Source: Candidatus Roseilinea sp. (GTDB taxonomy: Bacteria > Chloroflexota > Anaerolineae > J036 > Brachytrichaceae). From it: a DNA stretch of 64,000 bases. The DNA lies in the NCBI GenBank assembly GCA_026003755.1, contig BPHV01000003.1, positions 1 to 64,000 of the forward strand, in the 5' to 3' direction. Under the pieces are notes generated by a model, which made no database searches, was not told where the DNA came from, and saw only the letters and a list, made by a program, of their open reading frames with translations. Shown here one piece after another: positions 1 to 64,000 of the stretch (its first letter is position 1; every line of letters starts with the position of its first letter). A program made the position numbers and the translations under genes.

Positions 1-2
1 AA

Positions 3-2717
3 ATTCAGCCCGCGGCGCCGGCGCTGACGCTGGCCCGCAGCGGCCCGCCGGTCATCCTGGCCGGCGCGGCCTTCAGCGCTGTCCTCACCCTGGGCAACAC
101 GGGCGACCTGACCGCTTCCGCTGTTGTCCTCACCGACGCGCTGCCGGCAGAAGTAGATTTCATCACACAGACCGCGCCTTTACCCTTCAGCCGGCCCGCG
201 CCAGGCCTCCTCCGCTGGGATGTGGGCGACCTCCCACCTGGCGCGTCCATCCTCATCACGGTCGCGCTGCGGGCTGGGGCAGCCCTCTCCGGCACGCCGG
301 CCCTCGTCGCAACTGCAACCGAGTCGAGCGGCGGGATCGCAACCGCCTCCTGGAGCGCGCCCGTCCTTCCTGCCGTCCGCCTCTATGCGCTGGCCCCTGT
401 CAATTACTCTGGGAGCGGCGAAGCAGCCGCCCTGGTCAACCTCGGCTCATACACCGCCACTCTCGCCGGCTGGTGCCTTGACGATGCTCCGGCCTCCACC
501 TCCCGCGTCTGCTTCCCCGCTGGTGCGGAGATCGGTCCCGGCCGCGTCCTATGGTTGGCCCAGAACGGCGACGGCTTCTACCCCATTTGGGGCTTTGATG
601 CGGACTGGGCCGATAGCGCAAGCGAGCGCGCTCTCCCGTCCCTCCCCGGCTCTTGGCCCGGCTTCACCGATGGCGGCGAGGCGGCCTATCTGGTCTCCGG
701 AACGGCTGTGGTGGACGCGCTGGCCTATGGCAGCGGCTCTGCCACCCAGGGCTGGGACGGCCCGGCCATTCCCTACCCGCACCCTGGCTTTGCCCCCGGA
801 CAGGTCCTCTACCGCAAACTGGACCCCGCCACCGGCTTCCCCGTCCCCGACACCGACCGGGCTGCTGACTGGGCTCAGGACCCCGCCGATCCCTTCTTGG
901 GCCGCAAACTCCGCTACCCCGGCTGGGACTTGGAAGATCTCTTCTTCCCCGTCGAAATCACTGCGTCGGCGCGGGTGACGGTCGCCGTTGTCCCCGAAGG
1001 CGCTCTTTCCCTCACCCGCCAGACCATTAGCGCAGCGCAGCATTCCCTGAAGATCGCGGCCTATACCTTGGAGAGCGTCCCCCTCTACGAGGCGATCCGC
1101 GAGCGCATCCAGGCTGGGGTGGTGGTGACCATCCTCCTAGAGAGCGCGCCCACCGGCGGAATGTCGCTTGATGAGAAGTGGATCGCGCAGCGGTTGCACA
1201 ACCCACCCAATTCCACGGTCTACTTCATCGGGCGGATGGGCGCGCGTTACCGCTTCTACCACGCCAAGTACATCTTGGTGGACGACCGTCTGGCGCTGGT
1301 CAGCACCGACAACTTCACCGAGCGCTCCATGCCTTCCGACCTCATCGTCAACGGCACGGCGGGCCACCGGGGGTTCCTGTTGGCGACGGATAGCCCCGGC
1401 GTCGTGGCTCGGCTGGCGGACCTCTTCCGACGGGACGCCGACCCGACCCACGCAGACATCGCGCCGTACGATGACGCCACCCACGCGCCACCCGTCGGCT
1501 ACGTCCCCCTGCTCCCGCCTGATTGGACTACTTACACGGCGCCCTTCAGCCAGGTGCTGGCGACGACCGCCACCACTCTCACTGTCCTGCACGGTCCCGA
1601 GCATCTCCTCCGCCCCGACGACGGCCTGCTGGGATTGCTGAACCAGGCCGGCGCGGGGAGTTCGGTCGCGGCGATGCAACTGAACGAGGTGGTCACGTGG
1701 ACCGCTGGGGTGGGGGATGTCGGGCTGAATCCCCGCATAGCAGCGATGGTGGCGGCGGCCCGCCGGGGTGCAGCGGTGCGGGTCCTGCTGGACGAGTACT
1801 ACGATTCCGGCGACAACTTCGCCACCTGCCTCTACCTGAACGGCCTGGCCCAGGCGGAGGGGCAAGGCACAGCCTTGCCCCTACAATGCCGGCTGGGGAA
1901 TGTAACTGGGCTGGGGGTTCACGCCAAGGCCTTCTTCGTGCAGGTCGGTGGCGAGAAGTGGGCGCATATCGGCAGCGTCAACGGCACCGAGACGTCCAAC
2001 AAAGCCAACCGCGAATTGGCGCTGCAACTGGCCTCTGCCGAGGCCCACGACTTCCTGATGAACGTTTTTGAGCACGACTGGGCGCGCGCGCACGCGCCGC
2101 TGGTCTTTCCCCTATATCTCCCAATGGCGATGTTGGACTACCTCCCCCCGGCTGACTACCCGTTGGTGAGCGAGGCTTTCATCAACCCCATCGGCCCCGA
2201 CGCGGGGTACGAGTGGATAGAACTCTACAACCCCGGCCCGACGGTCAGCATCGCTGGCTGGACGATCGGGGATGCCGTCAACATCGGGGATTATGGGGAC
2301 GGCCGGTACGCCTTGCCGTCGGGGGCGCAACTCCTAAGGGGGCAGGTGATGCTGCTGGCGGCCTGCGCGACGAACTTCGCCCGCGCTTACGGCTTCAACC
2401 CATCCTATGAGTGGACGGACTGCGACCCGCTGGTGCCGGACCTGATTCCGGTGAGCGCCTGGGACGGTTTCGGCCTGGCGCTGGGAAACGCGCAGGATGA
2501 GGTCTTGCTGCTGAGGCCCGACGGCGCGCTGGTGGATAGCGTGGCCTGGGGCGGGGAGCCGCGCGCAAATGTGATCCCCTTCCCCATGGCCCCAGAGGAC
2601 GCCTTCCCGTGGGGGGCATCGCTCAAGCGCTACCCGCCCAGCAGCGACCGAGACAACTGCACGCGGGATTTCTACGTCAGTTGGTCACCCTCTCCTGGCC
2701 GGGTGACGGGGGAGTAA
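3..2717 (+). CDS. Secreted phospholipase D-like protein with DUF11 and lamin-tail domains (5' end outside window)
   Basis: The reading frame is open from the left edge, so the start lies upstream. The first ~75 residues look like a DUF11-type surface repeat (LTLARSGPPV, then LGNTGDLTASAVVLTDALP). A lamin-tail-like segment follows. Two PLD-type halves come next: the first has an HxKx4D motif (HAKYILVDDRLAL, about nt 1261-1300) and the second has VHAKAFFV followed by GSVNGTETSNKANRE (about nt 1918-2020). A second lamin-tail domain (EAFINPIGPDAGYEWIELYNPG) ends the protein. PLD-family enzymes use paired HKD motifs for phosphodiester hydrolysis. Whether the substrate here is lipid or nucleic acid cannot be told. 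Export is inferred from the DUF11 and lamin-tail domains because the signal peptide is out of view. The second HKD motif looks degenerate after HAK. A hairpin-forming repeat sits in frame at 1859-1881. Confidence 0.75.
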   Translation: MQPAAPALTLARSGPPVILAGAAFSAVLTLGNTGDLTASAVVLTDALPAEVDFITQTAPLPFSRPAPGLLRWDVGDLPPGASILITVALRAGAALSGTPALVATATESSGGIATASWSAPVLPAVRLYALAPVNYSGSGEAAALVNLGSYTATLAGWCLDDAPASTSRVCFPAGAEIGPGRVLWLAQNGDGFYPIWGFDADWADSASERALPSLPGSWPGFTDGGEAAYLVSGTAVVDALAYGSGSATQGWDGPAIPYPHPGFAPGQVLYRKLDPATGFPVPDTDRAADWAQDPADPFLGRKLRYPGWDLEDLFFPVEITASARVTVAVVPEGALSLTRQTISAAQHSLKIAAYTLESVPLYEAIRERIQAGVVVTILLESAPTGGMSLDEKWIAQRLHNPPNSTVYFIGRMGARYRFYHAKYILVDDRLALVSTDNFTERSMPSDLIVNGTAGHRGFLLATDSPGVVARLADLFRRDADPTHADIAPYDDATHAPPVGYVPLLPPDWTTYTAPFSQVLATTATTLTVLHGPEHLLRPDDGLLGLLNQAGAGSSVAAMQLNEVVTWTAGVGDVGLNPRIAAMVAAARRGAAVRVLLDEYYDSGDNFATCLYLNGLAQAEGQGTALPLQCRLGNVTGLGVHAKAFFVQVGGEKWAHIGSVNGTETSNKANRELALQLASAEAHDFLMNVFEHDWARAHAPLVFPLYLPMAMLDYLPPADYPLVSEAFINPIGPDAGYEWIELYNPGPTVSIAGWTIGDAVNIGDYGDGRYALPSGAQLLRGQVMLLAACATNFARAYGFNPSYEWTDCDPLVPDLIPVSAWDGFGLALGNAQDEVLLLRPDGALVDSVAWGGEPRANVIPFPMAPEDAFPWGASLKRYPPSSDRDNCTRDFYVSWSPSPGRVTGE
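1859..1881. repeat. In-frame palindromic mini-repeat
   Basis: A perfect 10-bp inverted repeat (GGGGCAAGGC and GCCTTGCCCC) is separated by a 3-nt ACA loop, inside the phospholipase D-like gene. It encodes a short insert (EGQGTALPLQ) without breaking the frame. It resembles dispersed palindromic repeats of GC-rich genomes. No other copy was noticed in this window. Confidence 0.6.
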
Positions 2718-2984
2718 CAAACTGTGCTCTGGCCCATCGTCCCAGGAGCGGTTTTATCCTCCCCGCCAAGTATTGCCTTTTGGGGCCTGCAACAATGTGC
2801 CGTCCCACAAAGCGCTCGTACAAGTCGCTCCCGCCGCGGACATTGGGTCTAGACGTGGCAACGAACCCCCCGCCTTTCACCCGGGGCCGGCAATGCGGAT
2901 GGCGACGCAAGCCGCCGGGTTATCGGCTCGGCGTGGTGGCCCTAGCAGCGCCCACCGCACACGATTATCCTCTGGGGCATCGCC

Positions 2985-3980
2985 TCACGGCGTTGGCGTG
3001 GCCGGCGGTGTGAGCGTGGGCGGCGGCGTAATCGTTGGCTCCGGCTCAACAAAGTCCTCGCGTTTGGCGTTTACGATGTCCTCGACGATGAAGCTGTTCA
3101 CGAGCACATACCAGGGCGAATTACTCGCCTTGACGACATAGGCGCTGTCGCTCTCTTGCTTCGCGCCGATCTGCAACACCAGCGGCGCCAAGCTGGACAG
3201 GTCGGACTTGAGCGTGAGCGTGAGGGTTGCCGTCGGCCGGTCGAGGCCGTACGCCGGCTTGGGGGTCTTGCCCAGCGGGCGCACCATGTAGAGCGACGAC
3301 ACGCGGCTGAGGATGGTCTCCAGGCGGCTAGGGTTGAAGCGCTCGCCGGCTGCCAGCCCCTGGAACTCCCAAACGTCGCTCACGTTGCGCTGGAACTGAA
3401 GCGTGCCGCTGATGTTGGTGAGCGCAACCTGTCCCACCGCCGATTCGGTGGCAGTGAAGTAAGAGGTGTTGATCCAGCTTCCCAGGTCGCTCGGCACATC
3501 GTAGGTGGCCAGCTTCGGGGTGAGGAAGACATCATCCGATCCGCCCAGGCGCACGTGCGAGCTGCCGCCGCGCGCCGAGCCGAGGAACAACGTCCGGTCG
3601 CCGGCCTTCGTGGTCAGGTCCACGCGCCGCGCGAAGGTCTCTTCGCTCACTTGCAAGCGCGCGTGGCTGGTCGCCGTCGTCGCCACCGGCTGACCCACCT
3701 GAATGCCGGCCAACTTATCCAGCAGCTCGGTGACCTTTGTCGCGTTCACCGGAAAGTCCTCGACCTCCGGCAGCACCCAAGCGTCGCCCTGTTTAGCGAT
3801 GCGCACACGACGATCGGGCCGTTCCTGGATGGTCAAAGCCGTCACGTCGGCTGCGGTGACCTGAGTCATCAGCGGCTTCAGCGTCCGGTTAGACGCCTGC
3901 GCCGGGAGCACGAGCGCGATGGCCGCCACAACAATCTGGACGGCCAGCAAGATGGCGAGAATCTGGTTGCGGCGATTCAT
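2985..3980 (-). CDS. DUF4340 protein of a GldG-type ABC exporter
   Basis: 331 aa. It has an N-terminal signal anchor (MNRRNQILAILLAVQIVVAA, residues 1-20), a long beta-rich extracytoplasmic part, and a Pro/Thr-rich tail (EPEPTITPPPTLTPPATPTP). DUF4340 proteins are commonly encoded beside GldA/GldF/GldG-like ABC exporter components, and that is the arrangement here. Its ATG follows the TAG stop of the upstream permease-GldG gene with no gap, so the two are very likely translationally coupled. Its function is not established. A role as a periplasmic or extracytoplasmic accessory subunit is inferred from context. Confidence 0.75.
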   Translation of the reverse strand: MNRRNQILAILLAVQIVVAAIALVLPAQASNRTLKPLMTQVTAADVTALTIQERPDRRVRIAKQGDAWVLPEVEDFPVNATKVTELLDKLAGIQVGQPVATTATSHARLQVSEETFARRVDLTTKAGDRTLFLGSARGGSSHVRLGGSDDVFLTPKLATYDVPSDLGSWINTSYFTATESAVGQVALTNISGTLQFQRNVSDVWEFQGLAAGERFNPSRLETILSRVSSLYMVRPLGKTPKPAYGLDRPTATLTLTLKSDLSSLAPLVLQIGAKQESDSAYVVKASNSPWYVLVNSFIVEDIVNAKREDFVEPEPTITPPPTLTPPATPTP

Positions 3981-6917
3981 CTATCTTCCCTCCTTTTGCG
4001 GCGCGCGAACGTCGCCGGCGCGGATTGGGACGGTCGCCGGCGCAAGTTGCATGGGCGGCTCGGCGCGCTGGCGCAACTGCCAGAGCAGGCCGATCGCGAA
4101 CAACGCGGCCACCACCACGGCGTAGTTGGCGATCTCCCACGCGCGACGCTCACCTTCGGTCAACGGGCGCAAGGCGCGCGTCACCGTGCCGCGCGTGCGG
4201 ATGTCCAGCAAGTCCAACTCTTCCACCGTCCAGTCGGCCACGTTTTGCATGAATTGCAAGTTGTTCAAGTAGCGTTGTTGGCCGAGCTGCGCCGAGAGGT
4301 TCAGCAGCGCATCGTTCAAGAAGTCGGCGCTGCCGATGACCACCAGGCGCGCTGTGTCGGGCGATTGCTCGATGGTGGCGCCGACCGGGCGCACCGGCGC
4401 CGGCGTCGGCGTAGGCTCGGGCGTGGCGCCTGGCGCAGGCGTGGGGGCCGGCGTGGGTGTGGCCTGCAAAGGCGAGGGCTTGCCCTTGAAGAAACTCTCG
4501 AAGCTCCCCTGAATGGCAACGGCTAAATTGCGCGATTTGCGCTCGCCCTCCACGGGAAAGCCAAATTCGGGGTAAGCCTGAAAGTCGGGCTGTACGTTGG
4601 TGTTGTTGCGCACCCAGGATTGATCGGTGGAGCGGAGCAGCAATGTCACCTTGCGATTCGCGTTCTTCTGCTCATCCACTTCGATCGGCGAGACGAAATT
4701 CATCGTGACAGCCGGCAGCCGCGATACGATCGGGCTGGCGCGATCCATGCCGTTGGGACGCACATCCACGAAGAACGGGTAATTCACCGCTTGGATCTCG
4801 CGCACGATCAAACCGCCGATGTTGCGGTTGACCTCCACCGGGAATGGCTCGTTCTGCGGATCCATCACCAGGCCGCTGCCGAGCCTCACCCCGTAGTGCT
4901 CCAGCATCTCGGCCAGCCCGCTCTGCACCGGCTCGAGGATGGGCGAGCCGAAGCCGAGCATCAGCGCATAGCCGCCGCCGGCGATGACCACCGCGCCGCC
5001 TTGCATCAGGTATTGGTCAATGGCGTAGCGCGCTTTGTCGTCCAGGTTGCGCGGGCCGATGACGAGAAGCGCGTTCACGTCGGGCGGCACCTGGCCGGTG
5101 GAGAGGTCCACGTCGCGCACGGTGTATTCGCGGCTCAGTTGCTCGCGAATGAGCTGCCATGGGTTGGGGTTCGGCGCGCCGAACATGCTGGGCGTCGCGG
5201 GCGGCGTCCACAGACCGATGACGTTGAGGAAACCGCCGACGTTGCGCTTCAAAGCCGACTCCAGCGCGGTGCGAATGGACGACTCGGTGAACTCGCCTTC
5301 GGGATAGATGGGCTGTGTCTTGCCGTCCATCTCCAACAGCATGTTCAGGTAAAACGACTCCAAGCCGAAAAGCGAGACCGGTGTGGGGCGCAAGCCGTAG
5401 CGTTCCACCAGCATCTGACGGGTGAAGGTCACGTTGGGCTGATCGGGATCCACCACTTTGTATTCGAACTTGCCGCCGGATTTTTGCTGCAGTTCTTGGG
5501 CCACCTTCTCCATCAGCGCCGGCACGTCCTTGAACGCCTCGGGCAGCGTCTGGCGAGTGACGAGGATGGTCAGGCGGGCCGGCTGCTGGAGCGCAGCGAA
5601 GACCGACTCGACGCCGCGGAAGCCGCTGGTCACCTTCTTGATGGCGCGGGTGAGGTCGTATTCGAGGTTGCGCAAGCGCACATCTACCGTGCCGTCGCGG
5701 CGCTGCTCCACCTCGATCAAGTCGCGGAAGTTCAACACGGTGCTTTGGTCGCCGTAGCGCACCAGGATGTCGAAGTAGGTGTTAATGATGGACGCCTCGT
5801 AACGGCCGGCCACTTGCACCGGCGTAGGCTGAATGCCATACGCGCGCGCGGCCTCTGCCTCCAGGTTCGGGTCGGTGATCGGGTCCACGACCTCGGCGGT
5901 GACGCGCCCTCGTCCGGCAATCTGGTATTCCTGAAGCAAGTCGCGCACGCGCGGCGTCAGCGGGGCCAGCAGCGGGTGGGTCTTCTCGCTGATGTAGGCG
6001 CGGATGAGCAGCGGCTCCTGCAAGTCGGCGAGCAAATTCAGCGTGGCCGCCGAGAGGCTGAACTCGCGCTGGGCGGTCAAGTCGGCGCGCAAGGCCTGCA
6101 GCGGGCCCATCCATGCGTTCACGGCGATCAAGTTCAGCGCGACCAGGCCGCTCGTCAAGTGGGCGGCGCGCCGATATTCGGCCGAGCGCGGGCCGGCGCT
6201 CCAGCGCTTGCGGTCCAGCGACCAAGCGTTCAGCGTGAGGAAGATCAGCGCCAGGGTGACGTAGTAAACCAGGTCGCGCAGGTCAATCACACCGCGCTCG
6301 ATGCTCTCGAAGCGGCTGCCGGTGCCCAGCGCGCGGAAGAACTCGGCCGTGCTGCCGCTCACGAAATCCACCACCAGGGGGCTGCCGATCAAGTAAAACG
6401 CCCCGCCCACCAAGGCGGTGAGGATCAAGGCGACGATCTGGTTATCGGTGCGCGAGGAGACGAACAAGCCGATCGCGGCATAGGCCGAGGCCATCAACAG
6501 CGCCGCGACGTAGCCGCCGATCACCGGGCCCCAGTCCAAGTTGCCCAACAGCGCCACGGTGAGCGTGAGCGGCAAGGTGAGCGCCAGCGCCAGCGCCACA
6601 AGCCCCATCACCGCCAGGAACTTGCCGGCCACCAGTTGCCCGGTGGGCACCGGCAGGGTCAGCAGCATCTCCAGTGAGCCGCTGCGTTGCTCCTCGCTCC
6701 ATTGGCGCATGGTGAGCGCCGCGACGAGGAAGATGAGCAGCAGCGGCATCCAGCGGAACAAGGGGCGCATCTCGGCCACGCCCCGGGCGAAGAACGTCTC
6801 GACCCAGAAGAAGACGAGCAGGCTCGCTGCCAGGAACACGCCGATGAAGATCAACGCCTGCGGTGAGCTAAAGTAGTTGTTCCATTCTTTGCGCGCAATC
6901 GCCAGGATGGTCCTCAT
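3981..6917 (-). CDS. ABC-2 permease fused to GldG-like extracytoplasmic domain
   Basis: About 978 aa. Residues ~1-250 form an ABC-2 permease module with about six hydrophobic segments and the cytosolic motif RSGSLEMLLTLPVPTGQLVAGKF. The remainder is GldG/ABC_transp_aux-like, with a long extracytoplasmic part and a C-terminal membrane segment (ANYAVVVAALFAIGLLWQLRQR). Near the C-terminus there is a Pro/Thr linker (ATPTPAPTPAPGATPEPTPTPAP). In Bacteroidetes gliding systems GldF and GldG are separate proteins, whereas here they form one polypeptide. The start was placed at 6917 because GGAG sits 7 nt upstream; an in-frame TTG at 6941 is possible. The gene lies between the ATPase and the DUF4340 gene in one minus-strand operon. 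Confidence 0.8.
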   Translation of the reverse strand: MRTILAIARKEWNNYFSSPQALIFIGVFLAASLLVFFWVETFFARGVAEMRPLFRWMPLLLIFLVAALTMRQWSEEQRSGSLEMLLTLPVPTGQLVAGKFLAVMGLVALALALTLPLTLTVALLGNLDWGPVIGGYVAALLMASAYAAIGLFVSSRTDNQIVALILTALVGGAFYLIGSPLVVDFVSGSTAEFFRALGTGSRFESIERGVIDLRDLVYYVTLALIFLTLNAWSLDRKRWSAGPRSAEYRRAAHLTSGLVALNLIAVNAWMGPLQALRADLTAQREFSLSAATLNLLADLQEPLLIRAYISEKTHPLLAPLTPRVRDLLQEYQIAGRGRVTAEVVDPITDPNLEAEAARAYGIQPTPVQVAGRYEASIINTYFDILVRYGDQSTVLNFRDLIEVEQRRDGTVDVRLRNLEYDLTRAIKKVTSGFRGVESVFAALQQPARLTILVTRQTLPEAFKDVPALMEKVAQELQQKSGGKFEYKVVDPDQPNVTFTRQMLVERYGLRPTPVSLFGLESFYLNMLLEMDGKTQPIYPEGEFTESSIRTALESALKRNVGGFLNVIGLWTPPATPSMFGAPNPNPWQLIREQLSREYTVRDVDLSTGQVPPDVNALLVIGPRNLDDKARYAIDQYLMQGGAVVIAGGGYALMLGFGSPILEPVQSGLAEMLEHYGVRLGSGLVMDPQNEPFPVEVNRNIGGLIVREIQAVNYPFFVDVRPNGMDRASPIVSRLPAVTMNFVSPIEVDEQKNANRKVTLLLRSTDQSWVRNNTNVQPDFQAYPEFGFPVEGERKSRNLAVAIQGSFESFFKGKPSPLQATPTPAPTPAPGATPEPTPTPAPVRPVGATIEQSPDTARLVVIGSADFLNDALLNLSAQLGQQRYLNNLQFMQNVADWTVEELDLLDIRTRGTVTRALRPLTEGERRAWEIANYAVVVAALFAIGLLWQLRQRAEPPMQLAPATVPIRAGDVRAPQKEGR

Positions 6918-6974
6918 CGCAATACTCCACGTGATGCTCAATGTTGAAATACTCGCGTCGGGATGGGCTGCGCG

Positions 6975-7895
6975 TCAGCCGCGCGTGGCCAGCTCGTTGA
7001 ACACGCTCTCCAGCGTGCGCGTGTCGGCGCGTAGTTCGCGCAGCGGCCAGCCCATTTGCGTCGCGGCTGCGTAGAGCGCCGGGCACAAGTCCACATCGCC
7101 TTCGCCGTACACGCGGTATTGTGGCGCGCCGTTGGCCGCCGGCAGCGCCTCCACGCGCTTCACGCCGCGAATGCTGCGCAGCGCCTTGTCGAAATCAGCG
7201 ACCGGCCGCTGCAACGCAACGATGGCGTTGTGGGTGGCGGCCAAATCGGCCAGCCGCGCGTCGGCCTTGATCTCGCCATTCATCATGATGATCGCGCGGT
7301 GACAGACTGCCTCAACTTCCGGCAGGATATGGCTGGAGAAGAGGACGGTGCTGTTTTGCGCCAACCGGCGGATGAGCTGCCGGATCTCTGCCAGTTGCGT
7401 CGGGTCCAGGCCGATCGTCGGCTCGTCGAGGATGAGCAGACGCGGCTTGTGCAGGATCGCCTGGGCCAGGCCGACGCGCTGGCGCATGCCTTTGCTCAGC
7501 TTGCCGATCGGCCGGTTGAGGAAGCCGGCGATATCGGTGGCATACACCGCCTCAGAAATATATTCCAGTTGTTTATCTTCGGGGATGCGGCGCAGGTCGG
7601 CCATCATTTTGAGATACGCCTGGACCGTCATGTCGGGATATAGCGGCGTATTCTCGGGCAGGTAGCCCAGGCGCGCCTGTACTTCCAACCGCTGAGTGAG
7701 CACATCCAGGCCATCCACCTCGACGATGCCCTCGTCCGGCTGCAGATAGCCGGTGAGGATTTTGATGATGGTGGACTTGCCGGCGCCGTTTGGCCCGAGC
7801 AGGCCGACGATCTCGCCGGCGGCTACCTGAAAGCTCACGCCACGAAGCGCCTGGATTGCACCATAAGACTTCTTCAAGCCTTCAACATGGATCAT
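6975..7895 (-). CDS. ABC transporter ATP-binding protein (GldA-like)
   Basis: 306 aa. It has Walker A (GPNGAGKST, ~residues 34-42), signature LSKGMRQR (~133-140), Walker B LLILDEP (~153-159) and the H-loop SSHILPE. The C-terminal ~90 residues are an accessory domain typical of multidrug or gliding-type exporters. It is the first gene of a three-gene operon with the permease-GldG fusion and the DUF4340 protein, and should power that exporter. The substrate is unknown. The gap to the permease gene is 57 nt. Confidence 0.88.
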   Translation of the reverse strand: MIHVEGLKKSYGAIQALRGVSFQVAAGEIVGLLGPNGAGKSTIIKILTGYLQPDEGIVEVDGLDVLTQRLEVQARLGYLPENTPLYPDMTVQAYLKMMADLRRIPEDKQLEYISEAVYATDIAGFLNRPIGKLSKGMRQRVGLAQAILHKPRLLILDEPTIGLDPTQLAEIRQLIRRLAQNSTVLFSSHILPEVEAVCHRAIIMMNGEIKADARLADLAATHNAIVALQRPVADFDKALRSIRGVKRVEALPAANGAPQYRVYGEGDVDLCPALYAAATQMGWPLRELRADTRTLESVFNELATRG

Positions 7896-8343
7896 AACTA
7901 TCCTCCAGAATGCTTTGCGTCCCGCCTTTTGCGAGCCGCATTCAACTTCCCGAACAATAAGCCATCCGCATAATCTGAGACGGCGGGAAGTGCGGCTGAG
8001 TTGGACGAAGGCTGCGCCTTCACCCGTCCGGCAGGACTTTTTGTCTCGGCTCTGATCGGTCGCAACTATTCAACAGCATATATAGACGCATGTTTAACAG
8101 CGCGCTGAGAGCCGTGTTACGCTTTCTTCACGCGCAAGCGCATCGTTGTTAGCTTATACCAAGCGCGGAAAGATGCTCAAGCAGGATTAGATGTGCATTG
8201 GATATCGCGCTCATCGGCAGCGGAGGGGGCGGAATCCATCAGGGTGCCGCGGTTGATCGGCTGTTGACGATGTGCGCATCGCCGGCTACGATGTGCGGCG
8301 CGCTTCCGATGGGCGGACTCGGAAATCCGCAATCCCAGACGCG
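7896..8343. other. Intergenic region between divergent genes
   Basis: 448 bp between the ABC exporter operon (minus strand) and cobU (plus strand). It should carry both promoters. AT-rich patches occur around 8075-8100, but no convincing -35/-10 pair was found. A loose inverted match exists between about 7935-7952 and 7984-7997. No cobalamin riboswitch core could be recognised upstream of cobU. Confidence 0.4.
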
Positions 8344-8889
8344 ATGTCAACGATGCACCTCACCTTCGTCATCGGCGGCGCGCGCAGCGGCAAAAGCGCC
8401 TTTGCGCAGGAATTGGCGCGACGATGCGGCGGGGACGCCGTTTGCTACGTGGCGACGCTACGCGAGGACGTCGCCGATGCGGAGATGCAGCAGCGCATCC
8501 GGCGACACCGCGCCAACCGGCCGGAAACCTGGCCGACCGTGACGCTGGACGACCGCTGGCGCGCGCAATTGCGCGCAATTAACGGCGCGCGGGTCATCTT
8601 GCTCGATTGCCTGTCGCTTTTCGTCAGCGGTGCGCTCTTCATGGGCAGCCACCTGCCGGCCAACGCCGAGGACGAGGCCGCCGCGCTGGTGGGCGACCTG
8701 CTCGCAGCCATGCGCGATTCGAGCGCGCATTGGATCATCGTCAGCAACGAGGTCGGCATGAGCATTGTGCCCGAGCATCCGGCTGCGCGGGCCTATCGCG
8801 ACGCGCTCGGGCGGGCCAACCAGATGGTCATGCGCGCCGCCGACGAAGCCTACTTCCTCGTCGCCGGCGCGCCGCTGCGCGTGAAGTAG
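8344..8889 (+). CDS. cobU: Bifunctional adenosylcobinamide kinase / adenosylcobinamide-phosphate guanylyltransferase
   Basis: 181 aa from the ATG at 8344; another ATG at 8353 (MHLTFVIGGARSGKS) is equally possible. The P-loop GGARSGKS lies at the N-terminus, as in CobU/CobP. The motifs VILLDCLSLFVSG and IVSNEVGMSIVPEHPAARAYRDALGRANQ are diagnostic of the family. The enzyme phosphorylates adenosylcobinamide and then transfers GMP to it during cobalamin nucleotide-loop assembly. No other cobalamin gene is adjacent. It fits with a cell that uses B12, since a methylmalonyl-CoA mutase B12 subunit is encoded at 57 kb. Confidence 0.9.
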   Translation: MSTMHLTFVIGGARSGKSAFAQELARRCGGDAVCYVATLREDVADAEMQQRIRRHRANRPETWPTVTLDDRWRAQLRAINGARVILLDCLSLFVSGALFMGSHLPANAEDEAAALVGDLLAAMRDSSAHWIIVSNEVGMSIVPEHPAARAYRDALGRANQMVMRAADEAYFLVAGAPLRVK

Positions 8890-8924
8890 AGCAGGCCAAA
8901 CGCGCGACGCCTGCGCCCCGCAGC

Positions 8925-9746
8925 CTACTTCTTCTGCCCTAACTGCACGCTGCGCTCGTAGGCGGCCCACACCGCTTTGGAGATCACCGTGCGGAAGGCG
9001 CCCTTTTCGAGCTGGTAGAGCGCCGCCGCAGTCGTGCCGCCCGGCGAAGTGACCTGGTTGCGCAGTTGCGCCACGTGCAGCTTAGAAGCAGCGGCGTACT
9101 CGATGCTGCCCCGGATGGTCTGAATCACCAGCCGTTCGGCGATCGGGCGCGAGAAGCCCATGTGGACGCCGGCGTCTATCAGCGCCTCCATGAACAAGAA
9201 GACGTAAGCCGGGCCGGTGCCGCTGAGCGCCGTCGCCATGTCCAGGTACTGCTCATCCTCGACGAAAATCTCTTCTCCCATTGCCTTGAGGATCTGCACG
9301 GCTTGCTCGCGCTGCACGTCGGTGACTGCGTCGGTGCACGTCCAAACCGAGATGCCCTGGCCGATCTGCGCTGGCGTATTGGGCATCGCGCGCACGATGT
9401 GCTGGTGGCCGCCCAGCCCTGCGCGCAGCGTCGCGATGGAGATGCCGGCGGCGATCGAGAAGATCAGCGCCTCCGGCCGGATCGCGCCGCGCAGGTCTTC
9501 GAGCACCTCATCCATCACCTGAGGCTTGACGGCGAGCACGACCACATCGGCTTGGCGCGCGCAACTGGCATTGTCGGCGTAGGCGTGCACGTGATACTGG
9601 TCGCTGACCAGGGCGCGCCGGTCGGTGTTCGGCTCGGAGAGCGTGATTTGATCGGGCCGCAATGTGCCGGAGCGAAGCAGGCTTTTGATGATCGCCTCGC
9701 CCATCACCCCACCGCCTATGAAAGCAACCTGTGAATCGAAGAGCAT
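8925..9746 (-). CDS. proC: Pyrroline-5-carboxylate reductase
   Basis: 273 aa. The N-terminal Rossmann motif VAFIGGGVMGEAI binds NAD(P)H. The C-terminal signature DAGVHMGFSRPIAERLVIQT and VTSPGGTTAAALYQLEKGAFR matches ProC. It reduces 1-pyrroline-5-carboxylate to proline. The start at 9746 is preceded by AGGAG about 10 nt upstream; longer upstream extensions in frame are not protein-like. It converges with cobU, leaving 35 nt between the stops. Confidence 0.93.
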   Translation of the reverse strand: MLFDSQVAFIGGGVMGEAIIKSLLRSGTLRPDQITLSEPNTDRRALVSDQYHVHAYADNASCARQADVVVLAVKPQVMDEVLEDLRGAIRPEALIFSIAAGISIATLRAGLGGHQHIVRAMPNTPAQIGQGISVWTCTDAVTDVQREQAVQILKAMGEEIFVEDEQYLDMATALSGTGPAYVFLFMEALIDAGVHMGFSRPIAERLVIQTIRGSIEYAAASKLHVAQLRNQVTSPGGTTAAALYQLEKGAFRTVISKAVWAAYERSVQLGQKK

Positions 9747-9839
9747 AATTTTGTGAATCTCCTGTGGATGACTGAACCTGCGGCGCGCGCCCTCAGGCCA
9801 CGCGCCGAGTCGGCAGAAGCCGTGTACAGGCAAGCCAAC

Positions 9840-9845
9840 TATAAT
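9840..9845 (+). promoter_or_regulatory. Possible -10 element upstream of mreB
   Basis: A perfect TATAAT lies about 147 bp upstream of the mreB start. No good -35 hexamer is seen at the expected distance, so this is a weak prediction. Confidence 0.3.
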
Positions 9846-9992
9846 AGCCCCAGTTATACCGTGCATCCCGGCACCCGACGACGGATTCCACATGCGCGCA
9901 GGCGGAGGGCTTGCCGATCGCCTCGCGCGCCAATCCAAGGTGGGGCATCGGCGTATTGCCCGGACAACCGACTGGTTGATGAGGACTGAGAC

Positions 9993-11084
9993 ATGCCAAG
10001 CATCATAGACCGATTCCTCGGGTTGTTTTCGCTTGACCTGGGGATTGACTTGGGCACAGCCAACACCCTCGTTGCCGTTCGCGGGCAGGGCATTGTGATC
10101 AACGAGCCTTCATGGGTCGCTATCAATCGCAAAACGCGCCAGGTGCTTGCCGTCGGCGCCGAAGCGAAGGAGATGGTGGGCCGCACACCGGCCAAGATTG
10201 TCGCCATTCGTCCGCTGCGCGACGGCGTGATTTCCGACTTTGAGGTCACCGAGGCGATGCTGGATTACTTCATTCGCAAAGCGCACAGTCGCAACCTGTT
10301 CAACGTGCCTCGGCCGCGCGTGGTGATCGGCATCCCCTCCGGCGTGACGGAAGTGGAGAAGCGCGCAGTGTACGACGCGGCGCTCTCCGCCGGTGCGCGC
10401 GAGGTCTATTTGATCGAAGAGCCGATGGCCGCAGCGATTGGCGCGGGCCTGCCGGTGACCGAAGCGCACGGTTCGATGGTGGTGGACATCGGCGGCGGCA
10501 CAACCGAAGTCGCTGTGTTCTCTCTCGGCGGCATCGTGGTCAGCCGCTCCATCCGCGTCGCCGGCGACGAGATGGACGAGGACATCATCAACTACGCGCG
10601 CCAGAAATACAACTTGTTGATCGGCGAGCGCATGGCCGAGAAAATCAAGATCGCGATTGGCTCCGCCTTCTCACTGCCCGAGGAGAAGACCATGACGCTG
10701 CGCGGGCGCAACCTGGTGACGGGCCTGCCGGAATCGGTCGAGGTCTCCTCGATCGAGATCCGCGAGGCGTTGTCGAACTCGGTCAACACCATCGTCGAGA
10801 CGGTGCGCAGCACGCTGGACGAGACGCCGCCGGAGCTGGTGAGCGACCTGATGGAGACCGGCATCGCGCTCGCCGGCGGCGGCGCGCTGCTGCAGGGGCT
10901 GGTTGAGCGCATCGCCGACGAGACCAACATCCACACCTGGGTCGCCGAGGACGCGCTCACCTGCGTCGCGCGCGGCGCCGAGGCGGTGCTGGCAAACCTG
11001 GATGAACTGCGCCAGGTGCTGGTCGGGTTGGAGCGCAACAGCACCTCGCGGTCGGCGACGAGCATCGCGAGGCGCGTCGCCTAA
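9993..11084 (+). CDS. mreB: Rod shape-determining protein MreB
   Basis: 363 aa actin-like ATPase. It shows the phosphate-1 motif DLGIDLGTANTLVAV near residues 10-24, phosphate-2 VVDIGGGTTEVAVFSLGG, and adenosine motif TGIALAGGGALLQGL. MreB filaments organise the elongasome under the cytoplasmic membrane. mreC follows 44 bp downstream on the same strand, so the two are probably one transcript. The last ~20 residues are Ser/Thr/Arg-rich. Confidence 0.95.
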   Translation: MPSIIDRFLGLFSLDLGIDLGTANTLVAVRGQGIVINEPSWVAINRKTRQVLAVGAEAKEMVGRTPAKIVAIRPLRDGVISDFEVTEAMLDYFIRKAHSRNLFNVPRPRVVIGIPSGVTEVEKRAVYDAALSAGAREVYLIEEPMAAAIGAGLPVTEAHGSMVVDIGGGTTEVAVFSLGGIVVSRSIRVAGDEMDEDIINYARQKYNLLIGERMAEKIKIAIGSAFSLPEEKTMTLRGRNLVTGLPESVEVSSIEIREALSNSVNTIVETVRSTLDETPPELVSDLMETGIALAGGGALLQGLVERIADETNIHTWVAEDALTCVARGAEAVLANLDELRQVLVGLERNSTSRSATSIARRVA

Positions 11085-11128
11085 ACGCCGGCGGGCGGCA
11101 ACGACATGGTGCGCACGGCTGAAGGGCT

Positions 11129-12049
11129 ATGAGGCGTCCCCGTTCGTATTCGCCTATCCTGGCCCTCGGGCTTCTAGCAATCAGCGCGATCTTGCTCCTG
11201 TTGGGCTTTCTCGCTCAGGCGCCAATCGCCCAGGGGCCCCTCTCGGTGGCCATCGGACCCATCCAGCAGGTGATGAGCGACGCCGGGCGCGTCATCAACG
11301 ACCTCTTCCGCTCGACCGGCGAACTGGTGGATCTGCGCGCTCGCGCCGAAGCGCTTCAGCGCGAGGTGACCGCGCTGCGAGCGGAGAACGTGCGCCTGCG
11401 CGAATTTCAGGCTGAGGTCAAACAGTACCGCGACCTGCTCAACTTCGCCAACGACAACCCCGCGTATGAGTTGGTGGGGGCCGACGTGATCGGCATTGCC
11501 GATGCAATCCGCTGCAAGGGCAAAGCGCCAACCATGCCGGATGCGGGCAAGTGCGCCAACGTCATTGCGGGCGATGTCAGCCCATTCGTGCGCTACATCA
11601 CCATAGACGTAGGGGAGCGCGACGGCATCCAGGTCGGCATGCCGGTTGTCGCCGGCGGATTAGCCTTGGTGGGGCGGGTGGGCGAAGTGAGCTACACCAC
11701 ATCACAGGTGCAACTGCTCACCGATCCGGCGTCATTCATCAACGTCCGGCTGATCGAATCGCGCGCCTCGGGCACCGTAGCCGGCACGAGCGAAGGGATA
11801 CTGCTGTTGCAGAACGTGCCGCAGGGCGAAGCGTTGAAGCCGGGCGACTTGATCGTGACCAGCGGGCTGGGGGGCACGTTGCCTCAGGCGCTGCCGGTGG
11901 GCGTCGTCGAGCGCGTGATCAGCCAGGATGTCGAGACGACGCGCCAGGCGATCGTGCGCCCTGGCGTGGATTTCGATAAGCTCGAGGCCGTGCTGGTGAT
12001 CACGCGGCCGCTCGCATCGCAGGCCCGCCCGCCGACCCCCAAGCCATAG
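11129..12049 (+). CDS. mreC: Rod shape-determining protein MreC
   Basis: 306 aa. One transmembrane segment (ILALGLLAISAILLLLGFL) is followed by a coiled coil (about residues 70-105, ELVDLRARAEALQREVTALRAE in part) and the beta-rich MreC domain (GMPVVAGGLALVGRVGEVS, TSGLGGTLPQALPVGVV). MreC is the bitopic elongasome scaffold that works with MreB. The insert IRCKGKAPTMPDAGKCAN adds a Cys pair. mreD does not follow: a hairpin and convergent trxA come next. Confidence 0.93.
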   Translation: MRRPRSYSPILALGLLAISAILLLLGFLAQAPIAQGPLSVAIGPIQQVMSDAGRVINDLFRSTGELVDLRARAEALQREVTALRAENVRLREFQAEVKQYRDLLNFANDNPAYELVGADVIGIADAIRCKGKAPTMPDAGKCANVIAGDVSPFVRYITIDVGERDGIQVGMPVVAGGLALVGRVGEVSYTTSQVQLLTDPASFINVRLIESRASGTVAGTSEGILLLQNVPQGEALKPGDLIVTSGLGGTLPQALPVGVVERVISQDVETTRQAIVRPGVDFDKLEAVLVITRPLASQARPPTPKP

Positions 12050-12068
12050 CCAAGCCCTACAACGGAAA

Positions 12069-12111
12069 CCGCTCCGGGCGCAGCACAGACGTGATCCGAT
12101 GCCCGGAGCGG
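12069..12111. terminator. Stem-loop between mreC and trxA
   Basis: An 11-bp perfect inverted repeat (CCGCTCCGGGC and GCCCGGAGCGG) with a 21-nt loop lies between two convergent genes. It has no clear U-tract, but position and symmetry suit a bidirectional transcription end. Confidence 0.55.
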
Positions 12112-12124
12112 CGATGCGGCGTGT

Positions 12125-12451
12125 TCAGCTCAAATGCGGGCGGATCTTCGCCATGAGTTGCTCTTTGGGGCGATAGCCGACGAGCCGCTCCACCGGTTCG
12201 CCATTCTTGAACAAAATCAACGTCGGAATGCTCATCACGCCGAATCTCATCGCTGTTTCGCCGTTCGCGTCCACATCGAGTTTGCCGACGGTCAACTTAC
12301 CGGCGTTCTCCTCCGCAATCTGCTCGACGATCGGCGCGATCATCTTGCAAGGGCCGCACCACTCCGCCCAGAAATCCACGAGCACCACGCCCTTGCTCTT
12401 CTCCACCATCTCTTCAAAGTTGGTATCGGTCAGAACGACTGGTTTTGCCAT
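12125..12451 (-). CDS. trxA: Thioredoxin
   Basis: 108 aa, the usual size. It has the active-site motif [13 protein letters not shown] and the cis-proline region [15 protein letters not shown]. It is a cytosolic dithiol-disulfide oxidoreductase. AGGAG lies 9 nt before the ATG at 12451. The frame stays open far upstream (to 13531), but that stretch is the antisense of the neighbouring hydrolase and is not protein-like. Confidence 0.95.
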
Positions 12452-12676
12452 GATTCCTTTTCTCCTGAGTTCGGTGAACCTGTAATCCGTAGCTCGGGGT
12501 GCCCCGGCCTTCTGCTTTCGTGCCACGTCATCATACCCCAAGAAGATCAGCGGAGTGTGAGAGGCGGCCAGGGTATTGCCGGCATGGATTGTGCAGGCAT
12601 TGCCTCGCCCGGTGGAGCAATGCGCCCAGCGGCGGCGTTCCAAAGCTGCTCGCGCTATAGTTGACATGAACCCATC

Positions 12677-13609
12677 ATGAACGCGAATCCAATCACGCTG
12701 CGATGCGGCCGGGCGCGCATTCACCTGCTCAGCGATGGCGTCGCCTACTGGGACGGCGGCGGCGCCTTCGGGCTGGTGCCGCGCGTCCGGTGGATGAACC
12801 TGTTGCCCCCCGACGACCTCAACCGCGTCCCGCAAGAATTGCGCTGCGTGCTGATCGAGGCCGACGGCAAGCGCATCTTGGTGGACTGCGGCGTCGGCGA
12901 CAAGCCGAATGACCTGATCGCGACGCAGTACGATGTGCGACGGCCGCACGGCACGCTCCTGGACGACCTCGCGCGGCGCGGCCTGCGCCCGGCAGACATT
13001 GACATCGTGATCCTCACCCACCTGCACGGCGACCATTCCGGCTGGGCGACGACGCTGGACGCGCACCCACGGCCCATGGGCGAAGCAGCCGCGCCGGCGC
13101 ACGGCCTTGTGCCGACGTTCACCAACGCGCGCTACTACGTGCAGCGCCAGGAATACGCGGACGCGACCCATCCGAACGAGCGCACGCGCAACACCTACTT
13201 CGCCGAGAACTTCGCGCCGCTCATGCGCCACGGCGTGTTGACGCTGCTGGACGGCGAGGCGCAGATCACCGCCTCGGTGCGCGTGGTGCCCACACCCGGC
13301 CACACCGCCGGCCACCAAAGCGTGATCGTGGAATCCGCCTCCGCAGACGCGCCGGCCCCGCCCGTGTTCCTCATCGGCGACATGGCGCCATTCATGATCC
13401 ATTTCGAGCGCTTGCCCTGGGTCACGGCCTACGACGTGCTGCCCATGGTGACGATCGAGACCAAACGGCGCTGGCAGGGCTGGGCATTCGAGCGAGGCGC
13501 TATGCTCATCTCCTGCCACGACACGCGCCAACCCGTGGGCCGATTGACGCGCAACGACAGGGGATTGTTCTCGGTCATCCCGCTCGAAACAGGAGGGGCG
13601 GCCGAATGA
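12677..13609 (+). CDS. Metallo-beta-lactamase-fold hydrolase
   Basis: 310 aa. It has the metal-binding motif [10 protein letters not shown] (~residue 113 on), a further His in [11 protein letters not shown], Asp in LIGDMAPF, and a late His in ISCHDTRQ. These are the ligands of a dinuclear metal site in this superfamily. The family includes lactonases, glyoxalases and other hydrolases; the substrate here is unknown. The stop overlaps the start of the next gene by 4 nt (ATGA). Confidence 0.82.
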
Positions 13610-14910
13610 GACTGAACCGCAAACGCCGGGCCGCGCACGTGTGGCTCGCGTTCAGCCTGCTCGTGCTCACCGCGTGCGCCAACGTGCAGCCCCGGCGGGT
13701 GATCGTGGCGTGGCACACCCTGAGCGGCGCGCGCGAACGCGCCCTTTTGCGTCTTGTTGATCGGTGGAACCAGACCAACGGCGAGGGCGTCGTCATTATG
13801 CCCGAACGCCGCGATCCCATAGCGCAGCATCGCGCTTTGCTGGAAGGCGCTGCAGCAAGTTTATTGCCCGACCTCGTGCTCGTCCAGCCGGCGGAGGCGG
13901 CACTCTACGCACAACGCGGGCTGCTGGCTCCTCTCGATCCGTTCGCCGACAGCGAAGACGCGACGATAAACTGGGATGCTGCCGACCGGGCCGACCTGTT
14001 CCCGTTTGTGCAACAGGCAGGGCGAGCGCCGCAAGGACAATTGCTGGGCGTGCCGTTCGGCGGCGCGATGCAGGTGATGCTGCGCAATCGGGACTGGATG
14101 GGTTCGCTGGGGCAGGCCGAGATGCCGGCGGATTGGGAGACATTCGGCAAGGTCTGCGACGGCGCGACCGATCGAATTGCCGGCACGACGTGCTTTGGCT
14201 TCAACCCGAACGACCCCTGCGGCGGAGGACTGGCCTGTATGCGCACGGCGCGCCGATCTACGACCCGTTGACCCAGCAAGTGCAGATCGCTTCCGCCAAC
14301 GTTGTATCAGCAATCGAAGCGCTGCTCGACTATTTGCAGTCGGGACGGGCATACCGGGCGATCACGCCGGAGCGCAGCCGCGACGAATTCGCTGCGGCGC
14401 GCGTGCTGCTGGCGTTTCACTTCGACCGAGGCATCTGCGCGACTTCGTGCAGACGGTGCGCGAACGCAGCAACTTCGGCTTGGACATCGGGACATGGCCT
14501 TCGGCAACGAACTCACCCAGCGTTTCGATCCGCGCGCCCGTTGTGGGTGGTCCTGAGGAAGACCGATGACCGCCGGCGCGCTGCGTGGAAGTTCATCCGC
14601 TGGCTGTTGGAGACCGAACAGACCGCGCAGTGGGCGATGGAAGCCGAGGAGGATTCCGGCGCGCATCTCCGCGCTCGCCGCGATGGATCTGAACCCCGAA
14701 GAGCCGCTCGACGCGCTGCGCATACAAGCGCTGCGGCAGATTGCGCCGGTCGCCCGGCCGGCGCCGTTGCTGAGCGGCTGGCCGTGCGTGCAGGCGGAGC
14801 TGTCGAACGCGCTGCGTCAGGTCATCGAGGGTCAGCCGCTGGCGGACATGCTCCTGCTGGCGCAGATGCGCGCCCAGAGCCTGCTCAACGCCGACTGCGC
14901 GCTGCGATGA
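13606..14910 (+). pseudogene. Extracellular solute-binding lipoprotein, interrupted by about four frameshifts
   Basis: The N-terminus is a lipoprotein signal ([15 protein letters not shown], lipobox LTAC), followed by a sugar-type solute-binding protein fold (VIVAWHTLSGARERALLRLV; LLGVPFGGAMQVMLRNRDWM). The frame is lost near 14225, 14435, 14560 and 14655. Homology-like text continues in alternate frames: GAPIYDPLTQQVQIAS, LRDFVQTVRERSNFGLDIG, AAWKFIRWLLETEQTAQWA, then RISALAAMDLNPEE and PLLSGWPCVQAELSNALRQV. Total span corresponds to ~434 aa, normal for the family, so nothing large is missing. It could be a decayed gene or a run of sequencing errors. No ABC permeases are adjacent. Start ATG overlaps the previous stop (ATGA). 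Confidence 0.75.
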
Positions 14911-14988
14911 TGCCCGCCCTGGCTGCGCCGGCGGTCCGGTCAGTCCGTTTGCTTGCGCGATCAGGTGGTCTGGCGCACAATGGAGCGC

Positions 14989-16011
14989 ATGAATTTCGTG
15001 ATTTTTGCCGGCGGCGTGGGCGGCGCGAAGCTTGCCGACGGCGTGGCGCGCAGCATGGATGATGCGTCGCTGACGCTCATCGTCAACACCGCCGACGACT
15101 TCGAACTCTACGGCTTGCACATCTCGCCGGATCTTGACACGGTGATGTACACGCTGGCCGGCATCGCCAATTCCGAGACCGGCTGGGGGATCGCGGGCGA
15201 CACTTTCCACAACTTTGACATGCTCGCGCGATATGGCGCGTCGCCTTGGTTTCACATCGGCGATCGCGACTTGGCCACTCATCTGCTGCGCACGCAGATG
15301 CTGCGCGACGGCGCAACGCTGGCCGAAGCGACGCGAATCCTCTCCGAACGCCTGGGCGTCACAGCGCGCATCCCTGCCCATGACCAACGACCGCGTGCGC
15401 ACGGTCGTGGACACCGAGGAGGGCCTGTATCACTTCCAGGAATACTTCGTCAAGCTGCGCTGGCAGCCCGAAGTGCGCAGCTTGATTTATGATGGGGGCA
15501 TGGGGAAGCGGAGCCGTTGCCCGAAGCGTTGCGCGCCATCCGAGACGGCCGACACGATCATCATCGCGCCATCCAACCTATACCTGAGCATAGACCCGAT
15601 CTTGGCGGTTCCGGGCATGCGCGATGCGCTGCTGAACGCCAGCGCGCCGATCATCGCCGTCACGCCGATCATCGGCGGTGAGGCGGTGAAAGGGCCGGCG
15701 GCCAAACTGATGCGCGAGCTGGGCGACGAACCCTCGGCTGCCGCTGTCGCCCAGCACTATGCCGAGTTCCTCAACGGGTTCGTGCTCGACGAGCGCGACG
15801 CTGAGCTTCAACCGCGCATCGAGGCGATGGGGATGGGGCGTACTGCTGGCCGACACGCTCATGTGCAATGCCGATGACCGCGCGCGGCTGGCGTGCGAAG
15901 TCGTCACTTTCGCCGACCGGCTGCGCCCGGAGAAGATGGGCGGGCTGCAAGCTCAACCTATCGTCGCCGACGCAACAACACCCGGTCCGATCCACGGATG
16001 CAAATCGGTGA
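14989..16011 (+). CDS. cofD: 2-phospho-L-lactate transferase CofD (F420 biosynthesis), frameshifted
   Basis: The N-terminus MNFVIFAGGVGGAKLADGVAR is the hallmark substrate-binding segment of CofD/FbiA. VNTADDFELYGLHISPDLDT and SETGWGIAGDTF follow. The enzyme transfers the phospholactyl (or related) group to the deazaflavin Fo. The frame breaks near 15370, near 15500 (within a G-rich stretch) and near 15830. Recognisable text continues in other frames (EEGLYHFQEYFVKLRWQPEV; IAPSNLYLSIDPILAVPGMR; LLADTLMCNADDRARLACEV). The exact stop is uncertain; a TGA at 16009-16011 would overlap the ATG of cofC. Start could also be the ATG at 14980. Confidence 0.78.
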
Positions 16012-16632
16012 TGCCGACCGCCATCCAAGCGCCGCCTGCCGTCACCCGCGTTTATCCCGGTCAAGCCGCTCAACAATGGCAAGTCGCGCCTGAGCGGAAA
16101 GCTCGACTTGGCGCACCGGATCGAGCTGACGCGCAGCTCGCTGCGACGCATCGTGCACACGTTGAAGTCCACGCCGGGCGTCGGCGACATCGTCATCATC
16201 AGCCGCGACGCGCGCGTGGCGGCGTGGGCCGAATGCTGGCGCGTCGGGGCATATGCGCGAGCACCGGCGCGGGGCTGAACGCGGGCGCTGCGCGAAGCGC
16301 GCGCGCGCTATGCGCGGGCTTCGGCTGTGCTGGTGCTGCCCTCTGACCTGGCAGCGTTGAGCCTCACGGACGTGCAGGGCATGCTCGCGGCGGCGCAGCA
16401 CGCCGGCGAGCGCTGCGTCGTCATCGCGCCCGACCGACACGGCCGCGGCACAAATGCGCTTCTGCTCAAGCCGCCTGACGCCATTGACTTCGACTTTGGG
16501 GCGAACAGCGCGCTGCGCCACGCCCGGCGCGCCCTCGCACATGGGATACAACCGATCTGGTTTCGCTCGGATTCGATTTGCCTCGACCTCGATTCGCCGG
16601 ACGACCTGGACTGGTATCTGGATCAGTGGTGA
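16011..16632 (+). CDS. cofC: 2-phospho-L-lactate guanylyltransferase CofC (F420 biosynthesis), frameshifted
   Basis: The likely start is the ATG at 16011. One base change near 16047 (CCC instead of CC) joins MPTAIQAPPAVT to FIPVKPLNNGKSRLSGKLDL, a typical CofC N-terminus with the nucleotide-binding lysines. A second disturbance near 16280 (GGG for GG) separates this from LREARARYARASAVLVLPSD. The C-terminal part APDRHGRGTNALLLKPP is diagnostic. The enzyme activates 2-phospholactate (or phosphoenolpyruvate) with GTP to supply CofD, encoded immediately upstream. The two indels sit in short G/C runs. Confidence 0.75.
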
Positions 16633-16635
16633 TTG

Positions 16636-17268
16636 TCACAGACGTCCTAACGCCTGCTGATAGGCCTCGGGCGTATCCACATCGAGCAGCACTTCGTCGG
16701 TGTTGACCAGGATATGGGCGACGGCCTGGGGATGAGCGTGCAACAACGCGCGCATCTGCGCGCCGTCCGGCAACGCCAGGGCCATCGGCCACCATCGCCG
16801 CGCTATAAGCACGGGATGCCCGCGCACGGCGCCAAACTTGGGGGCGATGATTTCGCCGCAGCCCTGGACAAACGCTTGTTGCATGCGCCGGAACAGCCAC
16901 GTCGGCAGCAGAGGCTGGTCACCGGGCACGATGAACGCCGCCTCGACATCCGTGCCCTCCAGGCGCGCCAGGCCGACCTTGATCGAAGAGAGCATCTCCC
17001 CTTCGCGGTAGCGCGGGTTGTGCGCGAATGTCACAGGCAGCCCAGCAAGCGCCGCTTCGATGCGCTCGCGCTGGTGACCGGTTACAACGACGAGAGGCGC
17101 AATGCCGGCGTCGCGCGCGGCCCGCACCGCGCAGTGAATCACCGCGCCATCCCGGAAAGGCAACAGCAGTTTGTTGACGCCGCGATGGCGCGACGAGGTT
17201 CCGGCGGCCAGGACGATGGCCGCCACCGGCCCGGCCGGCGTCGCCTTGCATGGCAAGGCTTCAGACAT
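16636..17268 (-). CDS. MobA/MocA-like nucleotidyltransferase
   Basis: 210 aa. The N-terminal motif AAIVLAAGTSSRHRGVNKLLLPF is the NTP_transf_3 signature with the activating Arg/Lys. VPGDQPLLP supplies the metal-binding Asp, and GHPVLIARRWWP matches MocA-type enzymes. These transfer CMP or GMP to molybdopterin-type cofactors or act on related small substrates; the exact nucleotide is not clear. The start at 17268 follows a GGGGAG site and overlaps the upstream glycosyltransferase gene by 8 bp, so the two are probably co-transcribed. It converges with cofC. Confidence 0.78.
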   Translation of the reverse strand: MSEALPCKATPAGPVAAIVLAAGTSSRHRGVNKLLLPFRDGAVIHCAVRAARDAGIAPLVVVTGHQRERIEAALAGLPVTFAHNPRYREGEMLSSIKVGLARLEGTDVEAAFIVPGDQPLLPTWLFRRMQQAFVQGCGEIIAPKFGAVRGHPVLIARRWWPMALALPDGAQMRALLHAHPQAVAHILVNTDEVLLDVDTPEAYQQALGRL

Positions 17269-18430
17269 GCGTTGACGCTCCCCGTTTTGCTCCTTCAAGG
17301 CTTGCGAGCACGACGCGCGCACAGGCATCCCAGGAGAAGCGTGCCAAATTGCGGCGCCCGGCTTCGATCAGCCGCGCGCGCATTGCCTCGTCGCCGACGA
17401 TCATCTCCAGCGCGCGCGCAATCGCCTCGACGTCGAACGGGTCGAACAGCAGCGCCGCTTCGCCGGCGACTTCCGGCAGCGACGAGATGTTGCTGCACGC
17501 GACCGGCACGCCCACCGATTGCGCCTCTAGCACCGGAAAGCCAAAGCCTTCGTGCAGCGAGGGGAAGACGTACGCCCGCGCGTGGCGCATCAATGCCGCT
17601 TTCTCGATCTCGCTCACATACCCCGCGAAGACGACCGAGGCGCGCACACCGGCCGCTTCGACCTCAGCGTGCAGGTCTTCGCGGCCCCACCCGTGCCCAC
17701 CGGCGAGCACCAGGCGCATCTCAGACGCGCCCGATCGGCCCACGAAGCGCGCCCAGGCTTGGATCAGGCGGCGCAGGTTCTTGCGCGGCTGAAGCGTGCC
17801 GATGTGCAGCACATACGGCTGCCCGCCATCCAGCCCGAACTTGGCCAGCGCGCGGCGCGCCTCGTCCTCCCGCACGGCTGCCGGCAGCAACGGGCCGGGA
17901 TGGGCCACGACGACGCGGTCATCGGCGACGCCCCTGCCGTAGAAGTAGATCACGTCGCGTCGGGTGGCTTCAGAGTCGGCGATGATGACGTCGGCGCAGC
18001 GCACCGAAAGCCGCGTGCCGAGGTCGAGATACCAGCGCTGGGCCGGCGGATGCGCATGCGGGAAGCGCCGATAGCCCACGTCGTGCACGGTGACCACGGT
18101 ATGGATGCGCCGTCGCGCCGACGGGCACATGAAAGATATCGGCAGCACATGCGCCGGCACGAACAGCGCATCGGGCGGGCGCGCGTGCAGCTCGCGCGCC
18201 AGCCCAAGGTGCGTCCACAGCCGGCGGCGGGAGATGACGACCGGCTGAATGCCGTCTGACCGGCGCAGCAGAAGCCAGGGGGCGCGCTCGTCGGGTGCCT
18301 CGCGCAGATAGAGGCGAAAGCGATGCTGCGGCGCGATGCCCAGGAGCGCGGCGATGATTTCGCGCGAGTAACGCTCGGTTCCGGTCGGGCGCGCGCCGGT
18401 CGCGCGGCTGGCATCAATACCGATCCACAC
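17261..18430 (-). CDS. Glycosyltransferase family 4 (GT-B fold)
   Basis: 389 aa. The N-terminal domain has the Gly-rich GTERYSREIIAALL. The C-terminal half has YVLHIGTLQPRKNLRRLIQAW and the nucleotide-sugar-binding motif VFPSLHEGFGFPVLEAQSVGVPV, with the EGFGFPxLE signature of GT4 retaining transferases. It probably adds a sugar to a surface polysaccharide or lipid; donor and acceptor are unknown. No other polysaccharide genes are nearby. Confidence 0.87.
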   Translation of the reverse strand: MWIGIDASRATGARPTGTERYSREIIAALLGIAPQHRFRLYLREAPDERAPWLLLRRSDGIQPVVISRRRLWTHLGLARELHARPPDALFVPAHVLPISFMCPSARRRIHTVVTVHDVGYRRFPHAHPPAQRWYLDLGTRLSVRCADVIIADSEATRRDVIYFYGRGVADDRVVVAHPGPLLPAAVREDEARRALAKFGLDGGQPYVLHIGTLQPRKNLRRLIQAWARFVGRSGASEMRLVLAGGHGWGREDLHAEVEAAGVRASVVFAGYVSEIEKAALMRHARAYVFPSLHEGFGFPVLEAQSVGVPVACSNISSLPEVAGEAALLFDPFDVEAIARALEMIVGDEAMRARLIEAGRRNLARFSWDACARVVLASLEGAKRGASTHV

Positions 18431-18531
18431 CCCGTGATTATCATAGGATCGCGCTCGGCCGGGTGGCGGGCGGCATGCCGGCGTGGGGGATCGTCGCCGA
18501 CTTCACAGACCGACCCCTTGAAGACGCTCCC

Positions 18532-19614
18532 TCAGCCGCCTGCGACGACGAACTTCACGCAAACCGGCTTGGGGACGTGAAACTGATCGCGCCTTGAAAG
18601 CTGGCCGGTTGCTTCGTCCACTGCGCAGAGCGTCACGGCGTTGCTTTCCTGGTTGGCGATCCACATGAAGCGGCCGGTGGGATCCAGCGCGAAGTTGCGC
18701 GGCCAGCGCCCATGCGTCGGCGCCTGGCCGCGCGGCGATAGCCGACCGTCGTCCGCGATGGCGAAGATGGCGATGCTGTCATGCCCGCGGTTGGAGCCGT
18801 ACAGGAAGCGCCCCGACGGCGCGATGTGCACATCGGCGCCGTAGCTGGTCTGCGCGTAGCCTTCCGGCAGCGTGGAGATCGTCTGCAGCGCACGCAGCGC
18901 GCCGCGCTCGGCGTCGTAGGCGAACGCGGTCACCGTGTTGTCCAGCTCGTTGATGACGTAGGCGAAGCGACCGCCGGGATGAAAGGTGAAGTGGCGCGGG
19001 CCGGCGCCCGGTTTCACCGGCGCGAACGCCGGCTCGTTGGGCGTCAGCTTGCCGCGCTCGGCGTCGAAGCGATAGATCATCACCCGGTCTAGACCGAGAT
19101 CGGCGACGAAGGCGAAGCGATTGGCCGGATCGAGGATGACCGAGTGCGCGTGCGGCCCCTCTTGTCGCTGTGGGTTGATGCTGGCGCCATGATGCTGCAC
19201 GAAGTCGCCGGCTTCGGCCAGTGATCCATCCGCATGGATCGGCAACACAGCGACGCTGCCGCTGCCGTAGTTGGCGACGAGGACCCATCGCCCGGTCGCG
19301 TCCACACTCAGGTGGCACGGCCCCGAGCCGACCGAGGATTGCTGGTTGAGCATGCGGAGCGCGCCGGTGTGCGCTTCGATGACGAATGCGCTCACTGCGC
19401 CGGCCGGTTTGCCGCCGAAGTCCCCCACCTCGCTCACGGCGTATAGGAAGCGCCGCGAAGGATGGATGGCCAGGAACGACGGATTGGACAAGCCCTCGGT
19501 TGCGCCGAGCGACTGCGCCGTCCCACGTTCCGTGTCGAAGCGGAAGGCAAAAATTCCCTCGCGCCGGCCGTTGGTGTAGGTGCCGACGAAGGCATAGCAT
19601 GTTGGGGATGCCAT
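18532..19614 (-). CDS. Lactonase family protein (6-phosphogluconolactonase-like, seven-bladed beta-propeller)
   Basis: 360 aa. Repeated propeller blades are visible (FLAIHPSRRFLYAVSEVGDF; HLSVDATGRWVLVANYGSGS; HFTFHPGGRFAYVINELDNT; DVHIAPSGRFLYGSNRGHDS). ARPHSVILD-like text (GPHAHSVILDPANRFAFVAD) matches the YbhE/Pgl family. Members hydrolyse 6-phosphogluconolactone or related lactones. No sugar-acid genes adjoin it. Confidence 0.85.
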   Translation of the reverse strand: MASPTCYAFVGTYTNGRREGIFAFRFDTERGTAQSLGATEGLSNPSFLAIHPSRRFLYAVSEVGDFGGKPAGAVSAFVIEAHTGALRMLNQQSSVGSGPCHLSVDATGRWVLVANYGSGSVAVLPIHADGSLAEAGDFVQHHGASINPQRQEGPHAHSVILDPANRFAFVADLGLDRVMIYRFDAERGKLTPNEPAFAPVKPGAGPRHFTFHPGGRFAYVINELDNTVTAFAYDAERGALRALQTISTLPEGYAQTSYGADVHIAPSGRFLYGSNRGHDSIAIFAIADDGRLSPRGQAPTHGRWPRNFALDPTGRFMWIANQESNAVTLCAVDEATGQLSRRDQFHVPKPVCVKFVVAGG

Positions 19615-19701
19615 GGCCCCTTTATATCACCAGGCCGACCGACCGCCGCCGCTGGGATTCATGAGGTGTGAGCGCGCCCATCGCGTCGGCGAAAAGCGGT
19701 T

Positions 19702-19732
19702 GCGCCTTGGCTGCTTTGCGCAACCAAGGCGC
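19702..19732 (-). terminator. Stem-loop 3' of tRNA-Leu
   Basis: A 9-bp perfect inverted repeat (GCGCCTTGG and CCAAGGCGC) with a 13-nt loop lies a few bases beyond the 3' end of the minus-strand tRNA. A short run of T follows further on. It is a likely transcription end. Confidence 0.55.
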
Positions 19733-19739
19733 TTGACAT

Positions 19740-19820
19740 GCCCAGGACAGGATTTGAACCTGCAAGCCTTTCGGCACTACCCCCTCAAGATAGCGTGTCT
19801 GCCAGTTCCACCACCTGGGC
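19740..19820 (-). tRNA. tRNA-Leu (anticodon GAG)
   Basis: On the minus strand the sequence begins GCCCAGGTGGTGGAACTGGC and ends with the complementary acceptor strand CCTGGGC. The anticodon loop TTGAGGG gives anticodon GAG, read between stem halves CTATC and GGTAG. A long variable arm (class II) and the T-loop GGTTCAAATCC are present, as expected for leucine. No CCA is encoded. Confidence 0.93.
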
Positions 19821-20449
19821 GCGTGAGCAAATTATATCAGCCAAGGCGCGGCGCATCAATCATTCGCAGGGGGAATTGTAGGGCTTACGCAGCATGGTCG
19901 GAATCCTGGTGATGAGTGACGAGGCGCCGTAGGAATGGGGGGGGGGGGGAGCGCCGATGCGGCGCATGTACAAAAGCGAAACGCGCGCCGCAGCCAGCGG
20001 CGCGAGGGCGAGTATGGGTTTTGCGCTCGAAGGCAATCATGCGCGGCGGAAGTAGATGCCTGGCCGAAGCGGGGGCGGTGGGTGGTGTGCGCGCGGGCGG
20101 CGTGTGGGTCAGACCGAACGCGAGCAAGTGAGCTGCTTTGTGACCCATCTTGTGCAGCGCTTTTGCGCGCGCGGAGAACTTCGCGGTCTTGCGTCGTGTG
20201 GCGCCGAGCATCCTTAATTGTGGGCGATCTGACGAGGGAGGCGAGCGCGGGATCAAGGCCGGACGCCTGCGCGTAGCTCAAACTTCTGATGCGTAACCCC
20301 TGCACGCGGCGGCGCCGTTCGCACGCGCAAGACGGTTTCCTGCGCAGCGATGCGTTGAAGAAGCACAAAAGGCACACCCACAGTCGCCGAATTTGCGACT
20401 CGGCCTTGCTACTGTATGGCCAAAGCAAGCCAACCGGAGCTATGCCGCC
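19821..20449. other. Intergenic region with a 13-nt poly-G tract
   Basis: 629 bp without a convincing gene. A run of 13 G lies at about 19937-19949. A minus-strand frame ending at 19885 and starting at 20211 (MLGATRRKTAKFSARAKALH) is basic at its N-terminus and could be a small decayed gene, but the rest is low complexity and there is no properly spaced ribosome binding site. It lies between tRNA-Leu and the CRISPR-Cas island. Confidence 0.35.
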
Positions 20450-20660
20450 ATGTTCGGTGATAAGCAGACGAAGCATCAGCGCCTGAGGAAGCTCGTCGCC
20501 ATCCTGAGCGAGCGCGAGGCCAGCGCCGAGGAGCTGGCCCGCTGCTTGGGAGTGAGCAAGACGACGATTTGCTCGTTTTGGAGAAGATCGGGGAGCTGCC
20601 ATGCGAACACCAGGGGCGCTTCAGCCTGTTGCGCAAATGGTTCCCGCCTTCGCGACGCAA
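20450..20660 (+). pseudogene. Small helix-turn-helix regulator, frameshifted
   Basis: The frame from the ATG at 20450 reads MFGDKQTKHQRLRKLVAILS, then ASAEELARCLGVSKTTI, a clear winged-helix/HTH start (DeoR- or YafY-like). Near 20565 coding sense moves to another frame that reads DDLLVLEKIGELPCEHQGRF and SLLRKWF, as expected for the wing. A few bases are therefore missing or extra in the middle. It precedes the WYL regulator by ~60 bp in the same direction and may be a companion DNA-binding protein of the CRISPR island. Confidence 0.5.
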
Positions 20661-20723
20661 CTCACCGCTTTGTTGCGCGGCAAAGTTGCCATTTTCCGCT
20701 CCCAGATCTGCTAAAACTTGGAC

Positions 20724-21782
20724 ATGCTGGCCTCAAAACGTGCGACGCAACTAGTTGAACTGGCTGAGTATCTTTGTCGGGCCGGTCGGTGGGTGACGAT
20801 TCAGGAGCTGACCGAGCGTTTCGCTTGCCATCGCTCCAAGGTCTTTCGGATGCTGCGCGACCTGGAGCACGAATGTGGCGTGCTGCTTGAGCGCGGACGC
20901 CAAGGGGTGTATCTGTCGCCCCAGAGTTACAAGCTGAATGTGCGGCTGGGCCTGCACGAGGTGATGGCGCTCTTCTTGGCTGCGCGCACCCATGCCTATC
21001 AGCAGGACAAGCGCCTCCCGGCCACCGCGCGCGCCCTGTTCGCCCTGTCCCAGGCCACCCAAGGGATCGCGCCGCTCCTGGCAGCGCACATTCGGCGCAC
21101 GGCGGAGATCTGCGATCAACGTGATGCGCGCGATGAAGCCTATGCCCAGGTGTTGAACGCACTGACCGAAGCGTGGGAGCGACGCTGGCGGGTGCTGGTG
21201 CACTACAAGAGCGCAGAGGATTTGGCCCGCCCGTTCGACGTGTACTTCATTGAGCCAAGCCCGCTGGGCACGCGCCTGACCTATGTCTCCGGCTTCGACC
21301 ATTCCCGCGGCGGGCTGCGCACCTTCGTGGTGGAGCGCATCCTTCGCGTCACGCGCACCCTCGAGACCTACACCATCCCCGCCGACTTCGATCCCTACGC
21401 CCTGCTGGCGCGGGCATGGGGGGTGAACTGGGGAGATGGGACGGCCGAGCCTACCGAGGTTCACCTGCGCTTTCGCCCCGGTGCGGCCGCCGAGCGCGTG
21501 CAAGAGAGCCGCTGGCACCCCACCCAACGCATCGTCCGACAGGCGGATGGGGGGTGCGACTTTCATGTGCGCGTGAGCGAGCCGATGGAGATGCTGCCCT
21601 GGATTCGCCAATGGGGGCCGGATTGCGAAGTGCTCGCTCCGCCGGCGTTGCGTCGGCAGGTTGCCGAGAGCCTCAGCGCCGCAGCAAAAATCTATGCCGA
21701 AGTGCTGGCACCGGAGTCGCTGCGGCTGGCGGAGGTGGCTGAAGAGGCGCGCAAAATGGCCGGCCTCTACGCAGCAAAGTGA
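20724..21782 (+). CDS. WYL-domain transcriptional regulator upstream of cas operon
   Basis: 352 aa from the ATG at 20724; an in-frame TTG lies at 20718. The N-terminal HTH (WVTIQELTERFACHRSKVFRMLRDLEHE) is followed by a WYL domain (VLVHYKSAEDLARPFDVYFIEP to FVVERILRVTRTLETYTIP) and a WCX-like C-terminal region. WYL proteins often control CRISPR-Cas and other defence operons and are thought to sense nucleic-acid ligands. It is co-directional with csb1, 65 bp upstream, and is the likely regulator of the cas genes. Confidence 0.85.
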   Translation: MLASKRATQLVELAEYLCRAGRWVTIQELTERFACHRSKVFRMLRDLEHECGVLLERGRQGVYLSPQSYKLNVRLGLHEVMALFLAARTHAYQQDKRLPATARALFALSQATQGIAPLLAAHIRRTAEICDQRDARDEAYAQVLNALTEAWERRWRVLVHYKSAEDLARPFDVYFIEPSPLGTRLTYVSGFDHSRGGLRTFVVERILRVTRTLETYTIPADFDPYALLARAWGVNWGDGTAEPTEVHLRFRPGAAAERVQESRWHPTQRIVRQADGGCDFHVRVSEPMEMLPWIRQWGPDCEVLAPPALRRQVAESLSAAAKIYAEVLAPESLRLAEVAEEARKMAGLYAAK

Positions 21783-21847
21783 ACACGGTGTGCACTGCGG
21801 GGTGGTAGAACACCTCTAAATCACCATTTGTAAAGGAGAAACATCAC

Positions 21848-23140
21848 ATGAATACGCTCACACTCCAAAATCTGAAAGACATCGTTTCTGGCAACGCCGC
21901 CGCCTTCCGGCGCGTGGTGAAACTAGAGCCGGTCGGTGGGCCGGGTGCCAAGGTGTTCCCGCCCACTTACGAAGGCGGCAAATACGCCACTGAAAAGCGC
22001 TGGTTTAACGGCAAGCTTGTAGATTGTGTGCTGCTGGATTCAGTGCAATCGCAAGCGAATCGAATGGAGTTGGCGCTGAAAGAGGCCGTAGACGAGGGGC
22101 GAATTTCGCTGCCGGTAATCACTGTGGACTTCTCCAAAACAGAAGCTGCTTTCGTCCGCAGGGTCACAAGTCTTGAAGCCCCACATCGCATTGCCGATGC
22201 AATTCTGCGCGATAGCGAGTGGCGCAACAGAGTGCCGTTTCGCAAAACGTCTGCGGGGAAGGCGTTGGACAACGCGAGCCTGCAAAATGCCACGGAGCTG
22301 TTTGGGTATTGCCCAACCGCGCTGGTGTTTGGCATGTGGTACTCCACCGGCGCACGCGGCGGACTGGGAGTCAAATTCCCGCGCGCGATCGTCTCGGAGA
22401 TCATCGGTATCGGCGCAGTGCCCGGCCAGCGCACGGGTGGACGGTTGGATCCGCTGAAAATCACTTCGAGTGCAGGGCCTATTTATGAGACTCAAGACGG
22501 CGACTGGACTCTTGAATCTCAAAAGGCAAAAACTAAGGCAGATAAGAATGGGAATATAGTTCCTACGCTGTACGGCAAAAAGGGCAAACCCTCCGAGATC
22601 AATCACGGCAATGTAACCCCCTCTTTAGTGGTTCAGAAAGACCAGAACGGGAATCCGATTGATAGAAGTGGTACCCCAACCACACGCATGGATGAATGGA
22701 TTCCGATTGGCGGCTTCACCATTGACTACGCTCAGCAAATCACCGTGATTTCGCTTCCGACCCTGCGTCGTCTGCGCTTCCCAGTAAAAGGCAAAAACGA
22801 TGCAGATACCGCCGCGCGCGTGGCGCTCACGGCGTTGGCATTGTGCGCGGCAACGTTGAGCGGCGAAAAGGGTTACAACCTGCGCTCGCAATGTGACCTC
22901 TATCCTCCAGACGGCGTGCCGGCATGGGAAGTTGTCGGCCTCAATCGGACTTTCTCCACTTTCTCCCTAGACGCTGAGAGCGCAATAAAACTTTTCAACC
23001 AGGCTGTAAAAGAGGCAAAGGGAGCTGGATTGCCTTGGCACTCAGAAGGTTTGACGTTGGTTCCGCGCGAAGATCTGGTTGCACTGATTGTTCGTAGCCG
23101 CGCGACCAGTGATGGGGATCAGGGCGAGGAGGAGGCTTAA
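21848..23140 (+). CDS. csb1: Type I-G CRISPR backbone subunit Csb1 (Cas7 family)
   Basis: 430 aa. It matches the GSU0053/Csb1 Cas7-like family: FPPTYEGGKYATEKRWFNGK near the N-terminus, LLDSVQSQANRMELAL, and the central HRIADAILRDSEWRNRVPF. Cas7 subunits coat the crRNA spacer in the Cascade complex. A strong AAAGGAG lies 9 nt before the ATG. The stop overlaps the csb2 start (TAATG). The Cas operon order from here is csb1-csb2-cas3-csb3-cas4/1-cas2. An insert with Lys/Asn-rich sequence (KAKTKADKNGNIVPTLYGKK) is less GC-biased than the rest. Confidence 0.88.
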   Translation: MNTLTLQNLKDIVSGNAAAFRRVVKLEPVGGPGAKVFPPTYEGGKYATEKRWFNGKLVDCVLLDSVQSQANRMELALKEAVDEGRISLPVITVDFSKTEAAFVRRVTSLEAPHRIADAILRDSEWRNRVPFRKTSAGKALDNASLQNATELFGYCPTALVFGMWYSTGARGGLGVKFPRAIVSEIIGIGAVPGQRTGGRLDPLKITSSAGPIYETQDGDWTLESQKAKTKADKNGNIVPTLYGKKGKPSEINHGNVTPSLVVQKDQNGNPIDRSGTPTTRMDEWIPIGGFTIDYAQQITVISLPTLRRLRFPVKGKNDADTAARVALTALALCAATLSGEKGYNLRSQCDLYPPDGVPAWEVVGLNRTFSTFSLDAESAIKLFNQAVKEAKGAGLPWHSEGLTLVPREDLVALIVRSRATSDGDQGEEEA

Positions 23141-24633
23141 TGTTCTCCATCGCTATTCGCTATCTATGCGGCTGGGCTTCGGCTGCCGCTAACAAAAAAG
23201 AGGAGCCGGAGTGGCCCCCTCACCCTGATCGTGTGTTCATGGCGCTGGTTGCAGCCTGGGCTGAAACAGGAGCCGATCAGAGTGAGGAGCAGTGCTTGCG
23301 TTTTTTGCAGGGGCTGCCTGCCCCCCGCCTCAGCGCTTCATTGAGCTACGAGCTTCATGCAGCAAGCATTATCTTTAGGCGCGACTTGAATGCCGAGGAA
23401 CGTGTGCCTGTGCCTGTATACGTGCCGGCAAATGGCGACCGGAGAGAGATGAAGTCTCCTATCAAGTTGATGCCGTCCGAGCGCAAACGCAACAAAAGAT
23501 ACTTCCCCGCTGTCATCCCCGAAAGCGACACGGTGTACCTCATCTGGCCGGACGTGGAACTGCCCGCCGAGCACCGCGCCGCGCTGGAGCGGCTGTGCGC
23601 TAAGGTGGGCTATCTGGGCGATACGTCCTCGCTGGTGCAGATGTGGGTGGAGGATAACCCGCCGCCGCCCACGCTGGTCCCGACCGACGAGCGCCACTAC
23701 TCCTGCCGCCTGCGCGTGTTCCGCACGCTCGAAGAGCTAATAGCAGACTACGAGCGCGATAAGCGGGCTGGACAATATCTCCCGCGCACGTTCAAATGGG
23801 GCTATTACCGCGAACCAGAAGAGAAGAAACCGCCCACACCTTCTTCGCACTTCGCCGAACTGCTGATACTTCGCCGCACCGCCGGCCCGACGCTGGACAT
23901 CACCGATACGCTCGGGTTGGCGAAAACCCTGCGCGACGCCGCCATCAGCCTTTGGCAACAGCGCATCGAGTCGTCCGTCCCCGAATGGCTTAGCGGCCAC
24001 ACCCCCAGTGGTGGGCGCAGCCGGCGCGAGAACGGCCATCTGGCCTTTGTGGCTCTGCCCAACGTGGGCCACCAGCACGCCGACGGCGAACTGAAAGGCG
24101 CGGCGCTGGCCGTGCCCCAGGACGTGACCAAAGATGAGCAGACTTTGCTGCTGGACGCGCTCTTTCCGTTGGACGAGCAGACCGGCGAAGTTCGGCCGCT
24201 GGAACTGACGCTGGGCCGCCTCGGGGTGTGGCGGCTCGAACAGGAAACCCGCTCTTTCCCGCGCATGGTCACGCTGCACAAGCCCGTGTGGCTCGGCCCC
24301 GCCGAGCGCTGGGCCACCGTCACGCCGATTGTGCTCGACCGCTACCCGAAGAACGGCGAAAGCGAAGCCGAGGAGATGGTGGCAGCAGCGTGCCAGCGCA
24401 TCGGCCTGCCGCGCCCGCGCGAGGTTGTGCTGATGCCCGGCTCGCTGTTTATCGGCGCTCCGCTGGCCAACCGCTTCCCGTCTCTGCCCAAGAAGTTCGG
24501 CAAGACCGTTGATCAACACACCCACGCCCTGCTGATCTTTGACCAACCGGTGCGCGGGCCGATTCTGCTCGGCGCAGGCCGTTATCGCGGTTACGGCCTG
24601 TGTCGCCCCTGGCGTTCGGGAGGTGAGCAATGA
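23140..24633 (+). CDS. csb2: Type I-G Cas5-Cas6-like subunit Csb2
   Basis: 497 aa, the GSU0054/Csb2 family. The N-terminus MFSIAIRYLCGWASAAANKK followed by WPPHPDRVFMALVAAW is diagnostic. In type I-G this protein is regarded as a Cas5 fused to a Cas6-like RNase. The C-terminal Gly-rich GAGRYRGYGLCRPW resembles the Cas6 glycine loop. It would cap the crRNA 5' handle and cut pre-crRNA at the repeat hairpin. Start overlaps csb1 (TAATG) and its stop overlaps cas3 (ATGA), indicating tight translational coupling. Confidence 0.87.
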   Translation: MFSIAIRYLCGWASAAANKKEEPEWPPHPDRVFMALVAAWAETGADQSEEQCLRFLQGLPAPRLSASLSYELHAASIIFRRDLNAEERVPVPVYVPANGDRREMKSPIKLMPSERKRNKRYFPAVIPESDTVYLIWPDVELPAEHRAALERLCAKVGYLGDTSSLVQMWVEDNPPPPTLVPTDERHYSCRLRVFRTLEELIADYERDKRAGQYLPRTFKWGYYREPEEKKPPTPSSHFAELLILRRTAGPTLDITDTLGLAKTLRDAAISLWQQRIESSVPEWLSGHTPSGGRSRRENGHLAFVALPNVGHQHADGELKGAALAVPQDVTKDEQTLLLDALFPLDEQTGEVRPLELTLGRLGVWRLEQETRSFPRMVTLHKPVWLGPAERWATVTPIVLDRYPKNGESEAEEMVAAACQRIGLPRPREVVLMPGSLFIGAPLANRFPSLPKKFGKTVDQHTHALLIFDQPVRGPILLGAGRYRGYGLCRPWRSGGEQ

Positions 24634-27626
24634 CAAATCTGATTTCTGAACGCTTTGAAGCGTTCTTTACCGAATTGCACGGGTACTCACCGTTTCCGTG
24701 GCAGAAGCGTCTGGCTGCGAAAGTGCTGGCGGAGGAATGGCCGAAAACGGTCAAACTGCCCACTGCCAGCGGCAAGACAGCGCTGATCGATGTGTGGGTC
24801 TATGCGCTGGCAGCGCAGGCGCATCTCAAGCCAGACAAACGCACCACTCCCCGCCGAATGGCCTTTGTGGTGGATCGGCGCGTGATCGTAGACGAGGCGC
24901 ACAAGCGCGCCGAGAAGATCGCCAAGAGTTTGAGCGAAGCAAGAAACGGCATCGTGAAAGAAGTGGCGGATGCCTTGCGCCAACTGGCCGGGCCGGATTC
25001 GGCCGTTCCCCTGCAATGCTTCCAACTGCGCGGCGGCATGTACCGCGACGACGACTGGGCGCGCACGCCCACTCAGCCCACGCTCATCACCAGCACCGTT
25101 GACCAGATCGGATCGCGTCTGCTCTTTCGCAGCTACGGCTTCGTCAGCGGCTTCACCTATCCGATTCATGCCGGCCTGACAGCGTTTGACATGCTCATCG
25201 TGCTGGACGAGGCCCACTGCTCCCAGCCGTTCTACCAGACTGCCAGCGCAGTGGCGCGCTACCGCAGCCTAGCCGCTGTGCCTCTCCCCGGCCCATTCCG
25301 CTTCGTCACCATGACGGCCACCCCACCCACCGACGCCGGCCGGACTTTTGAGCTAGACGATGAGGACAAAAAGCATGATGTGCTTTCAAGCCGCCTGAAT
25401 GCTTCCAAGCCTACCCTGCTCCTCGAGCCGGTGGGCAACCCTGAAGATGACAAACCTCAATCCCGCGAAGCACTGGTGGAGGCACTGGTAGCACAAGCTG
25501 AAGAACTGGCCGAAAAAGGTCTGAAAGCCATCGGCATCATGGTCAACCGCGTAGCGACGGCCAAAGCCGTTCATGCTGCGCTGGAAGCCAAAGAGCGAAA
25601 ATCGCTTCTGTTGATCGGCAGGATGCGCCCCTTTGACCGTGACCTCGTTCAACGCCACCCTGACTTCGAGCAACTGTTGGCCGACAAGAGCAAGACGCGC
25701 CAACTCGATGACCCTGTGTTCGTTGTGGCCACTCAGACGCTTGAAGTAGGAGCCAACCTAGATTTCGACGGGCTGGTGAGCGAGTGCGCCAGCCTGGATG
25801 CGCTGCGCCAGCGTTTTGGCCGCCTGAATCGCATGGGGCGCAATATTCAGGCAGAAGGCGTGATCGTGATCCACGCAAATCAGGCCGAAGGATCCGAAGA
25901 CGATCCAATCTATGGCACAGCGCTGGCCGAAACCTGGAAATGGCTGCACACCTTGCCGGAAGTGGATAAAAAGCCCGCCAGAGGCATGGGCCGCAAGAAG
26001 TCGAAAGGGGCTAACGGGGAGAGGCGCGTGGATTTGGGCATCACTGCACTCCAGCCGCACCTCGATAATCTGGACGCCGAAACCCGCAAATCGCTTTTGC
26101 AGGACGCGCTCAATGCACCAGTGATGCTCCCCGCCCACATTGACGCCTGGGCGCAGACTTCGCCCATGCCGCTGCCCGCGCCCGATGTGTCCATCTTCCT
26201 GCACGGCCCCCAGCGCGGCCAGGCCGAAGTGCAACTCGTGTGGCGCGCCGACCTGCCGGTGTTGAGCAGGCAAAACGAAGACCTGTGCGTGGATACAGTC
26301 GCCCTCTGCCCACCGACTTCCGTCGAGGCCCTGCAAGCGCCGCTGTATCTGGTGAGAAGCTGGCTGCGCCGGGACCGGGTTGCCGATGACAACCTGGCCG
26401 ACGTGGAAAGTGCACGGCTCGTGGACGATCAGGAGTCGAACAAGGCTGGCTGCTCCGTGCTGATCTGGCGCGGCCCGCGGAAGAAGCATAGTCGCGCACA
26501 GGCGGGCAGTGCCGAGGCAAATAAGGAAAGCCGCGTCACCGACAACCCAAACGAGATTCTGCCGGGCGACACGGTGATCATTCCAGCAGAATACGGCGGC
26601 TGGGAAATCTTCGGCCACATGCTGAACCCGGATATGCCCGACATCGCCGAGGCTGCGCGCTTTCAGGCCCGCCGACAGCCGGTGTTCCGCCTTCATCCGA
26701 AGCTACTGGCCTACTTGCCCGACGGCCCGGCACGACGCGAACTGAGCAAAGCTGCTAAGGCCGACGAGCAACCAGACCTCGAAGCGGTCAAGGAAGCTTT
26801 CACAGCGCTGGCCGAATCTGGGCCGGAGCACTTGCGCATCTTGTTCAAGGCGCTATCCGAGGCGACGCTTAGGGCCGAGCAATACCCAGCCCCCGATGAT
26901 CAAACCGCCCCTGGCTGGGTGATCACCGGCAAACTACCCGACGCCAAAGCCGAGGAGGAAGCCGAACCGACGCCGGCCGAGGAGGATGATGAACTCTCGC
27001 TCAAAGGGTTTGTGACACTGAAGCAGCACATTGACGGGGTGAGAGATACCGCCGTGCGTTTTGCCGCGCAGTGCGGCCTACCGCTGGAACTGGTGTGCGA
27101 CTTCAAGCTAGCCGGCATGTTCCACGACGCCGGCAAAGCCGATCCGCGCTTTCAGGCGTGGCTGTATGGTTGCATGAATGCACGCTATGTGCGCGGGCGC
27201 AGCGAACTCATCGCCAAAGCCAAAGCGAGAACCGAAGCCCGCAAGTGGGAAGCGAAAGCCGAAAGCGGCTATCCCGACGGCGCGCGCCACGAACTGCTCT
27301 CGGTCAGCCTGATTCAAGGCAACGAGCAACTGAAAGCGCAGGCGCACGATTGGGACCTGGTGCTCCATCTTATCGCCAGCCATCACGGGCGCTGCCGCCC
27401 CTTTGCGCCGGTGGTGGACGACCCAGACCCGAAAACGGTGAAAGTGGAACTTTACGGACAAGAACTTGCCGGCGCCACGCGCACTGGGCTGGAACGGCTG
27501 GACAGCGGCGTGGCCGAACGCTTCTGGAAACTGACCCGCAAATATGGCTGGTGGGGGCTGGCCTACCTCGAAGCCATCTTCCGCCTAGCCGACCATCGCC
27601 AGAGCCAAAAGGATATGGGAAGGTGA
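24630..27626 (+). CDS. cas3: CRISPR-associated helicase/nuclease Cas3, type I-G (helicase then C-terminal HD)
   Basis: 998 aa. Superfamily 2 helicase motifs come first: Walker A PTASGKT (residues 44-50), DEAH in IVLDEAHCSQPF (~residue 193), motif III TMTATPP, and motif VI QRFGRLNRMGRN (~395). The HD nuclease is C-terminal, with LKQHIDGVRDTAVRFA and GMFHDAGKADPRFQ (~830) and a late SHHGRCRPF. The helicase-HD order is typical of type I-G, whereas most Cas3 proteins have HD first. It degrades target DNA after Cascade binding. All catalytic motifs look intact. The next gene starts 3 bp downstream. Confidence 0.93.
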   Translation: MTNLISERFEAFFTELHGYSPFPWQKRLAAKVLAEEWPKTVKLPTASGKTALIDVWVYALAAQAHLKPDKRTTPRRMAFVVDRRVIVDEAHKRAEKIAKSLSEARNGIVKEVADALRQLAGPDSAVPLQCFQLRGGMYRDDDWARTPTQPTLITSTVDQIGSRLLFRSYGFVSGFTYPIHAGLTAFDMLIVLDEAHCSQPFYQTASAVARYRSLAAVPLPGPFRFVTMTATPPTDAGRTFELDDEDKKHDVLSSRLNASKPTLLLEPVGNPEDDKPQSREALVEALVAQAEELAEKGLKAIGIMVNRVATAKAVHAALEAKERKSLLLIGRMRPFDRDLVQRHPDFEQLLADKSKTRQLDDPVFVVATQTLEVGANLDFDGLVSECASLDALRQRFGRLNRMGRNIQAEGVIVIHANQAEGSEDDPIYGTALAETWKWLHTLPEVDKKPARGMGRKKSKGANGERRVDLGITALQPHLDNLDAETRKSLLQDALNAPVMLPAHIDAWAQTSPMPLPAPDVSIFLHGPQRGQAEVQLVWRADLPVLSRQNEDLCVDTVALCPPTSVEALQAPLYLVRSWLRRDRVADDNLADVESARLVDDQESNKAGCSVLIWRGPRKKHSRAQAGSAEANKESRVTDNPNEILPGDTVIIPAEYGGWEIFGHMLNPDMPDIAEAARFQARRQPVFRLHPKLLAYLPDGPARRELSKAAKADEQPDLEAVKEAFTALAESGPEHLRILFKALSEATLRAEQYPAPDDQTAPGWVITGKLPDAKAEEEAEPTPAEEDDELSLKGFVTLKQHIDGVRDTAVRFAAQCGLPLELVCDFKLAGMFHDAGKADPRFQAWLYGCMNARYVRGRSELIAKAKARTEARKWEAKAESGYPDGARHELLSVSLIQGNEQLKAQAHDWDLVLHLIASHHGRCRPFAPVVDDPDPKTVKVELYGQELAGATRTGLERLDSGVAERFWKLTRKYGWWGLAYLEAIFRLADHRQSQKDMGR

Positions 27627-27629
27627 AGC

Positions 27630-28646
27630 ATGGCAACTGTTGAAATCATCCTCACCGGTCCCAGTGGGGACAACCCACTAGGCTTTCTGTGCGCGCTCGG
27701 CGCACTCCGCACCTTGAGCAACGCCTGGCCCGACGCCGAAGTGAAGATGAAGTGGCAGCAGATCCCGCTTCAATCAGTACAAGCCAATTTTGGGCTTCAA
27801 GAGCCCGACGCCGAAGTGAAGATGAAGTGGCAGCAGATCGGCACTCCATGGCGGCCGGTGCTGCGCGCCAGCCATGCCAATTTGGATGACAAGGAGGAGG
27901 CCGGCCAAAAGCAAGTTGTCGTCAATGCAATATTCAACGAGTTGAAGAATATGGACGACTGGCATCCAGCCAAAAAGTGGCAAGACACGCATAACATTAA
28001 ACCTGAAGACTATCGCGGCTATTCCTTACAAGCGCAAGACAGGCTTTTCGATCCGAGAGACCATCGTTCGGCAGAATGGGCAGCCACAATCGCTTGCGAT
28101 GCCATCATCCGCGACAAAGCTGTAGAGGACACAGCCTTTCGTACGATGAGCGGCCAGGGGCATCAACATTTCCTGAAGCAAATTAAGAGCCTGAAAGAGA
28201 AAATTCAAGTCAGCCATCTGGAAGAGGCTTTGTTCGGGCCGTGGCAATACAAGGATGACAAGCTCAACCTGCGCTTGGACCCAACTGAAGATCGCCGGCA
28301 CGCCTTGCGTTGGAAAAGCCCGGACAAAGACCCCATCAAAACAGTGTGGGGAGCAAACTGTCTTGCTGCCGAAGGTCTGCCAATGTATCCCGTCTTTCCG
28401 CAAGGAAGAAGGCTAAGGACGGTGGGGTTTCGGGGCAACAGTAAAGATGCGGTCTTTTGGACCTGGCCAATCTGGAATGCCTTTGCCGATGTGTCATTGA
28501 CTCGTTCTTTGCTGGCTTTGCCGGCTTTGCAAGCAGACCGGCCTGCGCGCGCCGAATTGTCGCCTCTTGGAATTGTCGAGGTTTATCGCGCTCAGCGCAT
28601 CCTGATTGACAGATACCGGGTGTTTACTATGGGACAACCCCACTAG
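27630..28646 (+). CDS. csb3: Type I-G subunit, Csb3-like (position after cas3), with internal duplication
   Basis: 338 aa. It starts MATVEIILTGPSGDNPLGFL and contains LRLDPTEDRRHALRW, VWGANCLAAEGLPMYPVFPQ and the C-terminal LGIVEVYRAQRILIDRYRVF. From memory this is the accessory family found beside or fused to Cas3 in type I-G/I-U loci. The order csb1-csb2-cas3-csb3 supports the name, but assignment is by context and recall, not a search. Residues ~34-70 contain a duplicated 11-residue block PDAEVKMKWQQ separated by 14 residues, created by a 75-bp insertion-like event (27728-27839) that keeps the frame. No Csx17 large subunit is present in the operon, so this protein may be the only candidate for a Cas8-like role. 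Confidence 0.6.
   Translation: MATVEIILTGPSGDNPLGFLCALGALRTLSNAWPDAEVKMKWQQIPLQSVQANFGLQEPDAEVKMKWQQIGTPWRPVLRASHANLDDKEEAGQKQVVVNAIFNELKNMDDWHPAKKWQDTHNIKPEDYRGYSLQAQDRLFDPRDHRSAEWAATIACDAIIRDKAVEDTAFRTMSGQGHQHFLKQIKSLKEKIQVSHLEEALFGPWQYKDDKLNLRLDPTEDRRHALRWKSPDKDPIKTVWGANCLAAEGLPMYPVFPQGRRLRTVGFRGNSKDAVFWTWPIWNAFADVSLTRSLLALPALQADRPARAELSPLGIVEVYRAQRILIDRYRVFTMGQPH
27728..27839 (+). repeat. 36-37 bp direct duplication flanking a 38-39 bp insert inside csb3
   Basis: Two identical 37-bp copies lie at 27728-27764 and 27803-27839. They are separated by a 38-bp unique sequence (39 bp if the duplication is counted as 36). The period is 75 bp. The CRISPR array in this window has 36-bp repeats and 35-39 bp spacers, giving periods of 71-75 bp. 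The structure is what a Cas1-Cas2 integration at a non-CRISPR target would leave. Because 75 is divisible by three, the gene stays open. Confidence 0.85.
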
Positions 28647-28710
28647 GAACGCCCTCGGCTACGCCTGCCACTTTGGCCTCGGCCTCTTCCTCCCCGCCGG
28701 CACCAAGTAA
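28624..28710 (+). pseudogene. Gene remnant with Gly-rich GLGLF ending upstream of cas4-cas1
   Basis: In the frame +1 relative to csb3, sequence reads LLWDNPTRNALGYACHFGLG, then LFLPAGTK and TAA at 28708-28710. The CHFGLGLF ending resembles C-termini of Cas6/RAMP-type proteins with a glycine-rich loop. Upstream, the frame is closed within csb3. It overlaps the last codons of csb3, so it looks like the tail of a deleted gene. Assignment is tentative. Confidence 0.35.
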
Positions 28711-28713
28711 CCC

Positions 28714-30493
28714 ATGTCCGACGACGCCCTGCTCGCCCTGCCCGACCTCGTCCCGGCCCGCATGGTGAACGAGTTCGCCTATTGCCCGCGCCTGGCCTAT
28801 CTGGAGTGGGTGCAGGGCGACTGGGCCGACAACGCCGACACCGCCGACGGTCGTTACAAACACCGGCGCGTGGATCACGCCGCCGGCCGCCTGCCCGCCT
28901 CTCCCTTCATCTCCCCCTCTCCCCTTGTGGGAGAGGAGGCAGGGGGTGAGGGGTCTGAAGGCAGTAAGAGCACACAGCAGCCAACAGACAACCTTGAACC
29001 CATCCATGCCCGCTCTGTCTGGCTCTCCGCTGAAGCAGAACACCTCACCGCGCGCATTGACCTGCTCGAAGGCGACGGCCAAACCGTGACGCCGGTGGAC
29101 TACAAGCGCGGCAGCGCCCCCGACCTGCCCGAAGGCGCCTGGGAAGCCGACCGCGTGCAACTGTGCGCCCAGGGCCTGATCCTGCGCGCCAACGGCTACA
29201 CCTGCGCCGGCGGCGTGATCTACTACATCGAGTCCAAAACCCGCGTCAGCGTGCCGTTCGACGACGCCCTGATCGCCCGCACGCGCGCCCTGGTGCAAGG
29301 GCTGCGCGAGATGGCCGCCGCCGGCCAAATCCCCCCGCCGCTGGTAGACAGCCCCAAATGCGTGCGCTGCTCGCTCGCCCCCATCTGCCTGCCCGACGAA
29401 GTCAACCTGCTCAATCCGCCTGCACCCACTCCACCGGCAGCCCAGCCCCCGCCGCGCCGCTTGATGCCGGCCCGCGACGACGCCGCCCCCCTCTACGTCA
29501 GCGAGCCGGGCGCCCGCGTCAGCAAACGCGGCGAAGTGTTCGAGATATGGCTCAAAGACCAACGCCTGGGCGAGGCGCGCATCTTCGAGACCTCGCACCT
29601 CGCTCTGTTCGGCAGCGTGCAGATCACCACGCCCGCGCTCGTCGAAGCGCTCGACCGCGGCATCACCATCGCCTTCTTCTCCATGGGCGGCTGGTTCAAG
29701 GGCTTGGCGCATGGCCCGGCCCACAAAAACGTCGCCTTGCGCATGGCGCAATACCGCGCCGCCTTCGACCCCGCACGCAGCCTGGCCCTGGCGCGCGCGT
29801 TCGTGAGCGCCAAGATCCGCAACTGCCGCACCCTGCTGATGCGCAACCACACCGCCCCGCCCAAAGACACCCTGGCCGCGCTGATGCAGCTCGTTAAAGA
29901 TGCGCGCGCCGCGTCCGACCTGCCCGCGCTGTTGGGCATCGAGGGCAACGCCCGGCCGGCTCTACTTCGGCGCCTTCGCCGGCATGCTCAAGCCCCGCGC
30001 CCCCGCCTCCGCTGCCGGATGGCAGTTCGACTTCAGCGGGCGCAACCGCCGCCCCCCGCGCGACCCCGTCAACGCCCTGCTCTCCTTCGCCTACAGCCTG
30101 CTGGCAAAAGAGCTGACCGTGACGGCCCAAATCATCGGCTTCGACCCCTACCTGGGCTTCTATCATCAACCCCACTACGGCCGGCCCGCGTTGGCCCTGG
30201 ACGTGATGGAGGAGTTCCGCCCCCTGGTGGCCGATTCGGTCGTGCTGACCGCCATCAACACCGGCGTGATCAGCCTCGATGACTTTATCGCCAGCGGGCC
30301 GGCGGTGGCGCTGACGCCGGCCGGCCGCAAAAAGTTCATCCAGGCCTTCGAAAACCGACTGCAAACCGAGATCACCCATCCCATCTTCGGCTATCGCATC
30401 AGCTATCGGCGCGTGCTGGAGGTGCAACTGCGCCTGCTGGGCCGCGCGCTCGGCGGCGAGATCGCCGCCTACCCGGCTTTTACCACCCGTTGA
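28714..30493 (+). CDS. cas4-cas1: Cas4-Cas1 fusion (spacer acquisition), frameshifted in the Cas1 domain
   Basis: The N-terminal Cas4 domain has Cys24 ([10 protein letters not shown]), the RecB-type Asp/Lys motifs ([15 protein letters not shown]) and the Cys cluster at residues ~216, 219 and 225 ([11 protein letters not shown]), consistent with a [Fe-S] PAM-sensing nuclease. Cas1 follows from ~residue 265 ([20 protein letters not shown]). The catalytic Glu lies in LLGIEGNA (GAG at 29941). Directly after it one extra base (29950-29959) shifts the frame. The rest, [15 protein letters not shown] to the His/acidic motif [20 protein letters not shown], continues in the next frame to the TGA at 30491. 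A palindromic repeat adds ~30 residues to the Cas4 domain (28901-28990). The fusion is typical of type I-G. Confidence 0.87.
28903..28953. repeat. REP-like palindromic element inserted in the Cas4 domain
   Basis: The core is a perfect 8-bp stem CCTCTCCC and GGGAGAGG (28916-28923 and 28929-28936) with a 5-nt loop. An outer imperfect pairing joins CCCTTCATCTCCCCCT with AGGGGGTGAGGG. The element is in frame and encodes [14 protein letters not shown], a peptide often seen where such dispersed repeats enter genes. It sits between the Cas4 N-terminal Cys and the RARSVWLS-like segment. Confidence 0.7.
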
Positions 30494-30509
30494 CCCAAGC
30501 AGGCAAGAC

Positions 30510-30803
30510 ATGCGCACCCTCTACATCGTCACCTACGACATCGCCGATGATGATCGGCGCTGGCGCAAAGTGTTCAAGCTGATATACGGATACGGCGACC
30601 GGCTACAGTACTCGGTGTTTCGCTGCGCGCTGTCCGACCGCGAGCGGGTGGAGCTGGTGGAGAAGCTTTCGCGCGTGATCAAGTCCGGCGAAGATCAAGT
30701 GTTGTTCTTCCCGTTGGGGCCGGTCGGCGGCGTGGACGAAAAGCGCATTCATGCAGTGGGGCGCGCCTATCCTGCTCTACGCCAGGGGGCGACGATCCTC
30801 TGA
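30510..30803 (+). CDS. cas2: CRISPR-associated Cas2
   Basis: 97 aa. MRTLYIVTYDIADDDRRWRK gives the first beta strand with the conserved Asp, and LQYSVFRCALSDRERVELVE and DQVLFFPLGP follow. Cas2 dimers bridge two Cas1 dimers in the spacer integrase and set the geometry of insertion. It starts 16 bp after the cas4-cas1 stop and is the last cas gene before the leader. Confidence 0.93.
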   Translation: MRTLYIVTYDIADDDRRWRKVFKLIYGYGDRLQYSVFRCALSDRERVELVEKLSRVIKSGEDQVLFFPLGPVGGVDEKRIHAVGRAYPALRQGATIL

Positions 30804-31113
30804 GGCGCGCTCATGCACCTTACCAATTGAATATGTGATGAACGTGAGCGCATCGAGCCGCGAGCGGCGGCGTGGCAACGCACACCGCCGGCGTCGCTCG
30901 CAACAGCGGCTTCCTTAAAACCATGCTGAGCGAGGTCAAGCCTGGGCCGCGGCAAGCAAGGACAAATGGCGCCGCCTGGCAATCCACTCGATGATGCCGG
31001 CGAGCATCCCCACTCCACACCGCGATCCGGTCTCCCGGCCCAAAGCAAGCCCCACGCCGCACGCACCCAGGCCGCAAATGTGCTATAGTTTTACCCACAT
31101 CGGGCAAGGCGGG
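30804..31113 (+). promoter_or_regulatory. CRISPR leader with extended -10 promoter
   Basis: 310 bp between cas2 and the first repeat with no gene. An extended -10 (TGC followed by TATAGT at 31084-31089) ends 24 bp before the first repeat, so transcription would start just ahead of the array. No good -35 is visible, which is common for extended -10 promoters. Repeat orientation (3' end ATTGAAG) agrees with transcription on the plus strand from this side. Confidence 0.6.
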
Positions 31114-31330
31114 GTTTCCACGCCTAACAAGGCGTGGCCCCATTGAACTAAAAATTATGCCTTGTCGCCGAACGGCGTCGAAGTTGGCGAGGATCCTAAC
31201 AAGGCGTGGCCCCATTGAACTAAAAATTATCGTGAGCGAAATACTGCTTCGCTACTTCCTTGAACGCCCTAACAAGGCGTGGCCCCATTGAACTAAAAAT
31301 TATCGGCACACTCGCAAAAGAGCGCGATGG
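31114..31330 (+). repeat. Register-shifted repeats at the leader end of the array
   Basis: The first copy (31114-31158) has both the normal 5' part GTTTCCACG and an 11-nt 3' extension CTAAAAATTAT. The second (31195-31230) and third (31268-31303) copies lack GTTTCCACG and carry the extension, giving 36-bp units that start at CCTAACAAGG. The units are therefore moved 9 bp downstream relative to all other repeats, while length stays 36 and the two spacers are 36 and 37 bp. The next spacer (ending 31330) contains the same extension, showing where it came from. Confidence 0.9.
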
Positions 31331-32679
31331 GTTTCCACGCCTAACAAGGCGTGGCCCCATTGAAGGTGCAGCTTGCAAACGCCATTCGCCAAAATCGGCC
31401 GGGGTTTCCACGCCTAACAAGGCGTGGCCCCATTGAAGGTCCTCGTGCGGGTCAATTGGTGCGCCGGCTATTGGGGTTTCCACGCCTAACAAGGCGTGGC
31501 CCCATTGAAGGTCGTATGTCGTTGATAGACAGCGCGCTGATTACCGCGTTTCCACGCCTAACAAGGCGTGGCCCCATTGAAGGCGATAGGGATAGGTGGG
31601 CCGGTATGGGGGCGGATAGTAAGTTTCCACGCCTAACAAGGCGTGGCCCCATTGAAGGTAGTGCTTGTTGGTCAGACTAATACAAGCGTAGACATGGTTT
31701 CCACGCCTAACAAGGCGTGGCCCCATTGAAGGGCCATGATTCGAGCGGCGATGCAGGTCTTGCAGGGGGAGTTTCCACGCCTAACAAGGCGTGGCCCCAT
31801 TGAAGCTATCAAGCCCCAACGTTGGTTAGCGCTGTTGTGCCAGGTTTCCACGCCTAACAAGGCGTGGCCCCATTGAAGCATGTTGCCGCGCATAACGCTC
31901 GGCAACCGCTCAACAAGTTTCCACGCCTAACAAGGCGTGGCCCCATTGAAGCTGCACAGTCGTTTGCGTCAACCCACTGACCAGCTCATGTTTCCACGCC
32001 TAACAAGGCGTGGCCCCATTGAAGCACATGGCGGTTAGTGTTAATCGTAAGCTCAGACTCGGTTTCCACGCCTAACAAGGCGTGGCCCCATTGAAGCGAC
32101 ATCTCCCAGAGAACCCGTTTGCACGTCAGCGGGTTTCCACGCCTAACAAGGCGTGGCCCCATTGAAGCGACAACCAGCGCATTGGCGCGTTCTATCAAGC
32201 CCCAACGTTTCCACGCCTAACAAGGCGTGGCCCCATTGAAGCCCAGTGTTCGGTGAAACGATGACATCGGCGGTCAATGTTTCCACGCCTAACAAGGCGT
32301 GGCCCCATTGAAGCACACATCATGGCAATCAAAGCCCGACCTGATTTCTGGTTTCCACGCCTAACAAGGCGTGGCCCCATTGAAGCAAGAAGCCGCGGGG
32401 GCGCGTGTGACGGCCGTACGTCGTTTTCACGCCTAACAAGGCGTGGCCCCATTGAAGCTCGGCCAACTCCCAGCGGTTGAAGAAGGGCGGCAGAAAGTTT
32501 CCACGCCTAACAAGGCGTGGCCCCATTGAAGCATCACCACTGCTTGAACAGGCAGGTCGGCCTGATGCTGGTTTCCACGCCTAACAAGGCGTGGCCCCAT
32601 TGAAGCACGCCGTCAAAGGCAAACAGCGCCGGACGGCCAGCAAGTTTCCACGCCTAACAAGGCGTGGCCCCATTGAAGC
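31114..32679 (+). CRISPR. Main CRISPR array, 22 repeats and 21 spacers
   Basis: The repeat is 36 nt, beginning GTTTCCACGCC and ending CCCCATTGAAGC. It holds a perfect 8-bp stem (CCACGCCT and AGGCGTGG) with loop AACA. In-register repeats start at 31331, 31404, 31476, 31548, 31623, 31697, 31771, 31844, 31917, 31990, 32062, 32133, 32207, 32279, 32351, 32423 (one C-to-T change), 32497, 32571 and 32644. Spacers are 35-39 bp. The three leader-proximal copies are displaced (see 31114-31330). The last two bases of the repeat are GC in the 13 older copies, GG in the next six, and CT in the youngest three. The array belongs to the adjacent type I-G cas operon. Confidence 0.97.
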
Positions 32680-32708
32680 ATTGAAGCCTCTTGAAGCTTG
32701 AAGCCTTG

Positions 32709-32715
32709 AACCTTG
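32709..32715. repeat. 7-bp target-site duplication of the first IS
   Basis: AACCTTG here is repeated at 34149-34155 on the other side of the first insertion sequence. It lies in a TTGAAG-rich stretch just after the last intact repeat. Confidence 0.75.
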
Positions 32716-34148
32716 GGGTGTAGCGCAGATTTGTGACAGTCACCGCCGGCGGCACTGACGGATTGCGGCGTCTAGCCGATTGCTGTGCAGTTCACACAAG
32801 GCGGCGAGCATGCCGCCGTTCCCAGCCCCGACAGGGGCCTTTCAAACGCCGCTGTATCACCGTCTTGCAGCCGCTCTCCACCACACCGCTGCCAATCGGC
32901 AGCCCTTGCGCGCGGAACTCTGCATAACGCATCCGCTCCGCATTGTTGGCAAAGTAGCCCGCCAGCTCCGCCGCCTCAGCCTGAGGCAGCCCGCGCACCG
33001 CTTCCGCAACGGCCTGCGCTCCGCCGGCCCACAGCGCGTCCAGTTGTCTCTCCGCCCAGGCCTTCGCCGTATCCGGCTGCTGAGGCCAGGCCCGTTCGGC
33101 CGCGTGGTGCACGTGCTGAGCCGCATGCGCCCAGTCCACAATCTGGATGGCGTCAGGGAAGTTGGCGCGTGTGATGCGCTCAATCCAAGCCGCCCCCGTC
33201 GTTGACCGATGTCACACGCGCGCAGTCCGGCAACCCCCGTCGCAGCCCCTCGACATACTGCCGGCGCGCCATGTCGTCTGCATCCCCCAGCGTCGCCTGA
33301 TAACTGTGCCGTTCGAGCTTGACGACCGCTTTCTGCGCCGCATGACGGGCGCTCACCTGCTCGGTCTGCTGTCGGCTCACCCTGACCTGCGAGATGGCCG
33401 TCACTTTGACTTCCTTCCACCCTTCGCCCCGAATGCGGATGAATACCCCATCGGTCGAGACATTGCCCTGTTCCTTGACCGGATCAATCCGGCATGGCGT
33501 CATCTCAGGCTCCTCCCCGCTTGCCGGCGCAACGGCATGGGCCTGCGCCACTTCGGCCTCGCGCATGGCATCAATCTTCGCTCCCTCGCCTTCACTGATG
33601 CGCCGCACGCTGTCCCCCGATATCTGCCAGCCGGTGAGCACCTGATACGCCTGCGCCGCGCGGTCAAACGACGGCGCTTACTGCAACGCCGCCCGTGCTG
33701 CGCCTTCACTCCACCGGTCCGCTCTCAGGCGCAGCACGTGATCCAGGGGGAAAAGCCGTCTGGCCGCACCCGTTCGGACAGACGTAGTAGCTACGCTCGA
33801 TCCGGCTTTGTCCTTCCAAGCCGTTGACCTGCTTGCCGCGCCGGCCTTTCAGCCGCATCGGCTTGCCACAGCTCGGACAGAGCGGCTGGGTGATGTCTGC
33901 GCGGTGCCGACGTTGATTGATCAGAATCTCCAATCCACGACCCATCAGCACCTGTCGCAGGGCTTCGATCTCAGCGAACGTGGCGTCCGGATGCTGGTCA
34001 TACCATGTCTCTAATTCTTCATAGGCCTGGGCGGCCAGGGCCAGGAACTGTTCGCGCCGCTGCGCGTGGCTGGATACGGTTGATGGTTTCATGTCCCCTA
34101 TTTTGCTCCCGCTGCAGAAAAAGTCGCCCACAAATCTGCGCTACACCC
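32716..34148 (-). mobile_element. ISKra4-like insertion sequence (degenerate), 1433 bp
   Basis: Perfect 20-bp terminal inverted repeats begin GGGTGTAGCGCAGATTTG at 32716 and end with the complement at 34148. A 7-bp duplication AACCTTG flanks it. It carries one transposase on the minus strand, broken by several mutations. It entered the CRISPR array just beyond the last intact repeat. Confidence 0.87.
32740..34092 (-). pseudogene. ISKra4-like transposase, disrupted
   Basis: The N-terminal part starts MKPSTVSSHAQRREQFLALA and has a zinc-ribbon-like CPSCGKPMRLKGRRGK and ERSYYVCPNGCG. The frame is lost at a T4C5 run just after the zinc ribbon, then there is an in-frame TAA (~33677), an extra G near 33195 in what would be the second catalytic Asp region (SVNDG), and a final shift near the C-terminus. 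Readable segments STDGVFIRIRGEGWKEVKV, VDWAHAAQHVHHAAERAW and LPIGSGVVESGCK correspond to the first Asp, the region after the second Asp, and the Glu of the DDE triad. Confidence 0.8.
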
Positions 34149-34157
34149 AACCTTGAA

Positions 34158-35740
34158 GGGTGCATTTCAGTTTTGGGGCAGGAGCGCACTCAAAAAGCGC
34201 GCAGATTGACCTCGCCCGCGTGAACATCCGAAGATCACGGACGTCGTCGTGGATTGACAGACCGGCATCTCAGCGAGGGACGACAAGCCGCAGGCCGCTG
34301 CGGGCATAATGCGAGGACAGTTATATCCGGGAGGTGTGCCATGAAAGAGACCAGGGCGACGACACAGCGCAAGTCAGCGTCTTCGCCACGGCGAGGCGAG
34401 ATGAAAGCGGTGCTGATGCGAGAAGCGGAGGCCGTGATCGATGAATTGCTGGACTGGAATGAACAGGCCGGCCAGCCGACGCTGACGCAGATCGAGGAGG
34501 TGATCCTGAAGCTGCGCAAGCGGATGAGCGAGGCGATGGCGGTCACCGTGATCGAGGCGCAAGAGGCGAGCCGCCCGGTGCCGGGGCCGGTCTGTCCGCA
34601 GTGCGGGCGGGAGATGCACTCCAAAGGCCGCAAGCGGAACACGGTCGAGAGCCGCGTGGGCAGCCTGTCCGTGCAGCGAGGATACTACTACTGTGAAGCC
34701 TGCCGCGTCGGGCTTTTCCCCCCCTCGATCGGCAGCTGGCGGTGTGGGACAAGCACTGGAGCGAACAGGTGGCCAAGCAGGCGGTGTGGCTGAGCGGGCT
34801 GGTGACGTTTGAGGAAGCGGAGCGCATCCTGGGACAGGTGGGCGGGCTGGTCATGTCCGACAGCAGTGTGTGGCGGCGGGTGGCGGTATGGGGAGAGCGC
34901 TTTCGGGGGGTAGAAGCCACACAACGCGCCCTGGCGGACGGCGGCGGGCGCACCGCCGAGGCGGCGACCGTGCCGGGCAAGATGGGTGTCGCCCTGGACG
35001 GAGCAACGGTTCATGTGCGTGGCGAAGGCTGGAAGGAACTCAAGGTGGGGTGCGTGTTCGATGTCGTGCTACAGCCGACTTGGGATCGCCAGAGCGAGGA
35101 GTGGGTTGACACGGCCCACGCCGTCCGCGCCGGCTACGTCGCCCATCTGGGCGGGCCGGAACGGTTCGGCCAGGTGTTGTGGACGGCCGCCCAACGTCGC
35201 GGCTGGACGCAGGCACGTGACACCATCGCCTTGGGCGATGGCGCCGCGTGGATTTGGAATCTGCTCAGCGAGCACTTCTACGACAGCCGACAAGCCGTGG
35301 ACTGGTATCACGCCAGCCAGCATCTGTGGCAGGTTGCTCACGGCCTGCACGCAGCAGGCAGCCCGGCGGCCCAGGCTTGGTATCGTGCCCACGAAACCCT
35401 CTTGTTCCAGGGCCATGCCGACCGGATTGCGGCTCGACTCCGTCAGGCCGCCCATACCCATCCCCAGCACGCCGAGATGCTACGGCGTGAAGCGGGCTAC
35501 TTCGGGAACAACCGGCGACGCATGCAATACCAGAGCCTGCGCGAAGATGGCTGGCCGATCGGCAGCGGCGTGGTCGAGAGCGCCTGCAAGCAATTCCGTC
35601 ATCGCTTCGCCGGTAGCGGGATGCGCTGGAGCCGTCCCGGCATCGAGCGTCTGCTCCCGATTCGGGCGGCCGTCATGGGTCACGCCTTTGACGCGATGTG
35701 GTCTGCTGCCTATTCTTCGCCCCCAAACTGAAATAGACCC
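34158..35740 (+). mobile_element. ISKra4-like insertion sequence, copy A, 1583 bp
   Basis: The ends are GGGTGCATTTCAGTTTTGGG at the left and the complement of GGGTCTATTTCAGTTTGGGG at the right, matching at 19 of 22 positions. ACCTTGAA (8 bp) flanks both sides (34150-34157 and 35741-35748). It is followed directly by a second nearly identical copy in the same orientation. Confidence 0.9.
34341..35731 (+). CDS. ISKra4-like transposase copy A, in two frames joined at T4C7
   Basis: A GGAGG site precedes the ATG at 34341. The first frame (MKETRATTQRKSASSPRRGE, zinc-ribbon CPQCGREMHSKGRKRN, VQRGYYYCEACRVGLFPP) runs into a TTTTCCCCCCC run at 34714-34724. The main part continues in the -1 frame as LDRQLAVWDKHWSEQVAKQA to 35731. 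It holds the DDE triad: Asp in GVALDGATVHVRGEGWKELK, Asp in LGDGAAWIWN, and Glu in GSGVVESACKQF. An uninterrupted protein would need one more C in the run, by slippage or frameshifting. Confidence 0.82.
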
Positions 35741-35748
35741 ACCTTGAA
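35741..35748. repeat. Shared 8-bp target duplication between the two IS copies
   Basis: ACCTTGAA occurs at 34150-34157, 35741-35748 and 37332-37339, that is before, between and after the two tandem copies. The last one is preceded by one extra C. Confidence 0.8.
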
Positions 35749-37330
35749 GGGTGCATTTCAGTTTTGGGGCAGGAGCGCACTCAAAAAGCGCGCAGATTGA
35801 CCTCGCCCGCGTGAACATCCGAAGATCACGGACGTCGTCGTGGATTGACAGACCGGCATCTCAGCGAGGGACGACAAGCCGCAGGCCGCTGCGGGCATAA
35901 TGCGAGGACAGTTATATCCGGGAGGTGTGCCATGAAAGAGACCAGGGCGACGACACAGCGCAAGTCAGCGTCTTCGCCACGGCGAGGCGAGATGAAAGCG
36001 GTGCTGATGCGAGAAGCGGAGGCCGTGATCGATGAATTGCTGGACTGGAATGAACAGGCCGGCCAGCCGACGCTGACGCAGATCGAGGAGGTGATCCTGA
36101 AGCTGCGCAAGCGGATGAGCGAGGCGATGGCGGTCACCGTGATCGAGGCGCAAGAGGCGAGCCGCCCGGTGCCGGGGCCGGTCTGTCCGCAGTGCGGGCG
36201 GGAGATGCACTCCAAAGGCCGCAAGCGGAACACGGTCGAGAGCCGCGTGGGCAGCCTGTCCGTGCAGCGAGGATACTACTACTGTGAAGCCTGCCGCGTC
36301 GGGCTTTTCCCCCCTCGATCGGCAGCTGGCGGTGTGGGACAAGCACTGGAGCGAACAGGTGGCCAAGCAGGCGGTGTGGCTGAGCGGGCTGGTGACGTTT
36401 GAGGAAGCGGAGCGCATCCTGGGACAGGTGGGCGGGCTGGTCATGTCCGACAGCAGTGTGTGGCGGCGGGTGGCGGTATGGGGAGAGCGCTTTCGGGGGG
36501 TAGAAGCCACACAACGCGCCCTGGCGGACGGCGGCGGGCGCACCGCCGAGGCGGCGACCGTGCCGGGCAAGATGGGTGTCGCCCTGGACGGAGCAACGGT
36601 TCATGTGCGTGGCGAAGGCTGGAAGGAACTCAAGGTGGGGTGCGTGTTCGATGTCGTGCTACAGCCGACTTGGGATCGCCAGAGCGAGGAGTGGGTTGAC
36701 ACGGCCCACGCCGTCCGCGCCAGCTACGTCGCCCATCTGGGCGGGCCGGAACGGTTCGGCCAGGTGTTGTGGACGGCCGCCCAACGTCGCGGCTGGACGC
36801 AGGCACGTGACACCATCGCCTTGGGCGATGGCGCCGCGTGGATTTGGAATCTGGTCAGCGAGCACTTCTACGACAGCCGACAAGCCGTGGACTGGTATCA
36901 CGCCAGCCAGCATCTGTGGCAGGTTGCTCACGGCCTGCACGCAGCAGGCAGCCCGGCGGCCCAGGCTTGGTATCGTGCCCACGAAACCCTCTTGTTCCAG
37001 GGCCATGCCGACCAGATTGCGGCTCGACTCCGTCAGGCCGCCCATACCCATCCCCAGCACGCCGAGATGCTACGGCGTGAAGCGGGCTACTTCGGGGACA
37101 ACCGGCGACGCATGCAATACCAGAGCCTGCGCGAAGATGGCTGGCCGATCGGCAGCGGCGTGGTCGAGAGCGCCTGCAAGCAATTCCGTCATCGCTTCGC
37201 CGGTAGCGGGATGCGCTGGAGCCGTCCCGGCATCGAGCGTCTGCTCCCGATTCGGGCGGCCGTCATGGGTCACGCCTTTGACGCGATGTGGTCTGCTGCC
37301 TATTCTTCGCCCCCAAACTGAAATAGACCC
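35749..37330 (+). mobile_element. ISKra4-like insertion sequence, copy B, 1582 bp
   Basis: It is nearly identical to copy A. I noticed one indel in the C run (6 versus 7) and four substitutions, all amino-acid changing: Gly to Ser near 36722, Leu to Val near 36854, Arg to Gln near 37014 and Asn to Asp near 37098. Terminal repeats are the same as in copy A. The tandem, same-strand arrangement with a shared target duplication suggests a recent event. Confidence 0.9.
35932..37321 (+). CDS. ISKra4-like transposase copy B, in two frames joined at T4C6
   Basis: This copy has the same organisation as copy A: start ATG at 35932 with GGAGG upstream, zinc ribbon, then a TTTTCCCCCC run (36306-36315) where the frame changes to the catalytic part ending at 37321. 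Here the run has six C, so the shift needed is +1 (or two more bases), unlike copy A. The catalytic part has a possible GTG start at 36284 (VKPAASGFSPLDRQL) and could be made separately. DDE residues are intact. Confidence 0.82.
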
Positions 37331-37375
37331 CACCTTGAAGAAGCCATTGACAAGGCAAGAATAGGGTAATACAAT

Positions 37376-37560
37376 GTTCTCGCGCTTAACCAGGCGTGGC
37401 CCCATTGAAGCGACCGCTGGGAATAGGCCGATAACGACGGTTGGACAGTTTCCACGCCTGGTTAGGCGTGGCCCCATTGAAGCAACCGCATTTGCACCGG
37501 ATTAATCCTGGTGCAGAGTTCGGTTTCCACGCCTAACGAGGCATGGAAACACATTGAAGC
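37376..37560 (+). CRISPR. Degenerate trailing end of the array, three repeats
   Basis: Repeats at 37376-37411, 37448-37483 and 37523-37560 are separated by 36- and 39-bp spacers. The first has lost the 5' stem half (TCGCGCTTAACC). The second keeps the stem but has loop GGTT in place of AACA. The third is 38 nt and altered in the middle (AACGAGGCATGGAAACAC). Decay at the leader-distal end is usual. They were separated from the main array by 4.6 kb of insertion sequences. Confidence 0.9.
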
Positions 37561-37564
37561 CAGG

Positions 37565-37680
37565 GGAGTAGTTATTCCAAACCGGAACAGTGCAGCGCAT
37601 CTGCCGGCATGTCTGAGCGCCCTGCGCCGACAGCCCCGCCCGCCGCTAGAGACCATCCTGGCGGACAACGCCTCACAAGA
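37565..37680 (+). pseudogene. Fragment of a family 2 glycosyltransferase
   Basis: The sequence reads [20 protein letters not shown] followed by [15 protein letters not shown], the N-terminal nucleotide-binding part of a GT2 enzyme (VxIPxxN and DNAS-D motifs). The start is missing: the last degenerate CRISPR repeat abuts it. The rest of the protein is absent. Confidence 0.6.
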
Positions 37681-37760
37681 CGAATTGCGCCGGCCGGTGG
37701 CCATGTCCTTCCCAGAAGTCAAGCGCAATCACCCTGCAAGGGGTGCAGCGCAGAAATGTG

Positions 37761-37889
37761 GGCGAGTTTTTCTGCGGGTGGGAACGGCCGCATGCCGTGG
37801 CCATGCTCGCCGCCTGGTGTGACCGGATGCATTCCCCGAAGCCCATTCGTGACGCTCCGAAGGCCGCCGAGTTCACCCCTCGCCACTAG
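37761..37889 (+). pseudogene. Short open tail of an unrecognised decayed gene
   Basis: 43 codons read [20 protein letters not shown], then DRMHSPKPIRDAPKAAEFTP and stop TAG at 37887. Composition looks coding, but there is no start and I do not recognise the family. It may be the 3' end of the same decayed region as the glycosyltransferase fragment. Confidence 0.3.
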
Positions 37890-37923
37890 CTGAGATACAG
37901 CGTCGGGGAGCGCCGACGCTGCA

Positions 37924-39343
37924 TCACTTCAGGATGTAGTAGGTTCCCTTCTTCTCGCCCACCCGCATCAGCACGCCCTTGTCCACCAGGTCGGCCAAGT
38001 CAATGCGCAGCGTCTCCGGCGTGACGTTCGGGCAGAGCACCTGAAAGTCGCGGTTGGTGATGCGGCCATGCTCGCGCACGTATTGCAGCGCGCGCGCCTG
38101 GCGTTCGTTCACGGTCAGCCCGGGCGGCAGCGAAGCGCCGGCTGTCGCAGAAGAGGGCAGCAGGGTAATGTTTTGCGTCGCGCGTCGCTCGCGCACGTTA
38201 GACAGAGTCACAGTAAAGCTGTAGGCGGTGGCATTGAACTTGGGCGCGGGGTGACCGGCGGCCACCATGTCCTCGATCATCCGATCGATGCCTAACCCGA
38301 GTTCCTCGATGTAGCCCCACTGGAACAGGCCCTGCACCAAGCGCGGGTTGCGCGAGAAATGTTCCTCGATGATGTTGTCGAGCGTGATGTAGCCGGCTAA
38401 TCCGCCGGGCGAGATGATCTCCAAGCGGTCGGCGAATTTGCGCACCTCGATGCGCCGGCCGCGCAAGCGATAGTCGCGATGGCACACCGCGTTCACCAGC
38501 GCCTCGCGCACGGCGAACTCCGGGTATTCCAGCACCTCTTCGCGTTCCAAACCTTTAACAATGGCGCCGACGCGCATCTCCTCTAGGATCACCTGCCAGG
38601 TGCGCTCGATCACCCGTGCCAGCGGGCCGTTGATCTCTTCGCGCCGGCCGTAACCGACGCGCCCACCCTCGCCGCGCGGCTCTACGCCCGGAAACTTGAC
38701 GAACACCACCCCGCTCTGGGGCAGGAAGGCCTGGGGGTTTTTGCCGAAGAGCAACATGCCGGCCACGGTCGGCTGGCCACGCGGATTCGAGCGCGCCGAT
38801 CTCCTTCAGCAGCGCGGCGGCATGCAATGCATCGCGTCGGGGCAGCTCAATTTTGCGCCGGGTGCGCAGCTCGCGTTTGGCGATATACTCGGCCACCACC
38901 TCATCCTCGAAGTCGGCCAGCGTCGCGCCGGGGACGGTCTCGGCTTCGTAGTCGCCCGCCAACTTGCTTTGGGTGAGGTTGCGAATTTCATCGCCGGCAA
39001 GCGCGCGGTTTTCGCCGGCGACGCGCACAAACACCCGGCCGTCCTTCAGCGAATGCACATCCACGCTGCGCGGCACGCGCACGACTAACTGGGGGCTGCC
39101 GTCGCCGCCGGCGTCTTCCAACGTGGCGCGCACAGGCGGTGAGGTCAGGGCGGCCGCCTGGCGCAGCACGGCCTCAATATCCTCCGGCGTCGTTGAGCCG
39201 AACGGACGGCCGCGCTCATCATAGCCGAGCACGATGGTGCCGCCGTCGCTGTTGGCGAAGGCCACCAACGTCTCGGCCAACGCCTGCGGATCGAGCTGCG
39301 GCAAAAAGGCCAATAGGTGAGAGGCCGCGCGTTGTTGAGTCAT
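37924..39343 (-). CDS. Schlafen/AlbA_2-type ATP-binding regulator, frameshifted
   Basis: The N-terminal part (start 39343) is an AlbA_2 domain: ETLVAFANSDGGTIVLGYDE. The C-terminal part holds an HATPase_c_4-like motif (FAVREALVNAVCHRDYRLRG), RNPRLVQGLFQWGYIEELGLGI and a winged helix at the end. One extra base near 38785 separates KEIGAL from NPRGQPTVAGMLLFGKNPQA. Such proteins are often annotated as putative transcriptional regulators or RecG-related; the actual function is unknown. It lies downstream of gyrA on the same strand, 78 bp away. Confidence 0.75.
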
Positions 39344-39421
39344 GCGCTTGTTGCGTGTGCCATTATCCTTCTGAATTCGCGCCCAAGCTCGGCGCGCCCG
39401 GCCGTTAACCCAGCAGGCGGC

Positions 39422-42121
39422 TTAATCTACGTGCGCCAAGCGGGCGACGCTGGCGACCGTGTCGCCCTCGCGCAGATTGATCAGCCGCGAACCGCGCGTG
39501 GCGCGGCCGGTCTTGGGGATGTCGCTGACGCGCTGGCGCAGCACTACGCCGTTGGCGCTGATGATGGTGATTTGGTCTTCGGGCTGCACCACGCGCGCCG
39601 CCACCAATTCGCCGGTCACGTCCAGCGCGCTACTCATCGTGCGCATGCCGCTGCCGCCGCGGCCTTTGGCGCTGTATTCGTCGAGCGGGGTGCATTTGCC
39701 GTAGCCGCGCTCGGTTACGGTGAGCAAGTACCCCCCTGGCTCGACTACTTCCATGCCGGCGATGTAGTCGCCCGGCTTCTTGAAGCGCATGGCGCGCACG
39801 CCACCGGCGGCGCGGCCCATGCGACGCACGAGCGTTTCGCTGAAGCGCAGCGCCTGCCCCTGAGCCGTGACCAGCATCAACTCGCCATCGCCGGGCGTCA
39901 GGCGCACGTAGCTCAGCTCGTCGCCCTCGGTCAGCGACATGCACAGCAGACCGCTGCTGCGGATGCTGGCGAACGCGCTGAGATCCACGCGCTTGATCTT
40001 GCCCATGCGCGTGCACATGGCGATCGTTGGCGGCGCTTGGCCGTTGGACGAGGGCACAGCCATCGCCGGTTCATCCTCCGCGCCGATGTCGGAGTTGCCG
40101 TGCTCCTCGCCGACATCCATCAACGGCGCACCTTCGCCGTTGCCGTCGGCTTCAGTGTCGCCATCGTGGTCGCCCTGGCCGGCTTTCACCAGCGCCATGC
40201 TTTGCTTCGAGATGGGCAAAGCGGCCGTGACTTTCTCGCGTTCGCTCAGCGCGATCAGGTTGGCCAGATAGGCGCCCTTGGCGGCGCGGTCGGCTTCGGG
40301 AATTTGGTGCGCCTTGAGCGCATAGACCTTGCCGCGGTCGGTGAAGAACAACACCGTGTCGTGCGTGCGGGCGTTGAAGAGGAAGATCACCTCGTCTTCC
40401 TCTTTGGTGGCCATCCCGCTCACGCCGCGACCGCCGCGGTTTTGGGCGCGGTAGGCCTCGACCGGCGTCCGTTTGATATAGCCTTTCTCGGTGATCGAGA
40501 CGAGCACGCTCTTGTCGGGGATCAACTCTTCGTCATCGAAGTCCTCGCGGGCATCGAGCACGATGCGCGTGCGGCGGGCGTCGCCATACTTCTCGGCCAG
40601 CTTGAGCGAATCCTCCTTGATGAGCGCAAGGATCTTGGCCGGATGGGCCAGCAAGTCCTCGAGGTAGGCGATGGTGCGCAGGCATTCCTGATACTCGTCT
40701 TCGATCTTCTGGCGCTCCAGGGCGGCCAACCGGCGCAGTGGCATGTCCAAGATCGCTTGCGCCTGTAACTCGGTGAGCGTGAGCTGCGCCATCAACTGCA
40801 TTTTGGCGGCCTCGGCGTCCGGCGCATTGCGGATGATGCGAATGACTTCGTCGAGGAAGTTCAGCGCGATGCGCAGGCCCTCCAGGATGTGGGCGCGCGC
40901 TTTGGTCCTGGCCAGGTCGAACGCGCTGCGTCGGCGGATGACCTCGCGCCGGTGCTCGATGAAAATGGCCAGCGCGCGTTTCAGGCTGAGCAGGCGCGGC
41001 TGCAATCGGCCGTTTTCGTCGGCACCAGCGCCAGCGTTTGCACCCCGAAGGTGCTCTGCAGCGCGGTGTACTTGTAGAGTCGGTTCAGCACGCGCGTCGG
41101 TTGCGCCCCGCGCCGCAGCTCGATGACGATGCGCATCCCCCGCCGGTCGCTCTCATCGCGGATGTCGCTGATCTCCTCGATGCGCCCATCGTGCACCAAG
41201 CTCGGCGATGCGCTCGATGAGCGCAGCTTTGTTCACTTGGTAAGGCAGCTCGGTGATGAGAATTTGGTGCCGGCCGCCGCGCATCTCCTCGATGGCGGCC
41301 ACGCCGCGCATCACCAGCCGGCCGTGGCCGGTGGCATAAGCGGCCGCGATGCCTTCGCGCCCGATGATCAAGCCGCCGGTGGGGAAATCCGGTCCGGGCA
41401 CGATCCGCATGAGGTCTTCCACCGACACATCCCCCAGGCGCTCCCAGTTGTCCACCAAGTAGCCGACGGCCTGGCACAGCTCAGATAGGTTATGCGGCGG
41501 GATGTTGGTGGCCATGCCGACGGCGATGCCGGTCGCACCGTTCAGCAGCAGGTTGGGCAACGCCGACGGCAGCACGCTGGGTTCTTGCAGCGTGCCGTCG
41601 AAGTTGTCCATCCAGTCCACCGTATCCTTGTCCAGGTCGGCCAGCAGCTCTTCGGCGATGCGCGAGAGGCGCGCCTCGGTGTAGCGCATGGCCGCCGGCG
41701 GGTCGCCATCCACGCTGCCGAAGTTGCCCTGCCCGTCTATCAGCGTGTAGCGGATGGAGAAGTCCTGCGCCATGCGGGCCAGCGCCTCGTAGACGCTGCT
41801 ATCGCCATGGGGGTGATATTTGCCGAGCACATCGCCGACCACGCGCGCGCTCTTGCGATAGGGCGCCGTCGCACGCGCGCCGGTGTCGTACATCACATAG
41901 AGGATGCGGCGTTGCACCGGCTTCAAGCCGTCGCGCGCGTCGGGCAGCGCGCGAGAGACGATCACGCTCATCGCGTAATCGAGGTACGCGCTGCGCACCT
42001 CGCGATCGATGTCGGTCTCGCGAATCCGGCCGACGGGCGCAGCCGGCTCGATCGTCCCGGCGTTCGCTTCGGATGGGGAGAGGGCGCCGTTGTTGTCCGC
42101 GCTGGTGTTGGTTTCGCTCAC
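39422..42121 (-). CDS. gyrA: DNA gyrase subunit A, two frameshifts
   Basis: About 900 codons. The N-terminal breakage-reunion domain has [20 protein letters not shown], the QRDR-like region [20 protein letters not shown] and the catalytic Tyr in [12 protein letters not shown]-type context ([10 protein letters not shown]). The C-terminal beta-pinwheel repeats are present, including the GyrA box-like RGGRGVSG. The frame changes near 41198 (AA in the plus strand where one A is expected) and near 41013-41016 (a T4 run). Between them [20 protein letters not shown] continues in another frame. Because GyrA is essential, these are probably sequence errors. Confidence 0.88.
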
Positions 42122-42273
42122 GTTCGCGTAGTCAGCTATTGGCCATCTCTGGTTCGGGGTCGCAGCGGCGCATCGGCGGCAAACTCACTCGGCGCGGTTT
42201 GCCAGCCTTCGATTTGCGGGTGCAATTATACCCTTCGGCAAATCCGGAGCTGGGGGCGTCCGTCGCGCCTGGC

Positions 42274-43080
42274 TCACACCCCGCTAAACGCCAAGTGGCC
42301 GCCGTCCACCGGAATGACGATGCCGGTGACAAAGCGCGCCGCCTCCGACGCGAGGAAGACCGTCGCGCCGCCGAGTTCTTCCGGCTCGCCAAAGCGGCCC
42401 ATGGGCGTGTGGGCGATGATGGCCTGGCCGCGCGCGGTAAGCTGACCGCTCTCCGGCTCAACCAGCAGCGAGCGGTTGATCTCGGTCAGAAAGAACCCCG
42501 GCGCGATGGCATTCACGCGGATGCCCGGCGAGTAGTGCTGCGCCATGTGCACCGCCAGCCACTGGGTGAAGTTCAGCAGCGCCGCCTTGGAGGCCGAATA
42601 CGCCACGTTGCGCGTCACCGGCCGAAACGACGCCATCGAGGCGACGTTGATGATGACGCCGCCGCCACGGGCGACGAACTGACGCGCCACGAGCAGGGAG
42701 GGGATGACCGTCCCCATCCAGTTCACGTCCATCACCTCGCGCATCGCTTCCAACGACAACTCGAACAGCGAACGACCCGGCCCGGTCATCGCCTCGGGCA
42801 GAATCGTGCCTGCCGCGTTGACGAGGATGTGCACGTCGCCGATGCTTTCGAGTGCCTGGCTGAACGATTGCGCGTCGGTCACGTCGCCCTGAATCCAGCG
42901 TGTTTGGCCGCCGCGCGCTTGAATGCGTTGCGCGGCGCGCTCCAGCTTCTCGCGCGTGCGGCCCAGCAACACCACACGCGCGCCATGATCGGCGAGGGCT
43001 TGCGCCATGGCGCTGCCCAGCACGCCGCCGCCGCCTGTCACCAGGGCGGTCTTACCGGTCAGATCGAACCAATTTTGCAT
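42274..43080 (-). CDS. Short-chain dehydrogenase/reductase (sugar-acid type)
   Basis: 268 aa from the ATG at 43080, preceded by GAGGAG. NAD(P)-binding motif TGGGGVLGSAMAQAL, NAG variant VNAAGTILPEA, catalytic Ser in INVASMASFRPV and YxxxK in AYSASKAAL. Closest in style to D-mannonate/gluconate oxidoreductases, which fits the overlapping upstream sugar kinase (28-bp overlap). The precise substrate is not evident. Confidence 0.8.
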   Translation of the reverse strand: MQNWFDLTGKTALVTGGGGVLGSAMAQALADHGARVVLLGRTREKLERAAQRIQARGGQTRWIQGDVTDAQSFSQALESIGDVHILVNAAGTILPEAMTGPGRSLFELSLEAMREVMDVNWMGTVIPSLLVARQFVARGGGVIINVASMASFRPVTRNVAYSASKAALLNFTQWLAVHMAQHYSPGIRVNAIAPGFFLTEINRSLLVEPESGQLTARGQAIIAHTPMGRFGEPEELGGATVFLASEAARFVTGIVIPVDGGHLAFSGV

Positions 43081-44539
43081 AGAGCTCCTCTTGTCGCGCC
43101 ATGGCGGCGCGGTAAATTGCATGGTGCGCATCAACCGGCTGATGCGTCGCCAAGTTGCCGAGCGGATCGGCGGCTTGGCGCTGTATGTCTAAACCGGCCA
43201 CCTGACAGCTCACCCAAACGGCGACGCCGCGACTCGTCGCCTCGGGTTCGGAGGCCATGTGCAGCGGCAGACCGGCGACATCGGCGATGATTTGGCGCCA
43301 GGTTGGCGAAGCCCGCAACGCGCCACCGCTGCCGACCAGCACCGCATCCGCGCTGGCCGCGCCCGACGCGCGCAGCGCATCGCCGATGTGCGCCAGACGG
43401 TAGGCGATAGCTTCCATCAGCGCCCGCGCGATTTCGACCGGATCGCTATCCAAAGAGAGGCCGTGCAAAGTCGCGCGGATGTCCTCGGCGTAGCCGGGGC
43501 TCCGCTCGCCGGCGAACGTAGGCAACACCGTCAACCCATGGGCGTCGGGCGACAGCGCAGCCAGGCGGGCTTCAAGCTCGCTTGCGTCTGGGAGCCGGAG
43601 CGCGCGTTGCGCCCAGGCAAAGGCGTTGCCCCCTTCCGTCGTCGCACCGCCGATCAGCTCATGCGCGTGATCCACGCGGTAGGCCCACAGCGCTGGCGGC
43701 AGGTGCTGCAACCCGCCCGTCGCGCAGCGCCGCACCACGCGCATCGCCGCTGTTGAGCCGATCGTCACGGCGATCCGCGATGCGTCCACACATCCGCTGC
43801 CAATGTTAGCCGCGGCCCCATCGCCGAGCGGCGGATGACTGCGCGCCTCGGCGAATTTGGGCCAACGCGCCGCCCACTCCGGCCGCAGTCCCTCCAGACG
43901 CTCAACGTCGCGTGCGATCGGCGGGAGTTGCGCGCGCGCGATGCCCAGCGCATCCAGCCAAGCTTCGTCCCAGTCTCCCGTGTGGCGATTCAATAGCCCG
44001 CTCCATGAAGCGAGCGACACGCCGGCTTGCATGTGGCCGAACAGGCGCAGGCGCGTATAGTCGCTGAGCGAGGCAAACCAGCGTGTGGCGCGAAAGACAT
44101 CCGGCTGCGTTCGCGCGAGCCAAGCAAGCTTGGCGGGCAGGTAATGGGCGCGGATGCGGCAGCCGGTGCGCTGCAACGTCGCCAGCTCGTCATGCTGCGC
44201 GCGCAGCCGGCGCGCATCCTCTGCGCAGCGCGTGTCAGCGTAGGTGTAGATCGGCGTGAGCGGCGCTCCGTGCGCATCGAGGCACACCAGCGAAGCGGCG
44301 TAGGCGCCGATCCCGATGTCGGTGATCGGCGGCGTCGCCGACGAGGTCTTGGCGTGCAGCGCGTCGAGCACGGCGACGACGCGCTCGAACGCGGCGTGCG
44401 GGTCATCTTCGCACCGGCCGTCTTCGCCCACGACGAAATCCACCGGTGCGCACGCCCAGGCGTTGGGCACGGCCTGCGCTCGATCGTCGTAGAGCGCCGC
44501 GCGCGTGGACGAGCTGCCGAGGTCGAGGACGAGGATCAT
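43052..44539 (-). CDS. FGGY-family carbohydrate kinase
   Basis: 495 aa. N-terminal phosphate-binding MILVLDLGSSSTRAALYD, adenosine motif VLVGSGGALRASPTWRQIIA, and ATTEGGNAFAWAQ. FGGY kinases phosphorylate pentoses, hexoses or sugar acids; gluconokinase-like is the best guess. It lies between two SDR genes in one minus-strand operon, suggesting a small sugar or sugar-acid catabolic unit. Confidence 0.83.
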   Translation of the reverse strand: MILVLDLGSSSTRAALYDDRAQAVPNAWACAPVDFVVGEDGRCEDDPHAAFERVVAVLDALHAKTSSATPPITDIGIGAYAASLVCLDAHGAPLTPIYTYADTRCAEDARRLRAQHDELATLQRTGCRIRAHYLPAKLAWLARTQPDVFRATRWFASLSDYTRLRLFGHMQAGVSLASWSGLLNRHTGDWDEAWLDALGIARAQLPPIARDVERLEGLRPEWAARWPKFAEARSHPPLGDGAAANIGSGCVDASRIAVTIGSTAAMRVVRRCATGGLQHLPPALWAYRVDHAHELIGGATTEGGNAFAWAQRALRLPDASELEARLAALSPDAHGLTVLPTFAGERSPGYAEDIRATLHGLSLDSDPVEIARALMEAIAYRLAHIGDALRASGAASADAVLVGSGGALRASPTWRQIIADVAGLPLHMASEPEATSRGVAVWVSCQVAGLDIQRQAADPLGNLATHQPVDAHHAIYRAAMARQEELYAKLVRSDR

Positions 44540-44566
44540 GGCATGCTTGGCGGGCGCAGTGCACGC

Positions 44567-45364
44567 TCACGCCGGCCGCATGGCAAAGTCCATGCGCGGG
44601 GCCGGCGACTGCAATGCATGTCCGCCATCCACCGGCAGGGTAATCCCCGTCACTGCCGACGCTGCCGGCGAGACCAGGTAGAGCAACGCCGCGGCCGAGT
44701 CCTCCGGGGTGAGCGCGCGGCCAATCGGCAATACGCGCCCCCAGTTCTCGGCATAGTTCGGGTCGTCGCGCAGGTTGCGCTCGTTGGTCGTCGCGCCGAT
44801 GCCGATGGCGTTCACGGTGATGCCGCTCGGGCTGAGTTCAGCCGCCAGCGCCTTGGCCAGGTAGTTGATGGCGGCCTTGGTGGCGCCGTAGGCAGCCAGG
44901 CCCGGCACGGCCGTGCTGCCGACGACCGACGAGCTGAAGACGATGCGCCCGCCGTAGTCGTCGCGCGGCTGCCTGAGCATCTGCTGGGCGGCGGCCTGCG
45001 CGCCGAAGAAGCTGCCTTTGAAGTTTAAGTCGGCCACCATGTCGAACGAGGACTCGCTGTAGTCTATAAAGCGACCGAACTTGGTGATGCCGGCGTTTGC
45101 AACGAAGATGTCGAGCCGGCCGAACGCCTCGACGGCTGCGGCGACAAGGGCAAAGTTGTCGGCTCGCCGGCTGCAATCGGCGCGAAAGGTGATCGCGCGT
45201 CCGCCGACAGCGCGGATGCGCTCGGCCGCGGCCTCCGCTCGATCGGGCTCGCCGAAGTAGCTCACCACGACCGCTGCGCCCTCGCGCGCCAGCGCCAGCG
45301 CCATCGCTGCGCCGATCTCTCGGCTGGCGCCGGTGACGATGGCTACCCGATCCTTCAACATCAT
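44567..45364 (-). CDS. Short-chain dehydrogenase/reductase
   Basis: 265 aa. TGASREIGAAMALALAREGA binds the cofactor, VANAGITKFGRF is the NAG motif, and FSSSVVGSTAVPGLAAYGAT with YGATK supplies Ser-Tyr-Lys. Ends PVDGGHALQS as in FabG-like enzymes. It is first in the operon with the FGGY kinase and the second SDR, so probably oxidises a sugar or polyol. Confidence 0.82.
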   Translation of the reverse strand: MMLKDRVAIVTGASREIGAAMALALAREGAAVVVSYFGEPDRAEAAAERIRAVGGRAITFRADCSRRADNFALVAAAVEAFGRLDIFVANAGITKFGRFIDYSESSFDMVADLNFKGSFFGAQAAAQQMLRQPRDDYGGRIVFSSSVVGSTAVPGLAAYGATKAAINYLAKALAAELSPSGITVNAIGIGATTNERNLRDDPNYAENWGRVLPIGRALTPEDSAAALLYLVSPAASAVTGITLPVDGGHALQSPAPRMDFAMRPA

Positions 45365-45446
45365 AGGTCATTCGCCTCGCAGAGGATTCTATTCACAGGC
45401 GCGCAATGCGCGAGTATACTTCCACCAGCCCTGCGTGCGACACCGG

Positions 45447-45830
45447 ATGCCTATGATAAAGATCAGCCGGGAGCGATTCGAGCGACTCGTCTGGGAGGCA
45501 GTGGATGAGCTGCCGGAAGCAATTCGCAACCGCATCTCCAACCTCGCAATCGAGGTGAAAGCCTATCCCTCCAAGGATGACCTGGAATACGCCGGCGTCG
45601 AAGACCCACTCGATCTGTATGGGCTGTATCGGGGTATCCCGCTGACCGAACGCACGACGCACTACGACCTGGTGACGCCTGACTTGATCACCATCTACCA
45701 GCGGGCGCACGAAATGGATTGTGACTCGCTGGAAGCGCTGCGCGAGGAAGTGCGGCGCACCGTGCGCCATGAAATCGCGCACCACTTCGGCATCAGCGAC
45801 GAACGGCTGGACGAGTTGAGCGTGCCCTGA
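45447..45830 (+). CDS. Zincin-like metallopeptidase family protein
   Basis: 127 aa (or 125 from the ATG at 45453). It carries HEIAHHFGISDERLDEL near the C-terminus, an HExxH zinc site with a following Glu, and MIKISRERFERLVWEAVDELP at the N-terminus. The family (formerly DUF1025) is widespread and has no defined substrate. It is divergent from the SDR operon. Confidence 0.82.
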   Translation: MPMIKISRERFERLVWEAVDELPEAIRNRISNLAIEVKAYPSKDDLEYAGVEDPLDLYGLYRGIPLTERTTHYDLVTPDLITIYQRAHEMDCDSLEALREEVRRTVRHEIAHHFGISDERLDELSVP

Positions 45831-46103
45831 ACGGTCGGCGTCGGCGGGCGACCATGCCAATGGCCGATGGGCTTAATCGTCAACGCCATCTTCATCGCGT
45901 CGCACGCTCAGGCTGTTCGCCTGGTGTGGTTGTAAGACGCGCTCGCAGCAGGTTTCATGGCCTCGCCTTTGGATTAACGGCGCTCTCAGCCGCGTTTCTA
46001 AGCTCACCGTCATTGTGAGCGACGTGGGTGCTGCCCGTCTGCGCGAGGATTCGGGCGTCAGCGCTCGCCTCGACGCGTGAATCGTTTAACATTATCTTTC
46101 GAC

Positions 46104-49100
46104 ATGCCGAAGCGAACCGACATCCACTCCATCCTCATCCTTGGCTCCGGTCCAATCGTCATCGGTCAAGCATGTGAGTTCGACTACGCCGGCGCGCAGG
46201 CGTGCAAGGTGCTGCGTCGGGAGGGCTATCGCGTCATCCTGGTGAACTCCAATCCGGCGACCATCATGACCGACCCGGAATTTGCCGACGCGACCTACAT
46301 CGAGCCACTCACCGTAGAGCTAATCGAGAAGATCATCGCCAAGGAGCGTCCCGATGCGCTCCTGCCTACCGTCGGTGCACAAACGGCGCTCAACCTGGCG
46401 ACGGCGCTGGAAGCACAGGGCATATTGAAGCAATACGGCGTTCAGCTCATCGGCGCCAATGTGGGCGCTATTAAGCTGGCCGAAGACCGCCAACTGTTCA
46501 AAGAAGCCATGGAGGCCCACGGCTTAAAGTGTCCGCAGGGGGCGACGGTCAGCTCGGTGGATGAAGCGCTGGCGCTCGTGGGCGTCAATACCGGCGCCTT
46601 GCCTGGCGACTCGCCCTTTCTCCATGCGCACTTTTCGCTCCTCAAATTTCCCGTGCTCATTCGTCCCTCGTTCACGCTGGGCGGGAGCGGCGGCGGCGTG
46701 GCCTATAGCGAAGCGGAACTGCGCGAGAAGTGTGCGCGCGGCCTGCGCGAAAGCCCGGTCGGCCAAGTCCTGGTTGAACAAAGCGTGCTGGGCTGGAAGG
46801 AATATGAGCTGGAGGTGATGCGCGACTGTAAGGACAACTTCGTGGTGGTGTGCTCGATCGAGAACCTCGACCCGATGGGGGTGCACACCGGCGATAGCAT
46901 CACCGTCGCGCCGGCGATGACCCTGACCGACAAGGAGCTTCAGCGCCTGCGCGACATGGCCAGGATCGTCATGCGCGCGGTGGGCGTAGAAACCGGCGGC
47001 AGCAATGTGCAGTTCGCCGTCAACCCCGATAACGGCGAGGCGCTGGTGATCGAGATGAATCCGCGCGTGTCGCGCTCGTCGGCCCTGGCCAGCAAGGCGA
47101 CCGGCTTCCCCATCGCCAAGATCGCGGCGTTGTTGGCCGTCGGCTACTCGCTGGATGAGATCCCCAACGACATCACGAAGAAGACGCCGGCGTCGTTCGA
47201 GCCATCGTTGGACTACGTGGTGGTGAAGGTGCCTCGCTGGGCGTTTGAAAAGTTCCCCGGCGCCGACCCCACCCTCGGTCCGCAGATGAAGAGCGTGGGC
47301 GAGGTCATGGCCATCGGCCGAACCTTCAAGGAAGCCTTGAATAAGGCGGTGCAGGGGTTGGAAATCGGCAAGATCGGAATCACCGGGGAGGGCATCGAAG
47401 AACCGGCGTCTGCGTCGGAGATTGAAGCACAAATCGCCAAGCCAACGGCACAGCGCCTCTTTCAAACCTTCGATGCGCTGCGCCGCGGCGTGACGCCGGA
47501 ACGGGTGCATGCGGCCACGCAGTACGACCCGTGGTTCATCGAGCAGTTTTGTCAGATGATCGAGACAGAGCGCGCGCTGGCGCAGCACACGCTCGACTCG
47601 TTGCCGCGCACGCTGCTGCTGCGAGCGAAGCAAGAGGGCTTCGGCGATGCGTATATCGCCAAGCTGCTGAGGCCGGGCGCGACCGGCGCCGCCTCCTGGC
47701 TTCAAGTGCGCGCGAAGCGTCGCCAACTCGGCCTCGTCCCCTCCTTTTATCGCGTGGACACCTGCGCCGCAGAGTTTGAGAGCAACACGCCCTATCTCTA
47801 CTCGAATTACGACGGTTTCGACGAGAGCGAGCCGCAGTTTCAAAAACCGAAGATCATCATTCTGGGCGGCGGCCCCAATCGCATCGGCCAAGGCATCGAG
47901 TTCGACTATTGCTGCGTGCACGCTTGCTACGCCTTGCGCGCCCTCGGCTTTGAGATCATCATGGTCAATTGCAACCCGGAGACGGTGAGCACCGACTACG
48001 ACACCGCCGACCGGCTCTACTTCGAGCCGCTGACGCTGGAGCACGTGCTGAATGTGTGGGAGAACGAGTCGGGGATCGCCGGCGAGGGCGCGCACCGCCC
48101 GCGCAGCCTGACCCCCGTGCTGGTGCAATTTGGCGGACAGACGCCGCTGAACCTGGCGCAAGCGCTCAAGGACTACGGCGTGCCGATTTGGGGCACATCG
48201 CCCGATGCGATTGCGCTGGCCGAAGATCGCCAGAAATTCGCCGAGGTGCTGCGCGAGCTGGATATCCCTCAGCCGGAGAACGGCACGGCAAGGTCGCTGG
48301 ACGAGGCGCGCCGGGTAGCCGCCCAGATTGGCTATCCGGTGCTGGTGCGCCCGTCGTACGTGCTGGGCGGCCGGGCGATGGGCATCGTCTATGGCGAAGA
48401 GGAGCTACAGGAGTACATCGAGGAAGCAACCCGCGTCAGCCCGGATGCGCCGGTGCTGATTGACCGCTACCTGGAAGACTCTTTCGAGCTGGATGTGGAT
48501 GCCGTGGCGGACGGCGAGCGCGTGGTGATCGGCGGGATCATGGAGCAGATTGAAGAGGCCGGCGTGCACAGCGGCGACAGCGCATGCATGATGCCACCGC
48601 TCAAGGTGAGCGAATACCACCTCAACATCATCCGCGATTACACCGAGCGCATCGGCCTGCGCCTGGGCGTCAAGGGCCTGATGAACGTACAGTTCGCCAT
48701 CAAGGATGAGATCGTCTACGTGCTGGAAGTGAACCCGCGCGCCAGCCGCACGACGCCCTTTGTGAGCAAGGCCACCGGCGTGCCGTTGGCCAAGATCGCC
48801 GCGCGCATTGCCGCCGGCCAGACGCTCGAAGAAATCGGTTTTCTCGACGAGCCGAAGCTTGACGGGTTTTTTGTCAAAGAAGTCGTGTTGCCGTTCAACA
48901 AGTTTCCCAGCGCGTTCTATCAGCTCGGCCCGGAGATGCGCAGCACCGGCGAGGTGATGGGACACGCTTCGACCTTCGGGCATGCCTACGCCAAAGCCGA
49001 ACTGGGCGCAGGTGAACGTCTGCCGTCTTCTGGCCGCGTGCTGCTCACCGTCAACGACAACGACAAACCCAACATCATCAAGATCGCGCGCGACCTGCAT

Positions 49101-49442
49101 CGGCTGGGCTTCGCGCTGCTGGGCACGCGCGGCACGGCGGAGTTCCTCAATCGCTTTGGCGTGCCGGTGACCGCCGTGAACAAGGTGAGCGAAGGTGCGC
49201 CGCACGTGGTGGATTACATCCGGCGCGGCGAAGTGCACATGGTGATCAGCACGCCGCTGGGTCAGCGCGCCTACACCGATGGCCAAGCGATCCGCGCGGC
49301 GGCGATTCAACACAAAGTGCTGCTGCTCACGACGCTGAGCGCTGCCTCGGCGGCTGTGCAGGCCATCCGCGCGATGCGCGCGAAGGATTTCAAAGTGCGC
49401 AGCTTGCAAGCGCACCACGGCATCACGCCGCGCTGGCTGTAG
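46104..49442 (+). CDS. carB: Carbamoyl-phosphate synthase large subunit
   Basis: 1112 aa from the ATG at 46104 ([20 protein letters not shown]). Two homologous halves each hold an ATP-grasp domain: the first starts at [19 protein letters not shown] and the second at [20 protein letters not shown]. Metal-binding [20 protein letters not shown] and its partner [20 protein letters not shown] are intact. The C-terminal MGS-like allosteric domain starts around [19 protein letters not shown]. It makes carbamoyl phosphate for pyrimidine and arginine synthesis. The small subunit is not in the window. No frameshift is present in this long gene. Confidence 0.96.
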
Positions 49443-49658
49443 GGTTCGGGATATGGGCCAGCGCGTGCGATGCGCGTCTGCATCGCGCTTGGGGCGGGCG
49501 TCATCGGTGTTTCCCTCGGCCCGGCCCGACACGCTGCTAAAGCAGCCAACCGGCCGGCGCGAGCGACGCGCGCACGCCAAGCCTCTCACGGCGATGAGCG
49601 CGCGCGGGCGCTACAATCTCGCCGGGCAATTCATGCCCATGCCGCGATGGCTGCCAAC

Positions 49659-52290
49659 ATGGCCGACGTGAACGCTGTGCTCGCCCACCTGCGCGCCGAT
49701 CGCGAATTTATGCGCGACGTGTGCGACTGGCAGTGCGCGCCGGCGCGCCCCGCACGATTCGCCGAATTCCCTGCCGCGCTCGATCCGCGCTTGCGCGAGA
49801 TGCTCAGACGGCGCGGCATCGAGCAGCCCTATACGCACCAAGCGCAGGCGACCGAGGCGGCGTTGCAGGGCAGGCACGTGGTCGTAGTCGCCCGTGCCGC
49901 CGGCGGCAAGTCGCTGTGCTTCCACTTGCCAATCCTGGACGCCCTGCTGCGTGATCCAAACGCGCGAGCGCTCTGCCTTTTTCCCACCAAGGCGCTGGCG
50001 CAGGACCAGCGCGCGCATCTGCGGGCGATGATGGATAGCCCGCCGGTCGCCGACTTGATCGGCGATCGCCGACCGTCCGTCGTCTACACCTACGATGGCG
50101 ACACGCCGCAGGCCCTGCGCGCCGAGATCCGCCGCGACGCGCGCGTGCTCATCACCAACGCCGACATGCTGCACGTCGGCATCCTGCCGCACCATACGCG
50201 CTGGGCGGCGTTCTTCAAGCATCTGCGCTACGTCGTCATTGATGAGATACACGCCTATCGCGGCGTCTTCGGCAGCCACGTCGCCAACGTCATCCGCCGG
50301 CTGAAGCGCCTGTGCGCGTTCTACGGCTCCAATCCGGTGTTCATCTTGGCTTCGGCCACCATCGCGAACCCTCAGGAACACGCCGAGCGTCTGATCGAGT
50401 CGCCGGTGATGCTGGTGGATGATGACGGCAGTCCGCATGGCGAGCGCCATGTCATCATCGTCAACCCACCGTTGACCGACCCGCAGCTCGGCCTGCGCCG
50501 CAGCGCCGACTTCGTCGCCCGCGACATCGCCGCGCGTTTCATCGGCCAAGGGCTGCAGACGATCTGCTTCGCGCGGTCGAGGAGCAAAGCTGAGATTTTG
50601 CTGGCCTATCTGCGCGCAATGGGGCTGAATGCCGGCAACGGGTCGGCATGCGCTGCGGCGCAGTCTCCGGTCGTGATCAGCGGCTACCGCGGCGGCTACT
50701 TGCCCGAGGAGCGGCGCGCGATCGAGCAAGGGCTGCGCGAAGGCCGCGTGCGCGGGGTGGTTGCGACCAATGCGCTGGAGCTGGGCATTGACATCGGTGC
50801 GCTGGATGCCTGCGTGATGCTCGGCTATCCGGGCAGCGTCGCCAGCTTCTGGCAGCAAGCAGGGCGCGTCGGCCGGCGACGGGGGGGCCAGCGTCGCCGT
50901 CATGGTCGCTACTCCCGACCCGCTCGATCAATTCCTGGCTGCCCAGCCTGGCTATCTCTTCCAGCAATCGCCTGAGCACGCGCGGATTGCGCCGGATAGC
51001 CTCGGCGTGTTGGCCGATCACGTTGTCTGCGCGACGTTCGAGCTGCCGTTCGTCCGCGGCGAACGATTCGGCGGCGCCGACGTGCGCGAGCTGCTCGATG
51101 CGCTGACCGAAGCAGGCGAGCTGCACGCCAGCGGCGTCGGCGCGCTGCCGCTGTTCAGGGACGCAGACGGCGGACAGCCGGCGACGCGCTACACCTGGGT
51201 GGGCGCAGGCTATCCGGCTGACCGGGTGAGTCTGCGGGGCGCGGGCCAGCGCGTGAGCATCGTTGACGAGCAGGGCAATTTGATCGGCGAGACCGACCGC
51301 CATACTGCTCCGGCGCGCGTTCATCCGGGCGCGATCTATCTGCACCAGGGCGCCCCTTATTTGGTGACCGAATTGGATTGGGAGATGGGGCGCGCCTGGG
51401 TGCGCCGCGTGGATGTGGACTATTACACGCAAGCGAGCGTCGTGTCCGAGGTGATCGTGTTGCGCGAGTTCGAGCGGCCCGGCTCGGCGCAGCCGCCCGT
51501 CGGCGACTGCCGCGCGCCGGCGTGTGGCGAGATCGAGGTCACGACCACCGTTGCCCGCTATCGGCAAGTGCGCTTCAGCACGCACGAGACGTTAGGGTGG
51601 GGCGATGTGGATTTGCCGCCGCAAAAGCTGCTCACGACCGGCTGCTGGTTCGCCATCCCCGAGGGCGTTTGTCGGCAACTGGCGCAAGAGGGCATCATCG
51701 GCCTGCCGAACGATTATGGGCCGAACTGGGAGCAGCAGCGTTGCGCAGCCCGCGCGCGCGATGGCTATCGCTGCGTGGTCTGCGGCAAGCCGGAAAGCCC
51801 GCACCGACAACATCATGTGCATCATCGCCGGCCGTTTCGGACTTTTGGCTACGCGCGCGGTGAAAACGACTTTTACCTGCAGGCGAACGCCCTGGACAAC
51901 CTGATGACGGTGTGCCCGTCGTGTCACGCCAAGATCGAGACCGCGGAGCCGATGAATCAGGCGTTGGGCGGCCTGTGCTACTTGCTCGGCCGCCTGGCGC
52001 CGTTATTCGTCATGTGCGATCCGAGCGACATCGCAGCCACGTTCGACATCGTCAGCCCACAGACGCGCCTGCCGACCATCACCCTGTATGAGCTCGTGCC
52101 TGGCGGCGTCGGGCTGGCCGATGCGCTGATGGCGCATCATGCAGAATTGATGAAAATGGCGGCGCAGCGCGCGCGCGAGTGCCCGTGCGAGCGCGGCTGC
52201 CCGTCCTGCGTCGGCCCCGTGGACCCAGCAGAGGCGCGCGGGCGCAATCTCAAGCAGGATGTGGCGCGCCTGATCGCTTTGATAAGCTGA
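49659..52290 (+). CDS. DEAD/DEAH-box helicase with DUF1998 domain and embedded HNH motif, frameshifted
   Basis: Start at the ATG 49659 (MADVNAVLAHLRADREFMRD); ATG 49647 is also possible. Walker A is VVVARAAGGKSLCFHLPIL, box II VVIDEIHAYRGVFGSH, motif III LASATIAN, motif VI near QAGRVGRR. The family resembles MrfA/YprA-type helicases. A G7 run (50881-50887) breaks the frame; the C-terminal half continues as VAVMVATPDPLDQFLAAQPG. Near its end come the four DUF1998 cysteines (CPCERGCPSCVG). Between them lies an HNH-like module (RDGYRCVVCGKPESPHRQHH, HHRRPF, then MTVCPSCHAKIE; nt ~51755-51940). MrfA acts in DNA repair. The HNH unit is unusual. Confidence 0.82.
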
Positions 52291-52332
52291 CCGGCGCAGC
52301 GTTTATGGCAATGACCAAGGAGATACTTTAAG

Positions 52333-53301
52333 ATGAAAGCAATTCGGGTGCATGCATACGGCGATGCGGACGTCCTGGGATACGAGGATGTGCCGCTGCC
52401 GGAGCCGGGGCCGGGCGAGGCGCGCGTGAAGATCGGCGCGGCCGGCTTGAATTTCATAGACATCTACCAGCGGCGCGGCTGGTACAAAGTGTCGCTGCCG
52501 TTTACCCCCGGCCAGGAAGCGGCGGGCGTGATAGATGCGGTGGGCGAAGGGGTGACCGAGTTCCGGCCCGGCGACCGCGTCGCCTACGCAATGGTGCTCG
52601 GCGCTTACGCCGAGTATGCCATCGTGCCGGCGAGCCGGCTGGTGCCGATTCCGCCCGGCGTATCCATCGAGCAGGCCGCGGCCGTGATGCTGCAAGGCAT
52701 GACCGCGCACTACCTGGCGCTCACCACCTATCCGCTGAAGCCGGGCGACGTGGCGTTGGTGCACGCCGGCTCGGGCGGGGTGGGCCAGTTGCTCATCCAG
52801 ATCGCCAAGCGGCTTGGGGCGCGGGTCATCGCCACCGTGGGCGCAGCCGATAAGGTTGCGCTGGCCCAGGCCGCCGGCGCCGACGACGTGATCCGCTACC
52901 GCGAGCAGGACTTTGAAGCCGAGGTGAAGCGCTTGACCGATGGCGCCGGCGTGCACGTCGTGTACGACTCGGTGGGCAAGGATACCTTCCTCAAGGGCCT
53001 GAACGTGCTACGTCCGCGCGGCTACATGGTGCTGTATGGCCAGTCCAGCGGGATGGTGGAGCCGATTGATCCACAAGTGCTCAGCCAGAAGGGGTCGCTC
53101 TTCCTCACCCGGCCGACGTTGGGCCATTACACGCTCACGCGCGCCGAGTTGCTCGGGCGCGCCGGCGATCTTTTCCACTGGATGGCCACTGGCCAGCTCC
53201 ATGTGCGGGTGGATCGCGTGTTTGGGCTGAGCGAGGCCGCCGATGCCCACCGTTACATGGAAGCGCGCCAAACTCGCGGCAAAGTGCTGCTCGTACCGTG
53301 A
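52333..53301 (+). CDS. NADPH:quinone oxidoreductase family protein (MDR superfamily)
   Basis: 322 aa. N-terminal [40 protein letters not shown] and the nucleotide-binding [26 protein letters not shown] match the QOR branch of medium-chain reductases. No catalytic zinc cysteines are seen. AAGGAGATACTTTAAG precedes the ATG. It reduces quinones or other enones using NADPH; the substrate is unknown. Confidence 0.87.
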
Positions 53302-53377
53302 GCGGGATGACGAGCGTGTGCCTGTGCCTGATGGATAATCCCGCTCAGTAGCTTTCACGCGCAGTTGGCGAAGTGTT

Positions 53378-53938
53378 ATGAGCGACAATGAGTTCTACCT
53401 TGTGAACGTGGCCGGCGTGCAGCGCCGGTTGCGGTTGATGGAAGTGGCGCCCGGCGTGAAGATCGCCGTGCTCAACATCTTGGGCGACACCGAATTGGTG
53501 CAGGCGGCGGCGCGTTCGTTGGCCGCTCAGTTGCCAGAGGGTGCGGACTATCTGGTCACTGCGGAAGCGAAAAGCATTCCCCTCGCCCACGCGCTTTCCG
53601 TCGAATCCGGCTTGCCCTACATTGTGCTGCGCAAGTCGCACAAGCCCTATATGGGCGATGCGCTCTCTGCCGAGACGCTCTCCATCACCACGAACAAGCC
53701 ACAAACTTTGTTCCTGGACGAAAAAGATCGTGCGGCGATCAAAGGCAAGAAAGTCGTGCTGGTGGACGACGTGATTAGCACAGGCAGCACGCTTCAGGGC
53801 ATGCGGCTGATCATGCAAAAGGCCGGCGCAGAGGTAATCGCCGAAGCGGCCATCTTCACCGAGGGTGATCGCGCTCGCTGGAACAACGTCATCGCGCTGG
53901 GCCATTTGCCGATCTTCATGAGCAACGCCGGCGGTTAG
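53378..53938 (+). CDS. Phosphoribosyltransferase (adenine/xanthine type)
   Basis: 186 aa. The PRPP-binding motif VVLVDDVISTGSTLQGM is perfect for purine phosphoribosyltransferases. LVTAEAKSIPLAHALSVESG and YIVLRKSHKPYMG match the xanthine/adenine PRTase subgroup. It salvages a purine base to its nucleotide. The family also includes purine operon regulators, but no DNA-binding domain is present. Confidence 0.83.
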   Translation: MSDNEFYLVNVAGVQRRLRLMEVAPGVKIAVLNILGDTELVQAAARSLAAQLPEGADYLVTAEAKSIPLAHALSVESGLPYIVLRKSHKPYMGDALSAETLSITTNKPQTLFLDEKDRAAIKGKKVVLVDDVISTGSTLQGMRLIMQKAGAEVIAEAAIFTEGDRARWNNVIALGHLPIFMSNAGG

Positions 53939-54397
53939 CACGCGTTCGTGGATGTCCCGCTCGCCGGCGCAGGGGGGACGCTAGCGTGACGAACACGATG
54001 GCAGGCAAGCGGCTTAGCGCAACGCCACTCCTGTTCGTCGCGCGATGCCACAGCCGGCGGCGCACGGTGGCGGTCCGAGCCGCGACGCGACGCACCGCTC
54101 TCCGCTCAAGCGCCGGGTCGGGCGCTCCGGCGCACCCAATGCGTATGGTCGCCCGGTCTGAGTTGCACTGACCGATCGCAGCTTGGACGGCAGGACCGCT
54201 GGATCGCGCGACAGCGCAGCGCCGATTTGGCGCGGCGTCGCTCTGAAAGCCCGTCTGGACGGCCTGTTCGGCCAGCGTTGGAGACACGCAACCGTCCACT
54301 TTTTGCCGGCTTGCTTCGCTTCGGCTTGCCAGCGTGGGCCGTCAAGGAATTGGCAACTTGACAACCGGCCAGAAGCAAAACCGATTTCGCGTCCAGG
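53939..54397. other. Intergenic region without recognised gene
   Basis: About 460 bp upstream of the DUF4032 gene. Reading frames on both strands are short, Arg-rich and not protein-like. A TTGACA at 54358-54363 is present but too far (37 bp) from the -10 at 54401. Confidence 0.4.
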
Positions 54398-54406
54398 TGA
54401 TATAGT
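54398..54406 (+). promoter_or_regulatory. Extended -10 promoter for a probably leaderless mRNA
   Basis: TGATATAGT (extended -10, TGn plus TATAGT) ends only 8 bp before the ATG at 54415. Transcription would start at or very near the start codon, and no ribosome binding site fits. This points to a leaderless transcript. Confidence 0.45.
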
Positions 54407-54414
54407 CCTCTTGG

Positions 54415-55365
54415 ATGTCGGAAGCACTTTCGACTCAGGATTACCTGGACTTTCGCCGGGCGCGCTCGAAAGGCTTTCTGCGTAAGGTGTGGTCATTGCT
54501 GTCTGGACAGAACACCGAGCTGATGGCATGGGACGAGGTGCGCGACAAGCTCAAGCTGCGCGGGTTCATCCGACGCGGCATCCAGGCGGTGCCCGTGGAG
54601 AAGATCAAGGGCAGCGTCGGGCGCTATCACGACTTTGACAACGCCTTCCTGCCGACCAACGACAGCAGCAGCAGCCGCTGGCGCAAGATCAACCGCGCCT
54701 TCTATGACGACGTCAGCCTGCCGCCGGTCGTGCTCTACAAAGTCGGAGATGCGTATTTTGTGCTAGATGGCAACCATCGCGTGTCGGTCGCCCGTGAACA
54801 TGGCGTGAAATATATAGACGCCGAGGTTCATGAGGCGATTACGCCGGTGCCGGTCACGGCCGAGGATATTAATGCGGACGCGCTCGAGTTGTTGGGCGAA
54901 TACACCGAGTTTCTCGAACGCACGCGACTGGACGTATTGCGGCCAGGGCAGAACATTCGCTTCTCCATTGGCGGCGGCTACGCGCGCTTGCTCGAGCACA
55001 TCGCCGTGCATCGCTATTTCATGGGTCTGGATCTCCAGCGCGAGGTGAGCGAAGACGAGGCCGTGACCGATTGGTACGACAACGTCTATCTGCCCATCGT
55101 CGAGGCAATCCGCAAAGAAGGCATCCTGCGCGACTTCCCCGGCCGCACCGAAGCCGACCTGTATCTGTGGATCATCGATCACAAGCACTATTTGAAGGAA
55201 CACTGCGGCTGCGATGTGCCTCCGGAGGAAGCAGTGGCCGACTATGCCGAGCACTTCGCGGAGAAACCGCCCTTGCGCCGCGTGCAAGAAGCCTTTGACC
55301 ACATCGTGGATGCGATCGGCGCCCTATATCCCGCACCGATCGTATGGCGGCATCGATCCGGTTGA
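54415..55365 (+). CDS. DUF4032/ParB-like regulator-type protein
   Basis: 316 aa. A central ParB-like segment (PPVVLYKVGDAYFVLDGNHR followed by VSVAREHGVKYIDAEVHE) is typical of ParB/Srx-fold proteins. The C-terminal part (LYLWIIDHKHYLKEHCGCDV and EEAVADYAEHFAEKP) matches DUF4032. These are conserved in Chloroflexota and Actinobacteria; the function is unknown, possibly nucleotide binding or regulation. Confidence 0.7.
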   Translation: MSEALSTQDYLDFRRARSKGFLRKVWSLLSGQNTELMAWDEVRDKLKLRGFIRRGIQAVPVEKIKGSVGRYHDFDNAFLPTNDSSSSRWRKINRAFYDDVSLPPVVLYKVGDAYFVLDGNHRVSVAREHGVKYIDAEVHEAITPVPVTAEDINADALELLGEYTEFLERTRLDVLRPGQNIRFSIGGGYARLLEHIAVHRYFMGLDLQREVSEDEAVTDWYDNVYLPIVEAIRKEGILRDFPGRTEADLYLWIIDHKHYLKEHCGCDVPPEEAVADYAEHFAEKPPLRRVQEAFDHIVDAIGALYPAPIVWRHRSG

Positions 55366-55425
55366 AGCGGAAATCGTCGAGCGTTGAAAGCGCCGTCGGC
55401 TGCCGGGCTGCGATAGGACGCGCTG

Positions 55426-56022
55426 CTACCCCTGTAAATGGCAGCGGTCATTCAAGCTGCGCAATCGCCATCGCCCCCTCTCGTAATCGGCCTCGGTGAG
55501 CGAAGCGTTGCCGAAGGCGAGCGGATAGCGCCGCATGACCGGCAGCCCCAGCATGGCCCCCACCATAGCGCCGAGCGTGCCACCGTGCGAAACGAGGACG
55601 ACCGCCTCGCCGTCGTGACGCGCGATCAGGTCGCGCAGGAATGCGGTGACTCGCTCGCGCATGTGCTGCGCGCTTTCACCGTTCGGGATGGTGGCCTCCG
55701 GATCGTCCAGAGGCGTTGTCGGCATTGCCATTCGGATCTCCTCAGCGGTCAGCCCGGTCCAGTCGCCCATGTGGTACTCGCGCAGCCGCTCGTCTAAGAT
55801 GACCTCGAGACGGCAGGCCCGCGCGATGACGCGCGCGGTGTTGGCGGCGCGCACCAATGGGCTGGAGTAGATCGCCTGGACGGACTTCGCGCCGAAGCGG
55901 CGGGCTAGGCATTCCGCCTGAATTTGGCCGACGTCGTCCAGCGGCACATCCAGCCAGCCTTGTATGCGGCCCTCCGCGTTGAACGCGGTTTGTCCGTGCC
56001 GGACGAGGTAGGCGGTGAGCAT
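55426..56022 (-). CDS. Histidine phosphatase family protein (phosphoglycerate mutase-like)
   Basis: 198 aa. The catalytic RHG motif is in AYLVRHGQTAFNAEGRIQGW, the acid/base Glu in REYHMGDWTGLTAEEI, and the second His in VVLVSHGGTLGAM. The family includes cofactor-dependent phosphoglycerate mutases and CobC-like phosphatases. It is the last gene of the operon rsmG-mcmB-meaB. The frame is open upstream of 56022, but that part overlaps meaB and is not protein-like. Confidence 0.87.
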   Translation of the reverse strand: MLTAYLVRHGQTAFNAEGRIQGWLDVPLDDVGQIQAECLARRFGAKSVQAIYSSPLVRAANTARVIARACRLEVILDERLREYHMGDWTGLTAEEIRMAMPTTPLDDPEATIPNGESAQHMRERVTAFLRDLIARHDGEAVVLVSHGGTLGAMVGAMLGLPVMRRYPLAFGNASLTEADYERGRWRLRSLNDRCHLQG

Positions 56023-56060
56023 AGCGCGGTGGTCGGTGAAGGTGTGGTTGTCCGCGTTCG

Positions 56061-57083
56061 TCACTCGGCCGGCGCGTGGCCGTCGTCGCGCACCAACTCG
56101 TTCAACAATTCCTGAGCCGCCTCCTGGGGATGAAGTTTGCGAGCGACGCACGCCTCGATCAAGGTGTGATAGCGTGTTGGCTCGATCTGTTGCATCGCGC
56201 GCTTCAAGAGAAGGTCGCGCAGCCGGAGCGTCACTTCGCGTTCCAGGCGTTGTGCCCGACGTCGTGCGCCTGCGCCCTGCTCCAGATACTGCCGGTGACG
56301 CGCGATGGCGTCGAGCACGGCTGCAACGCCATCGCCTTCGGTTGCGATCGTCTTCAAGATGGGGATGCGCCAGTCGGTGGGAGCCGTCGTCGGCGCTTCG
56401 ACGCGATGCAGCGCGCCGTAGCCATGATGGCCGCCGGCGCCGGCCGATGGCGCCGCCAGGTCCAGGGCAGCCTGCAGCGTGCTCACGGCGCGCTCTGCGC
56501 CTTCGCGGTCGGCTTTGTTCACAACCAGGATATCGGCGATTTCCAGGATGCCGGCTTTGATGGCCTGAATGTCGTCGCCCAGCCCGGGCGCCTCGACGAC
56601 GATGACCGTCTCGGCCACGCGCGCGACTTCGACCTCGGCCTGGCCCGCGCCGACCGTCTCGATGAACACCAAGTTGTAGCCTGCTGCATCGAGCGCCGTG
56701 ACGATGTCGGCCGTCGAGCGGGCGATCCCCCCCGGCGCGCCACGGTTGGCCATGCTGCGAATGAACACGCCGTCGTCCTCGAACAGTTCGCGCATGCGAA
56801 TGCGATCGCCCAGGAGCGCCCCGCCGGTGAATGGACTGCTCGGATCGACTGAGACGATGGCCACCGTCTGGCCACGGCTGCGCGCCAGTCGGGTCAGCGC
56901 AGCGATCAGCGTGCTTTTGCCGCTGCCAGGCGCACCGGTGACGCCGATGAGATGCGCGCCGCCTGCGTGGCCATACCATTCGTGCAACGTGCGCAATGCG
57001 CTGAGATCGCCGTTTTCAATGCCGGTGATCAAGCGCGCCAGGTCGCGCTTGGTGAGGCGAGGGGGGCGCGTATCGCTTGTCAT
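56061..57083 (-). CDS. meaB: Methylmalonyl-CoA mutase-associated GTPase MeaB
   Basis: 340 aa. The G1 motif GVTGAPGSGKSTLIAALTRL, FIETVGAGQAEVEV (G3 region) and VVNKADREGA (G4) match the MeaB/ArgK family of G3E-like GTPases. It guards methylmalonyl-CoA mutase by loading cofactor B12 and preventing inactivation. The B12-binding subunit is encoded 10 bp upstream, supporting this role. Confidence 0.92.
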   Translation of the reverse strand: MTSDTRPPRLTKRDLARLITGIENGDLSALRTLHEWYGHAGGAHLIGVTGAPGSGKSTLIAALTRLARSRGQTVAIVSVDPSSPFTGGALLGDRIRMRELFEDDGVFIRSMANRGAPGGIARSTADIVTALDAAGYNLVFIETVGAGQAEVEVARVAETVIVVEAPGLGDDIQAIKAGILEIADILVVNKADREGAERAVSTLQAALDLAAPSAGAGGHHGYGALHRVEAPTTAPTDWRIPILKTIATEGDGVAAVLDAIARHRQYLEQGAGARRRAQRLEREVTLRLRDLLLKRAMQQIEPTRYHTLIEACVARKLHPQEAAQELLNELVRDDGHAPAE

Positions 57084-57093
57084 CCGTAGTCGC

Positions 57094-57534
57094 TCAGGAA
57101 TCGCGATTGGCTATCGGATGCCGCGACGGCGTGTGTTCGCGGATGAATTCGACGATCTCCGACAGGGGGGTGCCCGGCCCGAAGATTGCGGCGATGCCGG
57201 CGGCCTTGAGGCCGGGCACATCTTCGTCGGGGATGATGCCGCCCGCGAACACGGGAACATCCCCCATGCCGTTTTGACGCAACAGTTCGACCACGCGCGG
57301 CAGCAGGGTGTTGTGCGCGCCGCTGAGGATGCTCAGGCCGACGGCGTCCACGTCTTCTTGTAACGCGGCCGCAGCGATCATCTCCGGCGTCTGACGCAGG
57401 CCGGTGTAGATCACTTCCATCCCGGCGTCGCGCAGCGCGCGCGCGATCACCTTGGCGCCACGGTCGTGGCCGTCCAGGCCGGGCTTAGCGATCAAGATGC
57501 GCAGCGGACGTGTCGCTTCGGGTGTTAGCGTCAT
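57094..57534 (-). CDS. Methylmalonyl-CoA mutase C-terminal (B12-binding) subunit
   Basis: 146 aa, a stand-alone cobalamin-binding domain. It has the DxHxxG motif in [18 protein letters not shown] and the lower base-binding [15 protein letters not shown] and [19 protein letters not shown] segments. It should pair with a separately encoded catalytic large subunit, which is not in this window. Operon neighbours are rsmG upstream and meaB downstream. Confidence 0.92.
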
Positions 57535-57574
57535 ACTTAGATTCTAGCCACAATTGGGGTTGTCGGAGCGCAGG

Positions 57575-58306
57575 TCACGGCAGGGGCGACTTGCGCGGCG
57601 CGCCGCCGCGACGCGGGTAGGGCTGGGGCGTGGGGTGCAGCTTGTTGATCACGATCAACGCGCGCCGCTCATCGCGGCCGGGCAAGGTGACCGGCGTGAT
57701 GGCGGCGATCGCGCCGCCCAGCCTGGCGATCGCGCCCGCGGCGCGCGCGGCTTCGGCCTGAGCGTCGCTGCCTTTCATGGCAATGCACGTTCCGCCCACG
57801 CGCGTAAGCGGCAGCAGATACTCGGCCAGGGTCGGCATCGGCGCGACGGCCCGGGCGATCGCCACGTCATAGCGCTCGCGGTGCTCCGGGCGGTGGCCGG
57901 CTTCCTCGGCGCGGTCTTGGATGGCGCGGATCTGTTGCAGCGCCAGCGTGCGAATCACCTCGGCGCAGAACTGCACCTTCTTCGCCGTGCCATCCATCAG
58001 CGTCACGCGTAGCTCAGGCAGAGCGATCTTGAGCGGGATGCCCGGAAAGCCGCCGCCGGCGCCGACATCAATCAACTCCAGCGCAGCGCTGTTGCTGGCC
58101 TGGAGGCCGCGAATGACCCGGACCGCCGTTAGCGAATCCAGGAAGTGCAGCGCGAGGATGGAAGCATCGTCGGTGAGGGCGGTCAGGTTGAAGCGCTGAT
58201 TCGCTTCCACCAACAGGTCGCGAAAGCGCAACAGCGCGCGGGCCTGCCCAGCGTCCAGCGTGACGCCCAGCAGGCGCGCGGCGTCTTGTATCTCGTTCTC
58301 CGTCAT
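57575..58306 (-). CDS. rsmG: 16S rRNA (guanine527-N7)-methyltransferase RsmG
   Basis: 243 aa. It has [22 protein letters not shown] near the N-terminus and the SAM-binding [20 protein letters not shown], hallmarks of RsmG/GidB. It methylates G527 of 16S rRNA in the cytosol; loss gives low-level streptomycin resistance in other bacteria. It heads the minus-strand operon and is divergent from pgk. Confidence 0.94.
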
Positions 58307-58410
58307 CTCCTGTGGCGCGTCAGACGATACCGCATCTCAACCGCTACAATTCGCGCGGAAAGGTCGCCGGTCGCCCAAGCGACCGGCGGATGACACCGAG
58401 GAGAGAAAAC

Positions 58411-59590
58411 GTGTTCAACAAACGGACGATTCGAGACTTCCCTTCGCTGAACGGCAAGCGCGTGTTGATGCGCGTGGACTTCAATGTGCCGCTCAAGGAC
58501 GGCACCGTGACCGACGATACCCGCATTCGTGCAGCGTTGCCCACGATTCAGTATGCGCTCGACCAGGGCGCGTCGGTGGTGCTGATGTCGCACCTCGGCC
58601 GGCCTAAAGGCGTTGATCCCTCGCAGAGCCTACGGCCTGTCGCCGAGCGCCTGAGTGAGTTGCTCAAGCGGCCGGTGCAATTCGCGAACGACTGCGTCGG
58701 ACCCGAGGTAGAAGCGCAAGCCCGCGCACTGAAGCCCGGCGACGTGTTGTTGCTGGAGAACCTGCGCTTCCACAAAGCGGAGGAGGAAAAACGACCCGGA
58801 TTTTGCCAAGCAACTGGCAGCGCTGGGCGATGTGTATGTGAACGACGCGTTTGGCAGCGCCCACCGCGCGCACGCCTCGGTCGAGGCTGTGGCGCACTTC
58901 CTCCCTGCCGCAGCCGGCTTCTTGATGGAGAAGGAGATCAAGTTCCTGGGCAAGGTGTTTACCGACCCTGAACATCCGGTGGTGGTGTTGCTCGGCGGCG
59001 CCAAGATTAGCGATAAGCTGCCGGTGATTAACAACTTGATGTCGCTGGCCGACAAGATCATGATCGGCGGCGGCATGGCCAACACCTTCCTGAAAGCGGA
59101 GGGCTATCAGTTGGGCGACTCGTTGGTGGAGGACGATGCGATCGAACAAGCGCGTGAGCTGCTGTTGTGCTGCAGCGGCAAGCTCATGTTGCCGGTGGAC
59201 GTCGTTGTCGCCGACGCCTTCAGCAACGACGCGCGCAGCGAAACGGTGACCGTTGGGCAGATCAAGCCCGGCTGGCGCGTGCTCGACATCGGCCCGCACA
59301 CCGTGGAGAAGTACCGTCACGAGCTGCGCAACGCGCGCATGATCATCTGGAATGGCCCGATGGGCGTGTTCGAGTTCGATCGGTTTGCGGCGGGCACACG
59401 CGCGATCGCCCAAGCCGTGGCCGAGTCGAACGCGATCAGCATTATCGGCGGCGGCGATTCGGTGGCGGCGATCGAACAAGCCGGCCTGACCGACAAGATC
59501 ACCCACATCAGCACCGGCGGCGGCGCTTCGCTGGAGTTCCTCGAAGGCAAGACGCTGCCGGGAATTGCCGTGCTGCCGGATCGGCGCTAG
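58411..59590 (+). CDS. pgk: Phosphoglycerate kinase, one frameshift
   Basis: 393 codons. Starts with GTG at 58411 preceded by GAGGAGAG. The N-terminal [22 protein letters not shown] contains the PGK signature. An A5 run at 58787-58791 breaks the frame; with four A the sequence reads [20 protein letters not shown] without interruption. The C-terminal half has ATP-binding [12 protein letters not shown] and [16 protein letters not shown] and ends at LPDRR. It catalyses 1,3-bisphosphoglycerate to 3-phosphoglycerate with ATP formation. Pgk is normally essential, so the indel is probably technical. Confidence 0.92.
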
Positions 59591-59599
59591 ACTCACGCA

Positions 59600-61720
59600 G
59601 TGCACAGGCTCAGGGCGGCAGTGATTGTCCTCACCGGCCTCGGCGCGCTGCTGGCAAGTCCCGGCGCCGCCGTTGCCGGTAATGATGGCTTTGCCGGCAC
59701 GGCCTACACCTTTTACCCGCTGCCTCCAGGCGCTCCTACACGTCCGTTGTTGCCGCTCATGCACGCCGCCGGATCGCGCTGGGAGCGCCTCGACTTTCCC
59801 TGGTCGCAACTCGAGCCTGCGCCGGGGCAATGGTCTTGGATGGCGCAAGATGCGCTGGTGCAGGACGTGCGCCAGGCCGGCCTGGATATCCTCGGCATTT
59901 TGCTCTGGACGCCGACTTGGGCGGCGGAGGGCGCTTGCAACCTGTACTCCTACCAACAGCTTGCCGAGCTGCGCCGGCCGCCGCTCAGCCTCCGGTTTCA
60001 AACTCTTCCCAGCCCTCAGTCGGCGACGTTTGCGCCCTGCGCTACACGACCGCCGCGTGGCCTATCGGAAGCATGGGACGACTGGAGTGAGGCGGACGGT
60101 GACCCGGCCAATTACTGGGGGCGCTTTGCATACGCGTTGGCCATCCGCTATCGCGGGCAGATACGACACTGGGAGGTGTGGAACGAGCCGGATTTGAGTT
60201 GGTTCTGGAGCGGTTCACCGGCCGAATACGCGCGATTGCTCCAGGTGGCTTATCGGGCGATTAAGTCGGCCTGCCCGGAATGTCGCGTGTTGTTCGGGGG
60301 GTTGGCGTTCTATGCGAATCCGGATTTCTATCGCCAAGTGTTCACGGCCATCGCCAACGACCCTACAGCGCCGCAGCACAATGACTTCTTCGACGCGCTC
60401 GGCTTGCACCTCTACAGCCGGCCGTCCAGCATCGTGGATGTGACGAACGTCGTGCGCGCCGACATGCGCCAGCGCCTGTCCGTCGAGCGCCCGATTTGGC
60501 TGACCGAAACCGGCGTGCCGGTGTGGGATGACTTCAGCGTTCACCCGAGCGCGTCGCCGTATATCTGGTCCGCTCGGCAAGCGGAAGCGGCCTCGTTCGT
60601 GTTGCAGTCGTTTGCCAATGCGCGGCTGATGGGCATTGAGCGCTACATTTTCTTCCGCGCCCATGATGATTGGTGTGACAAAAATGGCAACGGCACGTGC
60701 GCCGACGACGGCCCGTATGCCGGCATGCACGAGATGTACGGCCTGGTGCGCGACAACCTCTCCGCCCGCCCGGCCTACACCGCTTATCAACTGGCGACGC
60801 AATACCTCATCTCGCCCACATGGGTGAGTTACTGGAACTACGCCGGCGGCGGACGCCGAGTCTCCTTCTGGGGCACACCGCGCGGCAAGGTAAGCGTGCT
60901 GTGGAACACTCAGCCGACGCCGACGACGGTCGTGTATCCGCTTGCGGTGCCCACGGCCACGCTGATCGCGCAAGATGGATACGCCCAGGGGGTCCTGCCT
61001 GAGGCCGGGGGGAACTATGCGCTGCTTTTGCCCGGCGCCACGGCGAACAATGGCTTATCGAATGCCGACTACATCATCGGCGGCCGAACCTACCTGTTGA
61101 TCGAGCATGACGCCGATTCGCCCACAGCCCAGTTGCTAGAGGTTACGCCAACCGGCGTGGTGACGTTCACCGCGCGGTGGGCGGGCGCCGACGCGACATC
61201 CGGCGTGTGGCGCTACGATGTGCAGCACCGCGCGCCGTCCGAATCGGCCTGGACGGCCTGGCTGACCCGCACTCAAGCGACTACGGCCGTGTTGCGCACC
61301 CCACAACCCGGCGCGCGATGCTTCCGCGTGCGCGCCTGGGACCGCACCGGCCAACTGAGCGATTGGACGCCGGCGCAGTGCGCCACGCCGCAGGTCAGCT
61401 TGCAGTTGACCGTCTCCGTCGTCTTCGGCGACCAAAACCGCAACGGCATCCAGGACCAGGATGAGACGACCGTAGCTTCGTGGCTGCGATTGCGCGATGC
61501 CCAAGGGCTGGAGGTGATTTCGCCGACCTTAGGCACTCAGTGGGTGGTATCGTTGACTTTGCCGTTGGGCGATTACCGCCTCGAAGCGTCGCCGCAGGAG
61601 GGGGCGTGGCTGCCGGCGCTGCGCGAGATTGGCCTGGAGTCCACTGCAGGGGCGTGGAACGAAGCGATCGCCCTTCTGCCTAAACAGGGTGAGGTTTTCA
61701 TCCCTCTGGCGCAGCAGTGA
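59600..61720 (+). CDS. Secreted clan-A glycoside hydrolase-like protein
   Basis: 706 aa, GTG start 10 bp after pgk. Signal peptide (AAVIVLTGLGALLASPGAAV). The catalytic TIM barrel has the acid/base Glu in HWEVWNEPDLSWFW and the nucleophile Glu in RPIWLTETGVPVWD, the arrangement of GH39/GH5-type enzymes. A fibronectin-type region follows (about residues 515-590), then an SdrD B-like domain (VSVVFGDQNRNGIQDQDETT) with a likely calcium site. Substrate unknown; secretion is inferred. Confidence 0.78.
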   Translation: MHRLRAAVIVLTGLGALLASPGAAVAGNDGFAGTAYTFYPLPPGAPTRPLLPLMHAAGSRWERLDFPWSQLEPAPGQWSWMAQDALVQDVRQAGLDILGILLWTPTWAAEGACNLYSYQQLAELRRPPLSLRFQTLPSPQSATFAPCATRPPRGLSEAWDDWSEADGDPANYWGRFAYALAIRYRGQIRHWEVWNEPDLSWFWSGSPAEYARLLQVAYRAIKSACPECRVLFGGLAFYANPDFYRQVFTAIANDPTAPQHNDFFDALGLHLYSRPSSIVDVTNVVRADMRQRLSVERPIWLTETGVPVWDDFSVHPSASPYIWSARQAEAASFVLQSFANARLMGIERYIFFRAHDDWCDKNGNGTCADDGPYAGMHEMYGLVRDNLSARPAYTAYQLATQYLISPTWVSYWNYAGGGRRVSFWGTPRGKVSVLWNTQPTPTTVVYPLAVPTATLIAQDGYAQGVLPEAGGNYALLLPGATANNGLSNADYIIGGRTYLLIEHDADSPTAQLLEVTPTGVVTFTARWAGADATSGVWRYDVQHRAPSESAWTAWLTRTQATTAVLRTPQPGARCFRVRAWDRTGQLSDWTPAQCATPQVSLQLTVSVVFGDQNRNGIQDQDETTVASWLRLRDAQGLEVISPTLGTQWVVSLTLPLGDYRLEASPQEGAWLPALREIGLESTAGAWNEAIALLPKQGEVFIPLAQQ

Positions 61721-61728
61721 GCAAAGCG

Positions 61729-62853
61729 TCATTCGCGCGCAATCACCCCGCCGCCAATCACCTCATCGCCCAAGTAGCACACCAGCCCCTGGCCGGGTGT
61801 CACATCGCGCTGCGGCGTGTCGAATATGAACTCGGCGCCGCCATCCGGCAGCGGCCTGAGCCACCCAGGGGCTTCCCTGGCCTTGTAGCGGATCTTGGCC
61901 GTGCAGCGCAACGGCTCGGTTGGCGGCTCGCCGCTGACGTAGTGCATCTTGCGCGTCCGCGCCACGCGCGCGCCCAGCTCATGAGCGCCGCCGACCACGA
62001 GGGCGTTATTCGTCACGTCCAGCCGCAGCACGTAGAGCGGCTCGCTGTGGGCGGAGCGCGCCGCCAGATGCAGGCCCCTGCGCTGACCGACGGTGTAGAA
62101 GGGCAGCCCCTCATGCCGGCCGATCACTTCCCCGCGCGTGTTCACGATTGGCCCTGGCCGGGCGACCCCCGGCGCGTTGCGGAGCAAGAAGCCGCGATAG
62201 TCCCCCTGCGTCAGAAAACACAGATCCTGGCTCTCTGGGCGTTCGGCGGTCGGCAGGCCGAAGTCCCGCGCCATTTGGCGCACCGCTTCCTTGGTGTGCT
62301 GACCGACCGGGAACATCACGCGCGCCAAATCCTTCTGGCCCAGGACGTGCAGGACGTAGCTCTGGTCTTTCTGCGCGTCTTTCCCTTTGAGAAGGCGGTA
62401 GCGTGCTCGCGGCAGAGGCGCGGCGTCGGCTATTGTCGTCGCTTGATCCACGCGCGCGTAATGGCCGGTCGCCAGATAGTCTGCGCCTAGGGCGAGCGCC
62501 TTCTGCATCAGGAAGCCGAAGCGGATCGCGCGGTTGCAGGTGAAGCACGGATTGGGCGTGGTGGCGTCGGCGTAGCCGGCGATCCACGCGTCCACGACGC
62601 GCTGTTTGAAGACATGCTCGGCGTGAATGTCATAGAAGGGAATGCCGAGCAACTTCGCGATGGCGCGCGCATCGGCGATGGCTTCCGGCGCGCAGCAACG
62701 ATTGGCGTTGCGTTCCGCATCTGCACGCGCTTCCTCGGCCCATAGGCGCATCATAATGCCGATCACGTCGTAGCCTTGCTGCACCAGCAAGGCCGCCGCG
62801 ACCGACGAATCCACGCCGCCGCTCATGGCTACCACTACGCGCACCCTCTCCAT
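61729..62853 (-). CDS. mnmA: tRNA-specific 2-thiouridylase MnmA
   Basis: 374 aa. PP-loop VVVAMSGGVDSSVAAALL, catalytic Cys in TPNPCFTCNRAIRF and second Cys in SQDLCFLTQGDYRGFL. The insert RNANRCCAPEAIADARAIA is found in many homologs. It thiolates U34 of Lys, Glu and Gln tRNAs, using sulfur from a cysteine desulfurase; one is encoded just upstream on the same strand. Confidence 0.95.
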   Translation of the reverse strand: MERVRVVVAMSGGVDSSVAAALLVQQGYDVIGIMMRLWAEEARADAERNANRCCAPEAIADARAIAKLLGIPFYDIHAEHVFKQRVVDAWIAGYADATTPNPCFTCNRAIRFGFLMQKALALGADYLATGHYARVDQATTIADAAPLPRARYRLLKGKDAQKDQSYVLHVLGQKDLARVMFPVGQHTKEAVRQMARDFGLPTAERPESQDLCFLTQGDYRGFLLRNAPGVARPGPIVNTRGEVIGRHEGLPFYTVGQRRGLHLAARSAHSEPLYVLRLDVTNNALVVGGAHELGARVARTRKMHYVSGEPPTEPLRCTAKIRYKAREAPGWLRPLPDGGAEFIFDTPQRDVTPGQGLVCYLGDEVIGGGVIARE

Positions 62854-62883
62854 CCGCCTTTTCCTGTTGAGACGTGAACGGGT

Positions 62884-64000
62884 TCAAAACTCCAGGCTCG
62901 CTGCGCGCGCGCGCGCGACGCACTTGGGCAACACGTCCAGCAAAATGTCGATCTCGTCTTCTGTGGTGTGGTATCCCAGCGTCACGCGCAAGCTGCCCAG
63001 CGCCCACTCGCGTGGAATGCCCATCGCCAACAGCACCGATGAGGGTTCAGGATTGCCGCTCGTGCAGGCCGAGCCGGTGCTGACGGCGATGCCCTCGACG
63101 TCCAGCGCCATCAACAACGACTCGCCGTCCACGTGCTTGAACACGAAGCTGGCGTGATTGGGCAGCCGCTCGGTGGGATGGCCGCTGAGCCGAACGTCGG
63201 GCACGCCGGCCAATACGCCTTGGATCAGCCGGTCGCGCAGCCGGGTCAGGCGCGCCGCCTGCGCGTCGCGCTGGCGCGCGCTGTATTGGATCGCTGCTGC
63301 GGCGCCGACCGCGCCGGCGACGTTGACGGTGCCTGGGCGTCGTCCCCGCTCATGCCCGCCGCCGGTCATCGGCGGCACGTACGGCGTGCCCTCGCGAATA
63401 TAGAGCACGCCGACGCCCTTCGGGCCGTAGAATTTGTGCGCCGAAAGCGCTAGCAAGTCCGCGTTCAGTTCGGCTATGTGGATGGGCAAATAAGCCGGCG
63501 CCTGGATGGCGTCGGTGTGGAAGGGCACGCCGCGCTCGCGGCAGATCGCGCCGATCTCGCGCACGGGCTGGAGCGTGCCGATTTCGTTGTTGGCCAGCAT
63601 CACGCTGACGAGCACGGTGTCGCGGCGGATGGCGCGCCGCACGTCGTCGGGGTTGACCTGTCCGCAGCCGTCCACCGGCAGCAGCGTCAAGTCGAAGCCG
63701 AATAGCGTATGCAGTTGGCGCGCGGTTGCTTCGACCGCGTGGTGTTCGATGGGCGTGGTGATGATGTGGCCGGGCGAGCCGCCGTTGGCGGGGCGCGCGG
63801 CAAAAGCAACGCCGCGCAAGGCCAGGTTGTCGGCCTCGGTGCCGCAACCGGTGAATACAATCTCGCCGGGGCGCGCGCCGAGCGCGCAGCCGATTGCAGC
63901 GCGTGCTTCGTCCAGCGCGGCGGCTGCGTCGCGCCCAAAGCAATGCAGCGAAGACGCATTGCCGAACATGTCGCTCCAGTAGGGCTGCATGGCTGTGCTT
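62884..64000 (-). CDS. Cysteine desulfurase (NifS/IscS family), 5' end outside window
   Basis: The frame is open through the right edge; the N-terminal DxNATTP region lies beyond 64000. It holds FTGCGTEADNLALRG, the PLP lysine in LSAHKFYGPKGVGVLY and the active-site Cys loop STGSACTSGNPEPSSVL. It releases sulfur from cysteine as a persulfide for Fe-S clusters and tRNA thiolation. mnmA is 30 bp downstream, so this enzyme probably feeds MnmA directly. Confidence 0.92.
   Translation of the reverse strand, partial: STAMQPYWSDMFGNASSLHCFGRDAAAALDEARAAIGCALGARPGEIVFTGCGTEADNLALRGVAFAARPANGGSPGHIITTPIEHHAVEATARQLHTLFGFDLTLLPVDGCGQVNPDDVRRAIRRDTVLVSVMLANNEIGTLQPVREIGAICRERGVPFHTDAIQAPAYLPIHIAELNADLLALSAHKFYGPKGVGVLYIREGTPYVPPMTGGGHERGRRPGTVNVAGAVGAAAAIQYSARQRDAQAARLTRLRDRLIQGVLAGVPDVRLSGHPTERLPNHASFVFKHVDGESLLMALDVEGIAVSTGSACTSGNPEPSSVLLAMGIPREWALGSLRVTLGYHTTEDEIDILLDVLPKCVARARAASLEF

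Follow-up and report, generated by a model that had tools for sequence, protein, structure and literature searches.

Probable off-target spacer integration into the csb3 (cas8g) gene of a type I-G CRISPR-Cas system in Candidatus Roseilinea

In a type I-G CRISPR-Cas locus of a chloroflexotal host, from the genus of Ca. Roseilinea, the csb3 gene carries one sequence twice. The two copies of GCCCGACGCCGAAGTGAAGATGAAGTGGCAGCAGATC (27728-27764 and 27803-27839) agree at 37 of 37 bases, recur with a period of 75 bp and enclose CCGCTTCAATCAGTACAAGCCAATTTTGGGCTTCAAGA, a 38-bp sequence that we call X1. How did a unit with the proportions of a CRISPR repeat, spacer and repeat come to lie inside a protein-coding gene? 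Our answer, to which we give a probability of roughly 0.87, is full-site off-target spacer integration by the Cas4/1-Cas2 integrase of this type I-G locus or of a close relative. Positions refer to the window, the whole stretch of 64,000 nucleotides that was analysed. Within this 64-kb window the csb3 duplication is the sole direct repeat outside arrays with at least 22 identical bases at a spacing of 40-120 bp.

The type I-G locus and the duplication in csb3

Profile matches define a complete type I-G CRISPR-Cas locus in the window, comprising cas7g, csb2, cas3g, cas8g, a cas4-cas1 fusion, cas2 and an array. Its features, with the profiles or other sources that support them, are as follows.

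21848..23140, forward strand: cas7g (csb1); PF09617, TIGR02570
23140..24633, forward strand: csb2 (cas5-cas6); PF09609, TIGR02165
24630..27626, forward strand: cas3g; TIGR02621
27630..28646, forward strand: csb3 (cas8g), type I-G effector subunit, 338 aa; NF049934, PDLC01514, ORF list
27728..27764, forward strand: first target-site duplication copy, 37 bp (or 36 bp and one chance base); single copy in homologues
27765..27802, no strand assigned: spacer-sized insert X1, 38-39 bp; absent from eight homologues, single occurrence in its own genome
27803..27839, forward strand: second target-site duplication copy
28714..30493, forward strand: cas4-cas1 fusion, split by an extra C near 29955; NF049935 over two frames
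30510..30803, forward strand: cas2; PF09827
31114..32679, forward strand: CRISPR array, canonical 36-bp repeat GTTTCCACGCCTAACAAGGCGTGGCCCCATTGAAGC, spacers of 35-39 bp
31123..31303, forward strand: three leader-proximal units with the 36-bp repeat CCTAACAAGGCGTGGCCCCATTGAACTAAAAATTAT, shifted by +9 bp

The coordinates of the csb3 unit, which the preliminary description had given as two identical 37-bp copies around 38 bp with a period of 75 bp, proved exact on re-check. The same account had stated that the 75-bp gain keeps the frame, and the 338-aa ORF does stay open across the whole unit. It matches the type I-G Cas3-adjacent family NF049934 (E 9e-69) and the PADLOC profile for Cas8g, PDLC01514 (E 3e-82), and the best stretch of both matches begins at residue 56-59, right after the insert. 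An AlphaFold2 model of the window Csb3, built with two sequences, was uninformative (mean pLDDT 30.8). X1 carries GCTTCAAT at 27767-27774, the reverse complement of the 3' end of the repeat (ATTGAAGC, the crRNA handle), possibly by chance.

In all three Roseilinea genomes (that of the window, G002 and G007) the array repeats measure 36 bp and the spacers 35-39 bp, and for the window these lengths, measured again, agree with those first reported. Since the csb3 duplication measures 37 bp and the array repeat 36 bp, one base is ambiguous, and the unit can be divided either as 37 + 38 bp or as 36 + 39 bp. The leader-proximal end of the array is itself out of register. Here the repeats at 31123-31158, 31195-31230 and 31268-31303 are separated by spacers of 36 and 37 bp, and the shifted repeat, CCTAACAAGGCGTGGCCCCATTGAACTAAAAATTAT, consists of 25 bp of the normal repeat followed by 11 bp of the first old spacer. 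Three shifted units that still have a 36-bp repeat indicate that two spacers were added at a wrong boundary and that the 36-bp length was kept. In G002, what looked like a shifted unit at the distal end of the array was rejected, being two neighbouring spacers that are nearly identical. At its far end (32673-32706) the window's array gives way to short microrepeats rich in TTGAAGC, CATTGAAGCATTGAAGCCTCTTGAAGCTTGAAGCC. Farther on, at 34147-37321, stands a tandem pair of almost identical copies that contain a transposase and are spaced by 1590 bp; beyond the pair, at 37376, 37448 and 37520, are two or three degenerate repeats, which it separates from the main array.

The adaptation module of the window bears a lesion. 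The first part of the cas4-cas1 fusion lies in the 28714-30282 frame and the second at 29900-30493, and the frameshift between them is a 1-bp difference near 29955, where the window reads GCAACGCCCGGCCGG and G007, the third Roseilinea genome, reads GCAACGCCGGCCG. The extra C would be an error of sequencing, or else would mark function lost at a later time; given this 1-bp frameshift in cas1, the type I-G system of the window may be inactive now. A relic of the csb2 C-terminus, ALGYACHFGLGLFLPAG, lies between csb3 and cas4-cas1 (28630-28710). It also follows csb3 in G007 and in the congeneric locus L002 described below, and it resembles the intact csb2/cas4-cas1 junction of G012 and G019. To judge from this relic, the effector module was apparently swapped in beside an older adaptation module.

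Empty sites and a second insertion

Alignment of csb3 homologues confirmed the 25 extra amino acids that the preliminary description had suspected: the segment is absent from all eight aligned sequences (L002, G007, G026, G027, G132, G351, G064 and G313). The csb3 of G007, which is 70% identical to that of the window at the DNA level, runs from GCCTG directly into a single GCCCGACTCCGAAG...AAATCGG, a clean empty site. Eight homologues without the 25 residues point to an insertion accompanied by target duplication. Direct repeats are, of course, the usual product of tandem duplication or replication slippage, and such an event within csb3 would also leave two copies side by side if the unit's second half had later diverged. 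A plain tandem copy would, however, repeat the insert too. This argument, already made in the preliminary description, is upheld, as the sequence downstream of the second copy continues as in the homologues and aligns to them without a gap. Slippage would also require that the insert diverge fully, yet the two copies are 100% identical. Moreover, X1 matches within the window no better than shuffled sequence does (at best 23 of 38 bases in csb3 or the window, against a shuffled mean of 21.6 and maximum of 25) and does not occur elsewhere in its own whole genome at up to 3 mismatches, so that slippage has no template. We consider it the least credible of the explanations weighed here.

A second unit, new relative to the earlier reading of the window, is found in the csb3 locus (L002) of Ca. 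Roseilinea sp. NK_OTU-006, a congener whose genome is G002 here. There GTTGAAAAGGATGGAAAAGCATCCGGCTCAGTGTTG is duplicated exactly over 36 bp (L002:6237-6272 and 6309-6344) around an insert of exactly 36 bp, CCCGACGAGCGAGAACACGTCGCCCTCCAGGCCGTC, which we call X2. The unit is in frame, adds 72 bp or 24 residues, and lies about 46 codons downstream of the site in the window. The csb3 of G007, 93.4% identical to that of L002, has an empty X2 site. X1 and X2 are both absent from G007 and the other homologues, L002 lacks X1, and the window lacks X2. We read the insertion in L002 csb3 as an independent second event in the same gene. The target duplications, 37 (36 + 1) bp in the window and 36 bp in L002, correspond to the 36-bp repeat length, and the inserts, of 38-39 bp (X1) and 36 bp (X2), fall within the spacer range of 35-39 bp.

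As both genomes are draft assemblies, and as the window cas1 contains a possible sequencing indel, a chimeric join or a misassembled repeat in these metagenome-derived sequences deserves mention. Such an artefact would not preserve the frame or equal the repeat length. Two separate assemblies, with different sites and different inserts, show the same exact 36-bp arithmetic, both in frame and without stops. We regard misassembly as highly improbable, hardly more credible than slippage.

Sources of the inserts and choice of target

The searches for a source of X1 were broad. X1 was absent from 27 genomes of the family; a blastn comparison with phages and plasmids gave merely chance-level matches of 17-21 bp; and viral contigs, searched for the exact sequence and for degenerate codon patterns in two frames, contained none. 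No match was found with one codon pattern in 396 genomes of the class or with another in 28 genomes. Six viral contigs do share a 19-bp stretch of X1, which is read there in the frame of a phage protein with GFNQYKP(Y/F)VD. This candidate was rejected: the remainder of X1 does not match (23-25 of 38 bases agree over the full length), and for 19 bp such a match is about what chance gives. The comparison of the insert with phage, plasmid and host sequences that the preliminary description had proposed thus yielded no source for X1.

X2 is different in this respect. It matches 36 of 36 bases inside a 615-aa ORF of G007, which we take, from the motifs DEVHLLP and GLTATLVREDG, to be a DEAD/XPB-type superfamily 2 helicase. 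The orthologues agree with X2 less closely: 33 of 36 bases in G001 and G008, 31 of 36 in G002's own copy, and 30 of 36 in that of the window's genome. A perfect match within a helicase gene of G007 means that X2 is DNA captured from elsewhere and not a product of slippage, and with this separate chromosomal source slippage is already refuted for the second event.

The relation of X2 to G007 extends to the gene around it. A patch of about 1.3 kb covering the G002 csb3 (L002 about 5601-6900) is 95-97% identical to G007, whereas the rest of the cas locus is about 82% identical; the gene, perhaps with its insert, was therefore probably exchanged from a G007-like strain. The recombination patch in L002 does not reach beyond csb3 and its edges. 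That a G007-like contaminant in G002 might explain the perfect X2 match was considered and rejected, as 4 kb of core sequence from the same contig are closest to the window's genome (92-95% identity) and only 84-89% identical to G007. X2 may have been captured in a G007-like cell, with gene exchange to follow, or it may have been taken from G007-like DNA entering G002. Under either route, X2 would be captured chromosomal DNA of the genus.

The source of X2 lacks an adjacent TTN, the PAM that type I-G interference is reported to use (PMC9638904); its flanks are CGG and, on the other strand, GAG. The PAM is a weak criterion here, since off-target products do not strictly need one. Ordinary chromosomal DNA without a PAM is also what would be expected of filler DNA in a repair-associated event, in which fill-in of a staggered break, with a gap of about 36 nt, was accompanied by end joining that captured a foreign fragment some 36-38 nt long. 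The CRISPR-like sizes would then be coincidental. Against such a coincidence, spacer and repeat sizes appear in both of two independent events, and no other sizes appear in about 886 kb. We find repair improbable, though not quite so improbable as misassembly.

The survey of repeats covered the window and 822 kb of its own and relatives' sequence (about 886 kb in all, as sampled stretches), and no further unit of this shape was found there outside arrays and minisatellites. The other repeats of comparable length and spacing were CRISPR arrays, minisatellites and long-period repeats, including one in L018 of 61 bp at 103-bp spacing. In seven plasmid type I-G loci (Methylomagnum, Rhodothermus, Streptomyces, Thermus, Cereibacter, Azotobacter and Actinomyces), no such units were found outside arrays. 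Both known events thus fall within one gene of 0.94 kb, and two insertions in one gene exceed what random placement predicts. Because the sample is small, and because the second case was found by examining csb3 homologues, this recurrence is suggestive and not proven.

Candidate reasons why csb3 was struck twice are chance, physical proximity to the adaptation genes, and selection on an interference gene. In base sequence, the likeness of either target to the leader-repeat junction does not seem clearly greater than that of other positions in csb3. The window target is average among csb3 positions in this regard, and the L002 target ranks 16-33 of 896 at the best 1-bp offset, a rank uncorrected for the offsets and strands tried. 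A 5-bp inverted repeat, of a kind present at 14% of csb3 positions, lies near the centre of the L002 target, and the window target has none. Selection would account for the location in its own way: the integrase would strike many sites, and insertions in cas8g would be kept as they dampen interference, for instance once self DNA has been captured, or diversify the effector. This explanation invokes the same mechanism as the one we prefer and differs in the reason for the location. It accords with two independent insertions in one effector gene, and with the origin of X2 in Roseilinea chromosomal DNA, which would make a self or near-self spacer if placed in an array. Both insertions are in frame, however, suggesting that the protein was retained rather than lost, and the cases number two; we consider selection unlikely, if worth keeping in mind. 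With similar reserve, it is conceivable that in the Roseilinea lineage spacer-sized DNA is inserted time and again, in frame, into csb3/cas8g by the integrase of the same type I-G system, the recurrence reflecting selection or a physical hot spot and not chance. If so, the adaptation machinery would mutate and extend an interference protein, with such changes selected, for example, to dampen autoimmunity after self-capture.

Proposed mechanism and comparison with known systems

For off-target spacer integration, we propose that the integrase attached a 38-39-bp prespacer to the two strands of csb3, at positions separated by 36 bp. When the gaps were filled, the 36-bp target would have been copied, and a single repeat-spacer-repeat unit would remain within the gene. 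Because the net gain of 75 bp keeps the frame, csb3 can still code for a Cas8g that is 25 residues longer, and this enlarged protein might or might not work. An event of the same type would have struck csb3 independently in another Roseilinea species, with Roseilinea chromosomal DNA as the prespacer. The geometry of the products points to Cas1-Cas2 as the enzyme. On homologues, lengths and the second event, the integration into csb3 first put forward in the preliminary description is very probably right as to mechanism; its attribution to the resident system is plausible and held more loosely, cas1 being frameshifted in the window.

Natural off-target events of CRISPR integrases have seldom been documented, and they bear on how far Cas1-Cas2 acts as a genome-wide mutagen. 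Two independent natural events in one genus provide a clean case that is testable in vitro. Since these events strike the system's own effector gene and keep the frame, they also suggest a way for integrases to extend a protein with newly acquired coding sequence.

Nivala, Shipman and Church reportedly described, in 2018, type I-E overexpression in E. coli together with a small number of putative natural cases from Yersinia pestis and Sulfolobus islandicus. The csb3 units share with those off-target integrations a spacer-sized insert, a repeat-length target duplication and a site outside arrays. Unlike the type I-E cases in E. coli, they belong to a natural type I-G system with a Cas4/1 fusion and show no clear mimicry of the leader-repeat junction; they also differ in lying twice in the system's own effector gene, both in frame, with one chromosomal source traced. 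Integration outside arrays by overexpressed E. coli Cas1-Cas2 is documented (Nivala et al. 2018, as cited in PMC11788318 and PMC9456107).

Ectopic spacer acquisition inside the CRISPR1 and CRISPR3 arrays of Streptococcus thermophilus (PMC7999890) is likewise integration in the wrong place by the same type of enzyme. Those events occur at true repeats within an array, whereas the target here is a protein-coding gene. In type II-A systems, and in types I-E and I-B in work cited there, the repeat length is set by a ruler: the second joining takes place at a fixed distance from the first, with a motif inside the repeat (PMC6895254). No such ruler motif was identified in csb3, unlike in those systems. 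The behaviour is nonetheless alike, in that wrong positions still give a fixed length, as with the array of the window, whose shifted register keeps 36 bp, and with the duplications of 36 bp in csb3. The Cas4/1-Cas2 of the type I-G system of Methanosarcina barkeri is the same adaptation module, and in plasmid assays in vitro its smear of products suggested non-specific integration (PMC10504553); there the setting was in vitro, whereas here it is a natural genomic event. In Roseilinea, off-target spacer integration would be a natural process of a type I-G system that has struck the system's own effector gene two times and kept its frame.
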